Of a stretch of DNA of 64,000 bases, positions 1-64,000 are shown piece by piece. The DNA comes from Polynucleobacter sp. Adler-ghost (GTDB taxonomy: Bacteria > Pseudomonadota > Gammaproteobacteria > Burkholderiales > Burkholderiaceae): the NCBI RefSeq assembly GCF_018688495.1, contig NZ_CP061320.1, positions 1,770,586 through 1,834,585 of the forward strand. The letters run 5' to 3'. The notes below the pieces were generated by a model. It saw only the letters and a program-made list of their open reading frames with translations, was not told the origin of the DNA and did no database searches. The stretch's first letter is position 1; the number at the start of each line of letters is the position of its first letter. A program made the translations under genes and the position numbers.

Positions 1-1331
1 GAGACATAAAACAGTCCCAAATCCTCGTCAATGCAGTCGCTACGCTCTTATTTTGGGCTTTGCTGCTTACGGTACTCCTAGGTGTCATTGGCGCCCCCCT
101 GCTGATTCTGGCTATTGCTACAGGCTTTGAGGGCGGTCCAGCCTATGAGGCAAGCGTAGTCATGACACGCATCATGTTTCCCTATATCGGTCTGATTTCG
201 ATGGTTTCTCTCTCTGCGGGGATTCTCAATACCTTTGGCCGCTTTGCCATTCCAGCATTTACACCAGTTTTGCTCAATTTAGCCCTCATTAGCAGCGCCA
301 TCTTTTTGGCGCCCCACCTGGACCAGCCGATTTATGCTCTGAGTATCGGTGTGCTCTTAGGTGGCGTCTTGCAGTTGGCCATTCAAGTTCCGGCCCTCGC
401 TCATTTGGGCTTGCTGCCTAGAGTAGGTTTTCTACCCGGAGCAATTAAAGCAGCAGTTCAAAATCCAGATGCCCGTCGCGTCATGAAATTAATGGGGCCT
501 GCCGTGTTTGCAGTTTCAGTCGCCCAAATTTCTCTCATTATTAATACCAATATTGCCTCTCGTTTACAAACAGGTAGCGTATCTTGGCTCTCCTATGCTG
601 ATCGCCTCATGGAATTTCCAACAGCGCTTTTGGGAGTAGCGCTGGGAACAGTCTTACTCCCAAGCCTGAGCAAAGCAAACGCAAAAAATGATTTGGTACA
701 TGCGGGCGAACTCTTAATTTGGGGATTGCAACTCACCTTTTTGCTCGCTGCGCCTTGCGCGATTGCCCTCTTTATTTTTGGAGAACCGCTAGCAGCAGTT
801 TTGTATCACTATGGTAAGTTCAACGCATTAGACGTCTTGATGACGCAGCGCGCTCTAGCAGCTTATGGCGTTGGGCTCATTGGCCTCATTCTAGTGAAGA
901 TCTTGGCTCCCGGCTTTTATTCCCGCCAAGATATCCGTACACCAGTAAAGATTGGCTTACTGGTGTTGGTGGCAACCCAATTAGCCAATTTAGTTTTTGT
1001 TCCCTGGTTGGGTCATGCCGGCCTTGCGCTATCGGTTGGCGCTGGCGCCTGCTTAAATGCCGCATTACTTTGGGTAGGCCTGCATCGACGGGGCGCCCTA
1101 CCTGGCTTTGCGTGGTTAAAGTATTTGGGGCAGCTATTACTTGCCTTAATTCCTTTTGCATTCCTCTTGTATTACGCCGCGACTGCACATGATTGGATTG
1201 CACTGCAATCGAGCCCCTGGATTCGAGTTGGCTTACTGGCTGCCTGGCTAGCCGCTGCTGCTGTAGTGTATTTCGCAGCCTTATGGCTTGTCGGAATCCG
1301 CTGGCAAAAATTCCTACGTCATGCAAAATAG
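1..1331 (+). CDS. murJ: Lipid II flippase MurJ, C-terminal part (5' end outside window)
   Basis: The reading frame is open from base 3, so the gene starts before the window; 442 codons are visible and roughly 70 residues are missing compared with the usual ~510. MurJ flips the peptidoglycan precursor lipid II across the inner membrane. The visible part is a series of hydrophobic membrane segments with family-typical stretches: RIMFPYIGLISMVSLSAGI near the start, ATALLGVALGT-like text followed by LPSLSKA in the middle, and LAPGFYSRQDIRTPVKIG in the second half. The TTG at base 60 is only an internal codon. It is followed 5 bases later by the SirB1-like gene, so the two are probably co-transcribed. 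Confidence 0.93.
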   Translation, partial: DIKQSQILVNAVATLLFWALLLTVLLGVIGAPLLILAIATGFEGGPAYEASVVMTRIMFPYIGLISMVSLSAGILNTFGRFAIPAFTPVLLNLALISSAIFLAPHLDQPIYALSIGVLLGGVLQLAIQVPALAHLGLLPRVGFLPGAIKAAVQNPDARRVMKLMGPAVFAVSVAQISLIINTNIASRLQTGSVSWLSYADRLMEFPTALLGVALGTVLLPSLSKANAKNDLVHAGELLIWGLQLTFLLAAPCAIALFIFGEPLAAVLYHYGKFNALDVLMTQRALAAYGVGLIGLILVKILAPGFYSRQDIRTPVKIGLLVLVATQLANLVFVPWLGHAGLALSVGAGACLNAALLWVGLHRRGALPGFAWLKYLGQLLLALIPFAFLLYYAATAHDWIALQSSPWIRVGLLAAWLAAAAVVYFAALWLVGIRWQKFLRHAK

Positions 1332-1336
1332 CCTTT

Positions 1337-2179
1337 ATGCCTACACAACAACTCGACTATTTCACATCCCTCGTAGCCGAAGACGAGCACTTTCCCTTAA
1401 CTGAGGCAGCGGTGGCAGTTGCACAACACGCCTACCCAGATCTCGATGTTCAGGGCGTACTTGATCAGATTGATCAGTGGGGCAACAAAATCAAGCAGCG
1501 TATTACTCCTGACACGCCACCGATTCAGCGCCTGCAGTTGCTCAAACATTTCTTTTATAACGAGTTAGGCTTTGGCCCAAACCAGAATGACTTCTACGCC
1601 CCCGAGAATTCTTACCTCCACCAAATCATTGAGAATCGTCGCGGTATTCCAATCTCATTGGCGATCTTAATGATGGAGCTTGGACAGCAGATTGGTTTAA
1701 ATATTCGCGGAGTATCTTTTCCAAATCATTTCATGATGCGCATTTCGTTGCAACAAGGCGAAATCATCATGGATCCATTGAATGGCGAATCCCTCTCCAA
1801 AAATCAGTTACAAGAAATGCTCGATCCCTATCTCGATGCTAAAGGCTATCGTGGTGAGCTCAGTCTGCCACTCAATATTTTCTTGCGAGCCTCTAGCTCT
1901 CGAGAAATTCTCTCGCGCTTTATGAGAAATCTCAAAATGATTTATTCGGAAGATGAGCGTTGGGAGCGCTTACTGGGCATCCAAGAACGTCTAGTAATTT
2001 TGCTGTCAGATTCAGCGGAAGAGGTTCGTGATCGCGGCTTGATCTTTGCACAACTAGAGTATGTACGACCTGCGATAGCTGATCTGCATCACTACTTAAG
2101 CGAAATGCCTGGCGCAGAAGATGCGGCAGATATTCGCGAGCATATCGCGACGCTAGAGAGTCAAACTAAACTGCATTAA
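1337..2179 (+). CDS. SirB1-family transglutaminase-like protein
   Basis: This 280-residue protein begins at the ATG at 1337, just after the murJ stop; the frame is open further upstream (to 1193), but that would run through murJ coding sequence. The stretch RRGIPISLAILMMELG followed by GVSFPNHFMMRI is the typical core of the SirB1/transglutaminase-like family, and the C-terminal third (ERLLGIQERLVIL... DRGLIFAQLEY...AIADLHHYLSEMP) looks like a TPR-type helical tail. The biochemical role of the family is not settled; the location behind murJ is only suggestive of a cell-envelope link. Convergent with the dedA gene, 19 bases away. Confidence 0.8.
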   Translation: MPTQQLDYFTSLVAEDEHFPLTEAAVAVAQHAYPDLDVQGVLDQIDQWGNKIKQRITPDTPPIQRLQLLKHFFYNELGFGPNQNDFYAPENSYLHQIIENRRGIPISLAILMMELGQQIGLNIRGVSFPNHFMMRISLQQGEIIMDPLNGESLSKNQLQEMLDPYLDAKGYRGELSLPLNIFLRASSSREILSRFMRNLKMIYSEDERWERLLGIQERLVILLSDSAEEVRDRGLIFAQLEYVRPAIADLHHYLSEMPGAEDAADIREHIATLESQTKLH

Positions 2180-2198
2180 GCAGCTCTATTGAGCGTTC

Positions 2199-2858
2199 TT
2201 AATTCTTTTTACGTTGAAATAATTTATAGATAGCAGCCAACACAATCGGAATCGCAGCTGCACATATGCCAATCAATACGATCACGTTGAGGTTTTGGCG
2301 AATGATCGGGATATTGCCGAAGAAGTATCCAGCAATAACCAAACCAAAGACCCATAAGAGCGCGCCGGTCACATTGAAAAACTGGAAGCGAGAAAAGTTC
2401 ATTGCTGAAACTCCAGCAACAAATGGTGCAAAGGTACGAATGATCGGCAAAAAGCGCGCCACAATAATTGTCTTGCCGCCATGCTTCTCATAAAAAGAAT
2501 GGGTTTTGCGCAAAGCTGCTTGATCGATCCAACGTGATTCGCTGCTAAAAATTCGTTCGCCAATCCACCGACCAATAAAGTAGTTCACTGTATTACCAGC
2601 AATTGCAGCAATCAACAATCCAATACATAGTGTCCACAGATTAAAGTGCTCGGTAGCGCAATAGGCTCCAGCAATAAACAATAATGAATCCCCGGGCAAA
2701 AAGGGAGCCACCACTAGACCAGTCTCGGCAAATACGATCGCAAAGAGTAAGCCATAAGCCCAGTAACCGTATTGCTGAATCACTAGGTCTAAATGACGAT
2801 CAATGTGCAATAGTAAGTCGCCTAACTGCAATAAGGTATCGATCAAATCGTGCTCCAT
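2199..2858 (-). CDS. DedA-family (VTT domain) inner-membrane protein
   Basis: A 219-residue polytopic membrane protein of the DedA/SNARE-associated family. Recognisable family features are FAETGLVVAPFLPGDSLLFIAG near residue 45-65, the re-entrant region GNTVNYFIGRWIGERIF, and the conserved basic motif VARFLPIIRTFAPFVAG at about 132-150. Family members contribute to membrane homeostasis and proton-motive-force-dependent drug resistance, and some recycle undecaprenyl phosphate or flip phospholipids; which applies here cannot be told from sequence. The ATG start at 2858 faces miaA divergently across 67 bases. Confidence 0.88.
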   Translation of the reverse strand: MEHDLIDTLLQLGDLLLHIDRHLDLVIQQYGYWAYGLLFAIVFAETGLVVAPFLPGDSLLFIAGAYCATEHFNLWTLCIGLLIAAIAGNTVNYFIGRWIGERIFSSESRWIDQAALRKTHSFYEKHGGKTIIVARFLPIIRTFAPFVAGVSAMNFSRFQFFNVTGALLWVFGLVIAGYFFGNIPIIRQNLNVIVLIGICAAAIPIVLAAIYKLFQRKKN

Positions 2859-2891
2859 GTATTCGTTGCAAGGATATTAACAGGCTAGCAA

Positions 2892-2925
2892 TACAGAGTG
2901 GGGCATTTCATTCTTATAATGGGTT
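2892..2925 (+). promoter_or_regulatory. Predicted miaA promoter with start-proximal -10
   Basis: A perfect TATAAT at 2915-2920 lies only 5 bases before the miaA ATG; a weak -35-like TACAGA (3 of 6) is at 2892-2897 with a 17-base spacer. Transcription from this element would start at or within a base or two of the ATG, predicting a leaderless mRNA. No Shine-Dalgarno sequence is visible. Confidence 0.55.
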
Positions 2926-3930
2926 ATGCAAACTGAACCTCACATTCAGCCTACGCATTCACCTCATCAGCCACCCATACTCTGTATTGTTGGCCCTACA
3001 GGCGCAGGCAAAACTCATCTTGCGATGTCATTGGCTGAGCATGCTAAATCCATAGGTCAAACCGTTGAATTAATCAGCATGGACTCCGCTCTGGTCTATC
3101 GCGGCTTAGATATTGGCAGCGCTAAACCTACTCAGGCTGAGCGAGCTGCTGTTCAGCATCACCTCATCGATATTTTGGAACCCACCGAATCTTATTCAGC
3201 CGCGCGCTTTGCAAATGACGCCAAGCAGCTCAGTAAAGAAATTCGTGATCGCGGAAATATTCCCGTTGTAGTGGGTGGAACGATGTTGTACTGGCGGGCC
3301 TGGGCATATGGCCTCTCATCTCTACCGCCAGCAGATCCAGAAATCCGCGCCCGTCTTGATGAGCAAGGTAAAGCTATTGGCTGGCCTGCGATGCACGCTA
3401 AATTAGCTCAAGCTGACCCCATGACTGCTGCGCGTTTACAGCCTAATGATTCTCAACGAGTACAACGTGCTTTAGAAGTTTATGAAATTACGGGCAAGCC
3501 GATGTCAGCACTGTTGGCAGATTCACCAAGCGAAGATGGTAGAGAAGGGTCGACTATTCCAGAATGGATTGATCTCATTTCATTAGAGCCAAGCGATCGC
3601 TCCCGCTTACATCAGAACTTAGAAAAGCGTTTTGATGAAATGCTGAGCGGAGGATTATTAGAAGAGGTTGAACTGTTGAGAAAAAATCCAGCTCTGCATG
3701 GTGACCTACCGGCCATTCGCTCAGTGGGTTACCGTCAAATCTGGGAATATTTATCTGGTGAAGTGGATCAAACTGAAATGCGCTACAAGGCACTAGCAGC
3801 CACTAGGCAGCTTGGCAAACGACAATTAACTTGGTTGCGCGCAATTGCTGGAAGAAAGACATTTGACCCGTTCAACCCAACTGAGTTAAACGCGGCCCTA
3901 GAGTACTGCAAGCAAAGTCTAGTTAAATAG
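2926..3930 (+). CDS. miaA: tRNA dimethylallyltransferase
   Basis: MiaA transfers a dimethylallyl group to N6 of adenosine 37 in tRNAs reading UNN codons. The 334-residue protein has the Walker A loop GPTGAGKT at residues 23-30, the substrate motif SMDSALVYRGLDIGSAKP just after residue 48, GGTMLYWRAW, and RLQPNDSQRVQRALEVYEIT in the tRNA-binding half, ending with the ATRQLGKRQLTWLR segment. Length matches the family with a slightly longer N-terminus. It stands alone between dedA (divergent) and purM (convergent, 14 bases apart) with no hfq next to it. Confidence 0.96.
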   Translation: MQTEPHIQPTHSPHQPPILCIVGPTGAGKTHLAMSLAEHAKSIGQTVELISMDSALVYRGLDIGSAKPTQAERAAVQHHLIDILEPTESYSAARFANDAKQLSKEIRDRGNIPVVVGGTMLYWRAWAYGLSSLPPADPEIRARLDEQGKAIGWPAMHAKLAQADPMTAARLQPNDSQRVQRALEVYEITGKPMSALLADSPSEDGREGSTIPEWIDLISLEPSDRSRLHQNLEKRFDEMLSGGLLEEVELLRKNPALHGDLPAIRSVGYRQIWEYLSGEVDQTEMRYKALAATRQLGKRQLTWLRAIAGRKTFDPFNPTELNAALEYCKQSLVK

Positions 3931-3944
3931 GCTTTTACTGAGTA

Positions 3945-4997
3945 TTAAATAACGATAGTTTGTGGTGCGCCAGCAGGACGCTCTACAACCTCGCCAACCG
4001 TCCAAGCATATAAACCTTCAGCCTTGAGAGATTGGATTGCAGTGTCAGCTTGATCAGCAGACACAATGACCACCATCCCAATACCGCAGTTAAATACGCG
4101 CACCATTTCTGCATCGGCTACGCCACCCTTCATTTGCAGCCAGCGAAACAGTTCTGGCATTTGCCAACTATCGCGATGCAGTACAGCTTGAGTATTTTCT
4201 GGGAGTACTCGTGGTACGTTGTCCACTAAACCGCCGCCAGTGATGTGAGCCATGCCCTTCACATTCATTTCATTGATCAACTTCAGTAATGGCTTTACAT
4301 AAATTTGTGTAGGGGCCATGACTACATCGCCTAAAGGTCGGCCACCCAAATCATCAGTCGGCTTAGCACCGGCACGTTCAATAATTTTACGAACTAGTGA
4401 ATAGCCATTGGAATGTGCGCCGCTCGAAGCAATCGCTAAAACGACATCGCCTGGGGTAATCGTTGCACCAGTAATAATTTTGGATTTTTCAACTGCACCA
4501 ACAGCAAAACCGGCTAGGTCGTATTCGCCTGGAGGATACATACCAGGCATCTCAGCAGTTTCACCACCGATGAGTGCGCAACCAGATAACTCACAACCTT
4601 TCGCAATACCGCCAACGACTGTGGCTGCAGTATCCACAGTAAGCTTGCCGCAAGCGAAGTAATCCAAGAAAAAGAGGGGTTCAGCACCCTGAACCAAAAT
4701 GTCGTTCACGCTCATCGCCACCAAATCCTGGCCGATCGTATCGTGACGATCCCACTCAAAGGCCAATCTGAGCTTTGTACCAACCCCATCAGTACCGGAT
4801 ACCAAAACTGGCTCTTTGTAGCGCTTTGGGACCTCAAAGAGGGCGCCAAAGCCACCAATCCCAGCCAGCACGCCTTCACGCATGGTTTTCTTGGCCAAAG
4901 GCTTAATGCGATCAACCAAATCATCCCCGGCATCGATATCGACACCTGCATCACGGTAGGAAAGGCCTTTTGAGGAAGAATTGGTAGGTGAGTTCAT
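3945..4997 (-). CDS. purM: Phosphoribosylformylglycinamidine cyclo-ligase (AIR synthetase)
   Basis: PurM closes the imidazole ring in step five of de novo purine synthesis, turning FGAM plus ATP into AIR. The 350-residue sequence matches the usual length and shows the AIRS-family features [16 protein letters not shown] at the N-terminus, [12 protein letters not shown] around residue 45, [58 protein letters not shown] and [16 protein letters not shown]. It starts at an ATG and diverges from the perM-like gene; other purine genes (purB, purC, purE, purK) are scattered elsewhere in the window. Confidence 0.97.
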
Positions 4998-5070
4998 GGC
5001 AGAGATAGAAGATTAGTAAGAAACGCTACTTGGTCGGTAGAATCATTGAATTCTAGAGGATTCGAGGACG

Positions 5071-6060
5071 ATGGCTGAAATTTTTACCCCTTTTCTGACT
5101 GCATTTATTCTGGCTTATGCCCTGCGCCCAGTTTGCTTGTGGCTTGAGAGGCAGCGCCTGCCCCGCGCAGCGGCCGCCGGGATTGCCATGATTATTGGCC
5201 TTGCAGTCGTATTTTTAATCTTGACCCTCTTTATTACCCTCATCAAAACCGAAATTCCCCTGATTAAGGCTCAGTTTCCGACTTGGATCCAAAACACCCA
5301 ATCCTGGCTTGGGCCTAAGTTGAGTGAATTTCACATTGATGTGGATTGGGGTACTCTGAAATCCAGTGCGACTCAAAAAATTACTACGCACCTCAACGAC
5401 AACTCTGATGCACTCATGTCCTCCACCTTGGAGACCGTGCTGATGTCAGGCAGTTCGGTAATCGCAGGATTCGTTAATGCGGTTCTGATCTTGTTTGTCA
5501 TGTTTTATTTATTAATCGACTGGACTCATTTTTTCAAACTCATTAGAACGATTGTTCCGGTCCGCGCACAAGAGACGATTCACCACCTCGCAATGCATGC
5601 CGATGGCTTACTCTCGCAATACCTCCGGGGCATGCTGATTGTGATTTCGATCATGTCCGTTTTCTACAGCGTAGGATTAAGTCTGATTGGCATTAAAGGT
5701 GCGGCAGCCTTAGGCGTCTTTACTGCACTCATGATTGTGATTCCCTATATTGGCATCACCCTGGGTTTTACTCTAGCCGTCCTTGCAGCTCTTTTGCAGT
5801 TTGGGCCTGGTAGCGCAATTATTGGAGTCCTCGTCCTATACGGATTAGGTCAATTCATTGAGGGCTTCTTTCTCACGCCACGCCTCGTAGGTGAGCGAAT
5901 TGGCTTACACCCCGTTGCCGTGCTCTTTGCCTTATTGTTATTTGGAAAGTTATTTGGCTTCTTTGGTGTCCTACTCGCATTACCTATCAGCGCTGTGGGT
6001 TTAGTACTCTTGCAATATGGTTGGACGCGCTATATTCAAAGTCCGTGGTACCAAAAGTAA
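5071..6060 (+). CDS. AI-2E family (PerM-like) transporter, short N-terminus
   Basis: A 329-residue polytopic membrane protein of the AI-2E/PerM exporter family. It has the family's PFLTAFILAYALRPV element, a soluble linker after the second hydrophobic block, and the C-terminal set of helices with GIKGAAALGVFTALMIVIPYIG and FLTPRLVGERIGLHPVAVLFALLLFGKLFG. Substrate cannot be inferred; the family includes Na+/H+ antiporters and proposed AI-2 exporters. The protein starts inside the first hydrophobic segment seen in typical members: a TGA in frame at 5047-5049 blocks any meaningful extension. A GAGG-type ribosome site precedes the ATG and a TAGAAT at 5038-5043 could be the -10. First gene of the run leading to hda. 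Confidence 0.85.
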   Translation: MAEIFTPFLTAFILAYALRPVCLWLERQRLPRAAAAGIAMIIGLAVVFLILTLFITLIKTEIPLIKAQFPTWIQNTQSWLGPKLSEFHIDVDWGTLKSSATQKITTHLNDNSDALMSSTLETVLMSGSSVIAGFVNAVLILFVMFYLLIDWTHFFKLIRTIVPVRAQETIHHLAMHADGLLSQYLRGMLIVISIMSVFYSVGLSLIGIKGAAALGVFTALMIVIPYIGITLGFTLAVLAALLQFGPGSAIIGVLVLYGLGQFIEGFFLTPRLVGERIGLHPVAVLFALLLFGKLFGFFGVLLALPISAVGLVLLQYGWTRYIQSPWYQK

Positions 6061-6072
6061 ATTACTGCAGCA

Positions 6073-6831
6073 ATGAATAGTCCCTCACTACCAAGGCAGT
6101 TTGCACTCGACATTGGCCACACACCCAAACCCAGCTTCAGTAATTTTTTAGCCGGAGAAAATCTAGCGCTGCACTCTACCTTGCAGGCAATAGCTAAATC
6201 CTGGGAAATGAATGCGCCAAGATTAGATAGTGAGAATCCTCTCAATCAACGCTGGATCTATTGGTGGGGCCCAGAAGGCTCTGGTCGCAGCCACTTACTT
6301 GGCGCCATCGGCAATGCTGCTCAGCAATTAGACTTGGAATACTTCCCCCTAACCCCTCATGAACCCATTTCCTGGGTGAGTCTGGAGGAAAGCCTGCCTG
6401 CACTATGCTCCAGCGTGACACCCTCAGTCATTACTGTTGATGATGTGGATCGACTTGATGAGCGCCTAGTAGCCTCCTTGTTTCGTATTCTGAATGCTAT
6501 ACAGGGTAGCGAAGCAATGCATATTTTCATGGCGGGTAATGCTGCCCCTGCCGTACTAAGACTTCGAGAAGACTTGCGCACCCGCCTAGGATGGGGTTTG
6601 ATCTTTCAAACTCATCTTTTGAGCGATGATGAGAAAATAGAAGCCTTACAACAAGCAGCACAAGCACGTGGCTTAGTTTTATCGTCAGATGTATTACCTT
6701 GGTTGTTAAATCGCTTTTATCGGGATATGCCCAGTCTGATGGCATTAATTGATGCTTTGGATGCTTACTCACTAGAAACAAAACGCGCTGTCACCTTGCC
6801 CCTCGTTAGAGAGCTCTTGCAGCCTAAATAA
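6073..6831 (+). CDS. hda: DnaA regulatory inactivator Hda
   Basis: Hda is a DnaA-like AAA+ protein that, bound to the replication clamp, stimulates ATP hydrolysis by DnaA and prevents re-initiation. The 252-residue protein has a P-loop GPEGSGRS at 66-73; arginine in the lysine position is also found in Hda of E. coli, so it is not a defect. A Walker B-like VITVDDVDRLDE follows, and the C-terminal half carries the sensor region (RLREDLRTRLGWGLIFQTHLL). Near the N-terminus QFALDI (residues 9-14) resembles the clamp-binding motif expected there. It lies 12 bases after the perM-like gene and 6 before the HAD gene, so one transcript is likely. Confidence 0.9.
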   Translation: MNSPSLPRQFALDIGHTPKPSFSNFLAGENLALHSTLQAIAKSWEMNAPRLDSENPLNQRWIYWWGPEGSGRSHLLGAIGNAAQQLDLEYFPLTPHEPISWVSLEESLPALCSSVTPSVITVDDVDRLDERLVASLFRILNAIQGSEAMHIFMAGNAAPAVLRLREDLRTRLGWGLIFQTHLLSDDEKIEALQQAAQARGLVLSSDVLPWLLNRFYRDMPSLMALIDALDAYSLETKRAVTLPLVRELLQPK

Positions 6832-6837
6832 ATATTC

Positions 6838-7518
6838 ATGACTCAATTAGCACTGTTCGATTTAGATCACACTCTTCTCCCCTGCGATAGCGATTACGAA
6901 TGGGGTCAGTTCTTGGCGCGTATTGGTGTAGTCGATAGTAAATACTATGCACAGCAAAATGAACGCTTTTATCAAGATTACAAAGATGGAAAGCTCAATA
7001 TCCAAGAGTTTCTGCGCTTTGCATTAAAGCCACTCTCCGAACACTCCCGCGCACAGCTTAAAGAATGGCATGAGGCCTTTATGCAAGAGGTCATTACAGG
7101 CCAACTCCGCCAACAGGCGCTTGATCTCGTGAAGCGCCACCAAGATGCTGGCGATCTTTGCTGTGTTGTGACTGCAACCAATAGCTTTGTTACTCGCCCC
7201 ATCGTAGAAAGTTTTGGCATCGAGCATCTGGTAGCCACTGAACCCGCCACCGTGGGAGATCAACCTTTTGCTGATTTCACAGGTGAAGTTAAGGGGATTC
7301 CGAGTTTTCGGGAGGGCAAAATTCAACGAGTTCATGATTGGCTTGCCACTCAAAAGCTCGCATTGAATGAAATGCCACACAGTTATTTTTATTCAGACTC
7401 GATGAACGATTTACCTCTGCTGGAAAAAGTGAGCAATCCTGTTGCTACTAATCCGGATGCTCGCCTACGTGATGAGGCCTTAAAACGTCACTGGCCCATA
7501 CTTGAACTGTTTGCATGA
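6838..7518 (+). CDS. HAD-IB family phosphatase (SerB-like)
   Basis: A 226-residue haloacid-dehalogenase-superfamily hydrolase. Motif I is LFDLDHTLL with the nucleophile and acid/base at D8 and D10; motif II is the threonine in CCVVTATNSF; motif III/IV is near the C-terminus as FYSDSMNDLPLLEKV. The size and helical cap (residues ~20-90) fit the HAD-IB subfamily that includes phosphoserine phosphatases and related small-molecule phosphatases; whether this is a true serine-pathway enzyme is unclear. It overlaps pcnB by four bases (ATGA), indicating translational coupling. Confidence 0.85.
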   Translation: MTQLALFDLDHTLLPCDSDYEWGQFLARIGVVDSKYYAQQNERFYQDYKDGKLNIQEFLRFALKPLSEHSRAQLKEWHEAFMQEVITGQLRQQALDLVKRHQDAGDLCCVVTATNSFVTRPIVESFGIEHLVATEPATVGDQPFADFTGEVKGIPSFREGKIQRVHDWLATQKLALNEMPHSYFYSDSMNDLPLLEKVSNPVATNPDARLRDEALKRHWPILELFA

Positions 7519-8915
7519 TTACCAAATTTATTAAACGTATTTTGCGTCGCGATCCCATGATCCGACATACTGCAGCCCATACCTCTGGTGCGCCGAAACG
7601 AGTCCCTAAAAAAACTCACCGTATTGACCCAGACTTACTCTCTAAAAATGCCGTGAAGGTAACTCAGACACTGCAGCAGGCTGGCTATGATGCTTTTATT
7701 GTGGGTGGCGCTGTAAGAGATTTAGCTTTAGGTATTGGCCCCAAAGACTTTGATGTGGCAACCAATGCCACCCCAGAGCAAGTACAAAAACTATTTCGCA
7801 AAGCGCGCCTCATTGGTCGTCGCTTTCAGATTGTGCATGTCACTTTCTTTGGTAAAGGCCAACCTGAAATTATTGAGGTATCTACCTTTAGAGCTCTATT
7901 GGAGAACGCTGGCGAGCATGTAGCAGAAAATGGCCGCATCTTACGCGATAACGTCTGGGGCAGCCAGCATGAAGATGCTGCACGCAGAGATTTCAGTATC
8001 AATGCGATGTACTACGACCCTGCTACTGAAACCGTACTCGACTATCACGGCGGTATGGCTGACATGCAAAAGAAGACATTGCGCATGATTGGTGACCCGG
8101 CGAAGCGCTATCGTGAAGATCCGATTCGCATGTTGCGCGCCATTCGCTTTGCGGCCAAGACAGGCTTTACCTTAGACGCAGCAACTCGCGCACCTATCGC
8201 TAAATTAGGTAAATTGATTCATGATGTTCCGTCTGCTCGTCTCTTTGATGAAATTCTCAAGCTACTCATGTCTGGTTACTCATGGGCTGCGATTCAAGGC
8301 CTCAAGGACGCGGGGCTCCATCATGGCCTACTGCCCTTGCTAGATCACATCCTGGATCAGAGTGCAGACTCCAAAGAAGCCAATGATTTTGTTCGCACTG
8401 CCCTGGCCAATACCGATCAACGCATTCAATCTGGCAAAAGTGTTTCAGCTGGATTCTTGTTCGCCACTTTGCTCTGGCCAGATCTCCTGAGCAATTGGAA
8501 AAAGAATATCGGCAAAGGGATTTCTAATATTCCTGCACTACATGATGCGATGGATGAGACTATCGCCAGTCAAAGCAGCGGCATGGTAATTCAGCGTCGC
8601 TTCGAGAGCGATATGCGGGAAATCTGGTCAATGCAACCCCGCTTTGAAAAGCGTGTTGGACGCTATCCTTATCGCCTGATTGAATCTCCACGTTTTAGAG
8701 CGGGTTATGACTTTATGCTCCTGCGTTGCGCCACGGGAGAGAAGAATTCAGCTCTGGGCGAATGGTGGACAAGCTTTATTGAAAGTGACCCAACTGGGCA
8801 AGAGGCCCTGATGGCGAGCGTCAAAAATGAGACTGGCAACAGCGACTCTCCCACAAAACGACGTCGCCGAAGAAAAGCCAAAGTGTCCTCGCCCACTGAA
8901 AGTGCAGCAGACTAA
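7515..8915 (+). CDS. pcnB: Poly(A) polymerase I
   Basis: PcnB adds poly(A) tails to RNA 3' ends and promotes their decay. The 466-residue protein begins with a basic leader (ITKFIKRILRRDPM) and contains the nucleotidyltransferase signature FIVGGAVRDLALGIGPKDFDVATNA with the catalytic DxD, then RRDFSINAMYYD and the RFAAKTGFTLDA head/neck segment characteristic of class II polymerases. The C-terminus is strongly basic (TKRRRRRKAKVSS), as in bacterial poly(A) polymerases and unlike most CCA-adding enzymes. Start codon overlaps the stop of the HAD gene. Confidence 0.93.
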   Translation: MITKFIKRILRRDPMIRHTAAHTSGAPKRVPKKTHRIDPDLLSKNAVKVTQTLQQAGYDAFIVGGAVRDLALGIGPKDFDVATNATPEQVQKLFRKARLIGRRFQIVHVTFFGKGQPEIIEVSTFRALLENAGEHVAENGRILRDNVWGSQHEDAARRDFSINAMYYDPATETVLDYHGGMADMQKKTLRMIGDPAKRYREDPIRMLRAIRFAAKTGFTLDAATRAPIAKLGKLIHDVPSARLFDEILKLLMSGYSWAAIQGLKDAGLHHGLLPLLDHILDQSADSKEANDFVRTALANTDQRIQSGKSVSAGFLFATLLWPDLLSNWKKNIGKGISNIPALHDAMDETIASQSSGMVIQRRFESDMREIWSMQPRFEKRVGRYPYRLIESPRFRAGYDFMLLRCATGEKNSALGEWWTSFIESDPTGQEALMASVKNETGNSDSPTKRRRRRKAKVSSPTESAAD

Positions 8916-8986
8916 GCAGACTTGAGAAAAATTCAGTAAAGTAGTTTCAGTAGTTTCTCTGCACCCTTCTTTTGTTTGGAATGAGC

Positions 8987-9514
8987 ATGGCTCGAGCTTT
9001 TATTGGATTTGGCGGCAATATCGGTGACACACGTCAGCTTATTACTGATGCAATTGTGTGCCTTGCACAGCGTTGCGAGCTCCAAATACTAGCTAAAAGC
9101 TGTTTTTACCAAAGCGCGCCCTTTGAAGCTACCGGCGGGGACTACATCAATGCAGTCATTGAAATTGAAACGCAATTAAGCCCTTACGGCCTTTTGCACG
9201 TCTGCCAAGCAGTCGAACAAGAATTTGGGCGTGAGCGTCCTTACGCTAACGCACCCCGGACGATTGATCTAGATATCCTATCCTTTGAGGGTGTTTCTCA
9301 AACAGATACGGAACTCACCATTCCCCATCCTAGAATCATTGAACGCTCGTTTGTTCTACTTCCTTTGCTGGAAATTGCCCCAGATTTCTTTTTGCCCAAT
9401 TTGGGCGAGCTCAAGGCGTATTTGCCTAAGGTAGCCGATCAGCGCATTGAAAAACTCTCTTGCCGCAACTGTAATTGTGGTGAAAAACAGGTTTATAGCC
9501 AATCAGCGCATTAA
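8987..9514 (+). CDS. folK: 2-amino-4-hydroxy-6-hydroxymethyldihydropteridine diphosphokinase
   Basis: FolK pyrophosphorylates the pterin precursor in folate synthesis. Hallmarks are ARAFIGFGGNIGDTR at the N-terminus, FYQSAPFEATGGDYINAVIE, and the ATP/Mg site ERPYANAPRTIDLDILSF followed by IPHPRIIERSFVLLPLLEIAP. I place the start at the ATG at 8987 because a TTTGGA sits six bases before it; ATG 8981 and TTG 8972 are in-frame alternatives with worse spacing. The 175 residues include a cysteine-bearing tail (SCRNCNCG) beyond the conserved fold. It is followed by panB after 17 bases, linking folate and pantothenate synthesis. Confidence 0.93.
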   Translation: MARAFIGFGGNIGDTRQLITDAIVCLAQRCELQILAKSCFYQSAPFEATGGDYINAVIEIETQLSPYGLLHVCQAVEQEFGRERPYANAPRTIDLDILSFEGVSQTDTELTIPHPRIIERSFVLLPLLEIAPDFFLPNLGELKAYLPKVADQRIEKLSCRNCNCGEKQVYSQSAH

Positions 9515-9519
9515 TTCAT

Positions 9520-9531
9520 TAAACTCACGCC
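9520..9531 (+). promoter_or_regulatory. Start-proximal -10-like element before panB
   Basis: TAAACT at 9520-9525 (4 of 6 to the consensus) ends six bases before the panB ATG; no Shine-Dalgarno and no convincing -35 are visible. It matches the start-proximal pattern seen at several other genes here, but alone it is weak. Confidence 0.3.
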
Positions 9532-10347
9532 ATGGGTTACTTGCAAGGCGAAAAGCCAATTACGATCTCTAAACTCCTCACCATGCATGCCGAGGGTGAA
9601 AAAATTACGATGCTGACGGCATACGATTCCACAATGTCAGCCTTGTTAAATCGCAGTGGAGTAGAAACCATCCTGATTGGGGACTCTTTAGGTAATGTGA
9701 TTCAAGGTCACTCCAGCACAACACCGGTAACTGTTGAGCAAGTGGCTTATCACACTGAATGTGTCGCTCGAGCTAACACCCATGCATTCATCATTGCCGA
9801 CCTACCTTTTGCGAGCTATGGTGACCCTGTTCAAGCCTTAGATTCAGCAGCAGAGCTCATGCGCGCTGGTGCCGACATGGTCAAACTTGAAGGTGGTGAT
9901 TGGCAAATCGACATCATTCAGTATTTAGTAGAACGTAGTGTTCCTGTTTGCGCCCATCTTGGACTATTACCCCAGTCTGTTCACATCTTGGGTGGTTATA
10001 AGGTTCAAGGTAAATCGAAAGATGCTGCAAGCCTCATGCTTGAGCAGGCAATTGCTTGCGAACAAGCTGGCGCGCAAATGATTGTGCTCGAAGCCATTCC
10101 ATCCTCATTGGGCAAGCTCATTACCGAATCACTCACCATTCCTACCATTGGAATCGGTGCAGGTACGAATTGCTCAGGTCAAGTATTAGTATTGCAAGAT
10201 ATGCTAGGCATCAGCCCCGGGAAGCCACCAAAGTTTGTTAAAAACTTTATGGATGGCCACACCTCTATTGAAGCAGCAGTCAAAGCCTATGTCCGAGAGG
10301 TTAAATCCGGAAAGTTCCCCGGACCCGAGCACGGCTTTGCTGGATAA
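9532..10347 (+). CDS. panB: 3-methyl-2-oxobutanoate hydroxymethyltransferase
   Basis: PanB makes ketopantoate from alpha-ketoisovalerate and methylene-tetrahydrofolate, the first committed step to pantothenate and coenzyme A. The 271-residue protein fits the family length and has [41 protein letters not shown] with the metal-binding aspartate, [39 protein letters not shown] and [23 protein letters not shown]. It is the last gene of the rightward run and converges with dnaJ 14 bases later. No panC is in the window. Confidence 0.97.
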
Positions 10348-10361
10348 ATTCAAGCTACTAG

Positions 10362-11492
10362 TTAACTAAAAAAGCTCTTTACCCCATCAAACCAACCCTT
10401 TTGATGGGGGTTATGTTTGTCTCCACCTGATTTCAGGCTATCGTCAAAACTCTGCAGTAATTTTTTCTGTTCATCAGTTAACTTCACTGGAGTCTCGACA
10501 GCAACGTGGACAAAGAGATCGCCCACCATAGTTGAGCGCAAACCTTTAATGCCCTTGTTACGCAAACGGAATGTTTTTCCAGTTTGCGTACCCTCAGGAA
10601 TCGGAAACTCCACACGCCCTGAAAGCGTTGGGACTTCAATATCCCCACCAATCGTTGCAGTTGCGAAGGAGATCGGCATTTGGACATGCAGATCACTGCC
10701 ATCACGCTCAAATACCTTATGGGGCTTGACTCTCACCTCTACATAAAGATCGCCGGATGGCCCACCATTGACGCCAGGCTCGCCATTGCCAACGGAGCGC
10801 ACACGCATACCATCATCAATACCCGCTGGGATTTTGATTTCCAACGTCTTTTGTTCTTTATGCTTACCGCTGCCATGGCAAGTCTTACATGGCTTAGGAA
10901 TATATTCGCCTGTGCCACGACACTTAGGGCAAGTTTGCTGCATGGAGAAGAAGCCTTGCTGGACACGGACTTGGCCATGACCGCCACAAGTAGTACATCT
11001 CTCGGCTTTGCTACCAGGTTCAGCGCCAGTGCCATGACATGGCTTGCAATTGCTCCAACTTGGCACCCGAATTTGAGTCGTGTAACCCTCGGCAGCTTGC
11101 TCAAGAGTGATCTCCATGTTGTAACGTAAATCAGCACCTTTATATACCTGCGGTCCCGACTGACGCCCGCCACCTTGACCAAAAATATCGCCGAAGATGT
11201 CGCCAAAAGCATCGGCAAAACCGCCGCCACCAAATCCGCCACCGCCAAAACCACCAGATTGATCGAGACCAGCGTGACCATACTGATCATATGTGGCACG
11301 CTTATTTGGGTCCGTTAAAGTTTCGTAAGCCTCTTTAACTTCTTTAAATTGCGCTTCTGCCGTTTTGCTATCGGGATTGCGATCAGGGTGATACTTCATC
11401 GCCATTTTTCGATAGGCTTTTTTTAGCTCATCTTCGCTAGCGCCTTTGGCAACTCCAAGGACCTCGTAATAATCGCGTTTACTTGTAGACAC
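10362..11492 (-). CDS. dnaJ: Chaperone DnaJ (Hsp40)
   Basis: DnaJ delivers unfolded clients to DnaK and stimulates its ATPase. I start it at the GTG at 11492, preceded by GAGAGGAA at good spacing; this gives 376 residues, the E. coli length, whereas the longer open frame adds a non-homologous leader. Domains in order: J domain with the YHPDRNPDS motif, a glycine/phenylalanine-rich linker ([13 protein letters not shown]), four CxxCxGxG zinc repeats ([32 protein letters not shown]) and two substrate-binding beta domains. It is separated from dnaK by a strong hairpin and has no obvious promoter of its own. Confidence 0.97.
10382..10409 (-). terminator. Possible dnaJ terminator inside the 3' coding end
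   Basis: A perfect 10-base-pair stem (CCCCATCAAA paired with TTTGATGGGG, 8-base loop) lies in the last codons of dnaJ. In the dnaJ direction it is followed after about eight bases by a run of six T around the stop codon. The gap before the T run is longer than in a classical terminator, so this may instead be an RNA stability element. Confidence 0.4.
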
Positions 11493-11519
11493 AAAATTCC
11501 TCTCAACAACCTGAATGAC

Positions 11520-11544
11520 ACAAGTCGGCACGTGGCCGACTTGT
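11520..11544 (-). other. Strong hairpin between dnaK and dnaJ
   Basis: ACAAGTCGGC at 11520-11529 and its exact complement at 11535-11544 form a 10-base-pair stem with a five-base loop in the 99-base dnaK-dnaJ gap. No T tract follows in the gene direction, so it is not a classical terminator. It probably marks an mRNA processing or 3'-protection site that lets dnaK be made in excess over dnaJ. Confidence 0.6.
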
Positions 11545-11591
11545 TATTTAAGTACTTCTAAACTACGTTAAATGGCTTTCAATCTCCGAAA

Positions 11592-13523
11592 TTACTTCTT
11601 GTCATTCACTTCTTTGAAATCCGCATCCACTACATCAGCATCGGGGGCTGCACCTGGCGCACCACCAGGCGCTGCGCCAGGAGCGCCACCAGCCTTAGCC
11701 TGTTCTGCAGCCATGGCTTTTTCACCGAGCTTCTGACTTGCTTTACCCAAAGCCTCGGTCTTGGCCTCTATGGCAGCTTTATCACTACCTTTGATGGCTT
11801 CGTCCAATTCTTTCAAAGCGGCTTCGATAGCTTCTTTCTCAGAAGCCTCCAAAGCAGAACCGTGCTCTTCTAGGGCTTTCTTAGTTGAGTGAGCCAAAGC
11901 ATCAGCGGTGTTACGTGCTGTTACTAATTCCAATGCTTTTTTATCTTCATCGGCATTCGCTTCAGCATCTTTCACCATGCGTAAAATTTCCTCCTCAGTC
12001 AAACCTGAGTTTGCCTTGATGGTGATCTTGTTCTCTTTGCCAGTCGTTTTATCTTTTGCGGTTACATGCAAAATACCATTGGCATCAATATCAAAAGTCA
12101 CTTCAATTTGTGGCATACCACGTTGCGCCGGAGCAATACCTTCCAAATTGAACTCACCGAGCAATTTGTTGGCAGCAGCCATTTCACGCTCACCTTGGAA
12201 GCACTTAATGGTTACCGCAGGCTGGTTATCTTCCGCTGTAGAGTAAACCTGCGAATGCTTCGTCGGAATAGTCGTGTTCTTCGGAATCATCTTAGTCATC
12301 ACACCGCCCAAGGTTTCGATACCCAAAGACAAGGGGGTTACGTCCAGGAGCAATACGTCTTTTCGATCACCCGACAATACCGATCCCTGAATCGCAGCAC
12401 CAACTGCAACCGCTTCATCTGGGTTTACATCTTTACGCGGCTCTTTACCGAAAATTTCTTTTACCTTATCCTGAACAGCAGGCATACGAGTTTGACCGCC
12501 GACCAGAATCACATCATCGATATCAGCGGGATTTACGCCAGCGTCTTTAATTGCAGTCAAGCAAGGACCAGCTGTACGGTTGATCAACTCCTCGACCAAC
12601 GACTCTAGCTTAGCTCGGGTCAACTTCAAGTTCAAATGCTTGGGACCGCCTGCATCAGCAGTCACGTATGGCAAATTGATTTCAGTTTGTTGCGCAGATG
12701 ACAATTCGATCTTGGCTTTCTCAGCAGCATCTTTTAAGCGCTGCAATGCCAATACGTCTTTACTCAAATCTACGCCCTGTTCTTTCTTGAACTCAGCAAT
12801 GATCCAGTCAATGATGCGCTGGTCAAAATCTTCACCACCCAAGAAGGTATCACCGTTGGTAGAGAGCACTTCGAACTGCTTCTCGCCATCCACGTTAGCA
12901 ATCTCAATAATGGATACGTCGAATGTACCGCCGCCCAAGTCATATACGGCAATCTTGCGATCAACCTTGTCCTGCTTGTCCAGGCCGAAGGCTAATGCCG
13001 CGGCAGTTGGCTCATTAATGATGCGCTTTACATCTAAACCAGCGATTCGACCCGCATCTTTAGTAGCTTGACGTTGGCTGTCATTGAAGTAAGCAGGAAC
13101 CGTAATCACCGCCTCAGTCACTTCTTCACCGAGATAATCTTCGGCTGTCTTTTTCATTTTGCGCAGAATTTCTGCTGACACTTGTTGTGGTGCCATTTTT
13201 TTGTCGCGCGCTTCCACCCAAGCATCGCCGTTATCCGCCTGAACAATTTTGTAGGGCATCAAACCGATGTCTTTTTGCACTTCCGCATCAGTAAACTTAC
13301 GACCCATCAAACGCTTTACTGCGTAGATGGTGTTTTTAGGATTGGTTACGGATTGGCGTTTTGCAGGTGCGCCAACCAATACTTCACCGTCTTCAACATA
13401 AGCGATGATGGAAGGAGTTGTGCGACCGCCTTCTGCGTTCTCGACAACTTTAGGTGCATTGTTTTCAACAACAGAAACGCACGAGTTCGTGGTTCCCAAG
13501 TCAATTCCGATAATCTTTCCCAT
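11592..13523 (-). CDS. dnaK: Chaperone DnaK (Hsp70)
   Basis: The central Hsp70 chaperone. The 643-residue protein begins [19 protein letters not shown] (phosphate 1 loop) and carries [50 protein letters not shown] and [14 protein letters not shown], followed by the linker [18 protein letters not shown], the beta-sandwich substrate domain, helical lid, and a Gly/Ala/Pro tail ending in [13 protein letters not shown]. It has its own sigma-32 promoter upstream and lies behind two candidate terminators that follow grpE, so it is transcribed largely independently of grpE and shares a message with dnaJ. Confidence 0.98.
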
Positions 13524-13585
13524 AATGGCTCCAAAAAATTAAGTTACGTGTAATTTCGTCAAACTGCGAATAATTCAATAAGGAA

Positions 13586-13614
13586 TAAATGGGGTCGAAG
13601 CAGAGAAATTCAAG
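13586..13614 (-). promoter_or_regulatory. Sigma-32 promoter of dnaK
   Basis: On the minus strand CTTGAAT (13608-13614) and CCCCATTTA (13586-13594) are separated by 13 bases, an excellent match to the heat-shock consensus CTTGAAA / CCCCATnTA. The predicted 5' leader to the dnaK ATG is about 55 bases. No CIRCE inverted repeat is present. Confidence 0.85.
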
Positions 13615-13625
13615 GGTTAAAAAGC

Positions 13626-13650
13626 AAAAAAGGCAGATTTCTGCCTTTTA
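13626..13650 (-). terminator. Terminator after grpE
   Basis: AAAAGGCAGA and TCTGCCTTTT (13628-13637 and 13640-13649) form a hairpin followed on the minus strand by six T, downstream of grpE and upstream of the dnaK promoter. The element has A and T runs on both sides and could work in both directions. A weaker CCCC/GGGG hairpin with a T-rich tail lies at 13673-13685. Confidence 0.75.
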
Positions 13651-13696
13651 TATCTTTTTTTGACCCAGAAAACCCCATTTAGGGGCTTTCAATACC

Positions 13697-14257
13697 TTAT
13701 TTGGGTGCGCTCACGGTTACTAAAGCAGGACGCAAAATCCGATCAGCTATGGAATAACCCCTCTGGAGCACTGAAACTACGGTATTGGCCTCTTGGTCCG
13801 AAGGAACTGAAGCAATAGCCTGATGATGGTGGGGGTCAAACTTATCACCTACAGCAGGATTAATCTCAGTCAAGCGACCTTTTTCAAAAGCGGATAACAA
13901 TTGTTTTAGGGTGATCTCTAGGCCCTCTTTAAAGGCTTTGGCATCTATAGTCTCTGCGTTCAGGGCCGCATAGAGACTGTCGGTAACTGGCACGAGGTGC
14001 TCAGCAAAACTCTCAATCGCAAACTTATGTGCCTTTGAGATATCTTCGGCGGCACGGCGACGAATGTTTTCGCCCTCGGCTTTAGCACGAAGGTAGTTAT
14101 CCTGCATCTCGGTTAGCTTTTGATTTAACTCGGCAATTTCTTGCTCAGGAGTCTTTACTTCGGCATCCGCAGGAGCTGCTTGTGCACCAGCTTCAGCCTG
14201 AAGATCGGCAGCAGTATTTTCTTGCTCAGGAGATGGATTTTGATTTTCTTGGGTCAT
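13697..14257 (-). CDS. grpE: Nucleotide exchange factor GrpE
   Basis: GrpE releases ADP from DnaK and acts as the thermosensor of the Hsp70 system. The 186-residue protein has an acidic, low-complexity N-terminus, a long helix ([32 protein letters not shown]) forming the dimer coiled coil, and the C-terminal beta domain with [18 protein letters not shown] text ([19 protein letters not shown]) and [24 protein letters not shown]. It has a dedicated sigma-32 promoter immediately downstream of hemH. Confidence 0.96.
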
Positions 14258-14299
14258 AGGTGCAAATTCACTTTTCTATCAGGATGGCTACTTCTCAAC

Positions 14300-14328
14300 A
14301 ATATGGGGCCGATTTAGGCAATTTCAAG
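14300..14328 (-). promoter_or_regulatory. Sigma-32 promoter of grpE
   Basis: On the minus strand CTTGAAA (14322-14328) and CCCCATATT (14300-14308) are separated by 13 bases, as at dnaK. It sits 12 bases beyond the hemH stop codon, so the promoter fills nearly the whole gap between the two genes. Confidence 0.85.
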
Positions 14329-14339
14329 TATGCCCAGCT

Positions 14340-15434
14340 TTAAGCAATCTTCGTTTTAGCTAATTCAGCCAAACGGTCGCGCTCCTGTAATACCGCATCG
14401 GACTCAACCCCTAAACTCCAGCCAGATAGATGCTGATGAGCAATTTCGTACATCGCATCGATCCACTTTGGATTGCTATTTAAGCAAGGGATGTAGCGGT
14501 AGTCTTTGCCGCCATGCTCCAAAAAGATCTCACGTGCCTCCATTGCAATCTCTTCTAAGGTTTCCAGGCAATCTGCCGGAAATCCTGGGCAAAAAATATC
14601 GACTCGTTTACAGCCTGCTTTACCCAACTCCTCAATCATGGGAGCCGTGTAAGGCTTGAGCCACTCCGCCTTACCAAAGCGAGATTGAAAAGTAACTAAG
14701 TATTGTCCAGGCTCTAGACCTAATGACTCACCAAGTAAGCGACCGGTTTTCAAGCACTCACAATGGTAGGGATCGCCCTTCATTAAATTGCGCTTGGGTA
14801 GGCCGTGAAAAGACATTACAAGGCGATCACCAGCAGCAAAATCTGGGCGACCATCTTTATCCCATGCTCCGAGTACTTGGTCACGTAATGCTGAAATATA
14901 TGCAGGGTTGTCGTGATAGTACTTAACTAAACGCAACTCAGGTTGATTGCGCCAAGTCCCCAATACGCGAAACACTTCATCAAAACTGGAGGCAGTGGTT
15001 GTCGCAGAATATTGTGGGTATAGTGGCAGCAACAATAAACGCTCCATGCCCTGTGCTTGCAAGGCTTCCAGGGCTTGCTGAGTTGAAGGTTCACCATAGC
15101 GCATGGCTAAATCTACCAGCACTACTTGACCGTGATTAGCGAATTTCTCACCCAACTCTTTTGCTTGCAAGCGCGAGTAGTGCATTAATGGGGAACCCAA
15201 TTTTGGCAACCAAATGGAAGCATATTTCTTTGCAGAAGCACCACTACGAATCGGCAAAATAATGCCATTCAAAATACACCACCAAATAATGCGGGGGATT
15301 TCTACAACGCGGGGATCAGATAAAAATTCCTTGAGATAAGCCCTTACTGCTTTAGCAGTTGGTGCGGAAGGAGTGCCCAAGTTGAGCAATAACACTGCTG
15401 TCTTAGAGGGGCGTAGGTGAGGATTTTGATTCAA
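14340..15434 (-). CDS. hemH: Ferrochelatase
   Basis: HemH inserts ferrous iron into protoporphyrin IX, the last step of heme synthesis. The 364-residue protein has KTAVLLLNLGTPSAPT at the N-terminus, the catalytic histidine in MSFHGLPKRN, a cysteine-containing YHCECLKTGRLL segment, TFQSRFGKAEWLKPYT, and FCPGFPADCLETLEEI with the conserved glutamate. The start is a TTG at 15434; no ATG or GTG precedes the conserved core and no strong ribosome site is evident. It lies 45 bases after hrcA and probably shares its transcript. Confidence 0.94.
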   Translation of the reverse strand: MNQNPHLRPSKTAVLLLNLGTPSAPTAKAVRAYLKEFLSDPRVVEIPRIIWWCILNGIILPIRSGASAKKYASIWLPKLGSPLMHYSRLQAKELGEKFANHGQVVLVDLAMRYGEPSTQQALEALQAQGMERLLLLPLYPQYSATTTASSFDEVFRVLGTWRNQPELRLVKYYHDNPAYISALRDQVLGAWDKDGRPDFAAGDRLVMSFHGLPKRNLMKGDPYHCECLKTGRLLGESLGLEPGQYLVTFQSRFGKAEWLKPYTAPMIEELGKAGCKRVDIFCPGFPADCLETLEEIAMEAREIFLEHGGKDYRYIPCLNSNPKWIDAMYEIAHQHLSGWSLGVESDAVLQERDRLAELAKTKIA

Positions 15435-15479
15435 GGAAGATCCGTCTTTATTAAGGAGAGCTAAAAGATATAAACATGA

Positions 15480-16502
15480 CTAAGAACTTATTGGCGCACT
15501 TAATGCACCCGATAACAACTTAGAGGTGATGTCGACAATTGGAATCACCCGATCGTATGCCATGCGAGTAGGGCCAATCACGCCAAGAGTTCCAACGATC
15601 TGACCATCCACACTGTAGGGCGCACTGATGACAGCTAAATCTTCATAAGGCAGTAAATCACTTTCACCGCCAATGAAAATTTGAATACCATCGGCATGAC
15701 TAGACACGTCTAGCAACTGCATAAGGACCGACTTTTGCTCGAGCATATCGAACATCTTGCGCAGCTTATCCAAATTCGTACTGAGATCGCCAACATTCAG
15801 TAAACGCCGCTCACCTGATAGCAGCATATCGCCTTGACCCATACCGTAATCACTAACGCCGCTATGCAATGCCAGAGCCATCAGCCCCGAGATATCGCTT
15901 CGCAAACTATCTAAATCAGAGGCAAGGTGCGCGCGCACCTCTGCAAAACTCTTGCCGGCAAACTGAGTATTGATGTAATTTCCAGCCTCAACTAGCTGAC
16001 TTGGGGTGTAGTCTTGCGAGGTAGGCAGGATACGATTTTGCACATCACCCTCAGGCGTAACCATGATAAGCAGGATTTTGCCCTCACCAAGCCTCAAGAA
16101 TTCAATATGCTTAAAGACCTGAGCTCGCTTGGGCGTCATCACCACCCCAGCAAAATGGGTCAAATTAGACAATATTTGAGCAGCGGAGTTCAGCACCCTT
16201 TGGGGTGAATCTGGCAAAAGACCTTTTTCCATCTCACGGGTCGCAATTTCCTCCAAAGGGCGAACAGTCACCATCGTATCCACAAAGAGGCGATAGCCCC
16301 TTGGGGTTGGGATACGACCTGCTGAGGTGTGGGGGCTAGTTACCAAGCCCATTTCCTCTAAATCAGCCATCACATTGCGAATCGTGGCCGCAGAAAGATC
16401 CAATCCCGAGAATCGAGATAGGGTGCGTGAGCCAATAGGCTGACCCTCTTCGATATAGCGCTCGATGAGGGTTTTCAGTAAGGCGCGGGAACGATCATCC
16501 AT
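15480..16502 (-). CDS. hrcA: Heat-inducible transcription repressor HrcA
   Basis: HrcA represses chaperone genes by binding CIRCE elements and is itself folded by GroEL. The 340-residue protein has an N-terminal winged helix ([28 protein letters not shown], then [21 protein letters not shown] with the recognition helix, and [20 protein letters not shown]) and a GAF-like C-terminal half ending [23 protein letters not shown]. Its likely operator in the window is the CIRCE at groES, nearly 39 kb away; no CIRCE is seen before hrcA itself, grpE or dnaK. The ATG is 37 bases from the divergent nadK. Confidence 0.96.
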
Positions 16503-16527
16503 GGTGGAAGGGATTTTATGCGTATGG

Positions 16528-16539
16528 TTTAATCGTTAT
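16528..16539 (+). promoter_or_regulatory. Start-proximal -10-like element before nadK
   Basis: TTTAAT at 16528-16533 ends six bases before the chosen nadK ATG in the 37-base gap to divergent hrcA. There is no Shine-Dalgarno sequence in the gap, which favours a leaderless message; the -35 is not convincing. Confidence 0.4.
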
Positions 16540-17445
16540 ATGTTAAGCCCATCCCCAAATTCCAGCAAAAAGGCCTTTAGCCGGGTTGCGCTTGTAGGCA
16601 AATATCAGGCTGACGGCATGCAAGAGCGTCTTAAGGACCTGGCAGCACTTCTCGGCCAGCAAGGCTGTGAGGTCTATGTAGAGAGTTCCACTGCCAGCCA
16701 CTTAAACCTAACCGCCTACCCGATCAAAAAAGTAGAGGAGTTTGCGGGAGCCATTGATTTAGCAGTGGTTTTAGGTGGTGACGGAACAATGCTGGGGATT
16801 GGGCGCCAACTGGCTGGCAGTAATGTCCCCCTCGTTGGCATTAATATGGGCCGCTTGGGCTATATGACCGACATCCCCATTCAGAACGTTCAAACGGTTT
16901 TGCCGCAAATGATTGCCGGTGACTACGAAGCCGACAGCAGAACACTGCTAGATGCAGTCGTGATGCGTGATGGCCAAAAAATCAATCAAGCTCTCGCCTT
17001 AAATGATGTAGTAGTCAATCGCTCCGGAATATCAGGGATGGTAGAGCTTGCAGTGCGCGTCAACGGTTCATTTATGTATAACCAGCGTTCAGATGGCTTG
17101 ATCGTGTCTACCCCTACCGGCTCAACAGCTTACGCACTCTCCGCTGGCGGACCGATTCTGCATCCTCGGGTTGCCGGAATTCTATTGGCGCCAATTGCAC
17201 CACACTCCTTATCTAATCGCCCCATTGTCTTACCGCAAGATATTGTGGTGAGTATCGAAGTGGTTGATGGCAGAGAAGTGATTGTGAACTTCGACATGCA
17301 ATCACAAACTCATTTGCAATCAGGTGACATCATTGAAGTCAGTCAATCTGAAAAAACTATCACCCTACTTCACCCTCGCAGCCATAGTGATTACAAAACC
17401 TTGCGCGAGAAGTTACATTGGAATGAGTACCCATCGACATTCTGA
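16540..17445 (+). CDS. nadK: NAD kinase
   Basis: NadK phosphorylates NAD to NADP. The ATG at 16540 gives 301 residues, close to the E. coli enzyme; the frame stays open upstream into the hrcA promoter side but without homology. Motifs are [10 protein letters not shown] near the start, [14 protein letters not shown] (the GGDG ATP motif), [13 protein letters not shown], the NxxxD-type [11 protein letters not shown], and [21 protein letters not shown]. Cytosolic enzyme. It faces hrcA divergently and is followed by recN after 26 bases. Confidence 0.95.
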
Positions 17446-17460
17446 TGTCGAATTTTTTGG

Positions 17461-17471
17461 TACGCTAAACC
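17461..17471 (+). promoter_or_regulatory. Start-proximal -10-like element before recN
   Basis: TACGCT at 17461-17466 (fits TAnnnT only) ends five bases before the recN ATG, with no Shine-Dalgarno sequence. Weak by itself; listed because it repeats the geometry seen at stronger sites. Confidence 0.25.
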
Positions 17472-19142
17472 ATGTTACAAACACTATCGCTTCGCGACTT
17501 TGTCATTGTTGATCAGCTGGAGCTAGACTTTTCCTCTGGGTTTACAGTCCTGACTGGCGAAACAGGTGCCGGTAAATCTATCCTCTTAGATGCTCTCAGC
17601 TTAGTATTAGGTGAGCGTGCAGATAGCAGCCAAATTCGTGAAGGCTGCAACCGCGCAGAAATTAGCGCCCTCTTTCGGATTGATGTACAGCAAATTGAAC
17701 ATTTCAATCAATGGCTCGATGAACAAGGCTTTCCAATTGAAGACGATGGGAAAAGTCTTTTACTGAAAAGAACTGTAGAAGCTAATGGCCGTAGCCGTGC
17801 CTTCATTAATGGCAGCGTAGCAACCTTGGCACAACTGCGAGAAGCAGGTGATCAGCTAGTCGATATTCATGGTCAACATGCACATCAATTACTACTCAAA
17901 GGTGGTGCGCAACGGGAACTACTGGATCGTCATGCCAATCACCTAGATCTTATTACTGAGGTCTCCCAATTATTTAAAACCCTAAATGAATCGCGTCGCA
18001 GACTCGAGCAAGCTGAAAATGCTGGGCAAGATATTGAACGCGAGCGTGAGCGTTTGGAATGGCAATTAGAGGAACTCACTGAACTCTCTCCGCAAGAGTG
18101 CGAATGGAGTGCTATTCAAAGTGAGCATGCACGCCTTGCAAATGGTGCAAAAATTATCAGCGGGTGCCAAGAAGCAATTGATGCTCTGAGCGATGCGGAT
18201 AACTCTGTCGAATCTACCCTCTCCAAGGCTAGCACCAATATAAGCGCTTTAGCCGAACATGACTCTGCACTCAGTGATATCAGCCAAGCCTTAGAGTCAG
18301 CCCAAATTCAGATAGATGAAGCGGTTCATGGCCTCAATCGTTATTTGCAAAAACTCGATTTAGATCCTGCACGCCTCAGCGAAGTGGAGGAGCGTATGCA
18401 AGCGCTTCATGGTGCAGCCAGAAAATACCGCACCGAAGCAGATGACTTACCAAAGCTTCTTTTGGATACCACCGAACGCTTAGAGGCATTAACTGCCTCG
18501 CAAAATATAGAAGCCTTGCGCGAGAGGGTGAAGCAAGAAGAGCTTGCCTATCTCAAGCAAGCAAAGCAGCTCTCACAAAAACGTAACAAGGCTGCGCTAG
18601 ATTTAGGTAAGCAAGTTAGTGCTGCAATGCAGGACCTATCGATGGCAGGTGGACAGTTGGAGATTGCCTTGCTACCGCTGGCTGAAGGTGGCGCTCATGG
18701 TCTTGAGCAAATTGAGTTTCTCGTTGCAGGGCATGCTGGAAGCACTCCTCGCTCATTGGCAAAAGTAGCTTCCGGCGGTGAATTAGCCCGTATCAGCCTA
18801 GCTATTAGCGTCATCACCAGCAAGGCGTCCTTTACACCTACGCTGATATTTGATGAAGTCGATGCCGGTATTGGCGGCGCTGTTGCAGAAACCGTTGGGA
18901 AGTTATTACGTCAACTTGGTGAGTCACATCAAATTCTGTGTGTAACCCATTTGCCACAAGTGGCTGCGCAAGGTAATCACCACCTCAAAGTCAGTAAATC
19001 TCAGGCGGGCGATAAAACGCTCTCTCAGGTCATGCCGCTTGGAAGATCTGAGCGAGTAGAAGAGGTTGCGCGTATGCTGGGCGGAGCAACGATTACAGAC
19101 ACGACGCGCCGACATGCTCGCGAGCTACTAGAGCAAAACTAA
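17472..19142 (+). CDS. recN: DNA repair protein RecN
   Basis: RecN is an SMC-like ATPase that holds broken DNA ends together during recombinational repair. The 556-residue protein has the family architecture: N-terminal Walker A in TVLTGETGAGKSILLDALSL, a coiled-coil middle (residues ~150-380, including IERERERLEWQLEELTEL), and a C-terminal ABC signature ASGGELARISLAI with Walker B PTLIFDEVDAGIGG and the H-loop LCVTHLPQVAAQG. Its stop codon shares bases with that of the convergent glnE (CTAA at 19139-19142). No LexA-type box was recognised upstream. Confidence 0.96.
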   Translation: MLQTLSLRDFVIVDQLELDFSSGFTVLTGETGAGKSILLDALSLVLGERADSSQIREGCNRAEISALFRIDVQQIEHFNQWLDEQGFPIEDDGKSLLLKRTVEANGRSRAFINGSVATLAQLREAGDQLVDIHGQHAHQLLLKGGAQRELLDRHANHLDLITEVSQLFKTLNESRRRLEQAENAGQDIERERERLEWQLEELTELSPQECEWSAIQSEHARLANGAKIISGCQEAIDALSDADNSVESTLSKASTNISALAEHDSALSDISQALESAQIQIDEAVHGLNRYLQKLDLDPARLSEVEERMQALHGAARKYRTEADDLPKLLLDTTERLEALTASQNIEALRERVKQEELAYLKQAKQLSQKRNKAALDLGKQVSAAMQDLSMAGGQLEIALLPLAEGGAHGLEQIEFLVAGHAGSTPRSLAKVASGGELARISLAISVITSKASFTPTLIFDEVDAGIGGAVAETVGKLLRQLGESHQILCVTHLPQVAAQGNHHLKVSKSQAGDKTLSQVMPLGRSERVEEVARMLGGATITDTTRRHARELLEQN

Positions 19143-21964
19143 GTTAGTTCAGCATCTGAAGGGGCGAGAAATATTTCTTGCCACAAAGCCAGTACTACCT
19201 CTCTTGCTTGAACCAGTTGCGGTTCAAGCTCCAAATTTACCCGCGTCTTTTCTGCACCATCTAAACGCAAACGATGTTGACGCGCCCGAAGCAAGCGATA
19301 GGCATCCCCCACATCTTGCGCTATTGCAGCCTGAATTAAGCCCGCCTCTCCAGCAATCCGAAGTAAAGCGATGTTCCCTAGATTACCAATCAGCTGTGGA
19401 TAGGCGTTTGAGAATGCCAGGACTAAAAATTGCACGATAAATTCAATATCCACCATACCGCCGGCATCATGCTTCAAATCAAAGTCAGAGCCGGGGTTTG
19501 GATGTCCCGCATGAACCTTGCGACGCATTTCTAAAATCTCATGACGCAGTTGTACAACATCACGCTTCTGACTTAAAACATCAAATCGCACACTATCAAA
19601 GAATTCTCCAACCACTCTTGATCCCGCTGAGAATCTAGCTCGTGTTAGAGCTTGATGCTCCCAAACCCATGCGGCATTATCACCCTCCCGCATTTGGTAT
19701 TTCTTAAATGCATCGGCATTTGTCACTAAAAATCCGGCAGAGCCATTTGGGCGAAGACGTGTGTCGATTTCAAATAAGTTGCCAGCTGATGTATAGGCGG
19801 TGAGCCAGTTAATCATTCGCTTAGCGAGTAGCGCATAAATTTCTTGGGCAGCAAAATCAGCCTCTTTAGCTTGATACAAAAAAACCAAGTCCAAGTCGGA
19901 GGCGTATCCCAACTCTTTACCGCCTAACTTGCCATAAGAAATTACTGCGAATGGTGCAGTCGTATCAAGCGGTAATCCAAACTTCTGGGCAACGCTAGGC
20001 CAAACCCGCTCAAAAGTGGTCTGCAATATTAAGTCCGCCAAAGCAGATAGATGATCACTCACCTTCTCTACTGAAAGCTCGTGATCCATGCCAATTCCCA
20101 AATCTGCGAGCAAAGTAATAAAGGTTTCTGTGTGATGGGTAATACGCAAGATATCCATCGCCTGCTCTGAGCCACCCCCATCCGCCATCACGTCATCAAG
20201 ACGCATATCTAAAGTCGCTTTTACTTCCTGCCAATACTGTTCAGGATATTCAATCAGCGCCTTCTCGGTGCGCGAGTTGAGCAAGTAATCCAAGAGGTGA
20301 GGATGTCTGGTTAGGTATCCCGCACCCCATTGAGAGGTCTTGAGTAAAGCCAACACATTCGATAGTGCATGAGGATATTCAGACAAGATGGATAGATAAG
20401 CGCTACGCCTTGCAACCGCTTCTAGCAGATCAAAAAAACGTAGCAGGGTTTGATCTGCGCTAATCACAATAGGCTGATCCAATTGCAAATTCTCTGCAGC
20501 CTTGCGAATGAGGTTATTGAAAATGATTCTGCTTTTTTCTGATAGCTGTCTTTGCTTAGAGCTATCAGCCCAAGCCAGCCATCGGGCTGCAGACTCGGGG
20601 AACAGCGTGATGTCAGGCTCCCACCCTGCTGGCAAAGAGATATTGTCTAAACGTGCAGTATCATCGAGTACAAAAGCTTTTTCAAAATACTGAGCTACTG
20701 CCGTTTGGTGTCTATCAAGCTCAGATAAAAAACGAGTCTGCTCTTGAATCTGATTAGGACCGGCCATACTCACTGCTAAACGAGTACGAGGCCCCTCATC
20801 CTCGGGCAAATAGTGTGTCTGCTGATCTTCCCAAACTTGGATCCGATGCTCTAAGCGACGCAAGTAAATATAAGCTGTCTTTAAATCATCAATTTCTTTG
20901 GCAGGCAAAATACCTTGCTGCTTTACCAGCTCCAATACCTCCAGAGTAGGTCGGATACGAAAGCGAGGATCGGTGCCACCTCGCATCAACTGGAACATTT
21001 GCGCCAAGAACTCAATTTCACGGATGCCACCACGACCCAACTTAATATCTCTAGAGCGACCATGATGGCTGGAGGAGCGCTTCTCAGCCTCATGCTGTAT
21101 TTGTGCATGCAGCTCACGGATGGACGCAATCACACCGTAATCAAGATGGCGGCGATATACGAAGGGACGAATCAACTGATCGAGTTCGCGCTCGCAATAG
21201 GCAAAAGAAGGGGAGTCAGGTAAGGGTGAGATTAACCTGCCCTTAATCCAAGCGTAGCGCTCCCACTCTCTTCCCTGTACCAATAAATATTCCTCGAGCA
21301 TATCGAGACTGCAGACTAGGGGCCCAGAATCTCCATTGGGCCTTAAGCGCATATCCACCCGAAATACAAACCCATTGGCATCATGCTCGGCCAACAATTT
21401 AATCAGACGCTTACCCATTCGCGTAAACCACTCGTGATACGACAAACTCTTAGGTCCGCCCTGAGTATCACCTTCGTGCTCATACAAAAAGATTAAGTCG
21501 ATATCAGAAGACAGGTTGAGCTCCAGCCCACCTAACTTACCCATACCCACCACCATTAAAGGCATCTCTGAATCTGTGACCTCACTCCAAGGCAAGCCAA
21601 AACGACGCTGCTGATCCTCTCGGATGTAGGCGATCGCGAGGGCAATTGCCGCCTCAGCAAAATGACTCAGCGCATGAGTTACCTCACTGAGATCGGCCAT
21701 ACCATTGAGGTCTCGGAAGGCAATCCAGAGCATGAGACGTTGCCTAGCCAGCCTGAGATCCGTCATAAACTGAGCCTCATCTTGCTCGGGTGCGGCTAAT
21801 GCATCTCGGCAAGGACTCAATAGATCCTCAATTCCAATCACATCCACTTTTTGGGCGCCCTGAGTCCGAAGCCAATCAACCCAATCAGGGTGGGAGTTGA
21901 GCCAGCGTTGCGCGTAGCTGGAGTGCTGCTTTAGAAATTCAATTTGAGCGACAAAATCAGTCAT
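19139..21964 (-). CDS. glnE: Glutamine synthetase adenylyltransferase / adenylyl-removing enzyme
   Basis: GlnE controls glutamine synthetase by adding or removing AMP in response to PII and glutamine. At 941 residues it is full length and has two nucleotidyltransferase halves: the N-terminal adenylyl-removing domain with VVGMGKLGGLELNLSSDIDL followed by IFLYE and RLRPNGDSGPLV, and the C-terminal adenylating domain with SYGKLGGKELGYASDLDLVF and RLRPNGSAGFLV. Both DxD pairs are intact, so bifunctionality is expected. Convergent with recN with a four-base overlap; no nitrogen-regulation genes lie next to it. Confidence 0.97.
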   Translation of the reverse strand: MTDFVAQIEFLKQHSSYAQRWLNSHPDWVDWLRTQGAQKVDVIGIEDLLSPCRDALAAPEQDEAQFMTDLRLARQRLMLWIAFRDLNGMADLSEVTHALSHFAEAAIALAIAYIREDQQRRFGLPWSEVTDSEMPLMVVGMGKLGGLELNLSSDIDLIFLYEHEGDTQGGPKSLSYHEWFTRMGKRLIKLLAEHDANGFVFRVDMRLRPNGDSGPLVCSLDMLEEYLLVQGREWERYAWIKGRLISPLPDSPSFAYCERELDQLIRPFVYRRHLDYGVIASIRELHAQIQHEAEKRSSSHHGRSRDIKLGRGGIREIEFLAQMFQLMRGGTDPRFRIRPTLEVLELVKQQGILPAKEIDDLKTAYIYLRRLEHRIQVWEDQQTHYLPEDEGPRTRLAVSMAGPNQIQEQTRFLSELDRHQTAVAQYFEKAFVLDDTARLDNISLPAGWEPDITLFPESAARWLAWADSSKQRQLSEKSRIIFNNLIRKAAENLQLDQPIVISADQTLLRFFDLLEAVARRSAYLSILSEYPHALSNVLALLKTSQWGAGYLTRHPHLLDYLLNSRTEKALIEYPEQYWQEVKATLDMRLDDVMADGGGSEQAMDILRITHHTETFITLLADLGIGMDHELSVEKVSDHLSALADLILQTTFERVWPSVAQKFGLPLDTTAPFAVISYGKLGGKELGYASDLDLVFLYQAKEADFAAQEIYALLAKRMINWLTAYTSAGNLFEIDTRLRPNGSAGFLVTNADAFKKYQMREGDNAAWVWEHQALTRARFSAGSRVVGEFFDSVRFDVLSQKRDVVQLRHEILEMRRKVHAGHPNPGSDFDLKHDAGGMVDIEFIVQFLVLAFSNAYPQLIGNLGNIALLRIAGEAGLIQAAIAQDVGDAYRLLRARQHRLRLDGAEKTRVNLELEPQLVQAREVVLALWQEIFLAPSDAELT

Positions 21965-22006
21965 TTCTCCATCTTAATCCGACTCCAGACTCAAACCTGC
22001 AGAAGC

Positions 22007-22043
22007 TTGGCGATCACCTAATAGCTGACGGATAATAGAGTCC
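22007..22043 (+). promoter_or_regulatory. Predicted promoter of the yhdP-like gene, start-proximal
   Basis: TTGGCG (22007-22012, 4 of 6) and GATAAT (22031-22036, 5 of 6) are separated by 18 bases; the -10 ends seven bases before the ATG at 22044. The best two-part example of the start-proximal promoters in this window, predicting a near-leaderless mRNA. Confidence 0.55.
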
Positions 22044-25000
22044 ATGCTTGTAAATATCATCCGGACTCGCCTGCAGAGCGTGCTTCAAAAACGTCCTCCA
22101 GGTTTTGGTGGTCGCTGGGGCAAGCGCGCCCTCATTCTTGCCGGCGTCACCATGGCTTTTTTTGTATTTGGACATCTTGGGGTGCGCTTTGTTCTATGGC
22201 CACAGATTGAGAAATCAAAGCCCACCATAGAGCACTTAATAAGTGCTCGCTTGGGCACCAATGTCACGATGGATGATGTCCAAGTATCCTGGACTGGAAT
22301 TCGACCAAACTTTGTGATTCAAGGTTTGCGATTCAATAGCGCAAGTACCTCCACCCCGCCCTTGCTCATTGAAAATATTAGCGGGCAACTAAGCTGGCTT
22401 TCTTTCTATTATTTAGCGCCCTATTTTCACGAGATCACTATTGATCAGGCGCAGCTATACGCACAGCGAGATGCAAAAGGCATCGTTTCGATTGCCGGAA
22501 TTCCGATTCAAGGCAATGCTGATAATTTTTCAACCGGAAACTGGTTACTCGCTCAAAACAATATCCAAGTTAACAATGCCAAAATTTATTGGGAAGACCA
22601 ACAAAGTCGAAGGCTAAAAACCGCCATTGATATTCAAAGCTTCCGCTTAATCAACGGCATTCGCAGTCATGAAGGCCAGCTCATCACCAAAACCCCTTGG
22701 AGTCCAAGTCCAATCAAACTCGAAGCTGACTTTGTCCATCACCTTGGTGGCCAGGCGGGTAATTGGCGCGACTGGGTCGGAAGTGTTTCATGGGATTTTG
22801 CTGACCTCAAGCTCAGTCAAATTTCCAAAGACCTGAGTCTTCCAATATATGACCTGGGTGGCAAAATCAACTCTAAGGGCAGCCTGAAGCTTGATGGGGG
22901 CAATGCTAATGGCGGGCAAATGTCCTTAATAGCTGATCAGCTCATAGTGCAACTAAATAAGGATGAGGATCCCCTTGAGTTTGGCAGGCTAGAGACAGAG
23001 CTAATCCAGGACACAGATGATGGCTTAAATTCCCTCACAACAAAAACCTTGGCATGGCGCAATATCGATAGCCTACAAACTGCGTCACTTGAAAAATTAA
23101 GCCCAATTACTTTTCGTTGGCGTCCACCAAAAGATGGCGGTGAGATCAAAGAGTTTGGCTTCTCATCACCAAAAATTCAATTGGAAGATATTGCACTCTT
23201 TGCGCTAAATCTTCCCCTGCCAAAAAAGATTCATCAATGGATCAAAATTTCTGAAGCAGATGGTGAATTACAGAATGTAGATATGAATTGGTCCGAAAGC
23301 CAATCCGCTCTATCTGCTTTACCCATTCCAGGAAATTGGTTTTCCTCCAACAAACTCGACTTCACTATTAGTGCAAAGCTCAATGATATTAGTTTCACTG
23401 GAGTCAATAAATCGATGCCCTCGGCTTCACATTTGTCTGGCAACTTAGTGAGTAATCAAAAGCAAGGTAACTTCACGCTGGACTCTAGAAATCTTGAGTT
23501 AGAAATGAGCGATTTTTTATCCGCTTCTGAAATTCAATTGGACAGCGCAAAAGGTGAGATTAGTTGGTCCAAGCAAAAAGGTGGCTGGCTAGTTAATGCT
23601 AAGAAATTGCAGCTCAGTAACTCTGAAATCACCACCAATTTTGATCTTAGCTATCTGATCGGCGCCCCCAAACAACCCGACCAAATGACACTTGATATGG
23701 AGTTTGTTAAAGCCAAATTAGCAACAGCGCATCGCTATCTGCCAGTTGGAATGGATAAAGATAGCCGCCTATATTTAAGCAAAGCCTTTGAGTCTGGGGA
23801 GATTCAAAATGGCACTTTGCACATTAAAGGTGATCCTAATCAAGCGCCCTACCCGGCAGGCAGCGCGGGAGAGCTCAATTTAAGCTTACCTTTCTCCAAA
23901 GCAAGCTTCAAGCCAGCTCCTCTACTACCAAAAAGCCAAGGGGTTTGGTCAGCACTCAACAATGTCAGCGGCAGTATCAATATGAAACAAGCAGTTTTGA
24001 ATATTGATGTTGATAAAGCAAGCTATAAAACGGTGGGTATCACCAAGGTTAAAGCACAAATTCCGGATCTCAGCGCTAAAAATCTAGCCTTACTCATCAA
24101 TGGCTCCATTCAGGGGGATGGCTCTGAAGTCCTCGAATACTTATTTGCATCACCTGTAGGAATTGCGCAAGCCAACTTAGCCAAGAATCTCTCCCTTAAA
24201 GGCGCCGTAAATGTGGGTCTTGACTTAAAAATTCCGCTATCTGGAAGTAATGATGTCAACTTCGATGCAAAAATTAATCTTCCCGGAAATCAAGCGCAAT
24301 GGGGGCAGGTTCCTCCCCTAGAAAATCTGAAGGGCAAGATTCGCATTACTGAAATTAACCCAGAGTTTGATAACGTCACTGCAAACTTTTTGGGTGGCGA
24401 CCTCAAGATTACCAGTGCCCCCTCATCAGCAGGTAACACTAGCTTTAGTATCGGGGGCGACATCAATGCTAGCTTCATCAAAGATTACATTTCAGGAAAT
24501 TTAAGATCTCGAGCACACCCAGCACTCCTGACTGCGATGAGTGGATCGGCTAAATACGAAGGCCTGATCAACTTTAATAAAGCAGGCAGCCAAACCAAAC
24601 TCAATTTTGATTTACGCAATTGGGCAAGCTCTGCCCCCTCACCCGCTAAGAAATTAGCAGGAACTCCTATGTTGGGAGAGCTCAGCCTAAACATTTACCC
24701 AGCCAGCAAAAATAGTTTAGTGCGTGCAGATTGGTCTGGAAAATTAGGAGGGCAATATTTCCTTCAGGGAAATCTCAATTCGGCTAATGAAGTAAAAAAT
24801 GCAGTCGGCTTTGGGTCTCCAACGCCATTACCACAGCAAGGCATTTCACTACACTTAGCAAGCAATGAACTAGATCTTGATCAGTGGGTAGAGTTTTTGG
24901 GAGCAGGAAAATCAAAAGGGAAAACGAATGAAGTCAATCCGTCAAATACTCCCGAGGAAGATATTCAAGTCTCTGCTCAAGTTAAGAAATTAATTGCCCT

Positions 25001-26213
25001 AGATCGCGAGTGGGCTGATGTCAGCATACAGTCTCAGAAAAAAAATATTGCTTGGCAACTGCGCTTAAATTCACCCCAAATTGCTGGACAACTGCAATGG
25101 CAACCCAGCAGTACTGATCACCCTAGTGGATTTGTTTCTGGAAGACTTGCACGCTTAAAAGTTCCAGATCAACGCACTTTTCAAGACTTAACAGCTAAGG
25201 AAAGTGCGCTACAAAAAGCGGCCCCCCTCAAGACCCCAGTCGATCCAAATGCTATCCCCAGTCTAGATTTAACGATCGATGATTTGAGTTGGACAAAGGC
25301 GCAGCTTGGTGCCGTAAAGATCAAATCCAAAACCAGTCGTGATCTCATGAGGCTTGAGTCAATGCAAATTAATAACCCTCAAGGCAATTCCATCATCAAA
25401 GGTCAGTGGCAGGCTCGCACCCCAAATAATTCTGAACTGAGCTCATTTACAGCAGACGTGAATATTAAAGATGCGGGACAGATTATTGCTCATTGGAGTA
25501 ACTCTAAGTCGGTAGAAGGTGGTGAAGGAAAGCTCAATGCCTCACTCTCATGGTCTGGGTCACCCTTTTCTCCAGTCTATGATTCTCTTGCTGGCAAAGT
25601 TAGCCTAGACCTTGCCAAAGGCCGCTTACTAGAAGTCAATTCAGATGGAGCCAAGTTACTGGATGTTCTGAGCCTACAAAGTCTCTTTAGGTTTGCAACC
25701 TTTGATCTAAAAGGTAGTTTAGGAAATTTAGCAACCAAGGGAACGCCCTTTAATTCGATTGCTAGTAACTTTGAAATTGCGCAAGGAGTTGCACAAAGCA
25801 AACAATTCACCATGATTCTTGATCAAGCTCGAGTTGCTATGACGGGGCAAATCAATATCGCCAAAGAAACTCAAGATCTCCGCATCACCATCTTTCCCAC
25901 AATTGACGCCACTGCAGGCTCACTAGCAGCATTTGCAATTAACCCCATCATTGGCCTAGGAGCAGTATTAGGGCAGTACCTCATCACAAATCAAATTAAC
26001 CGTACCATGCAGACAGATTATTTGGTTCAGGGCTCATGGGAAAATCCGGAAGTGGTTCCGCTAGATCAAAAGGGTCAACCACTCGATGCTAAAACTTTAG
26101 AGACAATTCGCACTAAGAATCTTTTGAAAGAGCAAACAAAACCAAGCTCCCCTAATTCCGCTCCTGCAAGTCCACCCGCAAACCAAAACACCCCCGCTCA
26201 AATGCCAGGTTAA
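22044..26213 (+). CDS. YhdP-family AsmA-like protein (TIGR02099-type)
   Basis: A 1389-residue protein of the YhdP/AsmA-like group. A single N-terminal membrane anchor (LILAGVTMAFFVFGHLGVRFVLW, ~residues 29-51) is followed by a very long, beta-rich periplasmic region with repeating domain-like blocks (ATLTLDD-style strands such as TKVKAQIPDLSAKNLALLINGSI) and an AsmA-type C-terminus (IAKETQDLRITIFPTIDATAG, AAFAINPIIGLGAVLGQYLI, QGSWENPEVVPL). Such proteins form hydrophobic grooves thought to move phospholipids from inner to outer membrane. The last 35 residues are Pro/Ser/Asn-rich. Only four bases separate it from the nitrilase-family gene; the order with tldD is common in Proteobacteria. Confidence 0.88.
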   Translation: MLVNIIRTRLQSVLQKRPPGFGGRWGKRALILAGVTMAFFVFGHLGVRFVLWPQIEKSKPTIEHLISARLGTNVTMDDVQVSWTGIRPNFVIQGLRFNSASTSTPPLLIENISGQLSWLSFYYLAPYFHEITIDQAQLYAQRDAKGIVSIAGIPIQGNADNFSTGNWLLAQNNIQVNNAKIYWEDQQSRRLKTAIDIQSFRLINGIRSHEGQLITKTPWSPSPIKLEADFVHHLGGQAGNWRDWVGSVSWDFADLKLSQISKDLSLPIYDLGGKINSKGSLKLDGGNANGGQMSLIADQLIVQLNKDEDPLEFGRLETELIQDTDDGLNSLTTKTLAWRNIDSLQTASLEKLSPITFRWRPPKDGGEIKEFGFSSPKIQLEDIALFALNLPLPKKIHQWIKISEADGELQNVDMNWSESQSALSALPIPGNWFSSNKLDFTISAKLNDISFTGVNKSMPSASHLSGNLVSNQKQGNFTLDSRNLELEMSDFLSASEIQLDSAKGEISWSKQKGGWLVNAKKLQLSNSEITTNFDLSYLIGAPKQPDQMTLDMEFVKAKLATAHRYLPVGMDKDSRLYLSKAFESGEIQNGTLHIKGDPNQAPYPAGSAGELNLSLPFSKASFKPAPLLPKSQGVWSALNNVSGSINMKQAVLNIDVDKASYKTVGITKVKAQIPDLSAKNLALLINGSIQGDGSEVLEYLFASPVGIAQANLAKNLSLKGAVNVGLDLKIPLSGSNDVNFDAKINLPGNQAQWGQVPPLENLKGKIRITEINPEFDNVTANFLGGDLKITSAPSSAGNTSFSIGGDINASFIKDYISGNLRSRAHPALLTAMSGSAKYEGLINFNKAGSQTKLNFDLRNWASSAPSPAKKLAGTPMLGELSLNIYPASKNSLVRADWSGKLGGQYFLQGNLNSANEVKNAVGFGSPTPLPQQGISLHLASNELDLDQWVEFLGAGKSKGKTNEVNPSNTPEEDIQVSAQVKKLIALDREWADVSIQSQKKNIAWQLRLNSPQIAGQLQWQPSSTDHPSGFVSGRLARLKVPDQRTFQDLTAKESALQKAAPLKTPVDPNAIPSLDLTIDDLSWTKAQLGAVKIKSKTSRDLMRLESMQINNPQGNSIIKGQWQARTPNNSELSSFTADVNIKDAGQIIAHWSNSKSVEGGEGKLNASLSWSGSPFSPVYDSLAGKVSLDLAKGRLLEVNSDGAKLLDVLSLQSLFRFATFDLKGSLGNLATKGTPFNSIASNFEIAQGVAQSKQFTMILDQARVAMTGQINIAKETQDLRITIFPTIDATAGSLAAFAINPIIGLGAVLGQYLITNQINRTMQTDYLVQGSWENPEVVPLDQKGQPLDAKTLETIRTKNLLKEQTKPSSPNSAPASPPANQNTPAQMPG

Positions 26214-26217
26214 ATAG

Positions 26218-27051
26218 ATGAACGCACTAAGCAATGCTTCTGAACTCAACATAGCATCAATTCAAATGGTGTCGACTCCCAATCTCAATGAAAATCTTGA
26301 GACTGCAGCTCGCTTAATTAAAGCCGCTTCAGATTGCGGAGTACAAATTGCCGTGTTGCCGGAATATTTTTGCTTAATGGGATTGAGGGATACCGATAAG
26401 GTGCATGCACGCGAAGCGGCAGGGTCTGGCCCAATTCAAGAGCGTCTTGCCGCGATTGCAAAAGAAAATAATATCTATTTAGTTGCAGGGACTATTCCCC
26501 TAGAGGCTAAAGAATCCAATAAGGTCCTCAATACCTCCTTAGTGTTTAATCCTCAAGGCGAACAAATCGCTCGTTACGACAAAATTCATTTGTTTGGTTT
26601 TCAAACTCCAACGGAGCGTTACGAAGAATCTGAAACGATTTCAGCGGGCAGTCAACCAGGCCAATTTGTAATCCAGCTTAATGAAGTGGAGTGGCGTTTT
26701 GGCTTAAGTATTTGTTATGACTTACGTTTTCCAGAGCTATACCGCGCCCTTGGCCAAGTGGATTGCCACATTATCCCAGCTGCATTCACCTACACCACCG
26801 GCAAAGATCATTGGGAAATTCTTCTGCGCGCTCGTGCAATTGAAAACCAATGCTATGTCCTAGCTTCAGCACAAGGTGGTATTCACTTGAATCAACGGCG
26901 TACCTGGGGCGAGAGTATGCTGATTGATCCATGGGGGGAGATATTGAGCAATCTTCCTGAAGGTGAGGGTTTTATAGAGGGCAGGCTCAGCAAAGATAAA
27001 TTAAAAGAGGTACGCTCTAAGCTACCTGCACTAAAACACCGCAAGCTTTAA
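26218..27051 (+). CDS. Carbon-nitrogen hydrolase (Nit1/deaminated glutathione amidase-like)
   Basis: A 277-residue nitrilase-superfamily amidase with the Glu-Lys-Cys triad visible: E49 in IAVLPEYFCLMG, K122 in RYDKIHLFGF, and C166 in LSICYDLRFPELYR. Sequence context around the triad (EYFCLMG, YDLRFPELYRAL, DHWEILLRARAIENQCYV) fits the Nit1/YbeM group that hydrolyses deaminated glutathione, a metabolite-repair reaction; other omega-amidase substrates are possible. Sits between the yhdP-like gene and tldD in one likely transcript. Confidence 0.88.
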   Translation: MNALSNASELNIASIQMVSTPNLNENLETAARLIKAASDCGVQIAVLPEYFCLMGLRDTDKVHAREAAGSGPIQERLAAIAKENNIYLVAGTIPLEAKESNKVLNTSLVFNPQGEQIARYDKIHLFGFQTPTERYEESETISAGSQPGQFVIQLNEVEWRFGLSICYDLRFPELYRALGQVDCHIIPAAFTYTTGKDHWEILLRARAIENQCYVLASAQGGIHLNQRRTWGESMLIDPWGEILSNLPEGEGFIEGRLSKDKLKEVRSKLPALKHRKL

Positions 27052-27075
27052 TACAGAAAGTTCAGCAAAATTAAG

Positions 27076-28566
27076 ATGAGAGCACCAGAAGCATTATTTC
27101 CAAGTGATTGGACTCAGCCCAAGAAACAGGCCGACCTTCTCAAGCTGGCTAAATCCATTTTGCTTGAGCCAACCGGCCTCTCTGAGCAAGATTTGCATCA
27201 CACCTTTGGCAATATGTTTACCCATCAGCTTGATGATGCAGATCTTTATTTCCAACATACCCGTAGCGAGAGCTGGAGCCTGGAAGAAGGTATTGTGAAA
27301 TCCGGCAGCTTTAGCATTGACCAAGGCGTTGGTGTGCGCGCAATCTATGGGGATAAGACCGCTTTTGCTTACTCGGATGAAATTAATTTAGAGGCTCTGA
27401 ATAAGGCAGCCAAATCTACTCGAGTGATTGGACCCCAAGGTGGCACACGTGCGGTTGCAAGCAAAATCTTTACGCCAGTTTCCAATGGACTCTATTCAGA
27501 CTTAAATCCCTTAGATTCACTAGCTCCCCAAGAAAAGATTGCTTTACTTGAGGGCATTGAGCGTCGCGCAAAAGCACGTGACCCGCGCATCATTCAAGTG
27601 ATGGCTAGTTTGGCTGGTGAGTTTGATGTGGTGCTCGTAGTTCGAGCGGATGGCCTATTGGCAGCTGATGTCCGCCCACTAGTACGGGTATCAGTTCATG
27701 TGATTGCCGAGCAAAATGGTCGCCGCGAATCCGGGTCTTCAGGAGGCGGCGCTCGTCATGATTACCACTACTTCAATACGGAACTGATCAATCAATATGT
27801 TGATGAGGCTGTTGATGGCGCACTGATTAATCTGGATTCTCGCCCTGCCCCAGCAGGTCCAATGACTGTAGTGATGGGGCCGGGATGGCCTGGAGTATTG
27901 CTACACGAGGCAGTAGGTCACGGCCTTGAAGGCGACTTTAATCGCAAGGGCTCTTCTGCTTTTGCCGGCTGTATTGGGCAGCGAGTTGCTGCTAAGGGCG
28001 TTACCGTAGTTGATGACGGAACACTTTCTGGTCGTCGTGGCTCACTCAATATCGATGATGAGGGTACGCCTACCCAATGCACCACCTTGATCGAAGATGG
28101 CATTTTGAAGGGTTACATTCAGGACAGCCTGAATGCCAGACTTATGAACATGCCCCTCACAGGCAATGGACGGCGCGAGAGTTTTGCTTCCTTACCGATG
28201 CCCCGCATGACCAATACCTATATGCTGGCCGGCAAGGATGATCCTCAAGAAATCGTAGCCAGCATTAAACGCGGCCTTTATGCAGTCAACTTTGGAGGCG
28301 GTCAAGTTGATATTACTAGCGGTAAATTCGTATTTTCAGCCTCAGAGGCCTATTGGGTAGAAAATGGCAAAATTCAATATCCCGTCAAAGGCGCAACCAT
28401 CATTGGTAGTGGCCCAGAGTCCTTAAAACAGGTCTCTATGATTGGAAATGACCTGAAATTAGACGGCGGTATCGGGGTTTGCGGCAAGGAGGGTCAGAGC
28501 GTCCCTGTGGGCGTTGGACAGCCAACTTTACGTATTGACAGCCTGACTGTCGGAGGAACGGCTTAA
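27076..28566 (+). CDS. tldD: Metalloprotease TldD
   Basis: TldD is the catalytic subunit of the TldD-TldE protease that processes small peptides and degrades unfolded substrates. The 496-residue protein carries the zinc motif HEAVGHGLEGD (HExxxH at 277-282), the preceding VVMGPGWPGVLL, the glycine-rich SGSSGGGARHDY segment, and the typical C-terminal FGGGQVDITSGKFVFSASEA and GNDLKLDGGIGVCGKEGQS blocks. Its partner TldE (PmbA) is not in the window. 24 bases behind the amidase gene and 19 before aroG. Confidence 0.95.
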   Translation: MRAPEALFPSDWTQPKKQADLLKLAKSILLEPTGLSEQDLHHTFGNMFTHQLDDADLYFQHTRSESWSLEEGIVKSGSFSIDQGVGVRAIYGDKTAFAYSDEINLEALNKAAKSTRVIGPQGGTRAVASKIFTPVSNGLYSDLNPLDSLAPQEKIALLEGIERRAKARDPRIIQVMASLAGEFDVVLVVRADGLLAADVRPLVRVSVHVIAEQNGRRESGSSGGGARHDYHYFNTELINQYVDEAVDGALINLDSRPAPAGPMTVVMGPGWPGVLLHEAVGHGLEGDFNRKGSSAFAGCIGQRVAAKGVTVVDDGTLSGRRGSLNIDDEGTPTQCTTLIEDGILKGYIQDSLNARLMNMPLTGNGRRESFASLPMPRMTNTYMLAGKDDPQEIVASIKRGLYAVNFGGGQVDITSGKFVFSASEAYWVENGKIQYPVKGATIIGSGPESLKQVSMIGNDLKLDGGIGVCGKEGQSVPVGVGQPTLRIDSLTVGGTA

Positions 28567-28573
28567 TACGGCT

Positions 28574-28585
28574 TAAAATAGCCGG
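28574..28585 (+). promoter_or_regulatory. Start-proximal -10 element before aroG
   Basis: TAAAAT at 28574-28579 (5 of 6) ends six bases before the aroG ATG in the 19-base gap after tldD, with no Shine-Dalgarno sequence. A TTGACA at 28535-28540 exists but is 33 bases away, too far to pair with it. Confidence 0.4.
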
Positions 28586-29710
28586 ATGAGCCAACAAAAT
28601 ACGAATCCCGCAAACTGGTACGCTGCCGTTGATAAAACGTCAGATACGGATGATCAACGCATTCACAATATTACTGTTCTGCCGCCACCAGAGCATTTGA
28701 TTCGCTTCTTCCCGATCGCTGGAACACCTACAGAAGCACTCATCAGCAAGACACGTAAAAAGATTCGCGACATCATTCATGGAAAAGATGATCGCCTGCT
28801 GGTGATCATCGGACCCTGCTCGATTCATGATCCCCGTGCAGCACTAGAGTACTGCCAAAGACTACTCGCAGAGCGTGATCGCTTTTCGAGTGAGCTCGAA
28901 ATTGTGATGCGCGTCTATTTTGAAAAGCCACGCACAACTGTTGGCTGGAAGGGTTTAATTAATGACCCGTACCTAGATGAGAGCTATCGCATTGAAGAAG
29001 GTTTGCGAATGGCTCGCCAAGTATTGATGGAAATTAATCGCCTTGGCATGCCAGCAGGTAGCGAATTTTTGGATGTGATTTCCCCGCAATATATTGCAGA
29101 CCTGATTTCTTGGGGCGCTATTGGTGCACGCACAACCGAGAGCCAAGTACACCGCGAACTTGCCTCGGGCCTCTCTGCACCAATTGGATTTAAGAATGGC
29201 ACTGATGGCAACATCAAGATCGCTACTGATGCCATTCAGGCAGCCAGTCGTCCACACCATTTCTTATCTGTTCATAAGAATGGTCAAGTATCTATTGTGG
29301 AAACTAAAGGTAATAAAGACTGTCACGTTATCTTACGTGGTGGCAAAGAGCCTAACTATGAAGCGAAATATGTTCAATCAGCTTGCTCTGAGCTAGAAGC
29401 AGCCAAGCTTCCAGCTAGTTTGATGGTTGACTTATCGCACGCTAACTCCAGCAAAAAACATGAGCGTCAAATTGTAGTGGCAGAAAATATTGCCGAACAA
29501 ATTGAATCCGGTTCAAAGCAAATTTTTGGCGTCATGATTGAAAGTCACCTTCATGATGGTGCACAAAAATTCTCGCCTGGAAAAGACGATCCAAACAAAT
29601 TAGAATATGGCAAGAGTATTACGGATGCTTGCATTAACTGGGAAGACTCAGTCAATGTATTGCAACGCTTGGCTTTAGCTGTAAAGAACCGCAGAAAAGC
29701 AAAGAAATAA
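28586..29710 (+). CDS. aroG: 3-deoxy-7-phosphoheptulonate synthase (DAHP synthase, class I)
   Basis: Catalyses the entry reaction of the shikimate pathway, condensing PEP and erythrose-4-phosphate. The 374-residue class I enzyme has LLVIIGPCSIHDPRAALEYC, VMRVYFEKPRTTVGWKGLIN, AGSEFLDVISPQYIADLISW, GARTTESQVHRELASGLSAPIG-type residues and MVDLSHANSSKKH with the metal ligands. I use aroG because of overall similarity to AroG/F/H enzymes; which aromatic amino acid inhibits it cannot be read off. It is followed by a strong terminator shared with the end of the convergent adenosyltransferase. Confidence 0.94.
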   Translation: MSQQNTNPANWYAAVDKTSDTDDQRIHNITVLPPPEHLIRFFPIAGTPTEALISKTRKKIRDIIHGKDDRLLVIIGPCSIHDPRAALEYCQRLLAERDRFSSELEIVMRVYFEKPRTTVGWKGLINDPYLDESYRIEEGLRMARQVLMEINRLGMPAGSEFLDVISPQYIADLISWGAIGARTTESQVHRELASGLSAPIGFKNGTDGNIKIATDAIQAASRPHHFLSVHKNGQVSIVETKGNKDCHVILRGGKEPNYEAKYVQSACSELEAAKLPASLMVDLSHANSSKKHERQIVVAENIAEQIESGSKQIFGVMIESHLHDGAQKFSPGKDDPNKLEYGKSITDACINWEDSVNVLQRLALAVKNRRKAKK

Positions 29711-29750
29711 TGAGGTAAGAAAATAAAGTGAGACTGCTTTATTAATCCTA

Positions 29751-29782
29751 AAAGAGACTAATTTAATTAGTCTCTTTTTTTT
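29751..29782 (+). terminator. Terminator of aroG, overlapping the neighbouring coding end
   Basis: AAAGAGACTAAT (29751-29762) and ATTAGTCTCTTT (29766-29777) form a perfect 12-base-pair stem with a three-base loop, followed by more T to 29782. The opposite-strand adenosyltransferase stop codon (29763-29765) is exactly the loop, so the right arm encodes its last residues. Confidence 0.85.
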
Positions 29783-30332
29783 CGTGCTTCCATAAAACGT
29801 CTTGACCACCCGCTGCACGATTAAGTACCCGCGCTAAAACAAATAATAGATCTGATAAACGATTGACGTATTGACGCGGAGCATCGTACAAAGGCTCCTC
29901 CCAGCCCAAACGCACAATTGATCTCTCTGCCCGTCTGCAAACTGTGCGACAGACGTGAGCCTGAGAAGCTGCGCGGGTGCCACCTGGAAGAATAAATTCA
30001 GTCAGGGGAGGTAAAGTTGCATTGAATTTTTCCAGCCAAATATCCAGCTGGGCTACTTGCTCTGGCTTGAGTAGGGTGTAATTGGGAATGCAAAGCTCCC
30101 CACCTAAGTCAAACAAATCATGCTGAACTTGCAAAAATAGGTCTTTGAGCTCCTCAGCAAGACTCTCAGGGATCGATTCAGTCATCAAAACCCCGATTTC
30201 GGAGTTCAATTCATCTACATCACCCATCGCGCAAATGCGCAAATGATCCTTTTCCACCCGGCTACCATCGCCAAGCCCGGTCATACCAGCATCACCAGTT
30301 CTGGTGGCTATTTTTGAAAGTCGATTTCCCAT
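29763..30332 (-). CDS. Cob(I)alamin adenosyltransferase, PduO type
   Basis: Transfers an adenosyl group from ATP to cob(I)alamin to make coenzyme B12. I start it at the ATG at 30332 (189 residues); the longer open frame runs into glcD. PduO-type hallmarks are KIATRTGDAGMTGLGDGSR at the N-terminus, MGDVDELNSEIGVL, and the helical bundle signature AHVCRTVCRRAERSIVRL followed by YVNRLSDLLFVLARVLNR. No cobalamin riboswitch or B12-dependent enzyme is in the window. It faces glcD divergently with only 18 bases between start codons and has a perfect TATAAT seven bases upstream. Confidence 0.93.
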   Translation of the reverse strand: MGNRLSKIATRTGDAGMTGLGDGSRVEKDHLRICAMGDVDELNSEIGVLMTESIPESLAEELKDLFLQVQHDLFDLGGELCIPNYTLLKPEQVAQLDIWLEKFNATLPPLTEFILPGGTRAASQAHVCRTVCRRAERSIVRLGWEEPLYDAPRQYVNRLSDLLFVLARVLNRAAGGQDVLWKHEKKETN

Positions 30333-30345
30333 AAAACTAATTATA
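30333..30345 (-). promoter_or_regulatory. Start-proximal TATAAT of the adenosyltransferase gene
   Basis: A perfect minus-strand TATAAT (30340-30345) ends seven bases before the ATG at 30332. The intervening TAGTTTT has no ribosome-binding character. Since the divergent glcD ATG is only 18 bases away, any -35 lies inside glcD; TAGGAA (18-base spacer) is the best but weak candidate. Confidence 0.5.
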
Positions 30346-30350
30346 GGTAA

Positions 30351-31865
30351 ATGGCTAAAATGATTCCTATGAATATGGTGACCCCACCCCCCGAACTCGC
30401 GGCTATTACCGCCCTGCAATCCAAATTGGTATCGGCCCTGCGCCCCATCCTCCCTGAATATGCCTTGTTATGGGAACCTGAGGACACGATTCCTTATGAA
30501 TGCGATGGCCTAGCAGCCTATCGACGCATGCCCTTAGCAGTAGCCCTGCCAGAAACCGAGGAGCAAGTTGCTCAAATTCTGAAGATTTGCTTTGCGATGC
30601 AGGTGCCCATCGTCCCCCGTGGATCTGGTACTGGTCTATCGGGTGGCGCCATGCCGATCTCCCAGGGCCTGGTGCTTTCACTAGCCAAACTCAAAAAGAT
30701 CATCAGCATTGATCCGTTCACCAGAACTGCAGTTGTGCAGCCGGGCGTTCGTAATTTAGCAATCTCCGAAGCGGTGGCCCATCTTGGACTGTATTACGCC
30801 CCAGACCCTTCCTCGCAGATCGCCTGCTCTATTGGTGGAAATGTCAATGAAAACTCTGGTGGTGTGCACTGTCTCAAATACGGCCTAACACTTCACAACG
30901 TTTTAAAAGTGCGCGGCATCTTGATGAATGGTGAGATTGTAGAATTTGGCAGCCTTGCACCTGACTCCCCAGGACTCGATTTATTAGCAATCGTGATGGG
31001 TAGCGAAGGCATGCTTGCTGTAGTGACTGAAGTCACAGTAAAGCTGGTTGCTAAACCCAAGCTGGCGCGCGTCATCATGGCTAGCTTTGACGATATCGAA
31101 AAGGGTGCCGATGCAGTTGCGGCCATCATTGCTGCCGGGATTATTCCAGCCGGCCTGGAGATGATGGACAAAGCCACCACGCGCGCAGTAGAAGAATTTG
31201 TTCATGCGGGATATGACCTTGAAGCAGAAACCATTCTGCTCTGCGAATCCGATGGTACGCCTGAAGAGGTTGCAGAAGAAATTGAGCGCATGACAAAAGT
31301 TCTAGAGCAAGCAGGCGCTAGCGGTATTCAGATTTCTCAAAATGAAGCGGAGCGCCTGAAGTTTTGGAGCGGTCGTAAAAATGCCTTTCCAGCAGCCGGT
31401 CGCTTGGCAGCCGACTACTACTGCATGGATGGCACTATCCCACGCAGAAATATTGGCACCCTACTCAGACGCATACAAGGCATGGAAAAGAAATATGGCC
31501 TTGCCTGCTTAAACGTATTTCATGCAGGTGACGGCAACATGCATCCCCTCATTTTATTTAACGGCGCCGATCAAGAAGAGTGGCACCGCGCTGAAGAATT
31601 TGGTACTGAAATTTTAGAGGCCTGTGTTGAGCTTGATGGCACGATCACCGGTGAACACGGCGTTGGTATTGAAAAAATTAACTCCATGTGCATTCAATTT
31701 GGTGAAGGTGAACGTGAATCATTTTGGGGCGTTAAATCTGCATTTGATCCAGAGCGCTTATTAAATCCCGATAAAGCTATTCCTACTTTGAATCGATGCG
31801 CTGAGTATGGTCGCATGCGGATTAGTGGTGGCAATCTACCGCATCCTGAGTTGGAGCGCTTTTAA
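30351..31865 (+). CDS. glcD: Glycolate oxidase subunit GlcD (FAD-linked)
   Basis: Catalytic FAD subunit of the membrane-associated glycolate oxidase that turns glycolate into glyoxylate. The 504-residue protein has the PCMH-type FAD fold with VPRGSGTGLSGGAMPISQGL, an IACSIGGNVNENSGGVHCLK flavin contact, GSEGMLAVVTEVTVKL, and C-terminal HAGDGNMHPLILF and TGEHGVGIEKIN. Starts at ATG 30351; ATGs 9 and 18 bases in are alternatives. It is joined by a one-base stop/start overlap (TAATG) to glcE, giving a glcDEF operon suited to using algal glycolate in fresh water. Confidence 0.93.
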   Translation: MAKMIPMNMVTPPPELAAITALQSKLVSALRPILPEYALLWEPEDTIPYECDGLAAYRRMPLAVALPETEEQVAQILKICFAMQVPIVPRGSGTGLSGGAMPISQGLVLSLAKLKKIISIDPFTRTAVVQPGVRNLAISEAVAHLGLYYAPDPSSQIACSIGGNVNENSGGVHCLKYGLTLHNVLKVRGILMNGEIVEFGSLAPDSPGLDLLAIVMGSEGMLAVVTEVTVKLVAKPKLARVIMASFDDIEKGADAVAAIIAAGIIPAGLEMMDKATTRAVEEFVHAGYDLEAETILLCESDGTPEEVAEEIERMTKVLEQAGASGIQISQNEAERLKFWSGRKNAFPAAGRLAADYYCMDGTIPRRNIGTLLRRIQGMEKKYGLACLNVFHAGDGNMHPLILFNGADQEEWHRAEEFGTEILEACVELDGTITGEHGVGIEKINSMCIQFGEGERESFWGVKSAFDPERLLNPDKAIPTLNRCAEYGRMRISGGNLPHPELERF

Positions 31866-33013
31866 TGTCCACAACTAGCAATGCAAATATTGACTTATTT
31901 CACGAGCAAATTCTGGCAGCAGTTAAAAATAAAACGCCTTTATCGATTGAAGGTGGTGGCACAAAGTCTTGGTATGGGAACTCCAATTCTTATACCAAGT
32001 TAGATACCCGTATTTACTCTGGGATTCTGGAATACCAGCCTGAAGAGCTAGTGATAACTGCATGCGCGGGTACACCACTAAAAGAAATTGAAGCTGCTCT
32101 AGCTGAAAAAAATCAAATGCTGGCATTTGAGCCGCCCCACTTTGGTGAGGGCACAACTTTTGGTGGAGCGATTGCCGCAGGCTTAGCAGGCCCAGGACGC
32201 ATTAGTGCGGGTAATTTACGTGATTTTGTTCTAGGCGTTCGCATTCTTGATGGTAAGGGCCAAGACCTCTCCTTTGGTGGCAAGGTGATGAAGAACGTTG
32301 CGGGATATGATGTCTCGCGCTTATTACCCGGATCATTGGGGACCTTGTCGCTGTTGTTAGAGGCCTCTGTAAAAGTATTACCGCGACCAGCTGCCACAAT
32401 ATCTCTTCGTTGCAAGATTACCCAAGTACGTGCATTACGACTCGTAAATGAGTGGGCAGGGCAGCCTTTACCGCTCTCAGCAAGTTGCTGGATCGGCAGC
32501 CCAATAGGCGGCGACGGTGAACTCACCATTCGCTTAAGCGGTGCCGCTGCTGCAGTTAAAGCAGCGATTCCGATCATGGGCGCAGCTGTCAATGCTAGCG
32601 AATTAGACCCTCAAGTTGCTACGGAATTTTGGACCGCCTTGCGCGAACAGCAGTTAGCTGTATTTTCAAATCTTAATAGTGATGAGACTTTGTATCGTCT
32701 CGCGCTTCCAGCTGCCTGCGGACCGCTCACTCTTGAAAATATCAGTGGTGATATTGCTTTGGAATGGCATGGCCAGCAACGTTGGTTAAAGGCGCTGGGC
32801 GATGATGCTACTTATGCATCCATCAAGGCCTTAGCTAGTGCTCATGGCGGGCATGCAACCCGTTTTAAGCAAGGCGACAATATTGATCCAGGCAAGCAAC
32901 GCTTTACCCTTTTGAGTGAGCAAGTGCACTCAACTGCTTTAGAGGCAGTGCAAGCACGCCTCAGAACCGCCTTTGATCCTGCAGGCATATTTGCTACTTC
33001 ACGCCTTCCTTAA
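31865..33013 (+). CDS. glcE: Glycolate oxidase FAD-binding subunit GlcE
   Basis: The second flavin-binding subunit of glycolate oxidase. The 382-residue protein resembles the N-terminal PCMH domain of GlcD: PLSIEGGGTKSWYG, LEYQPEELVITACAGTPLKEIE, FGEGTTFGGAIAAGLAGPGR, and GGKVMKNVAGYDVSRLLPGS followed by a shortened C-terminal part without the full GlcD catalytic signature. Slightly longer than the E. coli protein (350). Sits between glcD (1-base overlap) and glcF (20-base gap). Confidence 0.93.
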   Translation: MSTTSNANIDLFHEQILAAVKNKTPLSIEGGGTKSWYGNSNSYTKLDTRIYSGILEYQPEELVITACAGTPLKEIEAALAEKNQMLAFEPPHFGEGTTFGGAIAAGLAGPGRISAGNLRDFVLGVRILDGKGQDLSFGGKVMKNVAGYDVSRLLPGSLGTLSLLLEASVKVLPRPAATISLRCKITQVRALRLVNEWAGQPLPLSASCWIGSPIGGDGELTIRLSGAAAAVKAAIPIMGAAVNASELDPQVATEFWTALREQQLAVFSNLNSDETLYRLALPAACGPLTLENISGDIALEWHGQQRWLKALGDDATYASIKALASAHGGHATRFKQGDNIDPGKQRFTLLSEQVHSTALEAVQARLRTAFDPAGIFATSRLP

Positions 33014-33033
33014 GCTTCTTTTTTAGCGCCCTT

Positions 33034-34311
33034 ATGCAAACTCAACTCGCCCCCCAATTCGTCAATACCCCTGAGGGAATTGAAGCCGCCAGAATTCTTG
33101 GAAAATGCGTGCACTGCGGCTTTTGCACGGCTACATGTCCCACCTATCAATTACTTGGTGATGAACTTGATGGTCCTCGAGGTCGCATCTACCTCATCAA
33201 GCAAATGGCAGAAGGCCAAGCCCCCACTGAAAAAACACGTCTGCATTTAGATCGCTGTCTCACTTGCCGTAATTGCGAGAGCACTTGTCCAAGCGGTGTG
33301 CAATATGGCAACTTAGTCGATATTGGTCGCAAGTGGGCAGAAGAAAATACTCCCGAGCGCCCTCTTGGTCAGCGCCTCACCCGCTGGGCTTTAAAAGAGG
33401 GCTTAACCAGTCCTAGGTTATTTAACTCCGCAATGGCGATTGGTCGCTTGGTTCGCCCGCTGATGCCGACTGGTATCCAACGCAAGATTCCGGAAGCCAA
33501 AAATAAAGCACTCAATTCAAATACAGATCCCTATGCAAGGCCGCAGACTAGCCACTCACGCAAGATGCTATTGCTCGAGGGTTGCGTTCAACCTGGCATG
33601 CTGCCAAACATCAACTCAGCAACGGCACGTGTTTTAGACGCCCTTAAGATTCAGTTAATTGCTGCGCCCAATGCTACTTGCTGTGGTGCATTGCGTTACC
33701 ACCTAAATGATCAAGCTGGTGGCCTAGAAAATGCTAAACAAAATATCGATGCTTGGTGGCCGCAAGTTGAGCAAGGTGTTGAAGCTATTGTGATGACCGC
33801 TTCTGGTTGTGGCGTGATGGTCAAAGATTACGGCCATCTATTTTCGAGTGATCCTCAATATGCTGCTAAGGCCAAGACTATCTCCGATCTCACTAGAGAT
33901 ATTTCAGAAATATTGCCAGCGCTTCAGGAAGAACTCGTTGCGCTAGTGGGCGCTGATCCAAAGCCTGGTGTGGTGTATCACCCTCCCTGCACACTGCAAC
34001 ATGGTCAACAAATTCGGGGCAAGGTAGAAGGTCTTTTGACTAGTATTGGCATTGGAGTACGCCTATGTGCTGATAGCCATCTCTGCTGCGGCTCTGCGGG
34101 AACCTATTCAGTAACCCAGCCAGAACTCTCAGCACAGTTACGCTATAACAAGTTAACTCACCTCAATGCGGCCTGCGAAGAGTCTGGTGCACAAGTCATT
34201 GTTTCCGGAAATATTGGCTGCATCACCCACCTTCAACAAGATGACACTCCAGTCCTTCATTGGATCGAGATTGTTGACCAACTCATTAGCCAACAAAGCC
34301 GAATCCAATAA
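33034..34311 (+). CDS. glcF: Glycolate oxidase iron-sulfur subunit GlcF
   Basis: Carries electrons from the flavin subunits toward quinone. The 425-residue protein has two complete 4Fe-4S motifs, CVHCGFCTATCP (Cys 25, 28, 31, 35) and CLTCRNCESTCP (Cys 75, 78, 81, 85), followed by two CCG domains recognisable as LLLEGCVQPGMLP / TCCGALRYH and VVYHPPCTLQHGQ / LCCGSAGTY. No membrane helix is obvious. Its stop overlaps the yggS start by one base. Confidence 0.95.
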   Translation: MQTQLAPQFVNTPEGIEAARILGKCVHCGFCTATCPTYQLLGDELDGPRGRIYLIKQMAEGQAPTEKTRLHLDRCLTCRNCESTCPSGVQYGNLVDIGRKWAEENTPERPLGQRLTRWALKEGLTSPRLFNSAMAIGRLVRPLMPTGIQRKIPEAKNKALNSNTDPYARPQTSHSRKMLLLEGCVQPGMLPNINSATARVLDALKIQLIAAPNATCCGALRYHLNDQAGGLENAKQNIDAWWPQVEQGVEAIVMTASGCGVMVKDYGHLFSSDPQYAAKAKTISDLTRDISEILPALQEELVALVGADPKPGVVYHPPCTLQHGQQIRGKVEGLLTSIGIGVRLCADSHLCCGSAGTYSVTQPELSAQLRYNKLTHLNAACEESGAQVIVSGNIGCITHLQQDDTPVLHWIEIVDQLISQQSRIQ

Positions 34312-35036
34312 TGAGTCAAGTCACCACTAAGCTCATGATGGTCAGGCAGCGACTGGAGTTGGCAGCTTTGGCAGCCAAACGTGAGCCCGAAGACATACAA
34401 CTACTTGCTGTGAGCAAAACCTTTCCTGCCATAGCAGTTGAGGAGGCTATGCATGCTGGGCAAACTGCCTTTGGTGAAAATTATGTCCAAGAAGGTGTTG
34501 ACAAAATTCAGCAGCTATCCAAATTGCGCCCTTGGCTAGAGTGGCATTTTATTGGTCCACTACAAAGCAATAAGACACGTGATGTTGCAGAATACTTTGA
34601 CTGGGTACACAGTATTGATCGCCTCAAAATTGCAGAACGTCTTTCTAGTCAACGTGGTGAATTTTCTAACTTAGGCCCATTGCAAGTTTGCGTTCAAATT
34701 AACGTCAGCGAAGAAGATAGTAAAAGTGGTATTCCTCTCGAAGAAGTTGACGCTCTTTGTGATGCGATTTCCAAATTACCAAATTTAGTTCTTCGTGGAC
34801 TCATGGCCATCCCTGCGCCCAGCGACGATGTCAACCAACAACGTCAATCCTTTGCAGCCGTTCGAGAGTGCTTTGTTGGGATTAAGGCAAAGCATAGTAA
34901 TGATGTTGGGTATGATTTCTTTGATACGCTATCCATGGGGATGTCTGATGATCTGGAGGCTGCAGTCGCTGAAGGTAGCACCATGGTACGTATAGGTAGC
35001 GCCATTTTTGGGAAGCGCGATAAGATCAAGACATGA
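34311..35036 (+). CDS. YggS-family pyridoxal 5'-phosphate homeostasis protein
   Basis: A 241-residue PLP-binding protein (YggS/PLPBP) that buffers cellular PLP and affects amino- and keto-acid balance; it has no known enzymatic activity. K36 in LLAVSKTFPA is the expected PLP-binding lysine. Other markers: AFGENYVQEGVDKI, WHFIGPLQSNKTRDVAEYFD, VCVQINVSEEDSKSGI, LRGLMAIP and LSMGMSDDLEAAVAEGSTMV followed by RIGSAIFG. It is linked to proC by an ATGA overlap, the same pair found in many Proteobacteria. Confidence 0.94.
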   Translation: MSQVTTKLMMVRQRLELAALAAKREPEDIQLLAVSKTFPAIAVEEAMHAGQTAFGENYVQEGVDKIQQLSKLRPWLEWHFIGPLQSNKTRDVAEYFDWVHSIDRLKIAERLSSQRGEFSNLGPLQVCVQINVSEEDSKSGIPLEEVDALCDAISKLPNLVLRGLMAIPAPSDDVNQQRQSFAAVRECFVGIKAKHSNDVGYDFFDTLSMGMSDDLEAAVAEGSTMVRIGSAIFGKRDKIKT

Positions 35037-35896
35037 GTACACAACAAATAAACCAAAACGCCCACATCACCTTTATTGGCGGGGGTAATATGGGCCGCGC
35101 TTTAATTAGTGGCTTACTAAACAATGGTTTTGAGACCAATCAACTTTCTGTAGTCGAGGCCAATGCTAGTACTGGCTTGCAATTGCATCAAGATTTTGGT
35201 GTGCGGATCATTAGCGCTTTGGATCAAATTACTTTTGACTTCTCTAAAAACAACGTTGTAGTAATGGCAATTAAGCCCCAAGACTTCAATGTGGTAGCCA
35301 AGTCTTTAAGTGTAAAACTCAAACATGCGACAGCACCAGGTCCACTCATTCTCAGTATTGCTGCTGGCATTCGTCTCAAAGACATGAGTCGCTGGCTTGA
35401 TCATGAGCGTTGTGTGCGTGCGATGCCTAATACCCCAGCATTAATTGGTAAAGGCATTACTGGACTATTCGCCGATGCTGCCGTCAATATTGCCGACCGT
35501 GCCCTAGCGGAAACTATTTGCAATGCAGTAGGTCAAGCAGTCTGGGTGCATGAAGAAAAACTCATGGATGCAGTAACCGCCGTTTCTGGAAGTGGTCCTG
35601 CCTATGTTTTTGCTTTCTTAGAAGCCATGCAATCGAGCGGGGAGAAACTTGGACTGGACTCGGATACCGCTCGCAAACTTGCTTACGCCACTTTAGAGGG
35701 CGCTACACAATTAGCCCATAACTCAGATGAGCATGCGGGTGTTCTGCGTGAACGAGTCACTTCCAAGGGTGGAACTACTGCTGCCGCACTAGATATGCTC
35801 AAGCAACTCGATTGGCATGGTGCACTTGAAAAAGCAATTGACGCGGCTAATCAACGTGGCAAGGCCATGGGTGATGAGTTAGGTAAGACCCAATAG
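35033..35896 (+). CDS. proC: Pyrroline-5-carboxylate reductase
   Basis: Last step of proline synthesis, reducing pyrroline-5-carboxylate with NADPH. The 287-residue protein has the dinucleotide fold [27 protein letters not shown], the [20 protein letters not shown] segment and the helical dimerisation half with [30 protein letters not shown] and [18 protein letters not shown]. Start overlaps the yggS stop by four bases; the last 18 bases overlap the convergent ubiA gene. Confidence 0.95.
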
Positions 35897-36730
35897 GATT
35901 CCCAAAAATAAGAATCCACCCAACCAATTGTTGTGCCTAAAGGCTTTGAAGCAATCCTCCCGCTTGCGAGTAGATATCAATTTCAGATGATACGCAGCGC
36001 AAGCTATAGCGAGGCACCAACCCATCCAAAAGTAATTATTCAGGTTTGCTAGTTGAGCAACCCAAATCTGACTCAGAAATAGCATGCCGTAACTCAGAGC
36101 AATCGCTAAAACATCAAACCGACCAAAGGTAATGGCCGAGGTGCGCAAACCCAAACGTAAATCATCATCACGATCAACCATGGCATAAGCTGTATCGTAA
36201 GCAATCGCCCAGAAGATATTGCCAACAAACAAAACCCAAGCTTCCATTGGAATGAAACCCAATACAGCGGCATAAGCCATCGGAATTCCAAAACCAAAGG
36301 CAATACCAAGGACTGCTTGCGGAATAGCAAAAAAACGTTTGGTAAAAGGATAAATAATCGCAAGCGCTAAGGCAAAAAAAGAGAGCTCTTGAGTTAAAGC
36401 ATTCAGGGGTTGAATGAGTAAGAATGCTATCAATGCCAAAGTGGCCGCTACGGCTAATGCTTCTTTTCCAGAAATTTTTCCACTTGTAATAGGGCGCTCT
36501 TTGGTTCTCAATACATGACGATCAAAATCTTGATCCGCATAATCATTCACAGCACACCCGGCACTACGCATTAAAAATGTGCCTAAGGTAAAAATAATCA
36601 ACAGATGCCATTCAGGAAAACCGCCACTTGCCAACCAAAGTGCCCACAAAGTTGGCCATAATAGAAGTAGCGTTCCGATTGGTTTATCCAGACGGATCAG
36701 GTAAGCGTAAGCAATAATACGATCGCGCAT
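35879..36730 (-). CDS. ubiA: 4-hydroxybenzoate polyprenyltransferase
   Basis: UbiA attaches the octaprenyl tail to 4-hydroxybenzoate in ubiquinone synthesis. The 283-residue inner-membrane protein starts [20 protein letters not shown] and has both aspartate-rich prenyl-diphosphate motifs: [19 protein letters not shown] on the first cytosolic loop and [20 protein letters not shown] on the second, between about eight hydrophobic helices. It follows recG after 48 bases on the same strand and runs 18 bases into the end of proC on the other strand. No ubiC is adjacent. Confidence 0.95.
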
Positions 36731-36778
36731 CAGATAATTAGTCTTTCTTTAATAGCAATCATAGTCATGATGCAATTA

Positions 36779-38866
36779 TCAAGCTTTTAGAAATTCAGTG
36801 CGAGAGCCAAGCCAACGCTCAAGATGTCTTTCCACCAAGTCGCCATGCTCAGCTAAAAGACGCTCTGCTGCCGTCTGAGCCAACTCAATGAGCCATGCAT
36901 CTCGCTGAATGTCGACAAATCGCAACATCGCATCCCCAGACTGCTTGGCTCCCAATAATTCACCTGGGCCACGAAGCGATAAGTCGCGCTCTGCTATTAC
37001 GAATCCGTCTGCCGTTTCTCGTAAAGTTTGTAGGCGCTCTTTAGCAGCCATGGATAGTGGCTCCGCATACATCAAGATACAGACTGAATCAGCAGAACCG
37101 CGCCCAACACGTCCACGCAACTGATGAATCTGTGCATAGCCAAAACGTTCAGCATGCTCGATCACCATCAGCGCTGCATTTGGTACATCCACGCCCACCT
37201 CAATCACAGTAGTTGCTACTAGTAATTGAATCTGATTAGCCTTAAATGCGGCCATCACCGCAGCTTTCTCTTCACTCTTTAAACGGCCATGCACCAGACC
37301 AACTTTGAAAGTTGGCAATGCTTGCATGAGTTGCTCAAAACTCTCAACTGCTGTTTGCAACTGCAATACTTCTGACTCTTCAATCAAAGGACAAACCCAA
37401 TAGGCTTGCAACCCTTTTACCAGCCAATCATGCAGACCGCTAATCACCTCATCTCTACGAGCTGCCTTGACTACCTTAGTAGCGATCGGTTTTCTGCCGG
37501 GAGGCAATTCATCAATTACAGAAACATCCAGATCGGCGTAATAGGTCATCGCTAAGGTACGTGGGATAGGAGTCGCTGACATCATGAGCTGATGGCAATA
37601 AAAAAGTTCAGAGCCAACCCGCTGCTGAATCTCTAAACGCTGTCTTACACCAAATCGATGTTGCTCATCAATGACTGCTAAACCCAACTTCGCAAAACTG
37701 ACCCTATCCTGAATGAGTGCATGTGTGCCAATCATGAGTTGAGCCTCACCACTCTCAATCATTTCTTGTGCGAGTCGTTTTTCCTTAGCTTTCAAGCTGC
37801 CAGAGAGCCATGCAATTTTTACCCCTACAGGCTCAAACCACTCCTGCATTTTGAGATAGTGTTGTTCTGCCAGAATTTCTGTCGGCGCCATGATGGCAGC
37901 TTGATAACCATGATCCATAGCACGCGCAGCAGCCAATGCTGCAATCACTGTTTTCCCGCTACCCACATCACCTTGTAGCAAGCGATTCATTGGAAAGGTA
38001 TTTGATAGATCGGATCCGATCTCTGACCAGACACGAGCTTGGGCACCAGTTAGCTCGAAGGGCAAAACTTTGAGTAAGCTTTCCTCAATGCTGGCATTTT
38101 TTTTGATTTCATTAATTGCTTGCTGATCCTTGGAAAAGCTAGGAGCTCGCCTTTCTCTACGAATGGCATGCGCACGCTTTAAAGAAATCTGCTGGGCGAG
38201 TAATTCTTCAAACTGTACACGCCGCCAAGCAGGGTGAGTGCGCTCTAAAAGTGATTGGGTGTCAGCGTCAGCAGGTGGTTGATGCAAATAGGTAATAGCA
38301 TCTTGTAGCTGTGGCCAATCATTTGTTGGCAGAATTTCTGCCATTAGCTTGGTGGGTAAAAATTCCGCCAAACTCTCTTTGAGGCTAGCATCCTGCAAAG
38401 CTTTCAGCACTGCCTTACGAATCATGGTTTGCGAGATACCAGCACTTGCTGGATAGACAGGGGTCAAGCTCTCAGGTAACGGTGCCTCTGGAATAACTGC
38501 ACGAACAGTAGGGTGAACTATCTCTGCACCTTGATAGCCCTCTCGAATTTCGCCCCGCACTCGGATATGACTTCCGACTGCCATTTGCTTTTGCTGGCTT
38601 GGATAGAAATTGAGGAAACGGAGTTGCAGCGAAGCAGTATCGTCCTCGATCGTGACCAATAGCTGTCTTCTGGGGCGAAACGTCACCTGATTACGAATCA
38701 CGACGCCCTGAGTCTGAATCGAATGAAATCTCCCCAAGCCCAAAGCTTCCTCAATGGTGAAGAGCTCTGTCTCATCCTCGTAACGAGATGGCAGGTGCAA
38801 AGCAAGTGCCATAGGGCTGTTTAAACCCATCTTTTCGAGTGCAGTTGGCGGTCGCTTAGTCGTCAT
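36779..38866 (-). CDS. recG: ATP-dependent DNA helicase RecG
   Basis: RecG remodels stalled replication forks and branched DNA. I start it at the ATG at 38866 (MTTKRPPTALEK), giving 695 residues like E. coli; a longer frame would run across the divergent queA start. Features in order: wedge/OB domain (GVVIRNQVTFRPRRQLLVTI, GSHIRVRGEI), Walker A LLQGDVGSGKTVIAALAAAR, MAPTEILAEQH, the DEQH box in VIDEQHRFGVRQR, MSATPIPRTLAMTYYADLDV, and motif VI QLRGRVGRG. Thirty bases separate it from divergent queA. Confidence 0.95.
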   Translation of the reverse strand: MTTKRPPTALEKMGLNSPMALALHLPSRYEDETELFTIEEALGLGRFHSIQTQGVVIRNQVTFRPRRQLLVTIEDDTASLQLRFLNFYPSQQKQMAVGSHIRVRGEIREGYQGAEIVHPTVRAVIPEAPLPESLTPVYPASAGISQTMIRKAVLKALQDASLKESLAEFLPTKLMAEILPTNDWPQLQDAITYLHQPPADADTQSLLERTHPAWRRVQFEELLAQQISLKRAHAIRRERRAPSFSKDQQAINEIKKNASIEESLLKVLPFELTGAQARVWSEIGSDLSNTFPMNRLLQGDVGSGKTVIAALAAARAMDHGYQAAIMAPTEILAEQHYLKMQEWFEPVGVKIAWLSGSLKAKEKRLAQEMIESGEAQLMIGTHALIQDRVSFAKLGLAVIDEQHRFGVRQRLEIQQRVGSELFYCHQLMMSATPIPRTLAMTYYADLDVSVIDELPPGRKPIATKVVKAARRDEVISGLHDWLVKGLQAYWVCPLIEESEVLQLQTAVESFEQLMQALPTFKVGLVHGRLKSEEKAAVMAAFKANQIQLLVATTVIEVGVDVPNAALMVIEHAERFGYAQIHQLRGRVGRGSADSVCILMYAEPLSMAAKERLQTLRETADGFVIAERDLSLRGPGELLGAKQSGDAMLRFVDIQRDAWLIELAQTAAERLLAEHGDLVERHLERWLGSRTEFLKA

Positions 38867-38896
38867 CGTTAAAATCCAATACCTGATGGTAATGCT

Positions 38897-41097
<2,201 letters not shown>

Positions 41098-41230
41098 TAG
41101 GCCCAGGGCACTAAATCAGCCCTAAAGCCCCATACAGTTTAGAATTGCGGGTTTACGGCTTCGCTTTAAAAGCCTAAAACTGAAGCAGTTCCTTAAGCAG
41201 TTTTCAACTGGTAATTAATGGAGGTTTTGT

Positions 41231-41557
41231 ATGTGGATTAGTAACGCTTTTGCCCAGGCTCCAGCCGCGGGCGCAGATTCTGGTGGCTTGATGAGCTTTC
41301 TTCCCTTGCTGTTGATGTTTGCAGTGTTGTACTTCATCATGATTCGCCCACAAATGAAGCGTCAAAAAGAAACTAAAGCAATGCTGGAGTCTCTTTCTGT
41401 TGGCGACGAGGTAGTGACTGTTGGCGGCATCATGGGCAAAGTAACTGCATTAAAAGACCAAGTGGTGACTGTTGAAATTGCTAGTGGCACTGAAGTGCAA
41501 ATGCAAAAAGGCGCCATCACAACAGTACTGCCAAAAGGCTCAATGAAGTCTGCTTAA
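41231..41557 (+). CDS. yajC: Sec translocon accessory subunit YajC
   Basis: A 108-residue single-span inner-membrane protein that associates with SecDF and YidC. After a short periplasmic N-terminus rich in Ala and Gly it has one membrane helix (LMSFLLPLLLMFAVLYFIMI-like, residues ~22-40) ending in the family-typical IRPQMKRQKE, then the cytosolic domain with LSVGDEVVTVGGIMGKVT. A clear TGGAGG ribosome site lies before the ATG. Twenty-five bases ahead of secD. Confidence 0.95.
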   Translation: MWISNAFAQAPAAGADSGGLMSFLPLLLMFAVLYFIMIRPQMKRQKETKAMLESLSVGDEVVTVGGIMGKVTALKDQVVTVEIASGTEVQMQKGAITTVLPKGSMKSA

Positions 41558-41582
41558 TAAGCTTGTTTAAAAGTATCTCAAT

Positions 41583-43442
41583 ATGAATCGCTACCCTCTC
41601 TGGAAATACATAGTCATCCTCTCTGCCTTATTGATTGGAGGGCTATATTCATTACCCAATTTCTTCGGAGAGGCGCCAGCGGTTCAAGTCTCGTCCGCCA
41701 AGCCAACCATCAAGGTTGATTTGGCGACACAGTCTCGAGTAGAAAAGATTTTGACTGATGACAACATCAGTAACACTGGCATCTTCTTTGAATCTACAGG
41801 TAGTGTAGGTTCAATCAAAATTCGTTTTAACAATACCGACATCCAACTTCGTGCCCGCGACTTGCTGCAACAGAAATTGAACATCGATCAAAACGAACCT
41901 AATTTCACCGTGGCATTAAACCTACTCTCCAACACACCGAGCTGGTTAAACGCACTCAATGCTTTACCAATGCCTCTTGGCCTTGACTTGCGTGGTGGCG
42001 TGTACTTCTTACTACAAGTGGATATGAAAGGCGCCGTTCAAAAGAAGGTTACTTCTTTGGCAACAGATATTCGTAGTCAGCTGCGTGACAAATCCATTCG
42101 CCAGCAAGGTATAGAGCGTGGCCAAGACTCCATCACCCTAACATTTGGCAGCACCGAAGATGCTGAGAAGGCGCGCACCGTCTTGATGACGAGTCAGCCT
42201 GATCTGATCTGGCAAGTTAAGCCTACCGGCCTGTCTCCAAAACTGGTTGGCGAATTTAAACCGACCGCCCTGAAAGAAATTCAAGATAACGCAGTAAAAC
42301 AAAATATCGTCACGCTCAATAAGCGCGTCAATGAGTTAGCCGTGAAAGAGCCAGTCATTCAACAACAAGGTGCTGAGCGAATTGTTGTGCAGCTTCCAGG
42401 CGTGCAAGATACTGCGCGCGCTAAGGACATCATTGGTCGTACCGCAACTCTGGAGTCTAGGTTAGCCGACCCAATCGTTTCAACTATCGCCATTGGTGAG
42501 ACTCCACCTCCAGGCATGGATGTATTCCGCTTTGGCGAAACTCGCCAAGGTGTATTCAAAAAATCGGTCATCTTTAGTGGTGATCGCATTACCGATGCAA
42601 GTGCCGGCTTTGATCAAAACCAACGACCTGCGGTAAATATCTCTTTGGATGCTGCTGGTGGGCGTGTGATGCAAGAAGTGACCCGTGAAAACATCGGCAA
42701 ACCGATGGGCATGATCTTGTTTGAAAAAGGTAAAGGTGAGGTCCTCACGATTGCCACGATTCAAGGTGAGTTTGGCTCTAAGTTTCAAATTACTGGCCAA
42801 CCAACTACCGAGAGTGCAAATGACTTGGCGCTCTTGTTACGCGCAGGCTCATTAGCAGCGCCGATGGAAATCATTGAAGAGCGCACGATTGGACCAAGCT
42901 TAGGTGCAGAAAATATTGAGAAGGGCTTTAAATCTCTCATCATGGGTTTTGCTGCAATCTCGATTTTCATGATTGCCTACTACCTCTTGTTTGGCACATT
43001 CTCAGTAGTGGCTCTAGCAGTCAACTTGTTACTCTTGATCTCGGTGTTGTCAATGCTACAAGCCACCCTAACATTGCCAGGTATTGCTGCAATGGCCTTG
43101 GCACTGGGTATGGCTATTGACTCCAATGTGTTGATCAACGAACGTATTCGTGAGGAGCTGCGTAACGGCGCCGCGCCGCAAACAGCAATTGCTGTTGGCT
43201 TTGACAAAGCTTGGGCAACAATCTTGGATTCAAACGTCACCACCTTAATTGCTGGTCTTGCATTACTCGCATTTGGCTCTGGTCCAATTAAAGGCTTTGC
43301 AGTAGTGCATTGCCTTGGTATTTTGACTTCTATGTTTTCAGCAGTCTTTTTCTCACGTGGCCTAGTTAACCTCTGGTATGGCAGAGGAAAAAAAGTCCAG
43401 AAACTCGCTATCGGCCAAGTTTGGCGCTCACAGGAGAAATAA
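41583..43442 (+). CDS. secD: Protein translocase subunit SecD
   Basis: With SecF, SecD uses the proton gradient to pull secreted proteins through the SecYEG channel. The 619-residue protein has an N-terminal membrane helix (YIVILSALLIGGLYSLPNFF), the periplasmic P1 head with PLGLDLRGGVYFLLQVDM, and the five-helix membrane half with SLGAENIEKGFKSLIMGFAA, MALALGMAIDSNVLINERIRE and GFDKAWATILDSNVTTLIAG, the RND-type segment with the functional aspartate. Three bases separate its stop from secF. Confidence 0.97.
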   Translation: MNRYPLWKYIVILSALLIGGLYSLPNFFGEAPAVQVSSAKPTIKVDLATQSRVEKILTDDNISNTGIFFESTGSVGSIKIRFNNTDIQLRARDLLQQKLNIDQNEPNFTVALNLLSNTPSWLNALNALPMPLGLDLRGGVYFLLQVDMKGAVQKKVTSLATDIRSQLRDKSIRQQGIERGQDSITLTFGSTEDAEKARTVLMTSQPDLIWQVKPTGLSPKLVGEFKPTALKEIQDNAVKQNIVTLNKRVNELAVKEPVIQQQGAERIVVQLPGVQDTARAKDIIGRTATLESRLADPIVSTIAIGETPPPGMDVFRFGETRQGVFKKSVIFSGDRITDASAGFDQNQRPAVNISLDAAGGRVMQEVTRENIGKPMGMILFEKGKGEVLTIATIQGEFGSKFQITGQPTTESANDLALLLRAGSLAAPMEIIEERTIGPSLGAENIEKGFKSLIMGFAAISIFMIAYYLLFGTFSVVALAVNLLLLISVLSMLQATLTLPGIAAMALALGMAIDSNVLINERIREELRNGAAPQTAIAVGFDKAWATILDSNVTTLIAGLALLAFGSGPIKGFAVVHCLGILTSMFSAVFFSRGLVNLWYGRGKKVQKLAIGQVWRSQEK

Positions 43443-43445
43443 GTC

Positions 43446-44420
43446 ATGGAATTTTTCCGAATTAAAAAAGATATTCCCTTTATGCGCCATGCATTGGCGC
43501 TGAATGCAGTTTCTCTAATTACCTTCTTTGCGGCCGTTTTCTTCCTTTGGCAAAACGGTCTTCACTTATCTATCGAGTTCACTGGCGGTACAGTGATGGA
43601 AGTTTCTTATCCACAAACAGCCCCTCTAGATTCAATCAGATCAAAGGTAGAAAAACTGGGCTATGCCGATACCCAGATTCAGAACTTTGGCAGTTCGCGT
43701 GATGTGATGATTCGCCTGCCATTGCAAAAAGATGCCGAAGGCAAAATAATTTCTTCTGCGGACCAAAGTGCAGCGGTCATGCAAGCACTTGAGCCAGCCA
43801 CTTCAGGCGTCAAGTTACAGCGTGTTGAGTTTGTTGGTCCACAGGTTGGACGTGAGCTAGCAATAGATGGATTGATGGCACTACTATTTGTGATTATCGG
43901 CATCGTGGTTTATCTCTCTTTCCGCTTTGAGTGGAAATTTGCTGTTGCTGGCATTATTGCCAACTTACATGACATCGTGATTATTCTGGGCTTCTTTGCC
44001 TTCTTCCAGTGGGAGTTCTCTCTGTCTGTTTTGGCTGCGGTATTGGCCGTATTGGGCTACTCAGTAAACGAGTCTGTGGTGATCTTTGACCGTATTCGCG
44101 AAAACTTCCGCAAATACCGCAAGATGAATACCCGCGAAATTATTGATAACGCTATCACCAGCACAATCAGTCGTACCGTAATTACCCACGGCAGTACTGA
44201 AATGATGGTTTTGGCGATGTTGATTTTTGGTGGTCCTACCCTCTTCTACTTTGCCTTAGCCCTCACCATTGGTATTTTGTTTGGCATCTACTCGTCCGTG
44301 TTCGTGGCAGCGGCTTTGGCCATGTGGCTTGGTGTGACGCGCGAAGATTTAGTGAAGGGCGATAAAAAGCCAGATGATGTTGCGCGCAACGATGATCCCA
44401 ACTTTGGGGCTCAGGTTTAA
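43446..44420 (+). CDS. secF: Protein translocase subunit SecF
   Basis: Partner of SecD. The 324-residue protein has a first membrane helix after IKKDIPFMRHALALNAVS, the EFTGGTVMEV periplasmic motif, and the conserved membrane half VEFVGPQVGRELAIDGLMAL, VAGIIANLHDIVIILGFFA, AAVLAVLGYSVNESVVIFDR, RENFRK and TISRTVITHGSTEMMVLAM. Length equals E. coli SecF. It ends the queA-tgt-yajC-secDF run and converges with waaA 14 bases on; no intrinsic terminator is seen in that gap. Confidence 0.97.
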   Translation: MEFFRIKKDIPFMRHALALNAVSLITFFAAVFFLWQNGLHLSIEFTGGTVMEVSYPQTAPLDSIRSKVEKLGYADTQIQNFGSSRDVMIRLPLQKDAEGKIISSADQSAAVMQALEPATSGVKLQRVEFVGPQVGRELAIDGLMALLFVIIGIVVYLSFRFEWKFAVAGIIANLHDIVIILGFFAFFQWEFSLSVLAAVLAVLGYSVNESVVIFDRIRENFRKYRKMNTREIIDNAITSTISRTVITHGSTEMMVLAMLIFGGPTLFYFALALTIGILFGIYSSVFVAAALAMWLGVTREDLVKGDKKPDDVARNDDPNFGAQV

Positions 44421-44434
44421 TCTCCCAATCGGAG

Positions 44435-47232
<2,798 letters not shown>

Positions 47233-47262
47233 TTAGGAGCAATTCAGTTTGATTGAGATCGC

Positions 47263-47274
47263 TATACTAAGGAC
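47263..47274 (+). promoter_or_regulatory. Start-proximal -10 element before gst
   Basis: TATACT (47263-47268, 5 of 6) ends six bases before the GST ATG. The gap AAGGAC contains AGGA but only one base from the ATG, too close for normal ribosome binding. No convincing -35 at 16-18 bases. Confidence 0.4.
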
Positions 47275-47889
47275 ATGAAACTCATCGGATCCCTCACTAG
47301 CCCTTACGTACGTAAGGTACGCATTGTTTTTTTAGAAAAAAAGGTGGATTTAGACCTCGAACTAGAGAATGTCTGGGCTGCAGACACCAAAATAGCCCTC
47401 AACAACCCCTTAGGCAAAGTGCCTTGTCTTGTTTTAGATGACGGTGAGGTCATCTACGATTCGCGGGTGATTGCTGAGTACGCAGATACATTGAGCCCGG
47501 TGGGCAAACTGATCCCGACAGGTAGTCGTGAACGCGCTACTGTCAAAACTTGGGAAACCTTGGCTGACGGGGTGGCAGATGCAGGAATTTTGGCTCGTTT
47601 AGAGGCGACCTTACGTCCACCTGAGCAGCAGAGCCCCGCTTGGGTTGAGCGTCAAATGGGTAAGATGAATACCTCTCTTGCCCAAATGTCCCGTGTATTA
47701 GGTGAAAACGCCTGGTGCCACGGCAACCAGATGACTTTGGCTGACATTGCTGTTGGCTGCGCTTTGGGTTACCTGCTGTTCCGCTTCCCCAATATCGCTT
47801 GGCAAGCGCAATATCCTAATTTAGATGCCCTATATCAAAAGTTGATGCAAAGGCCTTCCTTCGCAGAAACAGCGCCCCCAGCCGCCTAA
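47275..47889 (+). CDS. Glutathione S-transferase family protein
   Basis: A 204-residue cytosolic GST-fold protein. The thioredoxin-like half has LIGSLTSPYVRKVRIVFLEK (serine/tyrosine near the glutathione thiol) and GKVPCLVLDDGEVIYDSRVIAEYAD, the cis-proline and glutathione gamma-Glu contact region; the helical half has LGENAWCHGNQMTLADIAVGCAL with the conserved aspartate. The SPYVRKVR motif is common in beta-type or YibF-like bacterial GSTs; substrate unknown. Divergent from purB and convergent with mnmA (24 bases). Confidence 0.88.
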   Translation: MKLIGSLTSPYVRKVRIVFLEKKVDLDLELENVWAADTKIALNNPLGKVPCLVLDDGEVIYDSRVIAEYADTLSPVGKLIPTGSRERATVKTWETLADGVADAGILARLEATLRPPEQQSPAWVERQMGKMNTSLAQMSRVLGENAWCHGNQMTLADIAVGCALGYLLFRFPNIAWQAQYPNLDALYQKLMQRPSFAETAPPAA

Positions 47890-47913
47890 ATCAGGGCGCT
47901 AGAGCTGGAAGCC

Positions 47914-49029
47914 TTAGGCGGAAATAATGCCGCCGCCCAAGCAAATATCTCCGTCGTACAAAACGGCAGACTGGCCTGGAGTAACGGCCCATTGGGCCTC
48001 TGGAAAGGCCAATTCAAAACTCAAAGGTCCCGCAGCTCCAGTAGCAAGCGTGCATAGTGAGTCTGCTTGGCGATAGCGGGTTTTTGCAGAGTACTGCCCC
48101 GGAGTAGGTGCAACTCCAGCAATCCAACTAGCATCAATTGTAGAAAGCTGATTGGCCAGTAGCCATGGATGATCATGGCCCTGGGCGACGTATAGGGTGT
48201 TATTGGCCACATCCTTACGAGCGACGTACCATGCATCACCATTGCCGTCCTGGCTGCCACCCAAACCAATGCCCTTGCGCTGCCCTAGGGTGAAAAAGGC
48301 AAGACCCATATGCTCCCCCACTGTTTTACCTTCTGGGGTTTTAATGGGGCCAGGAGCACGTGGTAAGTAGCGGTTTAAGAATTCGCGGAAGGGGCGCTCA
48401 CCAATAAAGCAAATCCCTGTGGAGTCTTTTTTGGCGGCATTATGCAAGCCGATTTGTTCGGCAATCTTACGTACCTCCGTCTTTGGAATCTCCCCCAAAG
48501 GAAAAAGTACATTTGCCAATTGACTTTGGGTTAAGCGATGTAAGAAATAACTTTGGTCTTTACTGGCATCCAATGCCTTTAATAGCTGAACACGGCCATC
48601 CTCATGACGAACCCGTGCATAGTGACCTGTTGCAATGGCATCTGCACCCAAACTGATGGCGTGATCCAAAAAGGCTTTAAATTTAATTTCTGCATTGCAC
48701 AATACATCCGGGTTGGGCGTCCTGCCGGCAGCATATTCACGCAAAAACTCCGCAAAAACACGCTCACGGTACTCAGCGGCAAAATTAACAGCCTCGACAT
48801 CAATCCCAATGAGGTCGGCTACAGAAACTACATCTAGCCAATCCTGACGTGCAGAGCAATATTCGTCGCTATCATCATCCTCCCAGTTTTTCATGAAAAG
48901 GCCAATCACTTCATAGCCTTGCTGCTTGAGCATCCAAGCTGCAACAGACGAATCTACCCCTCCAGACATCCCAACCACGACTTTGGAGGGTTTTGAAGCA
49001 GGTATTGCGACAGAATTGAGGGAGATCAT
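47914..49029 (-). CDS. mnmA: tRNA-specific 2-thiouridylase MnmA
   Basis: MnmA thiolates uridine 34 in tRNAs for Lys, Glu and Gln using persulfide sulfur and ATP. I choose the ATG at 49029 (371 residues, the family length) rather than the TTG at 49086, which would add a non-homologous leader. Motifs: PP-loop [28 protein letters not shown], catalytic cysteines in [12 protein letters not shown] and [21 protein letters not shown], and the C-terminal beta-barrel. A TACAAT about 46 bases upstream fits a promoter for the ATG start but not for the TTG. Confidence 0.94.
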
Positions 49030-49202
49030 CAAAAAATGCGAGAATTCGTTATCAGCTAAAAACCCATTGTAGAAGTCTTGCTCCAAATTTACGAGATTTG
49101 TGGCAAAACCAAATAAATGGCATTAAGGGAAATAGATAGGTAGATTTTCGCCTAACTAACTAAAATAGATTTTTTTGAAAAATTTGCTTTTGGAGACATG
49201 CC

Positions 49203-50333
49203 ATGCGCATAGGAGTACCGCTGGAAATCAGACTCGGGGAGACTCGAGTTGCCGCCACACCGGAAACCGTTAAGAAACTGATTGGTCAAGGCCATACAGT
49301 TGTTATTCAAAAAGATGCGGGTCTTACAGCCAGCCAGCCTGATTCCGCCTATGAAGCTGTTGGCGCCACGATTGGTAGCGCAGCAGATGCATTAAGTGCA
49401 GAGATCGTTCTAAAGGTGCGTGCACCTGAAGCGGCAGAGCTCAAACAAATTCAATCTGGCAGCGTGCTCATTGGCATGCTCGATCCATTTGATAATAATA
49501 ATATCGCCGCGATGGCTGCCCAAGGCGTAACTGCATTCTCATTAGAGGCTGCACCACGTACTACTCGTGCACAAAGCATGGATGTCTTATCTTCGCAAGC
49601 CAACATCGCAGGCTATAAAGCAGTGATGGTTGCCGCCAATGAGTATCAGCGCTTTATGCCTATGCTCATGACTGCAGCCGGAACCGTTAAAGCAGCACGC
49701 GTACTGATCTTGGGCGCTGGTGTTGCTGGCCTCCAAGCCATTGCAACTGCAAAGCGTTTAGGTGCCGTCATTGAGGCATCTGACGTGCGCCCTGCTGCCA
49801 AGGAACAAATTGAATCTCTTGGCGCCAAGTTTGTTGACGTTCCTTACGAGACAGATGAAGAGCGCGAAATCGCTAAAGGCGTTGGCGGTTATGCGCGCCC
49901 TATGCCTGAATCTTGGATGAAGCGTCAAGCAGCATTGGTTGCAGAACGTGCTCAACAAGCTGATATCGTCATCACAACCGCCTTAATTCCCGGTCGTAAG
50001 CCACCCGTCTTATTGCACAGCGACACCGTTGCCAATATGAAACCCGGTTCGATCGTGATCGACTTAGCTGCCGGTCGTGGTGACAATGGATCAGGTAACT
50101 GCCCATTGACCCAAGAAGACAAGATTGTTGAGAAAAATGGTGTGAAGATTATTGGTTACAGTAATCTCGCCAGTATGGTAGCTGCGGATGCTTCTGCCCT
50201 ATACGCACGCAACTTGCTCGATTTCATGAAGCTCATCGTTGACCCAGAAGCGAAGTTAGTTATCCCAACCGATGACGACATCGTTACTGCCTGCCTCATG
50301 TGTCGTGATGGTCAGGCTATCCGTAAAAACTAA
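49203..50333 (+). CDS. pntAA: NAD(P) transhydrogenase subunit alpha part 1
   Basis: NAD(H)-binding domain I of the proton-pumping transhydrogenase that makes NADPH. The 376-residue protein has RIGVPLEIRLGETRVAATPE, QSMDVLSSQANIAGYKAV, the Rossmann loop VLILGAGVAGLQAIATAKRLG, EASDVRPAAKEQIESLGA and the mobile-loop region ending TALIPGRKPPVLL. The alpha subunit is split into two genes, as in many alpha- and betaproteobacteria. A TTTTGGAGAC ribosome site precedes the ATG; TAAAAT at 49161-49166 may be the -10 in the 173-base gap after mnmA, which contains no gene. Confidence 0.96.
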   Translation: MRIGVPLEIRLGETRVAATPETVKKLIGQGHTVVIQKDAGLTASQPDSAYEAVGATIGSAADALSAEIVLKVRAPEAAELKQIQSGSVLIGMLDPFDNNNIAAMAAQGVTAFSLEAAPRTTRAQSMDVLSSQANIAGYKAVMVAANEYQRFMPMLMTAAGTVKAARVLILGAGVAGLQAIATAKRLGAVIEASDVRPAAKEQIESLGAKFVDVPYETDEEREIAKGVGGYARPMPESWMKRQAALVAERAQQADIVITTALIPGRKPPVLLHSDTVANMKPGSIVIDLAAGRGDNGSGNCPLTQEDKIVEKNGVKIIGYSNLASMVAADASALYARNLLDFMKLIVDPEAKLVIPTDDDIVTACLMCRDGQAIRKN

Positions 50334-50357
50334 TACAGAATATTCAAAGGAAACATC

Positions 50358-50696
50358 ATGGATCTCGCTGCTTTTCAAAGCATCCTCACAGTCCAAAACA
50401 TCACCGTGTTTGTTTTGGCCATTTTTGTTGGCTATCAAGTAGTTTGGAACGTCACCCCTGCATTACATACTCCACTCATGGCAGTTACCAACGCTATCTC
50501 TGGAATCATCATTGTTGGCGCCCTACTTCAAACTGAGGTCATTGGTGGCGATGAGATTACTCTCACTAGCATCATTGGTGCAGTAGCCGTCTTCTTAGCA
50601 TCAATTAATATTTTTGGTGGCTTTATGGTCACCCGTCGCATGCTTGAAATGTTCAAGAAAAAAGCCCCTAAAGCTGATGCGACTGGAACTAAATAA
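50358..50696 (+). CDS. pntAB: NAD(P) transhydrogenase subunit alpha part 2
   Basis: The 112-residue membrane piece of the split alpha subunit, with about three to four hydrophobic helices ([51 protein letters not shown]) and the conserved ending [14 protein letters not shown]. Part of the proton channel together with the membrane part of PntB. Twenty-four bases behind pntAA and 34 before pntB. Confidence 0.96.
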
Positions 50697-50730
50697 AAAC
50701 TAGAACAAGATCTATATAGAGACCACAAAC

Positions 50731-52098
50731 ATGTCAAATATAACCGCGATTTCCTACCTCATTTCATCGGTGCTTTTCATCCTCGCCTTGCGTGGATTGT
50801 CTTCACCAACTACATCACGTCAAGGCAATACCTTTGGCATGATCGGCATGTTGCTTGCCGTAATCACCACCTTCATGATTCCTGACTTTAAGCCAGTCTT
50901 CTCATTGATTATTGGTGCGATTGTTGCTGGTGCAATCATTGGAATACTTGCTGCTAAACGTGTGCAAATGACCAAGATGCCAGAACTCGTAGCGTTGATG
51001 CACTCTTTTGTTGGCTTGTCAGCAGTATTGATTGCGATTGCGGCAGTGTTTAATCCAGCCCAAGACCATACTGGCGCGCAAAAGATTGAACTCTTTATCG
51101 GTGCATTTATTGGCGCCATCACCTTTACTGCTTCCATTATTGCTTTTGGTAAATTATCTGGCAAAGTCAGTGGTAAATCAGTCACTTTTGCTGGTCAGCA
51201 CTTGCTCAACCTGATTCTCGCAATTGTCATGGTTGCTGGTGGAGTCATGTACTTCATGACCGGTAGTCACGAAGCATTTTTAGTAATGTGTGCGATTGCT
51301 TTGGTATTAGGCGTGACCTTGATCATCCCCATCGGTGGCGCAGATATGCCTGTGGTTGTGTCGATGCTCAACAGTTACTCTGGATGGGCGGCTGCAGGCA
51401 TTGGCTTCACATTAAACAACCCAGTATTGATTATTGCTGGTGCTTGCGTAGGCTCCTCTGGTGCGATTTTGTCTTACATCATGTGTAAGGCAATGAACCG
51501 CTCAATCTTGGCAGTCTTGCTAGGTGGCTTCGGTGCCGAGGCTGCTGCCGGTGGCGCTGATGATGGCGGTCCAAAGAACTACAAAACTGGTTCACCAGAA
51601 GATGCTGCCTTCCTCATGGAGAATGCCGACACAGTCGTGATTGTTCCTGGCTACGGCCTCGCAGTTGCCCGTGCTCAGCATGCACTTAAAGAGTTAACAG
51701 AAAAACTGACTCATCATGGCGTGACCGTAAAGTATGCGATTCACCCAGTGGCAGGTCGTATGCCCGGTCACATGAACGTACTCTTGGCTGAAGCTGAAGT
51801 TCCATACGACCAAGTGTTTGAGATGGAAGACATTAACAGTGATTTTGGTCAGGCTGACGTGGTGCTAGTACTTGGTGCAAACGATGTGGTAAACCCTGCC
51901 GCTCGTACGCCAGGTAGTCCAATCTTTGGTATGCCAATTTTGGAAGCCTATAAAGCCAAAACCATTATTGTCAACAAGCGCTCTATGGCAGCAGGTTATG
52001 CTGGTCTAGATAACGAACTCTTCTACATGGATAAAACGATGATGGTCTTCGGTGATGCGAAGAAGGTTGTAGAAGACATGGTGAAGTCAGTAAGTTAA
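50731..52098 (+). CDS. pntB: NAD(P) transhydrogenase subunit beta
   Basis: The beta subunit (455 residues): about eight to nine membrane helices in the first 270 residues (MPELVALMHSFVGLSAVLIA, SYSGWAAAGIGFTLNN, MNRSILAVLLGGFG) followed by the NADP(H)-binding domain III with VVIVPGYGLAVARAQHAL, IHPVAGRMPGHMNVLLAEA, VLGANDVVNPAA and INKRSMA-type text (IVNKRSMAAGYAG). Ends the pnt operon, closed by a hairpin terminator 22 bases after the stop codon. Confidence 0.97.
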   Translation: MSNITAISYLISSVLFILALRGLSSPTTSRQGNTFGMIGMLLAVITTFMIPDFKPVFSLIIGAIVAGAIIGILAAKRVQMTKMPELVALMHSFVGLSAVLIAIAAVFNPAQDHTGAQKIELFIGAFIGAITFTASIIAFGKLSGKVSGKSVTFAGQHLLNLILAIVMVAGGVMYFMTGSHEAFLVMCAIALVLGVTLIIPIGGADMPVVVSMLNSYSGWAAAGIGFTLNNPVLIIAGACVGSSGAILSYIMCKAMNRSILAVLLGGFGAEAAAGGADDGGPKNYKTGSPEDAAFLMENADTVVIVPGYGLAVARAQHALKELTEKLTHHGVTVKYAIHPVAGRMPGHMNVLLAEAEVPYDQVFEMEDINSDFGQADVVLVLGANDVVNPAARTPGSPIFGMPILEAYKAKTIIVNKRSMAAGYAGLDNELFYMDKTMMVFGDAKKVVEDMVKSVS

Positions 52099-52119
52099 AT
52101 CAAACACTTCTCAATCAAG

Positions 52120-52143
52120 AACCGCCTTCGGGCGGTTTTTTAT
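52120..52143 (+). terminator. Terminator of the pnt operon
   Basis: ACCGCC and GGCGGT flank a TTCG tetraloop (stem 52121-52126 / 52131-52136), directly followed by at least six T. A textbook intrinsic terminator. Confidence 0.93.
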
Positions 52144-52206
52144 TACGTTAAGATATATACGAACGCCCCTAGAGCACTAAAAAATTATATTAATACGAGA
52201 CGAACA

Positions 52207-53172
52207 ATGAATATTAAAAAACACTTGCTTTTAGTAATGGGTTTAATTTGGATTACATCCGTCCAAGCTCAAAATACCTACCCTAATAGACCGATTCAGA
52301 TGATCATGCCATTGCAGGCCGGAAGTGGTGTCGATATTTTGATGCGACCCATTGCACAAAAAATGAGTGAGAACTTGGGACAGGTAATTACGATTGAAAA
52401 CCTTCCTGGTGGCGCCGGTTTAATCGGAGCTAGCAAGGTAGCTCAGGCTAATGCAGAGGGCTATGTACTAGGTGCATTTAATGACAGCATCTTAACAATG
52501 CTACCCAATCTGCACAAGAAAATTGACTACGATCCCATTCAAAGTTTTGCTCCAGTCTCCGAAGTAGCTGCAATCACTTTCGTCATGGTAGCAAACCCGT
52601 CATTTCCGGGAAACACAGCGGCAGACTTAATTCGGATTGCTAAAGAAAATCCAGGAAAAATTGATTACGCCTCAGGCGGCAATGGCTCACCTCAGCATAT
52701 TGGTATGGAGATCTTTCGCCAGTATACGGGTGCGCCATTGGTGCATATCCCCTATCGTGGAGCGGCAGCAGCAGTAACCGATGTCATGGCAGGACAGGTG
52801 CCTGTGATGATTAGCGCTTTATCTGTTGTCCTTCCACATATTCGATCAGGGAAACTAAAGGTGTTAGGTATCACTAGCAAAATGCGTTCACCTTTGCTAC
52901 CAAATGCGCCGACTGTGAGCGAGAGTGTTAAAGGTTATGAGTTCTCTACCTGGGGTGCGATTGTCGCCCCCAAGGGTGCAACATCAGCTGTCGTTAGTAA
53001 ACTCAATGATTCATTGGCTTTAGCGTTAAAAGATCAGAAGTTGCGGGATCAGTTAATACAGCAAGGTTTTGAATTTGTACCTTTAGGACCGGATCATTTA
53101 AAAGAAATGATTGCACAAGGCTTAGTGAAGATGAAAAAGGTTATCAAAGATGGCGGTATTCAGCCGGATTAA
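52207..53172 (+). CDS. Bug/TctC-family periplasmic substrate-binding protein
   Basis: A 321-residue periplasmic binding protein of the tripartite tricarboxylate transporter (Bug) family. A signal peptide with cleavage after SVQAQ is evident, then TYPNRPIQMIMPLQAGSGVDILMRPIAQ-type text, the NLPGGAGLIGASKVA ligand loop, IDYASGGNGSPQHIGMEIF, VPVMISALSVVLPHIRSGKL and the APTVSES hinge. No tctA or tctB membrane genes lie nearby, so this is one of the orphan Bug proteins abundant in Burkholderiales; ligand unknown. Flanked by terminators on both sides, it forms a single-gene unit; TATATT near 52183-52188 may be the -10. Confidence 0.9.
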   Translation: MNIKKHLLLVMGLIWITSVQAQNTYPNRPIQMIMPLQAGSGVDILMRPIAQKMSENLGQVITIENLPGGAGLIGASKVAQANAEGYVLGAFNDSILTMLPNLHKKIDYDPIQSFAPVSEVAAITFVMVANPSFPGNTAADLIRIAKENPGKIDYASGGNGSPQHIGMEIFRQYTGAPLVHIPYRGAAAAVTDVMAGQVPVMISALSVVLPHIRSGKLKVLGITSKMRSPLLPNAPTVSESVKGYEFSTWGAIVAPKGATSAVVSKLNDSLALALKDQKLRDQLIQQGFEFVPLGPDHLKEMIAQGLVKMKKVIKDGGIQPD

Positions 53173-53188
53173 TTTCTAATATACCAAT

Positions 53189-53222
53189 AAAAAACGCCTG
53201 GTCTTTTGAACCAGGCGTTTTA
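53189..53222. terminator. Bidirectional terminator between the Bug gene and groEL
   Basis: An 11-base-pair perfect stem, AAAACGCCTGG (53191-53201) and CCAGGCGTTTT (53211-53221), with A and T runs on both flanks, placed between convergent genes. It should stop transcription from both sides. Confidence 0.92.
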
Positions 53223-53258
53223 GTTTCTACAGCTAGATAGCTGAGGAATCAACAGCAA

Positions 53259-54926
<1,668 letters not shown>

Positions 54927-54937
54927 TTAGGTACTAA

Positions 54938-55228
54938 TTACTTCTGTACAACAGCCATGATGTCTTCTTCGCGCATGACGAGAAGCTCGTCAGTGCCGAC
55001 CTTAACTGTTTGACCTGCATATTTGCCGAATAACACGCGATCGCCAACTTTGACGTCTGGTGCATTCAACTTACCGCTGTCATCACGTTTGCCCGGGCCA
55101 ACTGCCAATACTTCGCCTTGATCCGGCTTTTCAGCAGCAGCATCCGGAATGATGATTCCAGAGGCAGTTTTTGATTCTTGATCTAAACGTTTGATGATTA
55201 CGCGATCATGTAAAGGACGCAGATTCAT
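54938..55228 (-). CDS. groES: Co-chaperonin GroES (Hsp10)
   Basis: The 96-residue lid of the GroEL cage. It starts [20 protein letters not shown] and contains the mobile loop ([19 protein letters not shown]), [29 protein letters not shown] and the terminal [15 protein letters not shown]. An AGGAGAAGGA ribosome site lies directly before the ATG. The leader is about 130 bases and begins within the CIRCE operator. Confidence 0.98.
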
Positions 55229-55337
55229 TCCTTCTCCTATGTTAGTAAGTGTTAACTAATTAAAAAACCAATATAAATCAATGTGTTGCATTCTCTTAAC
55301 ACGCAGAAAACAAGCTTTTCAGCTGAATAAGCCTGTT

Positions 55338-55364
55338 TTAGCACTCGCGTGTAGGGAGTGCTGA
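55338..55364. promoter_or_regulatory. CIRCE operator (HrcA binding site) of groESL
   Basis: TTAGCACTC (55338-55346), nine bases, then GAGTGCTGA (55356-55364). This matches the CIRCE consensus TTAGCACTC-N9-GAGTGCTAA at 17 of 18 positions. It overlaps the expected groES transcription start, the right place for repression by HrcA, which is encoded at 15480-16502. Confidence 0.95.
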
Positions 55365-55365
55365 T

Positions 55366-55394
55366 TATATAGGTCTGTTTCTAGGGATTTCAAG
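55366..55394 (-). promoter_or_regulatory. Sigma-32 promoter of groESL
   Basis: On the minus strand CTTGAAA (55388-55394) and ACCTATATA (55366-55374) are separated by 13 bases, the same geometry as at dnaK and grpE. The -10 is less perfect than in those two and contains an overlapping TATAAT, so basal sigma-70 use is also possible. Confidence 0.8.
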
Positions 55395-55412
55395 GGCAAA
55401 TTCACCTTAAAT

Positions 55413-55442
55413 TTCAAATGAGCCTCCTGCTCTTTCTATAAT
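55413..55442 (+). promoter_or_regulatory. Predicted promoter of the EAL/two-component operon
   Basis: TTCAAA (55413-55418, 4 of 6) and a perfect TATAAT (55437-55442) with an 18-base spacer. It would give a leader of about 98 bases before the ATG at 55547. It lies back to back with the groESL sigma-32 promoter, the two -35 elements being 18 bases apart. Confidence 0.6.
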
Positions 55443-55546
55443 GAGGGCAGGCAAGTAGGTAGATTCCTACACACAAATAAGCCTTAAGCCCTTACCCCTC
55501 CAATCTGTCCTGCCTAGACTGACTGTTCAATGATTGGAGAATGCTG

Positions 55547-56374
55547 ATGAGCCCGAAATCCCGGCTGTACACGCTTGTAAAGGCTTGGAAGAACAAACCC
55601 TTCCAAGAAGTACGCGATGCCTGCGGCCAGCCTTGGCTTGGTCTTAGCGGCGAAGCGCTAGAAGAACACCAATCCTGGTCCCAGCGACAAGCGATTAGTA
55701 ACGAACCCATCTTTAATAGCCAAGGAACTAAGCTGACGAGCTCTTTATTTAGACCATTACTGACCGCCACCGACACGCAGCTCCTCAGATTATTCATGGA
55801 GGGCCTAGACACCATTACGTATTGGTACCGTAGCGGACGCTTCATCCCTGGCATCTTACCGATGCCAGCGCAATATCTAGCATCCAGCAGTTTTGTAGAT
55901 GCTTTAAGCGACCTCATTCTGAACTCACGACTCCCAGTTGGTCTAGTGAGCCTAGGAATACACAAACTCAAGGATGCTGACTCCATGGAATCTAGCATGG
56001 AAGGATTATTGCGTATGCGTCGTCTCGGCGTCCTGATCCATCTTCTGGATTTTTCTGGAGCGCATGCGCAAATCCGCTGGGTAGAGCAGATCGAGCCTGA
56101 AGGCATTCATATTGAGATGGGGCAATTTCGAGCTGATGGCTTACCAAGCGAAATGAGTTCCCTTGGCCAGAAATTCCATACCCTAATCTATGCCAGCAAC
56201 ATCACTCTGGTAAAGGATTTAGAAAATGTCATAGCAATGGGAGCACACCATAGCTATGGCGGACTCATGATGCCGCCGGTGAGCCGACATCAAATGCTAC
56301 ACATGAGCGATAGCCGTATCGCTAAGGCCATTTTTTCGCTGCACCCTCATAAAACCCAAAATGGAGACAAGTAA
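55547..56374 (+). CDS. Degenerate EAL-domain protein (probably catalytically inactive)
   Basis: A 275-residue cytosolic protein. The ATG at 55547 is preferred because GGAGA ends six bases before it; ATG 55541 is too close to that site. From residue ~50 it can be laid along an EAL domain by eye: EPIFNSQG / SLFRPLL where QPIV..G / EALLRW is expected, LASSSFVDALSDLILNSRLP, LLRMRRLGVLIHLLDFSG in place of the LRxLGVxLALDDFG block, EPEGIHIEMGQF for the LKID segment, and SYGGLMMPPVS for QGYLFxxP. The metal- and c-di-GMP-binding acidic residues, the Asn and the Lys are nearly all replaced, so phosphodiesterase activity is unlikely. The first ~50 residues match nothing I recognise. It overlaps the response regulator gene by one base, suggesting a regulatory or adaptor role in that pathway. 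The EAL assignment is inference from pattern, not a computed match. Confidence 0.65.
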   Translation: MSPKSRLYTLVKAWKNKPFQEVRDACGQPWLGLSGEALEEHQSWSQRQAISNEPIFNSQGTKLTSSLFRPLLTATDTQLLRLFMEGLDTITYWYRSGRFIPGILPMPAQYLASSSFVDALSDLILNSRLPVGLVSLGIHKLKDADSMESSMEGLLRMRRLGVLIHLLDFSGAHAQIRWVEQIEPEGIHIEMGQFRADGLPSEMSSLGQKFHTLIYASNITLVKDLENVIAMGAHHSYGGLMMPPVSRHQMLHMSDSRIAKAIFSLHPHKTQNGDK

Positions 56375-56997
56375 TGAGAAAACGCGTGATGTTGGTAGAT
56401 GACCATCCAGCTATGCTGATGGCATTAAAAAGTATGTTGCAAGATCAATTGCTTTTTGAGATCGCAGGACAGGCGCAGCATGGTGAAGAGTGCCTACGCT
56501 CAATCAAAGAAGTCAATCCTAATATGGTCATCTTAGATTTGGATATGCCCAAGACGGATGGTTTTGATGTGATCCGTCGGATTGGCTTGATGCATCCAGA
56601 AGTTCGTATTTTGGTGTTGTCTAGCCTAGATGAAGCAGTCTATGGTGGCCGAGTACGGTCCTTGGGTGCACATGGTTTCGTAAATAAGACTGCTGGAGCC
56701 GATGTCATTTTGGCTGCCTGCGTTGCCATCTCACAGGGATATACCTTCTTCACACATGGGAAGAATGGCAACACCTCTCTGAGCGACAACGATAAATTGG
56801 CATTGATATCTGATCGTGAGCTACAAGTTATGAAGTATCTCGGCAAAGGTAATACTAACCAGCAGATATCTGACCTACTGCACATCAGTAATAAGACAGT
56901 AGCAACCTACAAGACTAGAGTCTTTGACAAACTAGGCATTAACAATATTGCTGATTTGATCCTGTTCTGTCGCATGAACAACATCATCGAAAGCTAA
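56374..56997 (+). CDS. NarL/LuxR-family response regulator (BvgA/EvgA-like)
   Basis: A 207-residue two-domain regulator. The receiver (residues 1-120) has the acidic pair D9/D10 in LVDDHPAM, phosphoacceptor D55 in VILDLDMPKTDG, the switch serine in LVLSSLD, and K105 in GFVNKTAG. The C-terminal LuxR-type helix-turn-helix is LISDRELQVMKYLGKGNTNQ, then QISDLLHISNKTVATYKTRV and FDKLGI. This architecture and the adjacent hybrid kinase resemble BvgAS/EvgAS phosphorelays. Start overlaps the upstream stop (TAATG); the kinase gene follows after seven bases. Target genes are unknown; its own divergent promoter region is an obvious candidate. Confidence 0.93.
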   Translation: MRKRVMLVDDHPAMLMALKSMLQDQLLFEIAGQAQHGEECLRSIKEVNPNMVILDLDMPKTDGFDVIRRIGLMHPEVRILVLSSLDEAVYGGRVRSLGAHGFVNKTAGADVILAACVAISQGYTFFTHGKNGNTSLSDNDKLALISDRELQVMKYLGKGNTNQQISDLLHISNKTVATYKTRVFDKLGINNIADLILFCRMNNIIES

Positions 56998-57004
56998 GCA
57001 GCAC

Positions 57005-59431
57005 ATGCATCGATTCATATTGAAAAAAGTATTCACACTCTGCTGTATCTATACAAGTTTGGCGCATGCCGGATCATTTAGCACTTCAGAGCAATCATGG
57101 ATCGATGCCCATCCAGTGGTGCGATTTAGTATTCACGAAAAATATGCATCCTATCTCAACCCATCCAACCAACAATATGGTGCAGCACCCTTTATGGCGC
57201 TTCTGTCAAAAATGGAAGAGTGCACACGACAGCAATATGTGCCGATATGGAGAACATCAGACCCTGAAGGCTTAAAGCAACTCAGAAAAGGTGAAGTGGA
57301 TTTCATCATCGATCCGCCAAGCATTGACGATCACGTGTTGCAATTTGGATCTCTATCTGAAGCCATCTTTTGGGGTCATGATGCCGTCCTTACTAAGGCC
57401 TCAAACAGATTGGATTCAACTTATACCAAGATTGGCTACTTTGATCGAGGCCTTGAAAATTCGCCGTCCGGCGCTGATATCCACAGTGAGACCAAACAAG
57501 GGCAATCCCCCACCAGCTTAATTCAATCCCTCATTAAAAATGATATCGAGGCGCTAGTCCTACCCATTCGCTTGGCACAGCAACTGATTCGCGAAACCCA
57601 AAATACAGATCTAAAAATTGATGGTTTATATAGTCGCGATCCATTTGCCTATCGCTGGCTTATCTCAGACCATAATGCCCCTCTTCATGATGTACTAAGC
57701 CACTTTCTAAATGACTTAGATCCCATGGCATCACGCCAACTTTTTGCATTAGGGGATGAACACAAACCAAAGTCAAATGTACTACCCTGGCTGAGCACCG
57801 CTCTCATCCTAATAATTGGTTTAGTGATGTTTTATCAACTCCAAAGAAAATATTTCTATCAAAAGAAAACTGCTCTGGAATTACTACATTCAAAAGAGCT
57901 GGCTGAAAAAGCAAATGCTGCGAAGTCTGCATTTTTAGCAACTATGAGCCATGAAATTCGGACACCAATGAATGCCATCTTAGGCGTTCAAGAACTACTG
58001 CTTGGTAGCGCACAATTTCCCAAGAAAGATAAGCCGTTATTAAAGAGTGCTCAAGCTTCTGCCGAATCTCTTTTAGGCATGCTCAATCAAGTGTTAGATA
58101 TTTCCAAGATTGAGGCTGGCAAACTTACTCTCAACCTAGAGCCTTGTAATCCATATCAATTGATTATGGATATTCATGCGGCATTTTCTACAGTAGCTAA
58201 GAAACAGAATTTGCTACTCCATACCTCGATTGATCCCAGAATCGCTGAAGTGCTCATGATTGATTCTTTACGTCTGAGACAAGTTCTGCAGAATTTACTG
58301 AGCAATGCGATTAAGTTCACCGCCGAAGGTGAGGTGTACTTTTCTATTAGCGTCCTCGCTGATGATCATGCCGGCCAATTACTTGAGTTCAGGGTGATTG
58401 ATACTGGAATAGGAATGGGAAATGATCAAATCAAATTGGCTCTACAAGCTTTTGAACAATTACCAGCCACACAAGAGTCCTGTCTATCAGAGCAAAAGAG
58501 GGGGACGGGCCTTGGGCTCACCATCACTAATCATTTGGTGACTTCCATGAACAGTCATCTTTATTTTGAGAGCGCCCCAGGCTTTGGAAGTAATGTCCAC
58601 TTTTCAGCAGCCTTTCCTAGAACCAGTGTTGCTGCCGCACAGGCTCCAGGCTTTGATTCTCTCGGGCCATTATCTAAGAACTTCATCTCAAAAAAGCCGG
58701 GCAGAAGAAATTCTCATATAAATGCTTTAGTAGTTGAAGATCACCCAGCTAGTCGGCAAATTTTGTCGCTGCAATTAGAAGCGCTTGGTATCAGCGCTTG
58801 CGTTTGTGAGAATGCAGTTGCGGCACTCGAATTAATGAAGGAGCGTCATTTTGATCTGATGCTCACAGATCAATCGATGCCCGGAATGCAGGGCTCTGAG
58901 TTAGCCAAACAAATCCGATCTCTAGGTAATCGTGATTTGATTATTATTGGCGTCACTGCAGATATTTATGCCCTAGACTCTCGCCATCAATTTTTATCAT
59001 CCGGTATGAATGGCGTACTCATCAAGCCTTTGAGTTTAGGCGCCCTCGAGAATGAACTTATGCGCTATTTTGACGCCAGCCAAGAGTTAGCCTCCTCTGG
59101 TGAGCCCTATTCGTTTGATGCCTTCTCTAATCTCATCAAAAATGATTCCCATCAGATCATAGTGATCCTAGAGGAAATTGAGAAGGTTCACTTAGACGCT
59201 CTGAATCAATTGCAATCAGACGGCAAGCAAATCCGCATTGATGAAGTCCATTTTCAAAGTCTAGTTCATAAAGTCAAAGGTGGGGCACAACTACTTCAAG
59301 CTACTGAATTTACCCGTGCCTGCGAATCACTTGAAGTGAATGGATCGCTTACCGAGCGCATTGAGAGATTCACCGTCCTTCTAGAAGAGCAAAACCAAAC
59401 TATTGAGGCCTATAAGAAAAAATATCGATAG
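57005..59431 (+). CDS. Hybrid sensor histidine kinase with periplasmic binding domain (BvgS/EvgS-like)
   Basis: An 808-residue membrane kinase. In order: signal peptide ending SLAHAG (~23); a single periplasmic binding-protein type 3-like domain (~25-255; WIDAHPVVRFSIHEKY, LKQLRKGEVDFIIDPP); one membrane helix (~263-280); a short linker with no evident PAS domain; dimerisation/phosphoacceptor H316 in FLATMSHEIRTPMNAILG; ATPase boxes N434 (LQNLLSNAIKF), D466 (VIDTGIGMG) and GTGLGL (500-505); receiver D622 (LMLTDQSMPGMQG) with K674; and an HPt-type tail with H755 in LVHKVKGGAQLL. This supports a four-step His-Asp-His-Asp relay to the neighbouring response regulator. BvgS itself has two binding domains and a PAS domain, so this is a simpler variant. 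Ligand unknown. Confidence 0.92.
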   Translation: MHRFILKKVFTLCCIYTSLAHAGSFSTSEQSWIDAHPVVRFSIHEKYASYLNPSNQQYGAAPFMALLSKMEECTRQQYVPIWRTSDPEGLKQLRKGEVDFIIDPPSIDDHVLQFGSLSEAIFWGHDAVLTKASNRLDSTYTKIGYFDRGLENSPSGADIHSETKQGQSPTSLIQSLIKNDIEALVLPIRLAQQLIRETQNTDLKIDGLYSRDPFAYRWLISDHNAPLHDVLSHFLNDLDPMASRQLFALGDEHKPKSNVLPWLSTALILIIGLVMFYQLQRKYFYQKKTALELLHSKELAEKANAAKSAFLATMSHEIRTPMNAILGVQELLLGSAQFPKKDKPLLKSAQASAESLLGMLNQVLDISKIEAGKLTLNLEPCNPYQLIMDIHAAFSTVAKKQNLLLHTSIDPRIAEVLMIDSLRLRQVLQNLLSNAIKFTAEGEVYFSISVLADDHAGQLLEFRVIDTGIGMGNDQIKLALQAFEQLPATQESCLSEQKRGTGLGLTITNHLVTSMNSHLYFESAPGFGSNVHFSAAFPRTSVAAAQAPGFDSLGPLSKNFISKKPGRRNSHINALVVEDHPASRQILSLQLEALGISACVCENAVAALELMKERHFDLMLTDQSMPGMQGSELAKQIRSLGNRDLIIIGVTADIYALDSRHQFLSSGMNGVLIKPLSLGALENELMRYFDASQELASSGEPYSFDAFSNLIKNDSHQIIVILEEIEKVHLDALNQLQSDGKQIRIDEVHFQSLVHKVKGGAQLLQATEFTRACESLEVNGSLTERIERFTVLLEEQNQTIEAYKKKYR

Positions 59432-59456
59432 CCACGGGCTGGTGAGCGCCAAGGTT

Positions 59457-59469
59457 TATCCTATGGGTA
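59457..59469 (+). promoter_or_regulatory. Start-proximal -10-like element before dacB
   Basis: TATCCT (59457-59462, 4 of 6) ends seven bases before the dacB ATG, in the 38-base gap after the kinase gene. No Shine-Dalgarno sequence is visible, so dacB may have its own leaderless message in addition to read-through. Confidence 0.3.
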
Positions 59470-61026
59470 ATGCGCACCAAACCCTATTCGCCCTCTGCCA
59501 TCCGTCTATTAGCCTTTTTATGGGCTAGTCTGATTACTTGTCAAGCCCACTCCGCTGACATAATTGCTCAAAATACTGCTCTTCAGTATATCCCTAAGGC
59601 CGTAGCTGCCAGCCTTGAAAAGAGCCAGATTCCAAAAGAATCTATCAGCATTTCAGTGATGGAAATAGAGCCAGGCCAGCCAGGGAAAATAACAGCAAAA
59701 ACAAAGGTGGACTGGCGTTCTAAGCAGGCAATGAATCCTGCGTCAACCATGAAACTGCTCACTACACTCACTGGTCTAGATGTACTAGGACCGCAATATC
59801 GTTGGCGTACAAATATCTATACCGATGGGCTTATTCGTCAGGGCACCCTTAAAGGGAATCTATATTTGCAAGGCACCGGAGATCCAAAGCTAGTTCCCGA
59901 AGAAATGGCCAAAATGATGAAGGCCTTGCAAAATCTGGGGATTCAAAAAATTGATGGTAATTTATTTTTTGATAGAAGCGCCTATGCCCCTAATGCCATG
60001 GAGCACAACACAATTGATGGGGAATCCTTGCGCGCCTATAACGTGCCGCCAGATCCTCTCCTATATGCTTTTAGAACCCTCTCATTTCAATTAGGTAAAT
60101 CGCGTACTGCAGACTTTATTGACATAAGCTACACACCTCCACTATCACAACTCAAAGTGATCAATCAGATGCAATTGGTTGATCAATCCTGCGATAGCAG
60201 GAAAGGTAACATTCGCTTTAACTTAGATCCGGAGAGCGATGGAGCAAACACTAACCAACCTCTGACCGCTCAATTTTCTGGTAACTTTCCAAAAGGCTGC
60301 AAGGGGGTGAGCTATAACGTCGTTGTTTTGGATGCGAATACCTTTTTCACTCAAGGCTTCGCCGCAGCTTGGGAGTTAGCTGGTGGATCTTGGATTCAAG
60401 CACCCACCGGACAATCTGCTACGGTCCCTCTAGCAGCCCGACTATTACTCCAGTTTGAGGGCATCCCCCTGGCTGATGACGTACAAGACATTAACAAGTT
60501 TTCGAATAATGTCATGGCTAGACAATTGATGCTGACCTTGGCTCTAGAGAAGATGGGTAAGCCTGCAAGCACTAAAAATGGTGAGCTCGTAATTCAGAGC
60601 TGGCTAAAGGGTTTAGGACTTCAGTTTCCAGAACTCGTCATTGAGAATGGCTCTGGTCTATCCCGCAATGAAGCGATCTCTGCTGAACATATGACGCAAT
60701 TATTAGTTACGGCTCGTAATTTATCCGTTACGGATGCGTTTTATAACAGCCTTCCAATTGCAGGAACAGATGGCACGATGAAAAATCGCCTCATGACACA
60801 TTTACGGAAATTTTTGCATTTGAAGAAAAAACCTGAGGCTCGAATCAAAACAGGGGCACTTGTGGATGTAAGGGCAATCTCAGGCTATGTGATGAGTAAA
60901 TCTGGAAGGATGTATGCGGTGACCTCCTTCATAAACCATCCCAATGCTTTGAGAGGCTTAGAGGCGCATGATCAATTATTGGCGTGGCTACTAAATGATG
61001 GGCCAGACCCAAAACAGGCACGCTGA
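59470..61026 (+). CDS. dacB: D-alanyl-D-alanine carboxypeptidase/endopeptidase (PBP4 type)
   Basis: A periplasmic class C penicillin-binding protein that trims peptidoglycan cross-links. The 518-residue protein has a signal peptide (LLAFLWASLITCQAHSAD, cleavage near residue 29) and the three active-site motifs: SxxK at S92-K95 (NPASTMKLLTTL), SxN at S345-N347 (KFSNNVMARQL) and KTG at 460-462 (RIKTGALVDVRAISGY), with the large PBP4 insertion between the first two. IENGSGLSRNE and IAGTDGTMKNRL are also typical. Its last 55 bases overlap the convergent sua5-like gene. Confidence 0.95.
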   Translation: MRTKPYSPSAIRLLAFLWASLITCQAHSADIIAQNTALQYIPKAVAASLEKSQIPKESISISVMEIEPGQPGKITAKTKVDWRSKQAMNPASTMKLLTTLTGLDVLGPQYRWRTNIYTDGLIRQGTLKGNLYLQGTGDPKLVPEEMAKMMKALQNLGIQKIDGNLFFDRSAYAPNAMEHNTIDGESLRAYNVPPDPLLYAFRTLSFQLGKSRTADFIDISYTPPLSQLKVINQMQLVDQSCDSRKGNIRFNLDPESDGANTNQPLTAQFSGNFPKGCKGVSYNVVVLDANTFFTQGFAAAWELAGGSWIQAPTGQSATVPLAARLLLQFEGIPLADDVQDINKFSNNVMARQLMLTLALEKMGKPASTKNGELVIQSWLKGLGLQFPELVIENGSGLSRNEAISAEHMTQLLVTARNLSVTDAFYNSLPIAGTDGTMKNRLMTHLRKFLHLKKKPEARIKTGALVDVRAISGYVMSKSGRMYAVTSFINHPNALRGLEAHDQLLAWLLNDGPDPKQAR

Positions 61027-62066
61027 AGTCGGTCCCGAACCCCATCCCACTCTTCGCCTGCTGGGGGTTCAGGAAACAAAATCAAATCCCAACCCTGTTG
61101 ATCTAGATCTCGCAGGGATCGGTATAGGCGGCTTGCAAATGCAACACTATCACTGGGCACAATAAGCTCTTCAAAATGCGCTGATGGATGTCCATCCTCA
61201 CCTAGTGAAGAATCTGAATCCCAAACTGCAACCGCTACCCGTGACTTGATATCTGGGAACTCACTCAGAGCGTCCAAGACTCTACCTGGTGGATACATTC
61301 TTAATGGGGTTGTCGGGGCATAATGCGCACGTAGATTACCAGAGACTCTTGGCAGGACATCTTCTGACTGCGTTGGACTGAGCTCTCCAGGTAAATAGAC
61401 TTTGATGCCCGTCTTTAAAAGAATTTCTTTGGGAGTGATGAGGCCTGGACGCAATAAGACTGGATGATCGCCTGAAGATAAATCAATGATGGTTGATTCA
61501 ATGCCGACTTCGCAATCACCACCATCCAAAATCATAAGATCCAATATGCCTTCAAACTCACTTCGGACATCAGCAGCACTGGTTGGTGAGACTTTTCCAA
61601 AACGGTTCGCCGATGGTGCAACAACCCCACCCTTAAATTTACGGATTAACTCCTGCGCAATTGGATGGGCAGGTACTCGAATTGCTACCGTATCCTGACC
61701 GCCAGTAAGTTCGTTTAAAACGCTTTTGTCTTTTTTAAAGACTAGGGTCAGTGGACCCGGCCAAAAAGCATTGATGAGTTTTAACGCAGATTCCGACAAA
61801 TCTCTTACCCACGGCGCAAGTACTGGCACCCAATCTACTTGAGCCTGATCAAACTGATCAGGTGCTGCTAAGTGAACAATTAGTGGGTGATTAGAGGGTC
61901 TACCCTTGGCCGTAAAAATTTGTTTAATTGCATCAGGATTCTTTGCATCCGCTCCCAAGCCATAAACCGTCTCAGTCGGAAAGGCTACTAAGCCGCCATC
62001 TCGCAAAGTTTGTACCGCTTCGTTAATGACTGCAGATGAATGCAGTGCGCTACTGTCACTGGACAT
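60972..62066 (-). CDS. L-threonylcarbamoyladenylate synthase, Sua5/YrdC type
   Basis: Makes threonylcarbamoyl-AMP for t6A37 of ANN-decoding tRNAs. At 364 residues it is the long Sua5 form: a YrdC domain (~1-220) with GGLVAFPTETVYGLGADAKN, IFTAKGRPSNHPLIVHL, FWPGPLTLVF, VAIRVPAHPIAQELI, APSANRFGKVSPTSA and GIESTIIDLSSG, then a linker with RAHYAPTTPL and a C-terminal Sua5 Rossmann-like domain that ends RLQRACFG. It begins two bases after purK and is the last gene of the purC-E-K run. Confidence 0.93.
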   Translation of the reverse strand: MSSDSSALHSSAVINEAVQTLRDGGLVAFPTETVYGLGADAKNPDAIKQIFTAKGRPSNHPLIVHLAAPDQFDQAQVDWVPVLAPWVRDLSESALKLINAFWPGPLTLVFKKDKSVLNELTGGQDTVAIRVPAHPIAQELIRKFKGGVVAPSANRFGKVSPTSAADVRSEFEGILDLMILDGGDCEVGIESTIIDLSSGDHPVLLRPGLITPKEILLKTGIKVYLPGELSPTQSEDVLPRVSGNLRAHYAPTTPLRMYPPGRVLDALSEFPDIKSRVAVAVWDSDSSLGEDGHPSAHFEELIVPSDSVAFASRLYRSLRDLDQQGWDLILFPEPPAGEEWDGVRDRLQRACFGSGPSFSSHANN

Positions 62067-62068
62067 TA

Positions 62069-63253
62069 CTAAGGCTCGATCCCTAATTCAACTGCGACAG
62101 CTGCGCAATTTTGGCGAGCCTGGTTAATTGATTCACCTAAACAATTGATATGGCCCATCTTTCGACCCATACGTGGGTCAGATTTACCGTATAGGTGTAG
62201 CTTCGCATCTGGATGAGAAAGCACCTTATCCCAAGCAGGCTCTCTTGCCTTATCCTCGCTGCCTTCGTACCAAAGATCTCCCAAGAGATTGAGCATGGAG
62301 ACTGGCGCTAGCAAGCGGGTGTCGCCTAAAGGTAAGCGAGCCATACTTCTGACCTGCTGTTCAAACTGACTACTAATGCAGGCATCCATGGTGTAGTGGC
62401 CTGAGTTATGCGGACGCGGAGCAATTTCATTGGCAACGATGTCACCGCTCTTGAGCACGAAAAACTCCACACATAACACGCCCACGTAATCAATCTTACG
62501 GATCAGCGCTTTAGCAGCCTCAATAATTTTTTTCTCTTGAGCAGGCTTCAGTGATGGGGCTGGCACGGTAGAAGTATGCAAAATACCATCGCGATGGATA
62601 TTTTGAGAAACAGGGTATGCCACTACCGCATCATCATATCCGCGCACTACTAAAGCAGAAACTTCGAAATCTAAATCCATCCGCTTTTCAAGAACACAAG
62701 GCACCTTACTCAATTGGGTCCAAGCAGCAACTAGATTGGCAGAGTCATAAACTGTAATTTGACCTTTGCCGTCATAACCCATGCGAGCCGTTTTCAGAAT
62801 GCCAGGAAATAGATCTGCAGGAACATGAGCAATATCTGCATCATGCTCAATGACAGAGTAAGGTGCAGGCCCAATACTGGTTTCCGCTTTCCAAGTAGCC
62901 AAGAATTTTTTTTCAGCCACGCGGTTTTGTGCCAAAGATACGCAACTACTGCGAGGCGCTACAAAGACGCCTAAAGATTCGAGTTCGTCTAAAGCTTGTG
63001 CAGGAACATTCTCAAATTCCGTACTAACGGATTTACATAATGTTGCCATCTCTTTTAGCGCTGCAGAGTCGGTGTAATCGGCTTGAATAAATTTTTCTGC
63101 AATCGAGCCAGCTGGACTATCTGATCCAGGATCCAGAACGCAGACCTTGTAGCCCATCGCTTGAGCAGCTTGAGTAAACATCCGCCCTAATTGACCGCCA
63201 CCCAATATTCCTAAATACGAGCCCGGCAAGATGGGCTCCAAACGATCTACCAT
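62069..63253 (-). CDS. purK: N5-carboxyaminoimidazole ribonucleotide synthase
   Basis: PurK uses ATP and bicarbonate to make N5-CAIR from AIR, the substrate of PurE. The 394-residue ATP-grasp enzyme has LGILGGGQLGRMFTQAAQAM at the N-terminus, CVLDPGSDSPA, TEFENVPAQALDELE, LKTARMGYDGKGQ, CVLEKRMDLDFEVSALVVRG, VEFFVLKSGDIVANEIAPRP followed by HNSGHYTMDACISSQFEQ. It is longer than the E. coli protein (355), typical of betaproteobacteria. Four bases behind purE. Confidence 0.96.
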   Translation of the reverse strand: MVDRLEPILPGSYLGILGGGQLGRMFTQAAQAMGYKVCVLDPGSDSPAGSIAEKFIQADYTDSAALKEMATLCKSVSTEFENVPAQALDELESLGVFVAPRSSCVSLAQNRVAEKKFLATWKAETSIGPAPYSVIEHDADIAHVPADLFPGILKTARMGYDGKGQITVYDSANLVAAWTQLSKVPCVLEKRMDLDFEVSALVVRGYDDAVVAYPVSQNIHRDGILHTSTVPAPSLKPAQEKKIIEAAKALIRKIDYVGVLCVEFFVLKSGDIVANEIAPRPHNSGHYTMDACISSQFEQQVRSMARLPLGDTRLLAPVSMLNLLGDLWYEGSEDKAREPAWDKVLSHPDAKLHLYGKSDPRMGRKMGHINCLGESINQARQNCAAVAVELGIEP

Positions 63254-63257
63254 CTGA

Positions 63258-63752
63258 TTAATATCCCGGCAAATTCATGGAGCGCGCGGTAGCAGACTGC
63301 TTTGCACGAAACTCTTCCAGCTGTTTTGCCAAAGCAGGATCGTTCACTGCCAGATTGGCAATGACATGTAAGGCTGCATTTGCAGCCCCAGCCTCACCAA
63401 TCGCAAACGTTGCTACCGGGATTCCTTTAGGCATTTGCACAATGGAATACAGAGAGTCTTCGCCACGTAAGTATTTGCTAGCGACTGGAACGCCATAAAT
63501 CGGAATAATTGTTTTTGATGCCAACATGCCCGGCAAATGCGCCGCACCACCAGCGCCAGCAATAATCGCCTTAAGGCCATTTTTGGAGGCATTTTCTGCA
63601 TAGGTAAACATATCGTCTGGCATGCGATGGGCAGAAACGACTTTAGCCTCGTGAGCAATGCCAAACTGCTCTAGCATTTGAGCAGCATGCTGCATGGTGT
63701 CCCAATCTGAATTGGATCCCATTACTATTCCGACTACTGGCTTTTTGCTCAT
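63258..63752 (-). CDS. purE: N5-carboxyaminoimidazole ribonucleotide mutase
   Basis: Class I PurE converts N5-CAIR to CAIR. The ATG at 63752 is chosen because GGAGAGG lies three bases upstream; the open frame extends to a TTG that is part of that ribosome site. The 164-residue protein has [37 protein letters not shown], the [19 protein letters not shown] active-site loop, and [27 protein letters not shown] in the 80-base gap after purC could be an internal -10. Confidence 0.96.
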
Positions 63753-63832
63753 TGACCTCTCCAAATGCCCTGATCTACATCGTTAATCTATCCAAGGCCT
63801 TATTATCCCAGCCTTTTGAAGGCTTTATAAAA

Positions 63833-64000
63833 TTAGGCCTTAGTTAAGCGAGCGAGGGCTTCGCGGTACTTTTCCGCTGTTTTATCAATCACATCTACCG
63901 GCAAAGCAGGTGCCGGAGCTGTTTTTGGCCAAGGCTTGCCATCAACTATTGCTGTTTCGAGCCAGTCCCGGACAAATTGCTTGTCATAGGAAGGGGGATT
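63833..64000 (-). CDS. purC: SAICAR synthase, C-terminal 55 residues (cut by window end)
   Basis: The frame is open on the minus strand from the window edge to a TAA at 63833-63835. The translation begins [20 protein letters not shown] and continues [20 protein letters not shown] to a stop after RLTKA. The [12 protein letters not shown] element is a hallmark of phosphoribosylaminoimidazole-succinocarboxamide synthase in the long betaproteobacterial form. It heads the purC-purE-purK-sua5 run; no ribosome site or start is visible. Confidence 0.88.

Follow-up and report, generated by a model that had tools for sequence, protein, structure and literature searches.

What does a degenerate EAL protein do when its gene is placed first, and translationally coupled, ahead of a BvgA-type response regulator and a hybrid histidine kinase? 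The question is raised by a locus in a window of 64,000 nucleotides (contig NZ_CP061320.1) from Polynucleobacter sp. Adler-ghost, a member of a common freshwater genus with small genomes. The best explanation of the sequence evidence is that the EAL protein (EALd) acts as a non-catalytic, c-di-GMP-independent co-regulator of the adjacent response regulator (RR), a reading to which we give about an even chance of being right. EALd would apparently tune the RR by direct contact, and not via c-di-GMP.

Operon, leader and phosphorelay

The features on which the argument draws are the following.

55413..55442, + strand: P1, upstream promoter TTCAAA-18-TATAAT, 10/12 consensus
55455..55471, + strand: palindrome GTAGG-N4-TTCCTACA resembling an operator, to which RR may bind
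55492..55520, + strand: P2, core promoter with a weak, putative -35 TTACCC and an invariant -10 TAGACT
55547..56374, + strand: EALd, degenerate stand-alone EAL protein, 275 aa
55547..55618, + strand: EALd codons 1-24, the most conserved stretch of the protein
56374..56997, + strand: RR, EvgA/BvgA/FimZ-type response regulator, 207 aa, acceptor D55
57005..59431, + strand: HK, hybrid histidine kinase, 808 aa
59470..61026, + strand: dacB-like D-Ala-D-Ala carboxypeptidase (S13; PF02113, E 5e-77), possible fourth gene

The three-gene layout, proposed earlier from the sequence alone, was confirmed: EALd and RR share base 56374, RR ends at 56997 and HK begins at 57005. Of the 97 loci measured across the genus, 75 have the end of EALd running into the beginning of RR, with an overlap of 1 nt (62 loci), 4 nt (11) or 7-16 nt (2); in the others the two genes lie 0-10 nt (12 loci) or 11-42 nt (10) apart. 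The dacB-like gene follows the HK stop within 73 nt in 36/39 loci measured among L001-L070. In two further sets, each of 18 measured loci, the median distance is larger: 445 nt for L071-L090 and 812 nt for L091-L110.

Two promoters precede EALd. P1 was not significant in the promoter scan alone; five of the six positions of its -10 are 90-93% conserved over 66 loci. The -10 of P2 is invariant in 27/27 aligned leaders, and would place the transcription start near 55527 and the centre of the palindrome at about -64. The box GTAGG-N4-TTC[C/T]TAC occurs jointly with TAGACT in 80/82 main-group leaders, and stands at the EALd promoter in only 4 of the 20 loci of the most divergent group. Perfect GTAGGN4TTCCTAC sites number only two in the 2.1 Mb genome. 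The right half-site resembles the BvgA heptad TTTCCTA described in PMC4314077, and we infer that the palindrome is used by this RR. An RNA element in the leader was considered and not adopted: no Rfam match in the conserved leader came near its gathering score (three weak ones were listed), the folding z-scores were -0.3 to -2.4, and the 5' arm of an SD-pairing inverted repeat (55498-55505 with 55532-55539), which is kept in most of L001-L070, is lost in eight later aligned leaders (L072-L090).

The relay itself appears complete. HK consists of one periplasmic Venus-flytrap-like sensor, a TM segment, HisKA, HATPase, REC and Hpt, the last scoring below its Pfam cut-off, and the residues H316, D622 and H755 of HK and D55 of RR are intact. 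The sensor alone gave no Pfam match; it matches residues 269-493 of the kinase at the Roc-type locus L221 (probability 96.9, E 1.6e-10), a region that is SBP_bac_3 by Pfam. For RR, EvgA is the best match both in the PDB and in NCBIfam (E 3e-41, below its equivalog cut-off), and the median dN/dS is 0.005.

A degenerate EAL protein beside a response regulator

EALd has the EAL fold and sequence homology to PF00563, the EAL phosphodiesterase family. Agreeing with the sequence-only reading, it looks catalytically dead: the catalytic and metal-binding residues are missing, the segment carrying the EAL motif is deleted and the substrate- and metal-binding positions are replaced. Among eight further positions, one (D168) is kept in the window copy and is itself not conserved. 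The replacements are highly uniform in the 97 intact copies (Q to E in 95, N to P in 93, E to G in 92, K to H in 93 and Q to Y in 93), corresponding to E53, P105, G137, H188 and Y237 in the window copy. Simple loss would not yield such constancy. The median dN/dS of 0.10 (367 pairs) indicates purifying selection.

The N-terminus is the most conserved part, with a mean amino acid identity of 0.93 over codons 1-24 versus 0.50-0.73 elsewhere. Ahead of residue 48 lie a short helix (3-15, low-confidence), a flexible, disordered stretch and a second helix, and this segment may be the docking site. In L001-L070, however, the conservation is partly at the nucleotide level (synonymous differences are 0.01 over codons 1-10), which counts against the docking-site reading.

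The expectation that EALd is conserved in the genus and tied to the regulator-kinase pair was borne out. A match was found in 112/121 genus genomes, and in 93/96 of good quality. Orthologues mostly lacking the pair would have spoken against such a tie; instead, RR lies directly 3' of EALd in 109/110 loci, with the remaining locus running off its contig. In eight of the nine genomes lacking EALd, just three of which are of good quality, the RR orthologue is missing as well, and the trio is absent from G069 (99%) and G300 (99%), two near-complete genomes of the genus. EALd is broken with RR intact in 6/110 loci, three of which have a kinase ORF of more than 700 aa; EALd is therefore dispensable there, which speaks against a strict requirement for it.

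A family draw of 200 genomes gave 23 matches at 1e-8, 21 of them in the genus, and an order draw of 300 genomes gave 49 at 1e-6, with four in the genus. None of the non-genus matches listed begins before model position 79, and they therefore lack the N-terminal part of EALd. The motifs E-x-L-x-R and DDFG are found in 17 of the 19 partial-match loci looked at (18 non-genus and one second match in a genus member). A search of the neighbours of three shorter partial matches (frames of 273, 266 and 369 aa) gave no RR or kinase match, and none of the best 80 of 563 relatives in the named scan was from Bordetella.

Mode of action and rival explanations

We propose that HK would sense a periplasmic ligand through its single flytrap domain and phosphorylate RR D55 via H316-D622-H755. 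Phosphorylated RR would then bind the palindrome and activate EALd-RR-HK, and possibly dacB. EALd, translated just before RR and coupled to it, would bind RR or the receiver of the relay and limit RR activity, providing built-in negative feedback. The sequence-only reading had likewise suggested that EALd might gate RR, or else sense the state of the relay. The contact with RR is suggested by the gene arrangement, and the negative sign may be anticipated from EAL partners elsewhere: RocR and RocR3 oppose BvgA/RocA-linked outputs (PMC12051241), and BvgR represses vrg genes (PMC12805831).

Genome content bears on the choice between c-di-GMP and protein-contact models. Although EALd has the EAL fold and its own genome encodes one GGDEF protein with an intact motif, that genome has no PilZ match and no EAL protein over the cut-off; no GGDEF match was found in 38 of the 121 genus genomes searched, and EALd persists in 36 of these 38. 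Together with the replaced substrate- and metal-binding positions, this makes a c-di-GMP effector very unlikely, and EALd probably acts without the nucleotide. The rebuilt site might instead bind another small molecule, with EALd signalling to RR or the kinase. The near-invariance of the five replaced positions (92-95 of 97) fits such a sensor; nevertheless, these residues may serve only to keep the barrel stable or to make contact with another protein, and there is no candidate ligand, so we regard it as somewhat improbable.

YdiV acts on FlhD, and EALd might likewise have its target outside the operon, sharing it only for co-expression. RR survives the loss of EALd in six loci, and the regulator that BvgR probably antagonises is RisA and not BvgA (PMC12805831). 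The adjacency of RR in nearly every locus and the frequent stop-start overlap speak against such a target, which we consider unlikely. It is hardly credible that EALd is a passenger in decay, with an ORF kept mainly for the translation of RR: the coupling and the six broken copies would agree with it, but the purifying selection and the near-invariant pocket would not.

Beyond the co-regulator reading, we tentatively raise a more doubtful possibility: that EALd is the founding member of a class of phosphorelay co-regulators free of c-di-GMP. Its active site would have been rebuilt into a new pocket for ligand or docking that hardly varies, and EALd would be produced at a constant ratio to the nearly unchanging RR, which it would gate. 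If true, a protein dedicated to the control of a single two-component system would have been made out of c-di-GMP machinery.

Comparison with known systems

The sequence-only reading did not recognise an inactive EAL protein beside such a pair; this novelty is not supported, as BvgR in BvgAS and Roc-type trios are already known. YdiV-type proteins of enterobacteria are single EAL-fold proteins without catalysis that act by protein contact. EALd resembles them at the level of the EAL fold, but they have a different target and are not known to belong to a kinase-regulator operon. For Salmonella, the idea that FimW is an EAL protein binding FimZ was wrong; that of the cluster is STM0551 (PMC3487979), and FimW was therefore dropped as a precedent.

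Roc-type trios of EAL protein, RR and kinase are described in Pseudomonas (PMC12051241), and were also among the loci found here. In an unrooted tree, RR groups with the RRs of two of these (L221 and L223), on one side of a 100/98 branch versus 19 other RRs. Unlike the RocR-type proteins of the RocS1-RocA1-RocR/RocR3 system, which carry a receiver, EALd gave no receiver match in the domain search. The EAL protein of L221 keeps all motifs, and the EAL gene there is divergent from RR. Descent of EALd from a Roc EAL protein finds neither support nor rejection (p-AU 0.41) in a comparison where long branches meet.

There is also a close likeness in design to BvgASR. In Bordetella, bvgR lies beside bvgAS, whereas the EALd gene is first and coupled to RR; the BvgASR-type kinase has two flytrap domains and a PAS, whereas the 808-aa HK has a single flytrap-like sensor, and the domain search gave no PAS match for it. 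Both systems combine a BvgA/EvgA-type RR, an unorthodox HisKA-HATPase-REC-Hpt kinase and an inactive class III EAL protein with no DNA-binding domain, with BvgR lacking 12/13 activity residues (PMC11537037, PMC12805831). The Bordetella RR activates the EAL gene (PMC11537037, PMC12805831), and the EALd promoter carries the conserved BvgA-like box, a putative site with a TTTCCTA-like half-site (PMC4314077). The likeness of BvgR and EALd is one of fold and system context. A 2025 review discusses BvgR as a possible c-di-GMP effector and still proposes such binding for BvgR-like inactive EAL proteins (PMC12805831), whereas EALd persists without GGDEF matches. Related trios are known in other bacteria; the stripped-down Polynucleobacter version is new. 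EALd has the same fold as BvgR, and its gene is coupled to that of its regulator; it would make a simple system in which to test how inactive EAL proteins of the BvgR kind exert control over BvgAS-type relays.

The three-gene operon and its conservation

The three-gene layout proposed by the sequence-only reading is borne out. The trio comprises genes for a degenerate stand-alone EAL protein (EALd), an EvgA/BvgA-type response regulator (RR) and a hybrid histidine kinase (HK), in which EALd and RR overlap at TAATG and RR and HK are separated by 7 bases:

55547-56374: EALd, first gene of the trio
56374-56997: RR, second gene
57005-59431: HK, third gene

Upstream lie groES-groEL-like frames (named by eye) in divergent orientation, and on the 3' side a dacB-like gene begins after 38 nt. 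The genome (G000) is 2.1 Mb in one contig, with the window at G000:C1:1770586-1834585. An inverted repeat, TTAGCACTC...GAGTGCTGA, which we take to be CIRCE-like from its motif, occurs before groES at window positions 55338-55364.

EALd was matched in 112 of 121 genus genomes (93 of the 96 of good quality), and among the best 120 of 485 protein matches the genus is Polynucleobacter wherever one is named. Co-occurrence of EALd with the regulator across Polynucleobacter, proposed as a check by that reading, also held: in loci from 110 of the 112 EALd-positive genomes (G057 and G103 left out), RR lies directly 3' of EALd in 109, intact in 108 and truncated at a contig end in one, the exception being L086, where the contig ends. 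EALd itself is intact in 102 of the 110, namely 97 by script plus five divergent copies (L093, L094, L097, L102 and L109) that align locally only from a late start and were counted intact for their full-length frames. It is broken in six (L010, L044, L071, L077, L080 and L082), and in two, L086 and L089, the contig stops within it. RR is retained in each of the six broken loci; a kinase ORF longer than 700 aa is present in L044, L077 and L080 and absent from L071 and L082, L010 being too short to judge. Among the nine genomes lacking EALd, only three of them of good quality, eight yield no RR match beyond 32% identity, and G092 carries an RR orthologue at a contig end. As for the two genomes left out, G057 has EALd and RR together on one contig, and G103, although 100% complete, shows fragments of EALd and nothing matching RR. 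Thus, EALd is rarely retained without RR, yet RR can persist after EALd loss. The trio is real, conserved and functionally coherent.

In L091-L110, which form the most divergent group, the kinase ORF measures 505-613 aa in 18 of 19 loci (the exception, L100, was read as 20 aa) and its match to the window HK starts near residue 255-306. This late start indicates that the periplasmic Venus-flytrap-like sensor region is missing or unrecognisable; RR and EALd are retained there nonetheless.

Tn7-like elements may repeatedly use the groES-EALd gap as an attachment site. In L217 (G035), such an element interrupts codon 4 of EALd and has duplicated 5 bp (GAAAT); it encodes TnsA, TnsC/TniB, two TniQ proteins and, in the place of TnsB, a 661-aa frame with no Pfam match. 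Its end sequence recurs within about 40 nt upstream of the operator in L009 (G008) and L013 (G044), and G013 (L058/L328) has a Tn7-like set that is divergent in sequence (22-26% identity) and lies upstream in L328.

A putative operator and a constrained 5' end

Two elements mark the EALd promoter:

55455-55471: palindrome GTAGG-N4-TTCCTAC(A), 92 nt 5' of the EALd ATG, putative operator
60 nt past the palindrome start: -10 element TAGACT, invariant

Both are present in 80 of 82 leaders of the main group, accepting C or T at one position of the box, and the other two have the -10 only. Fifteen divergent leaders gave neither element in 12, both in two and the -10 only in one; for the five divergent EALd copies, with the later start used, the -10 was found in 5/5 and the box in 2/5. 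The window's genome holds two perfect GTAGGN4TTCCTAC matches; allowing up to one mismatch gives 4 rows, compared with 8 for a reversed control pattern, so that weight is placed on perfect matches only. Across 73 genus genomes, GTAGGN4TTCCTACR gave 73 rows in 58 genomes (control, 9), or 66 places once 7 palindromes matched on both strands were merged, and 53 of these are the operon's own promoter (by coordinates, split by eye).

The second perfect site starts 77 nt 5' of a gene set for an FAD/NAD(P)-binding protein, a Bcr/CflA-type MFS transporter and a NUDIX protein (L172 5309-8641, about 1425308-1428640 on G000:C1), which is preceded by a frame resembling NAD-dependent DNA ligase (by eye). 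G008 and G058 also have the site with the FAD/NAD(P)-binding and Bcr/CflA-type genes, and G047 has it followed by a NUDIX-like frame only. This set is a candidate RR regulon.

Within L001-L090, median dN/dS (pairs with dS 0.05-1) is 0.102 for EALd (367 pairs), 0.005 for RR (241 pairs) and 0.109 for HK (28 pairs); the constraint on RR is exceptional. In EALd, residues 1-24 are the most conserved, with mean identity 0.93 versus 0.50-0.73 in other segments. In L001-L070, a stretch of about 150 nt running from the operator to EALd codon ~20 (window 55455-55605) is strongly conserved, third codon positions included: by the per-position table for 66 loci, 128 of 152 positions from -92 to +59 reach at least 90%, as do 55 of 57 in codons 1-19. 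Synonymous differences there come to 0.01 over codons 1-10 and 0.13 over codons 11-20, rising to 0.39-0.67 over codons 71-260. They drop again where EALd meets RR, to 0.10-0.14 over the final EALd codons and 0.11 over codons 1-10 of RR. In 14 loci of L071-L090 the N-terminal codons differ synonymously and P3, K4, S5, R6, Y8, W14, N16, K17, P18 and F19 are constant. Taken together, the 5' end of EALd is under protein- plus nucleotide-level constraint.

The role of EALd

The window's genome encodes one GGDEF protein (258 aa, intact motif), and no EAL protein above the Pfam cut-off or PilZ match was found in it. A genus survey restricted to GGDEF proteins, at E 0.001 or better, gave a match in 83 of 121 genomes. 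In the 38 genomes remaining after subtraction, EALd is matched in 36 (G037 and G067 lack it) and is not classed as broken in 35 of these (broken in G001). The persistence of EALd in genomes without a GGDEF match argues against a c-di-GMP effector role. As EALd is rarely found without RR and RR can outlive it, EALd looks like a modulator rather than a relay component; the chances are about even that it would act by direct contact with RR.

Comparison with the Roc and Bvg systems

Among the matches listed from open-licence PMC papers, PMC2408644 included, we found no publication on this system. The BvgA heptad is given as TTTCCTA (PMC4314077); the window box matches it at 6/7 in the right half-site and 5/7 in the left, and in the divergent group TAGGAAATTTCCTA, located before other genes, holds two perfect heptads. 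At BvgA-activated promoters, dimers are described at 22 bp spacing, with the final one directly next to a poor -35 (PMC7250471); by analogy, the EALd promoter would have space for one additional dimer. Separately, L205-L212 of the divergent group carry 18-bp palindromes, TGTAGGAAATTTCCTACA or variants, upstream of other genes. The genes concerned are those for an HTH_17 protein (with a 955-aa frame opposite), for a TonB receptor (opposite a CNNM/CorC-like gene, after which comes one for a T2SSE ATPase) and for a 191-aa protein that has no Pfam match.

In an RR tree drawn by midpoint, in which the L221 branch is long, a 100/98 branch separates 14 genus rows plus the RRs of L221 and L223, Roc-type loci from other families of the order, from 19 other RRs. 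L221 has an RR, a kinase of 1156 aa containing two SBP_bac_3 stretches, a CS1-type usher-like gene and a divergent REC-EAL gene keeping all motifs, whereas EALd is the first gene and runs in the same direction as RR. L223 combines an RR with a 1231-aa kinase frame; its EAL protein, encoded divergently, has 3/7 motifs and, by eye, a receiver. The HK sensor matches residues 269-493 in L221 and 304-611 in L223, with probability 96.9 each. Of the 20 top-scoring RR places outside the genus, one (L223) has an EAL gene and a kinase match beside RR. An EAL gene, in frames of 390-442 aa, lies within 5 kb in 9 of 80 named EvgA-type RR loci (best 80 of 563 relatives), six of which also carry a kinase match. 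Neither gene was found in 58 of 82 loci (the 80 plus L221 and L223), where kinases were probably under-called at a strict threshold.

Related regulators offer precedents. Of 13 residues linked to activity, BvgR is missing 12, and no DNA-binding domain has been described for it (PMC11537037); BvgA~P activates bvgR, and BvgR's mechanism is unsettled (PMC12805831, PMC10955343); RocR and RocR3, the latter lacking one of seven essential residues, oppose cup expression (PMC12051241). Given the RR grouping, the make-up of L221 and L223 and the sensor match, the trio, as distinct from the descent of EALd, is best read as a system of Roc/Bvg type in reduced form.
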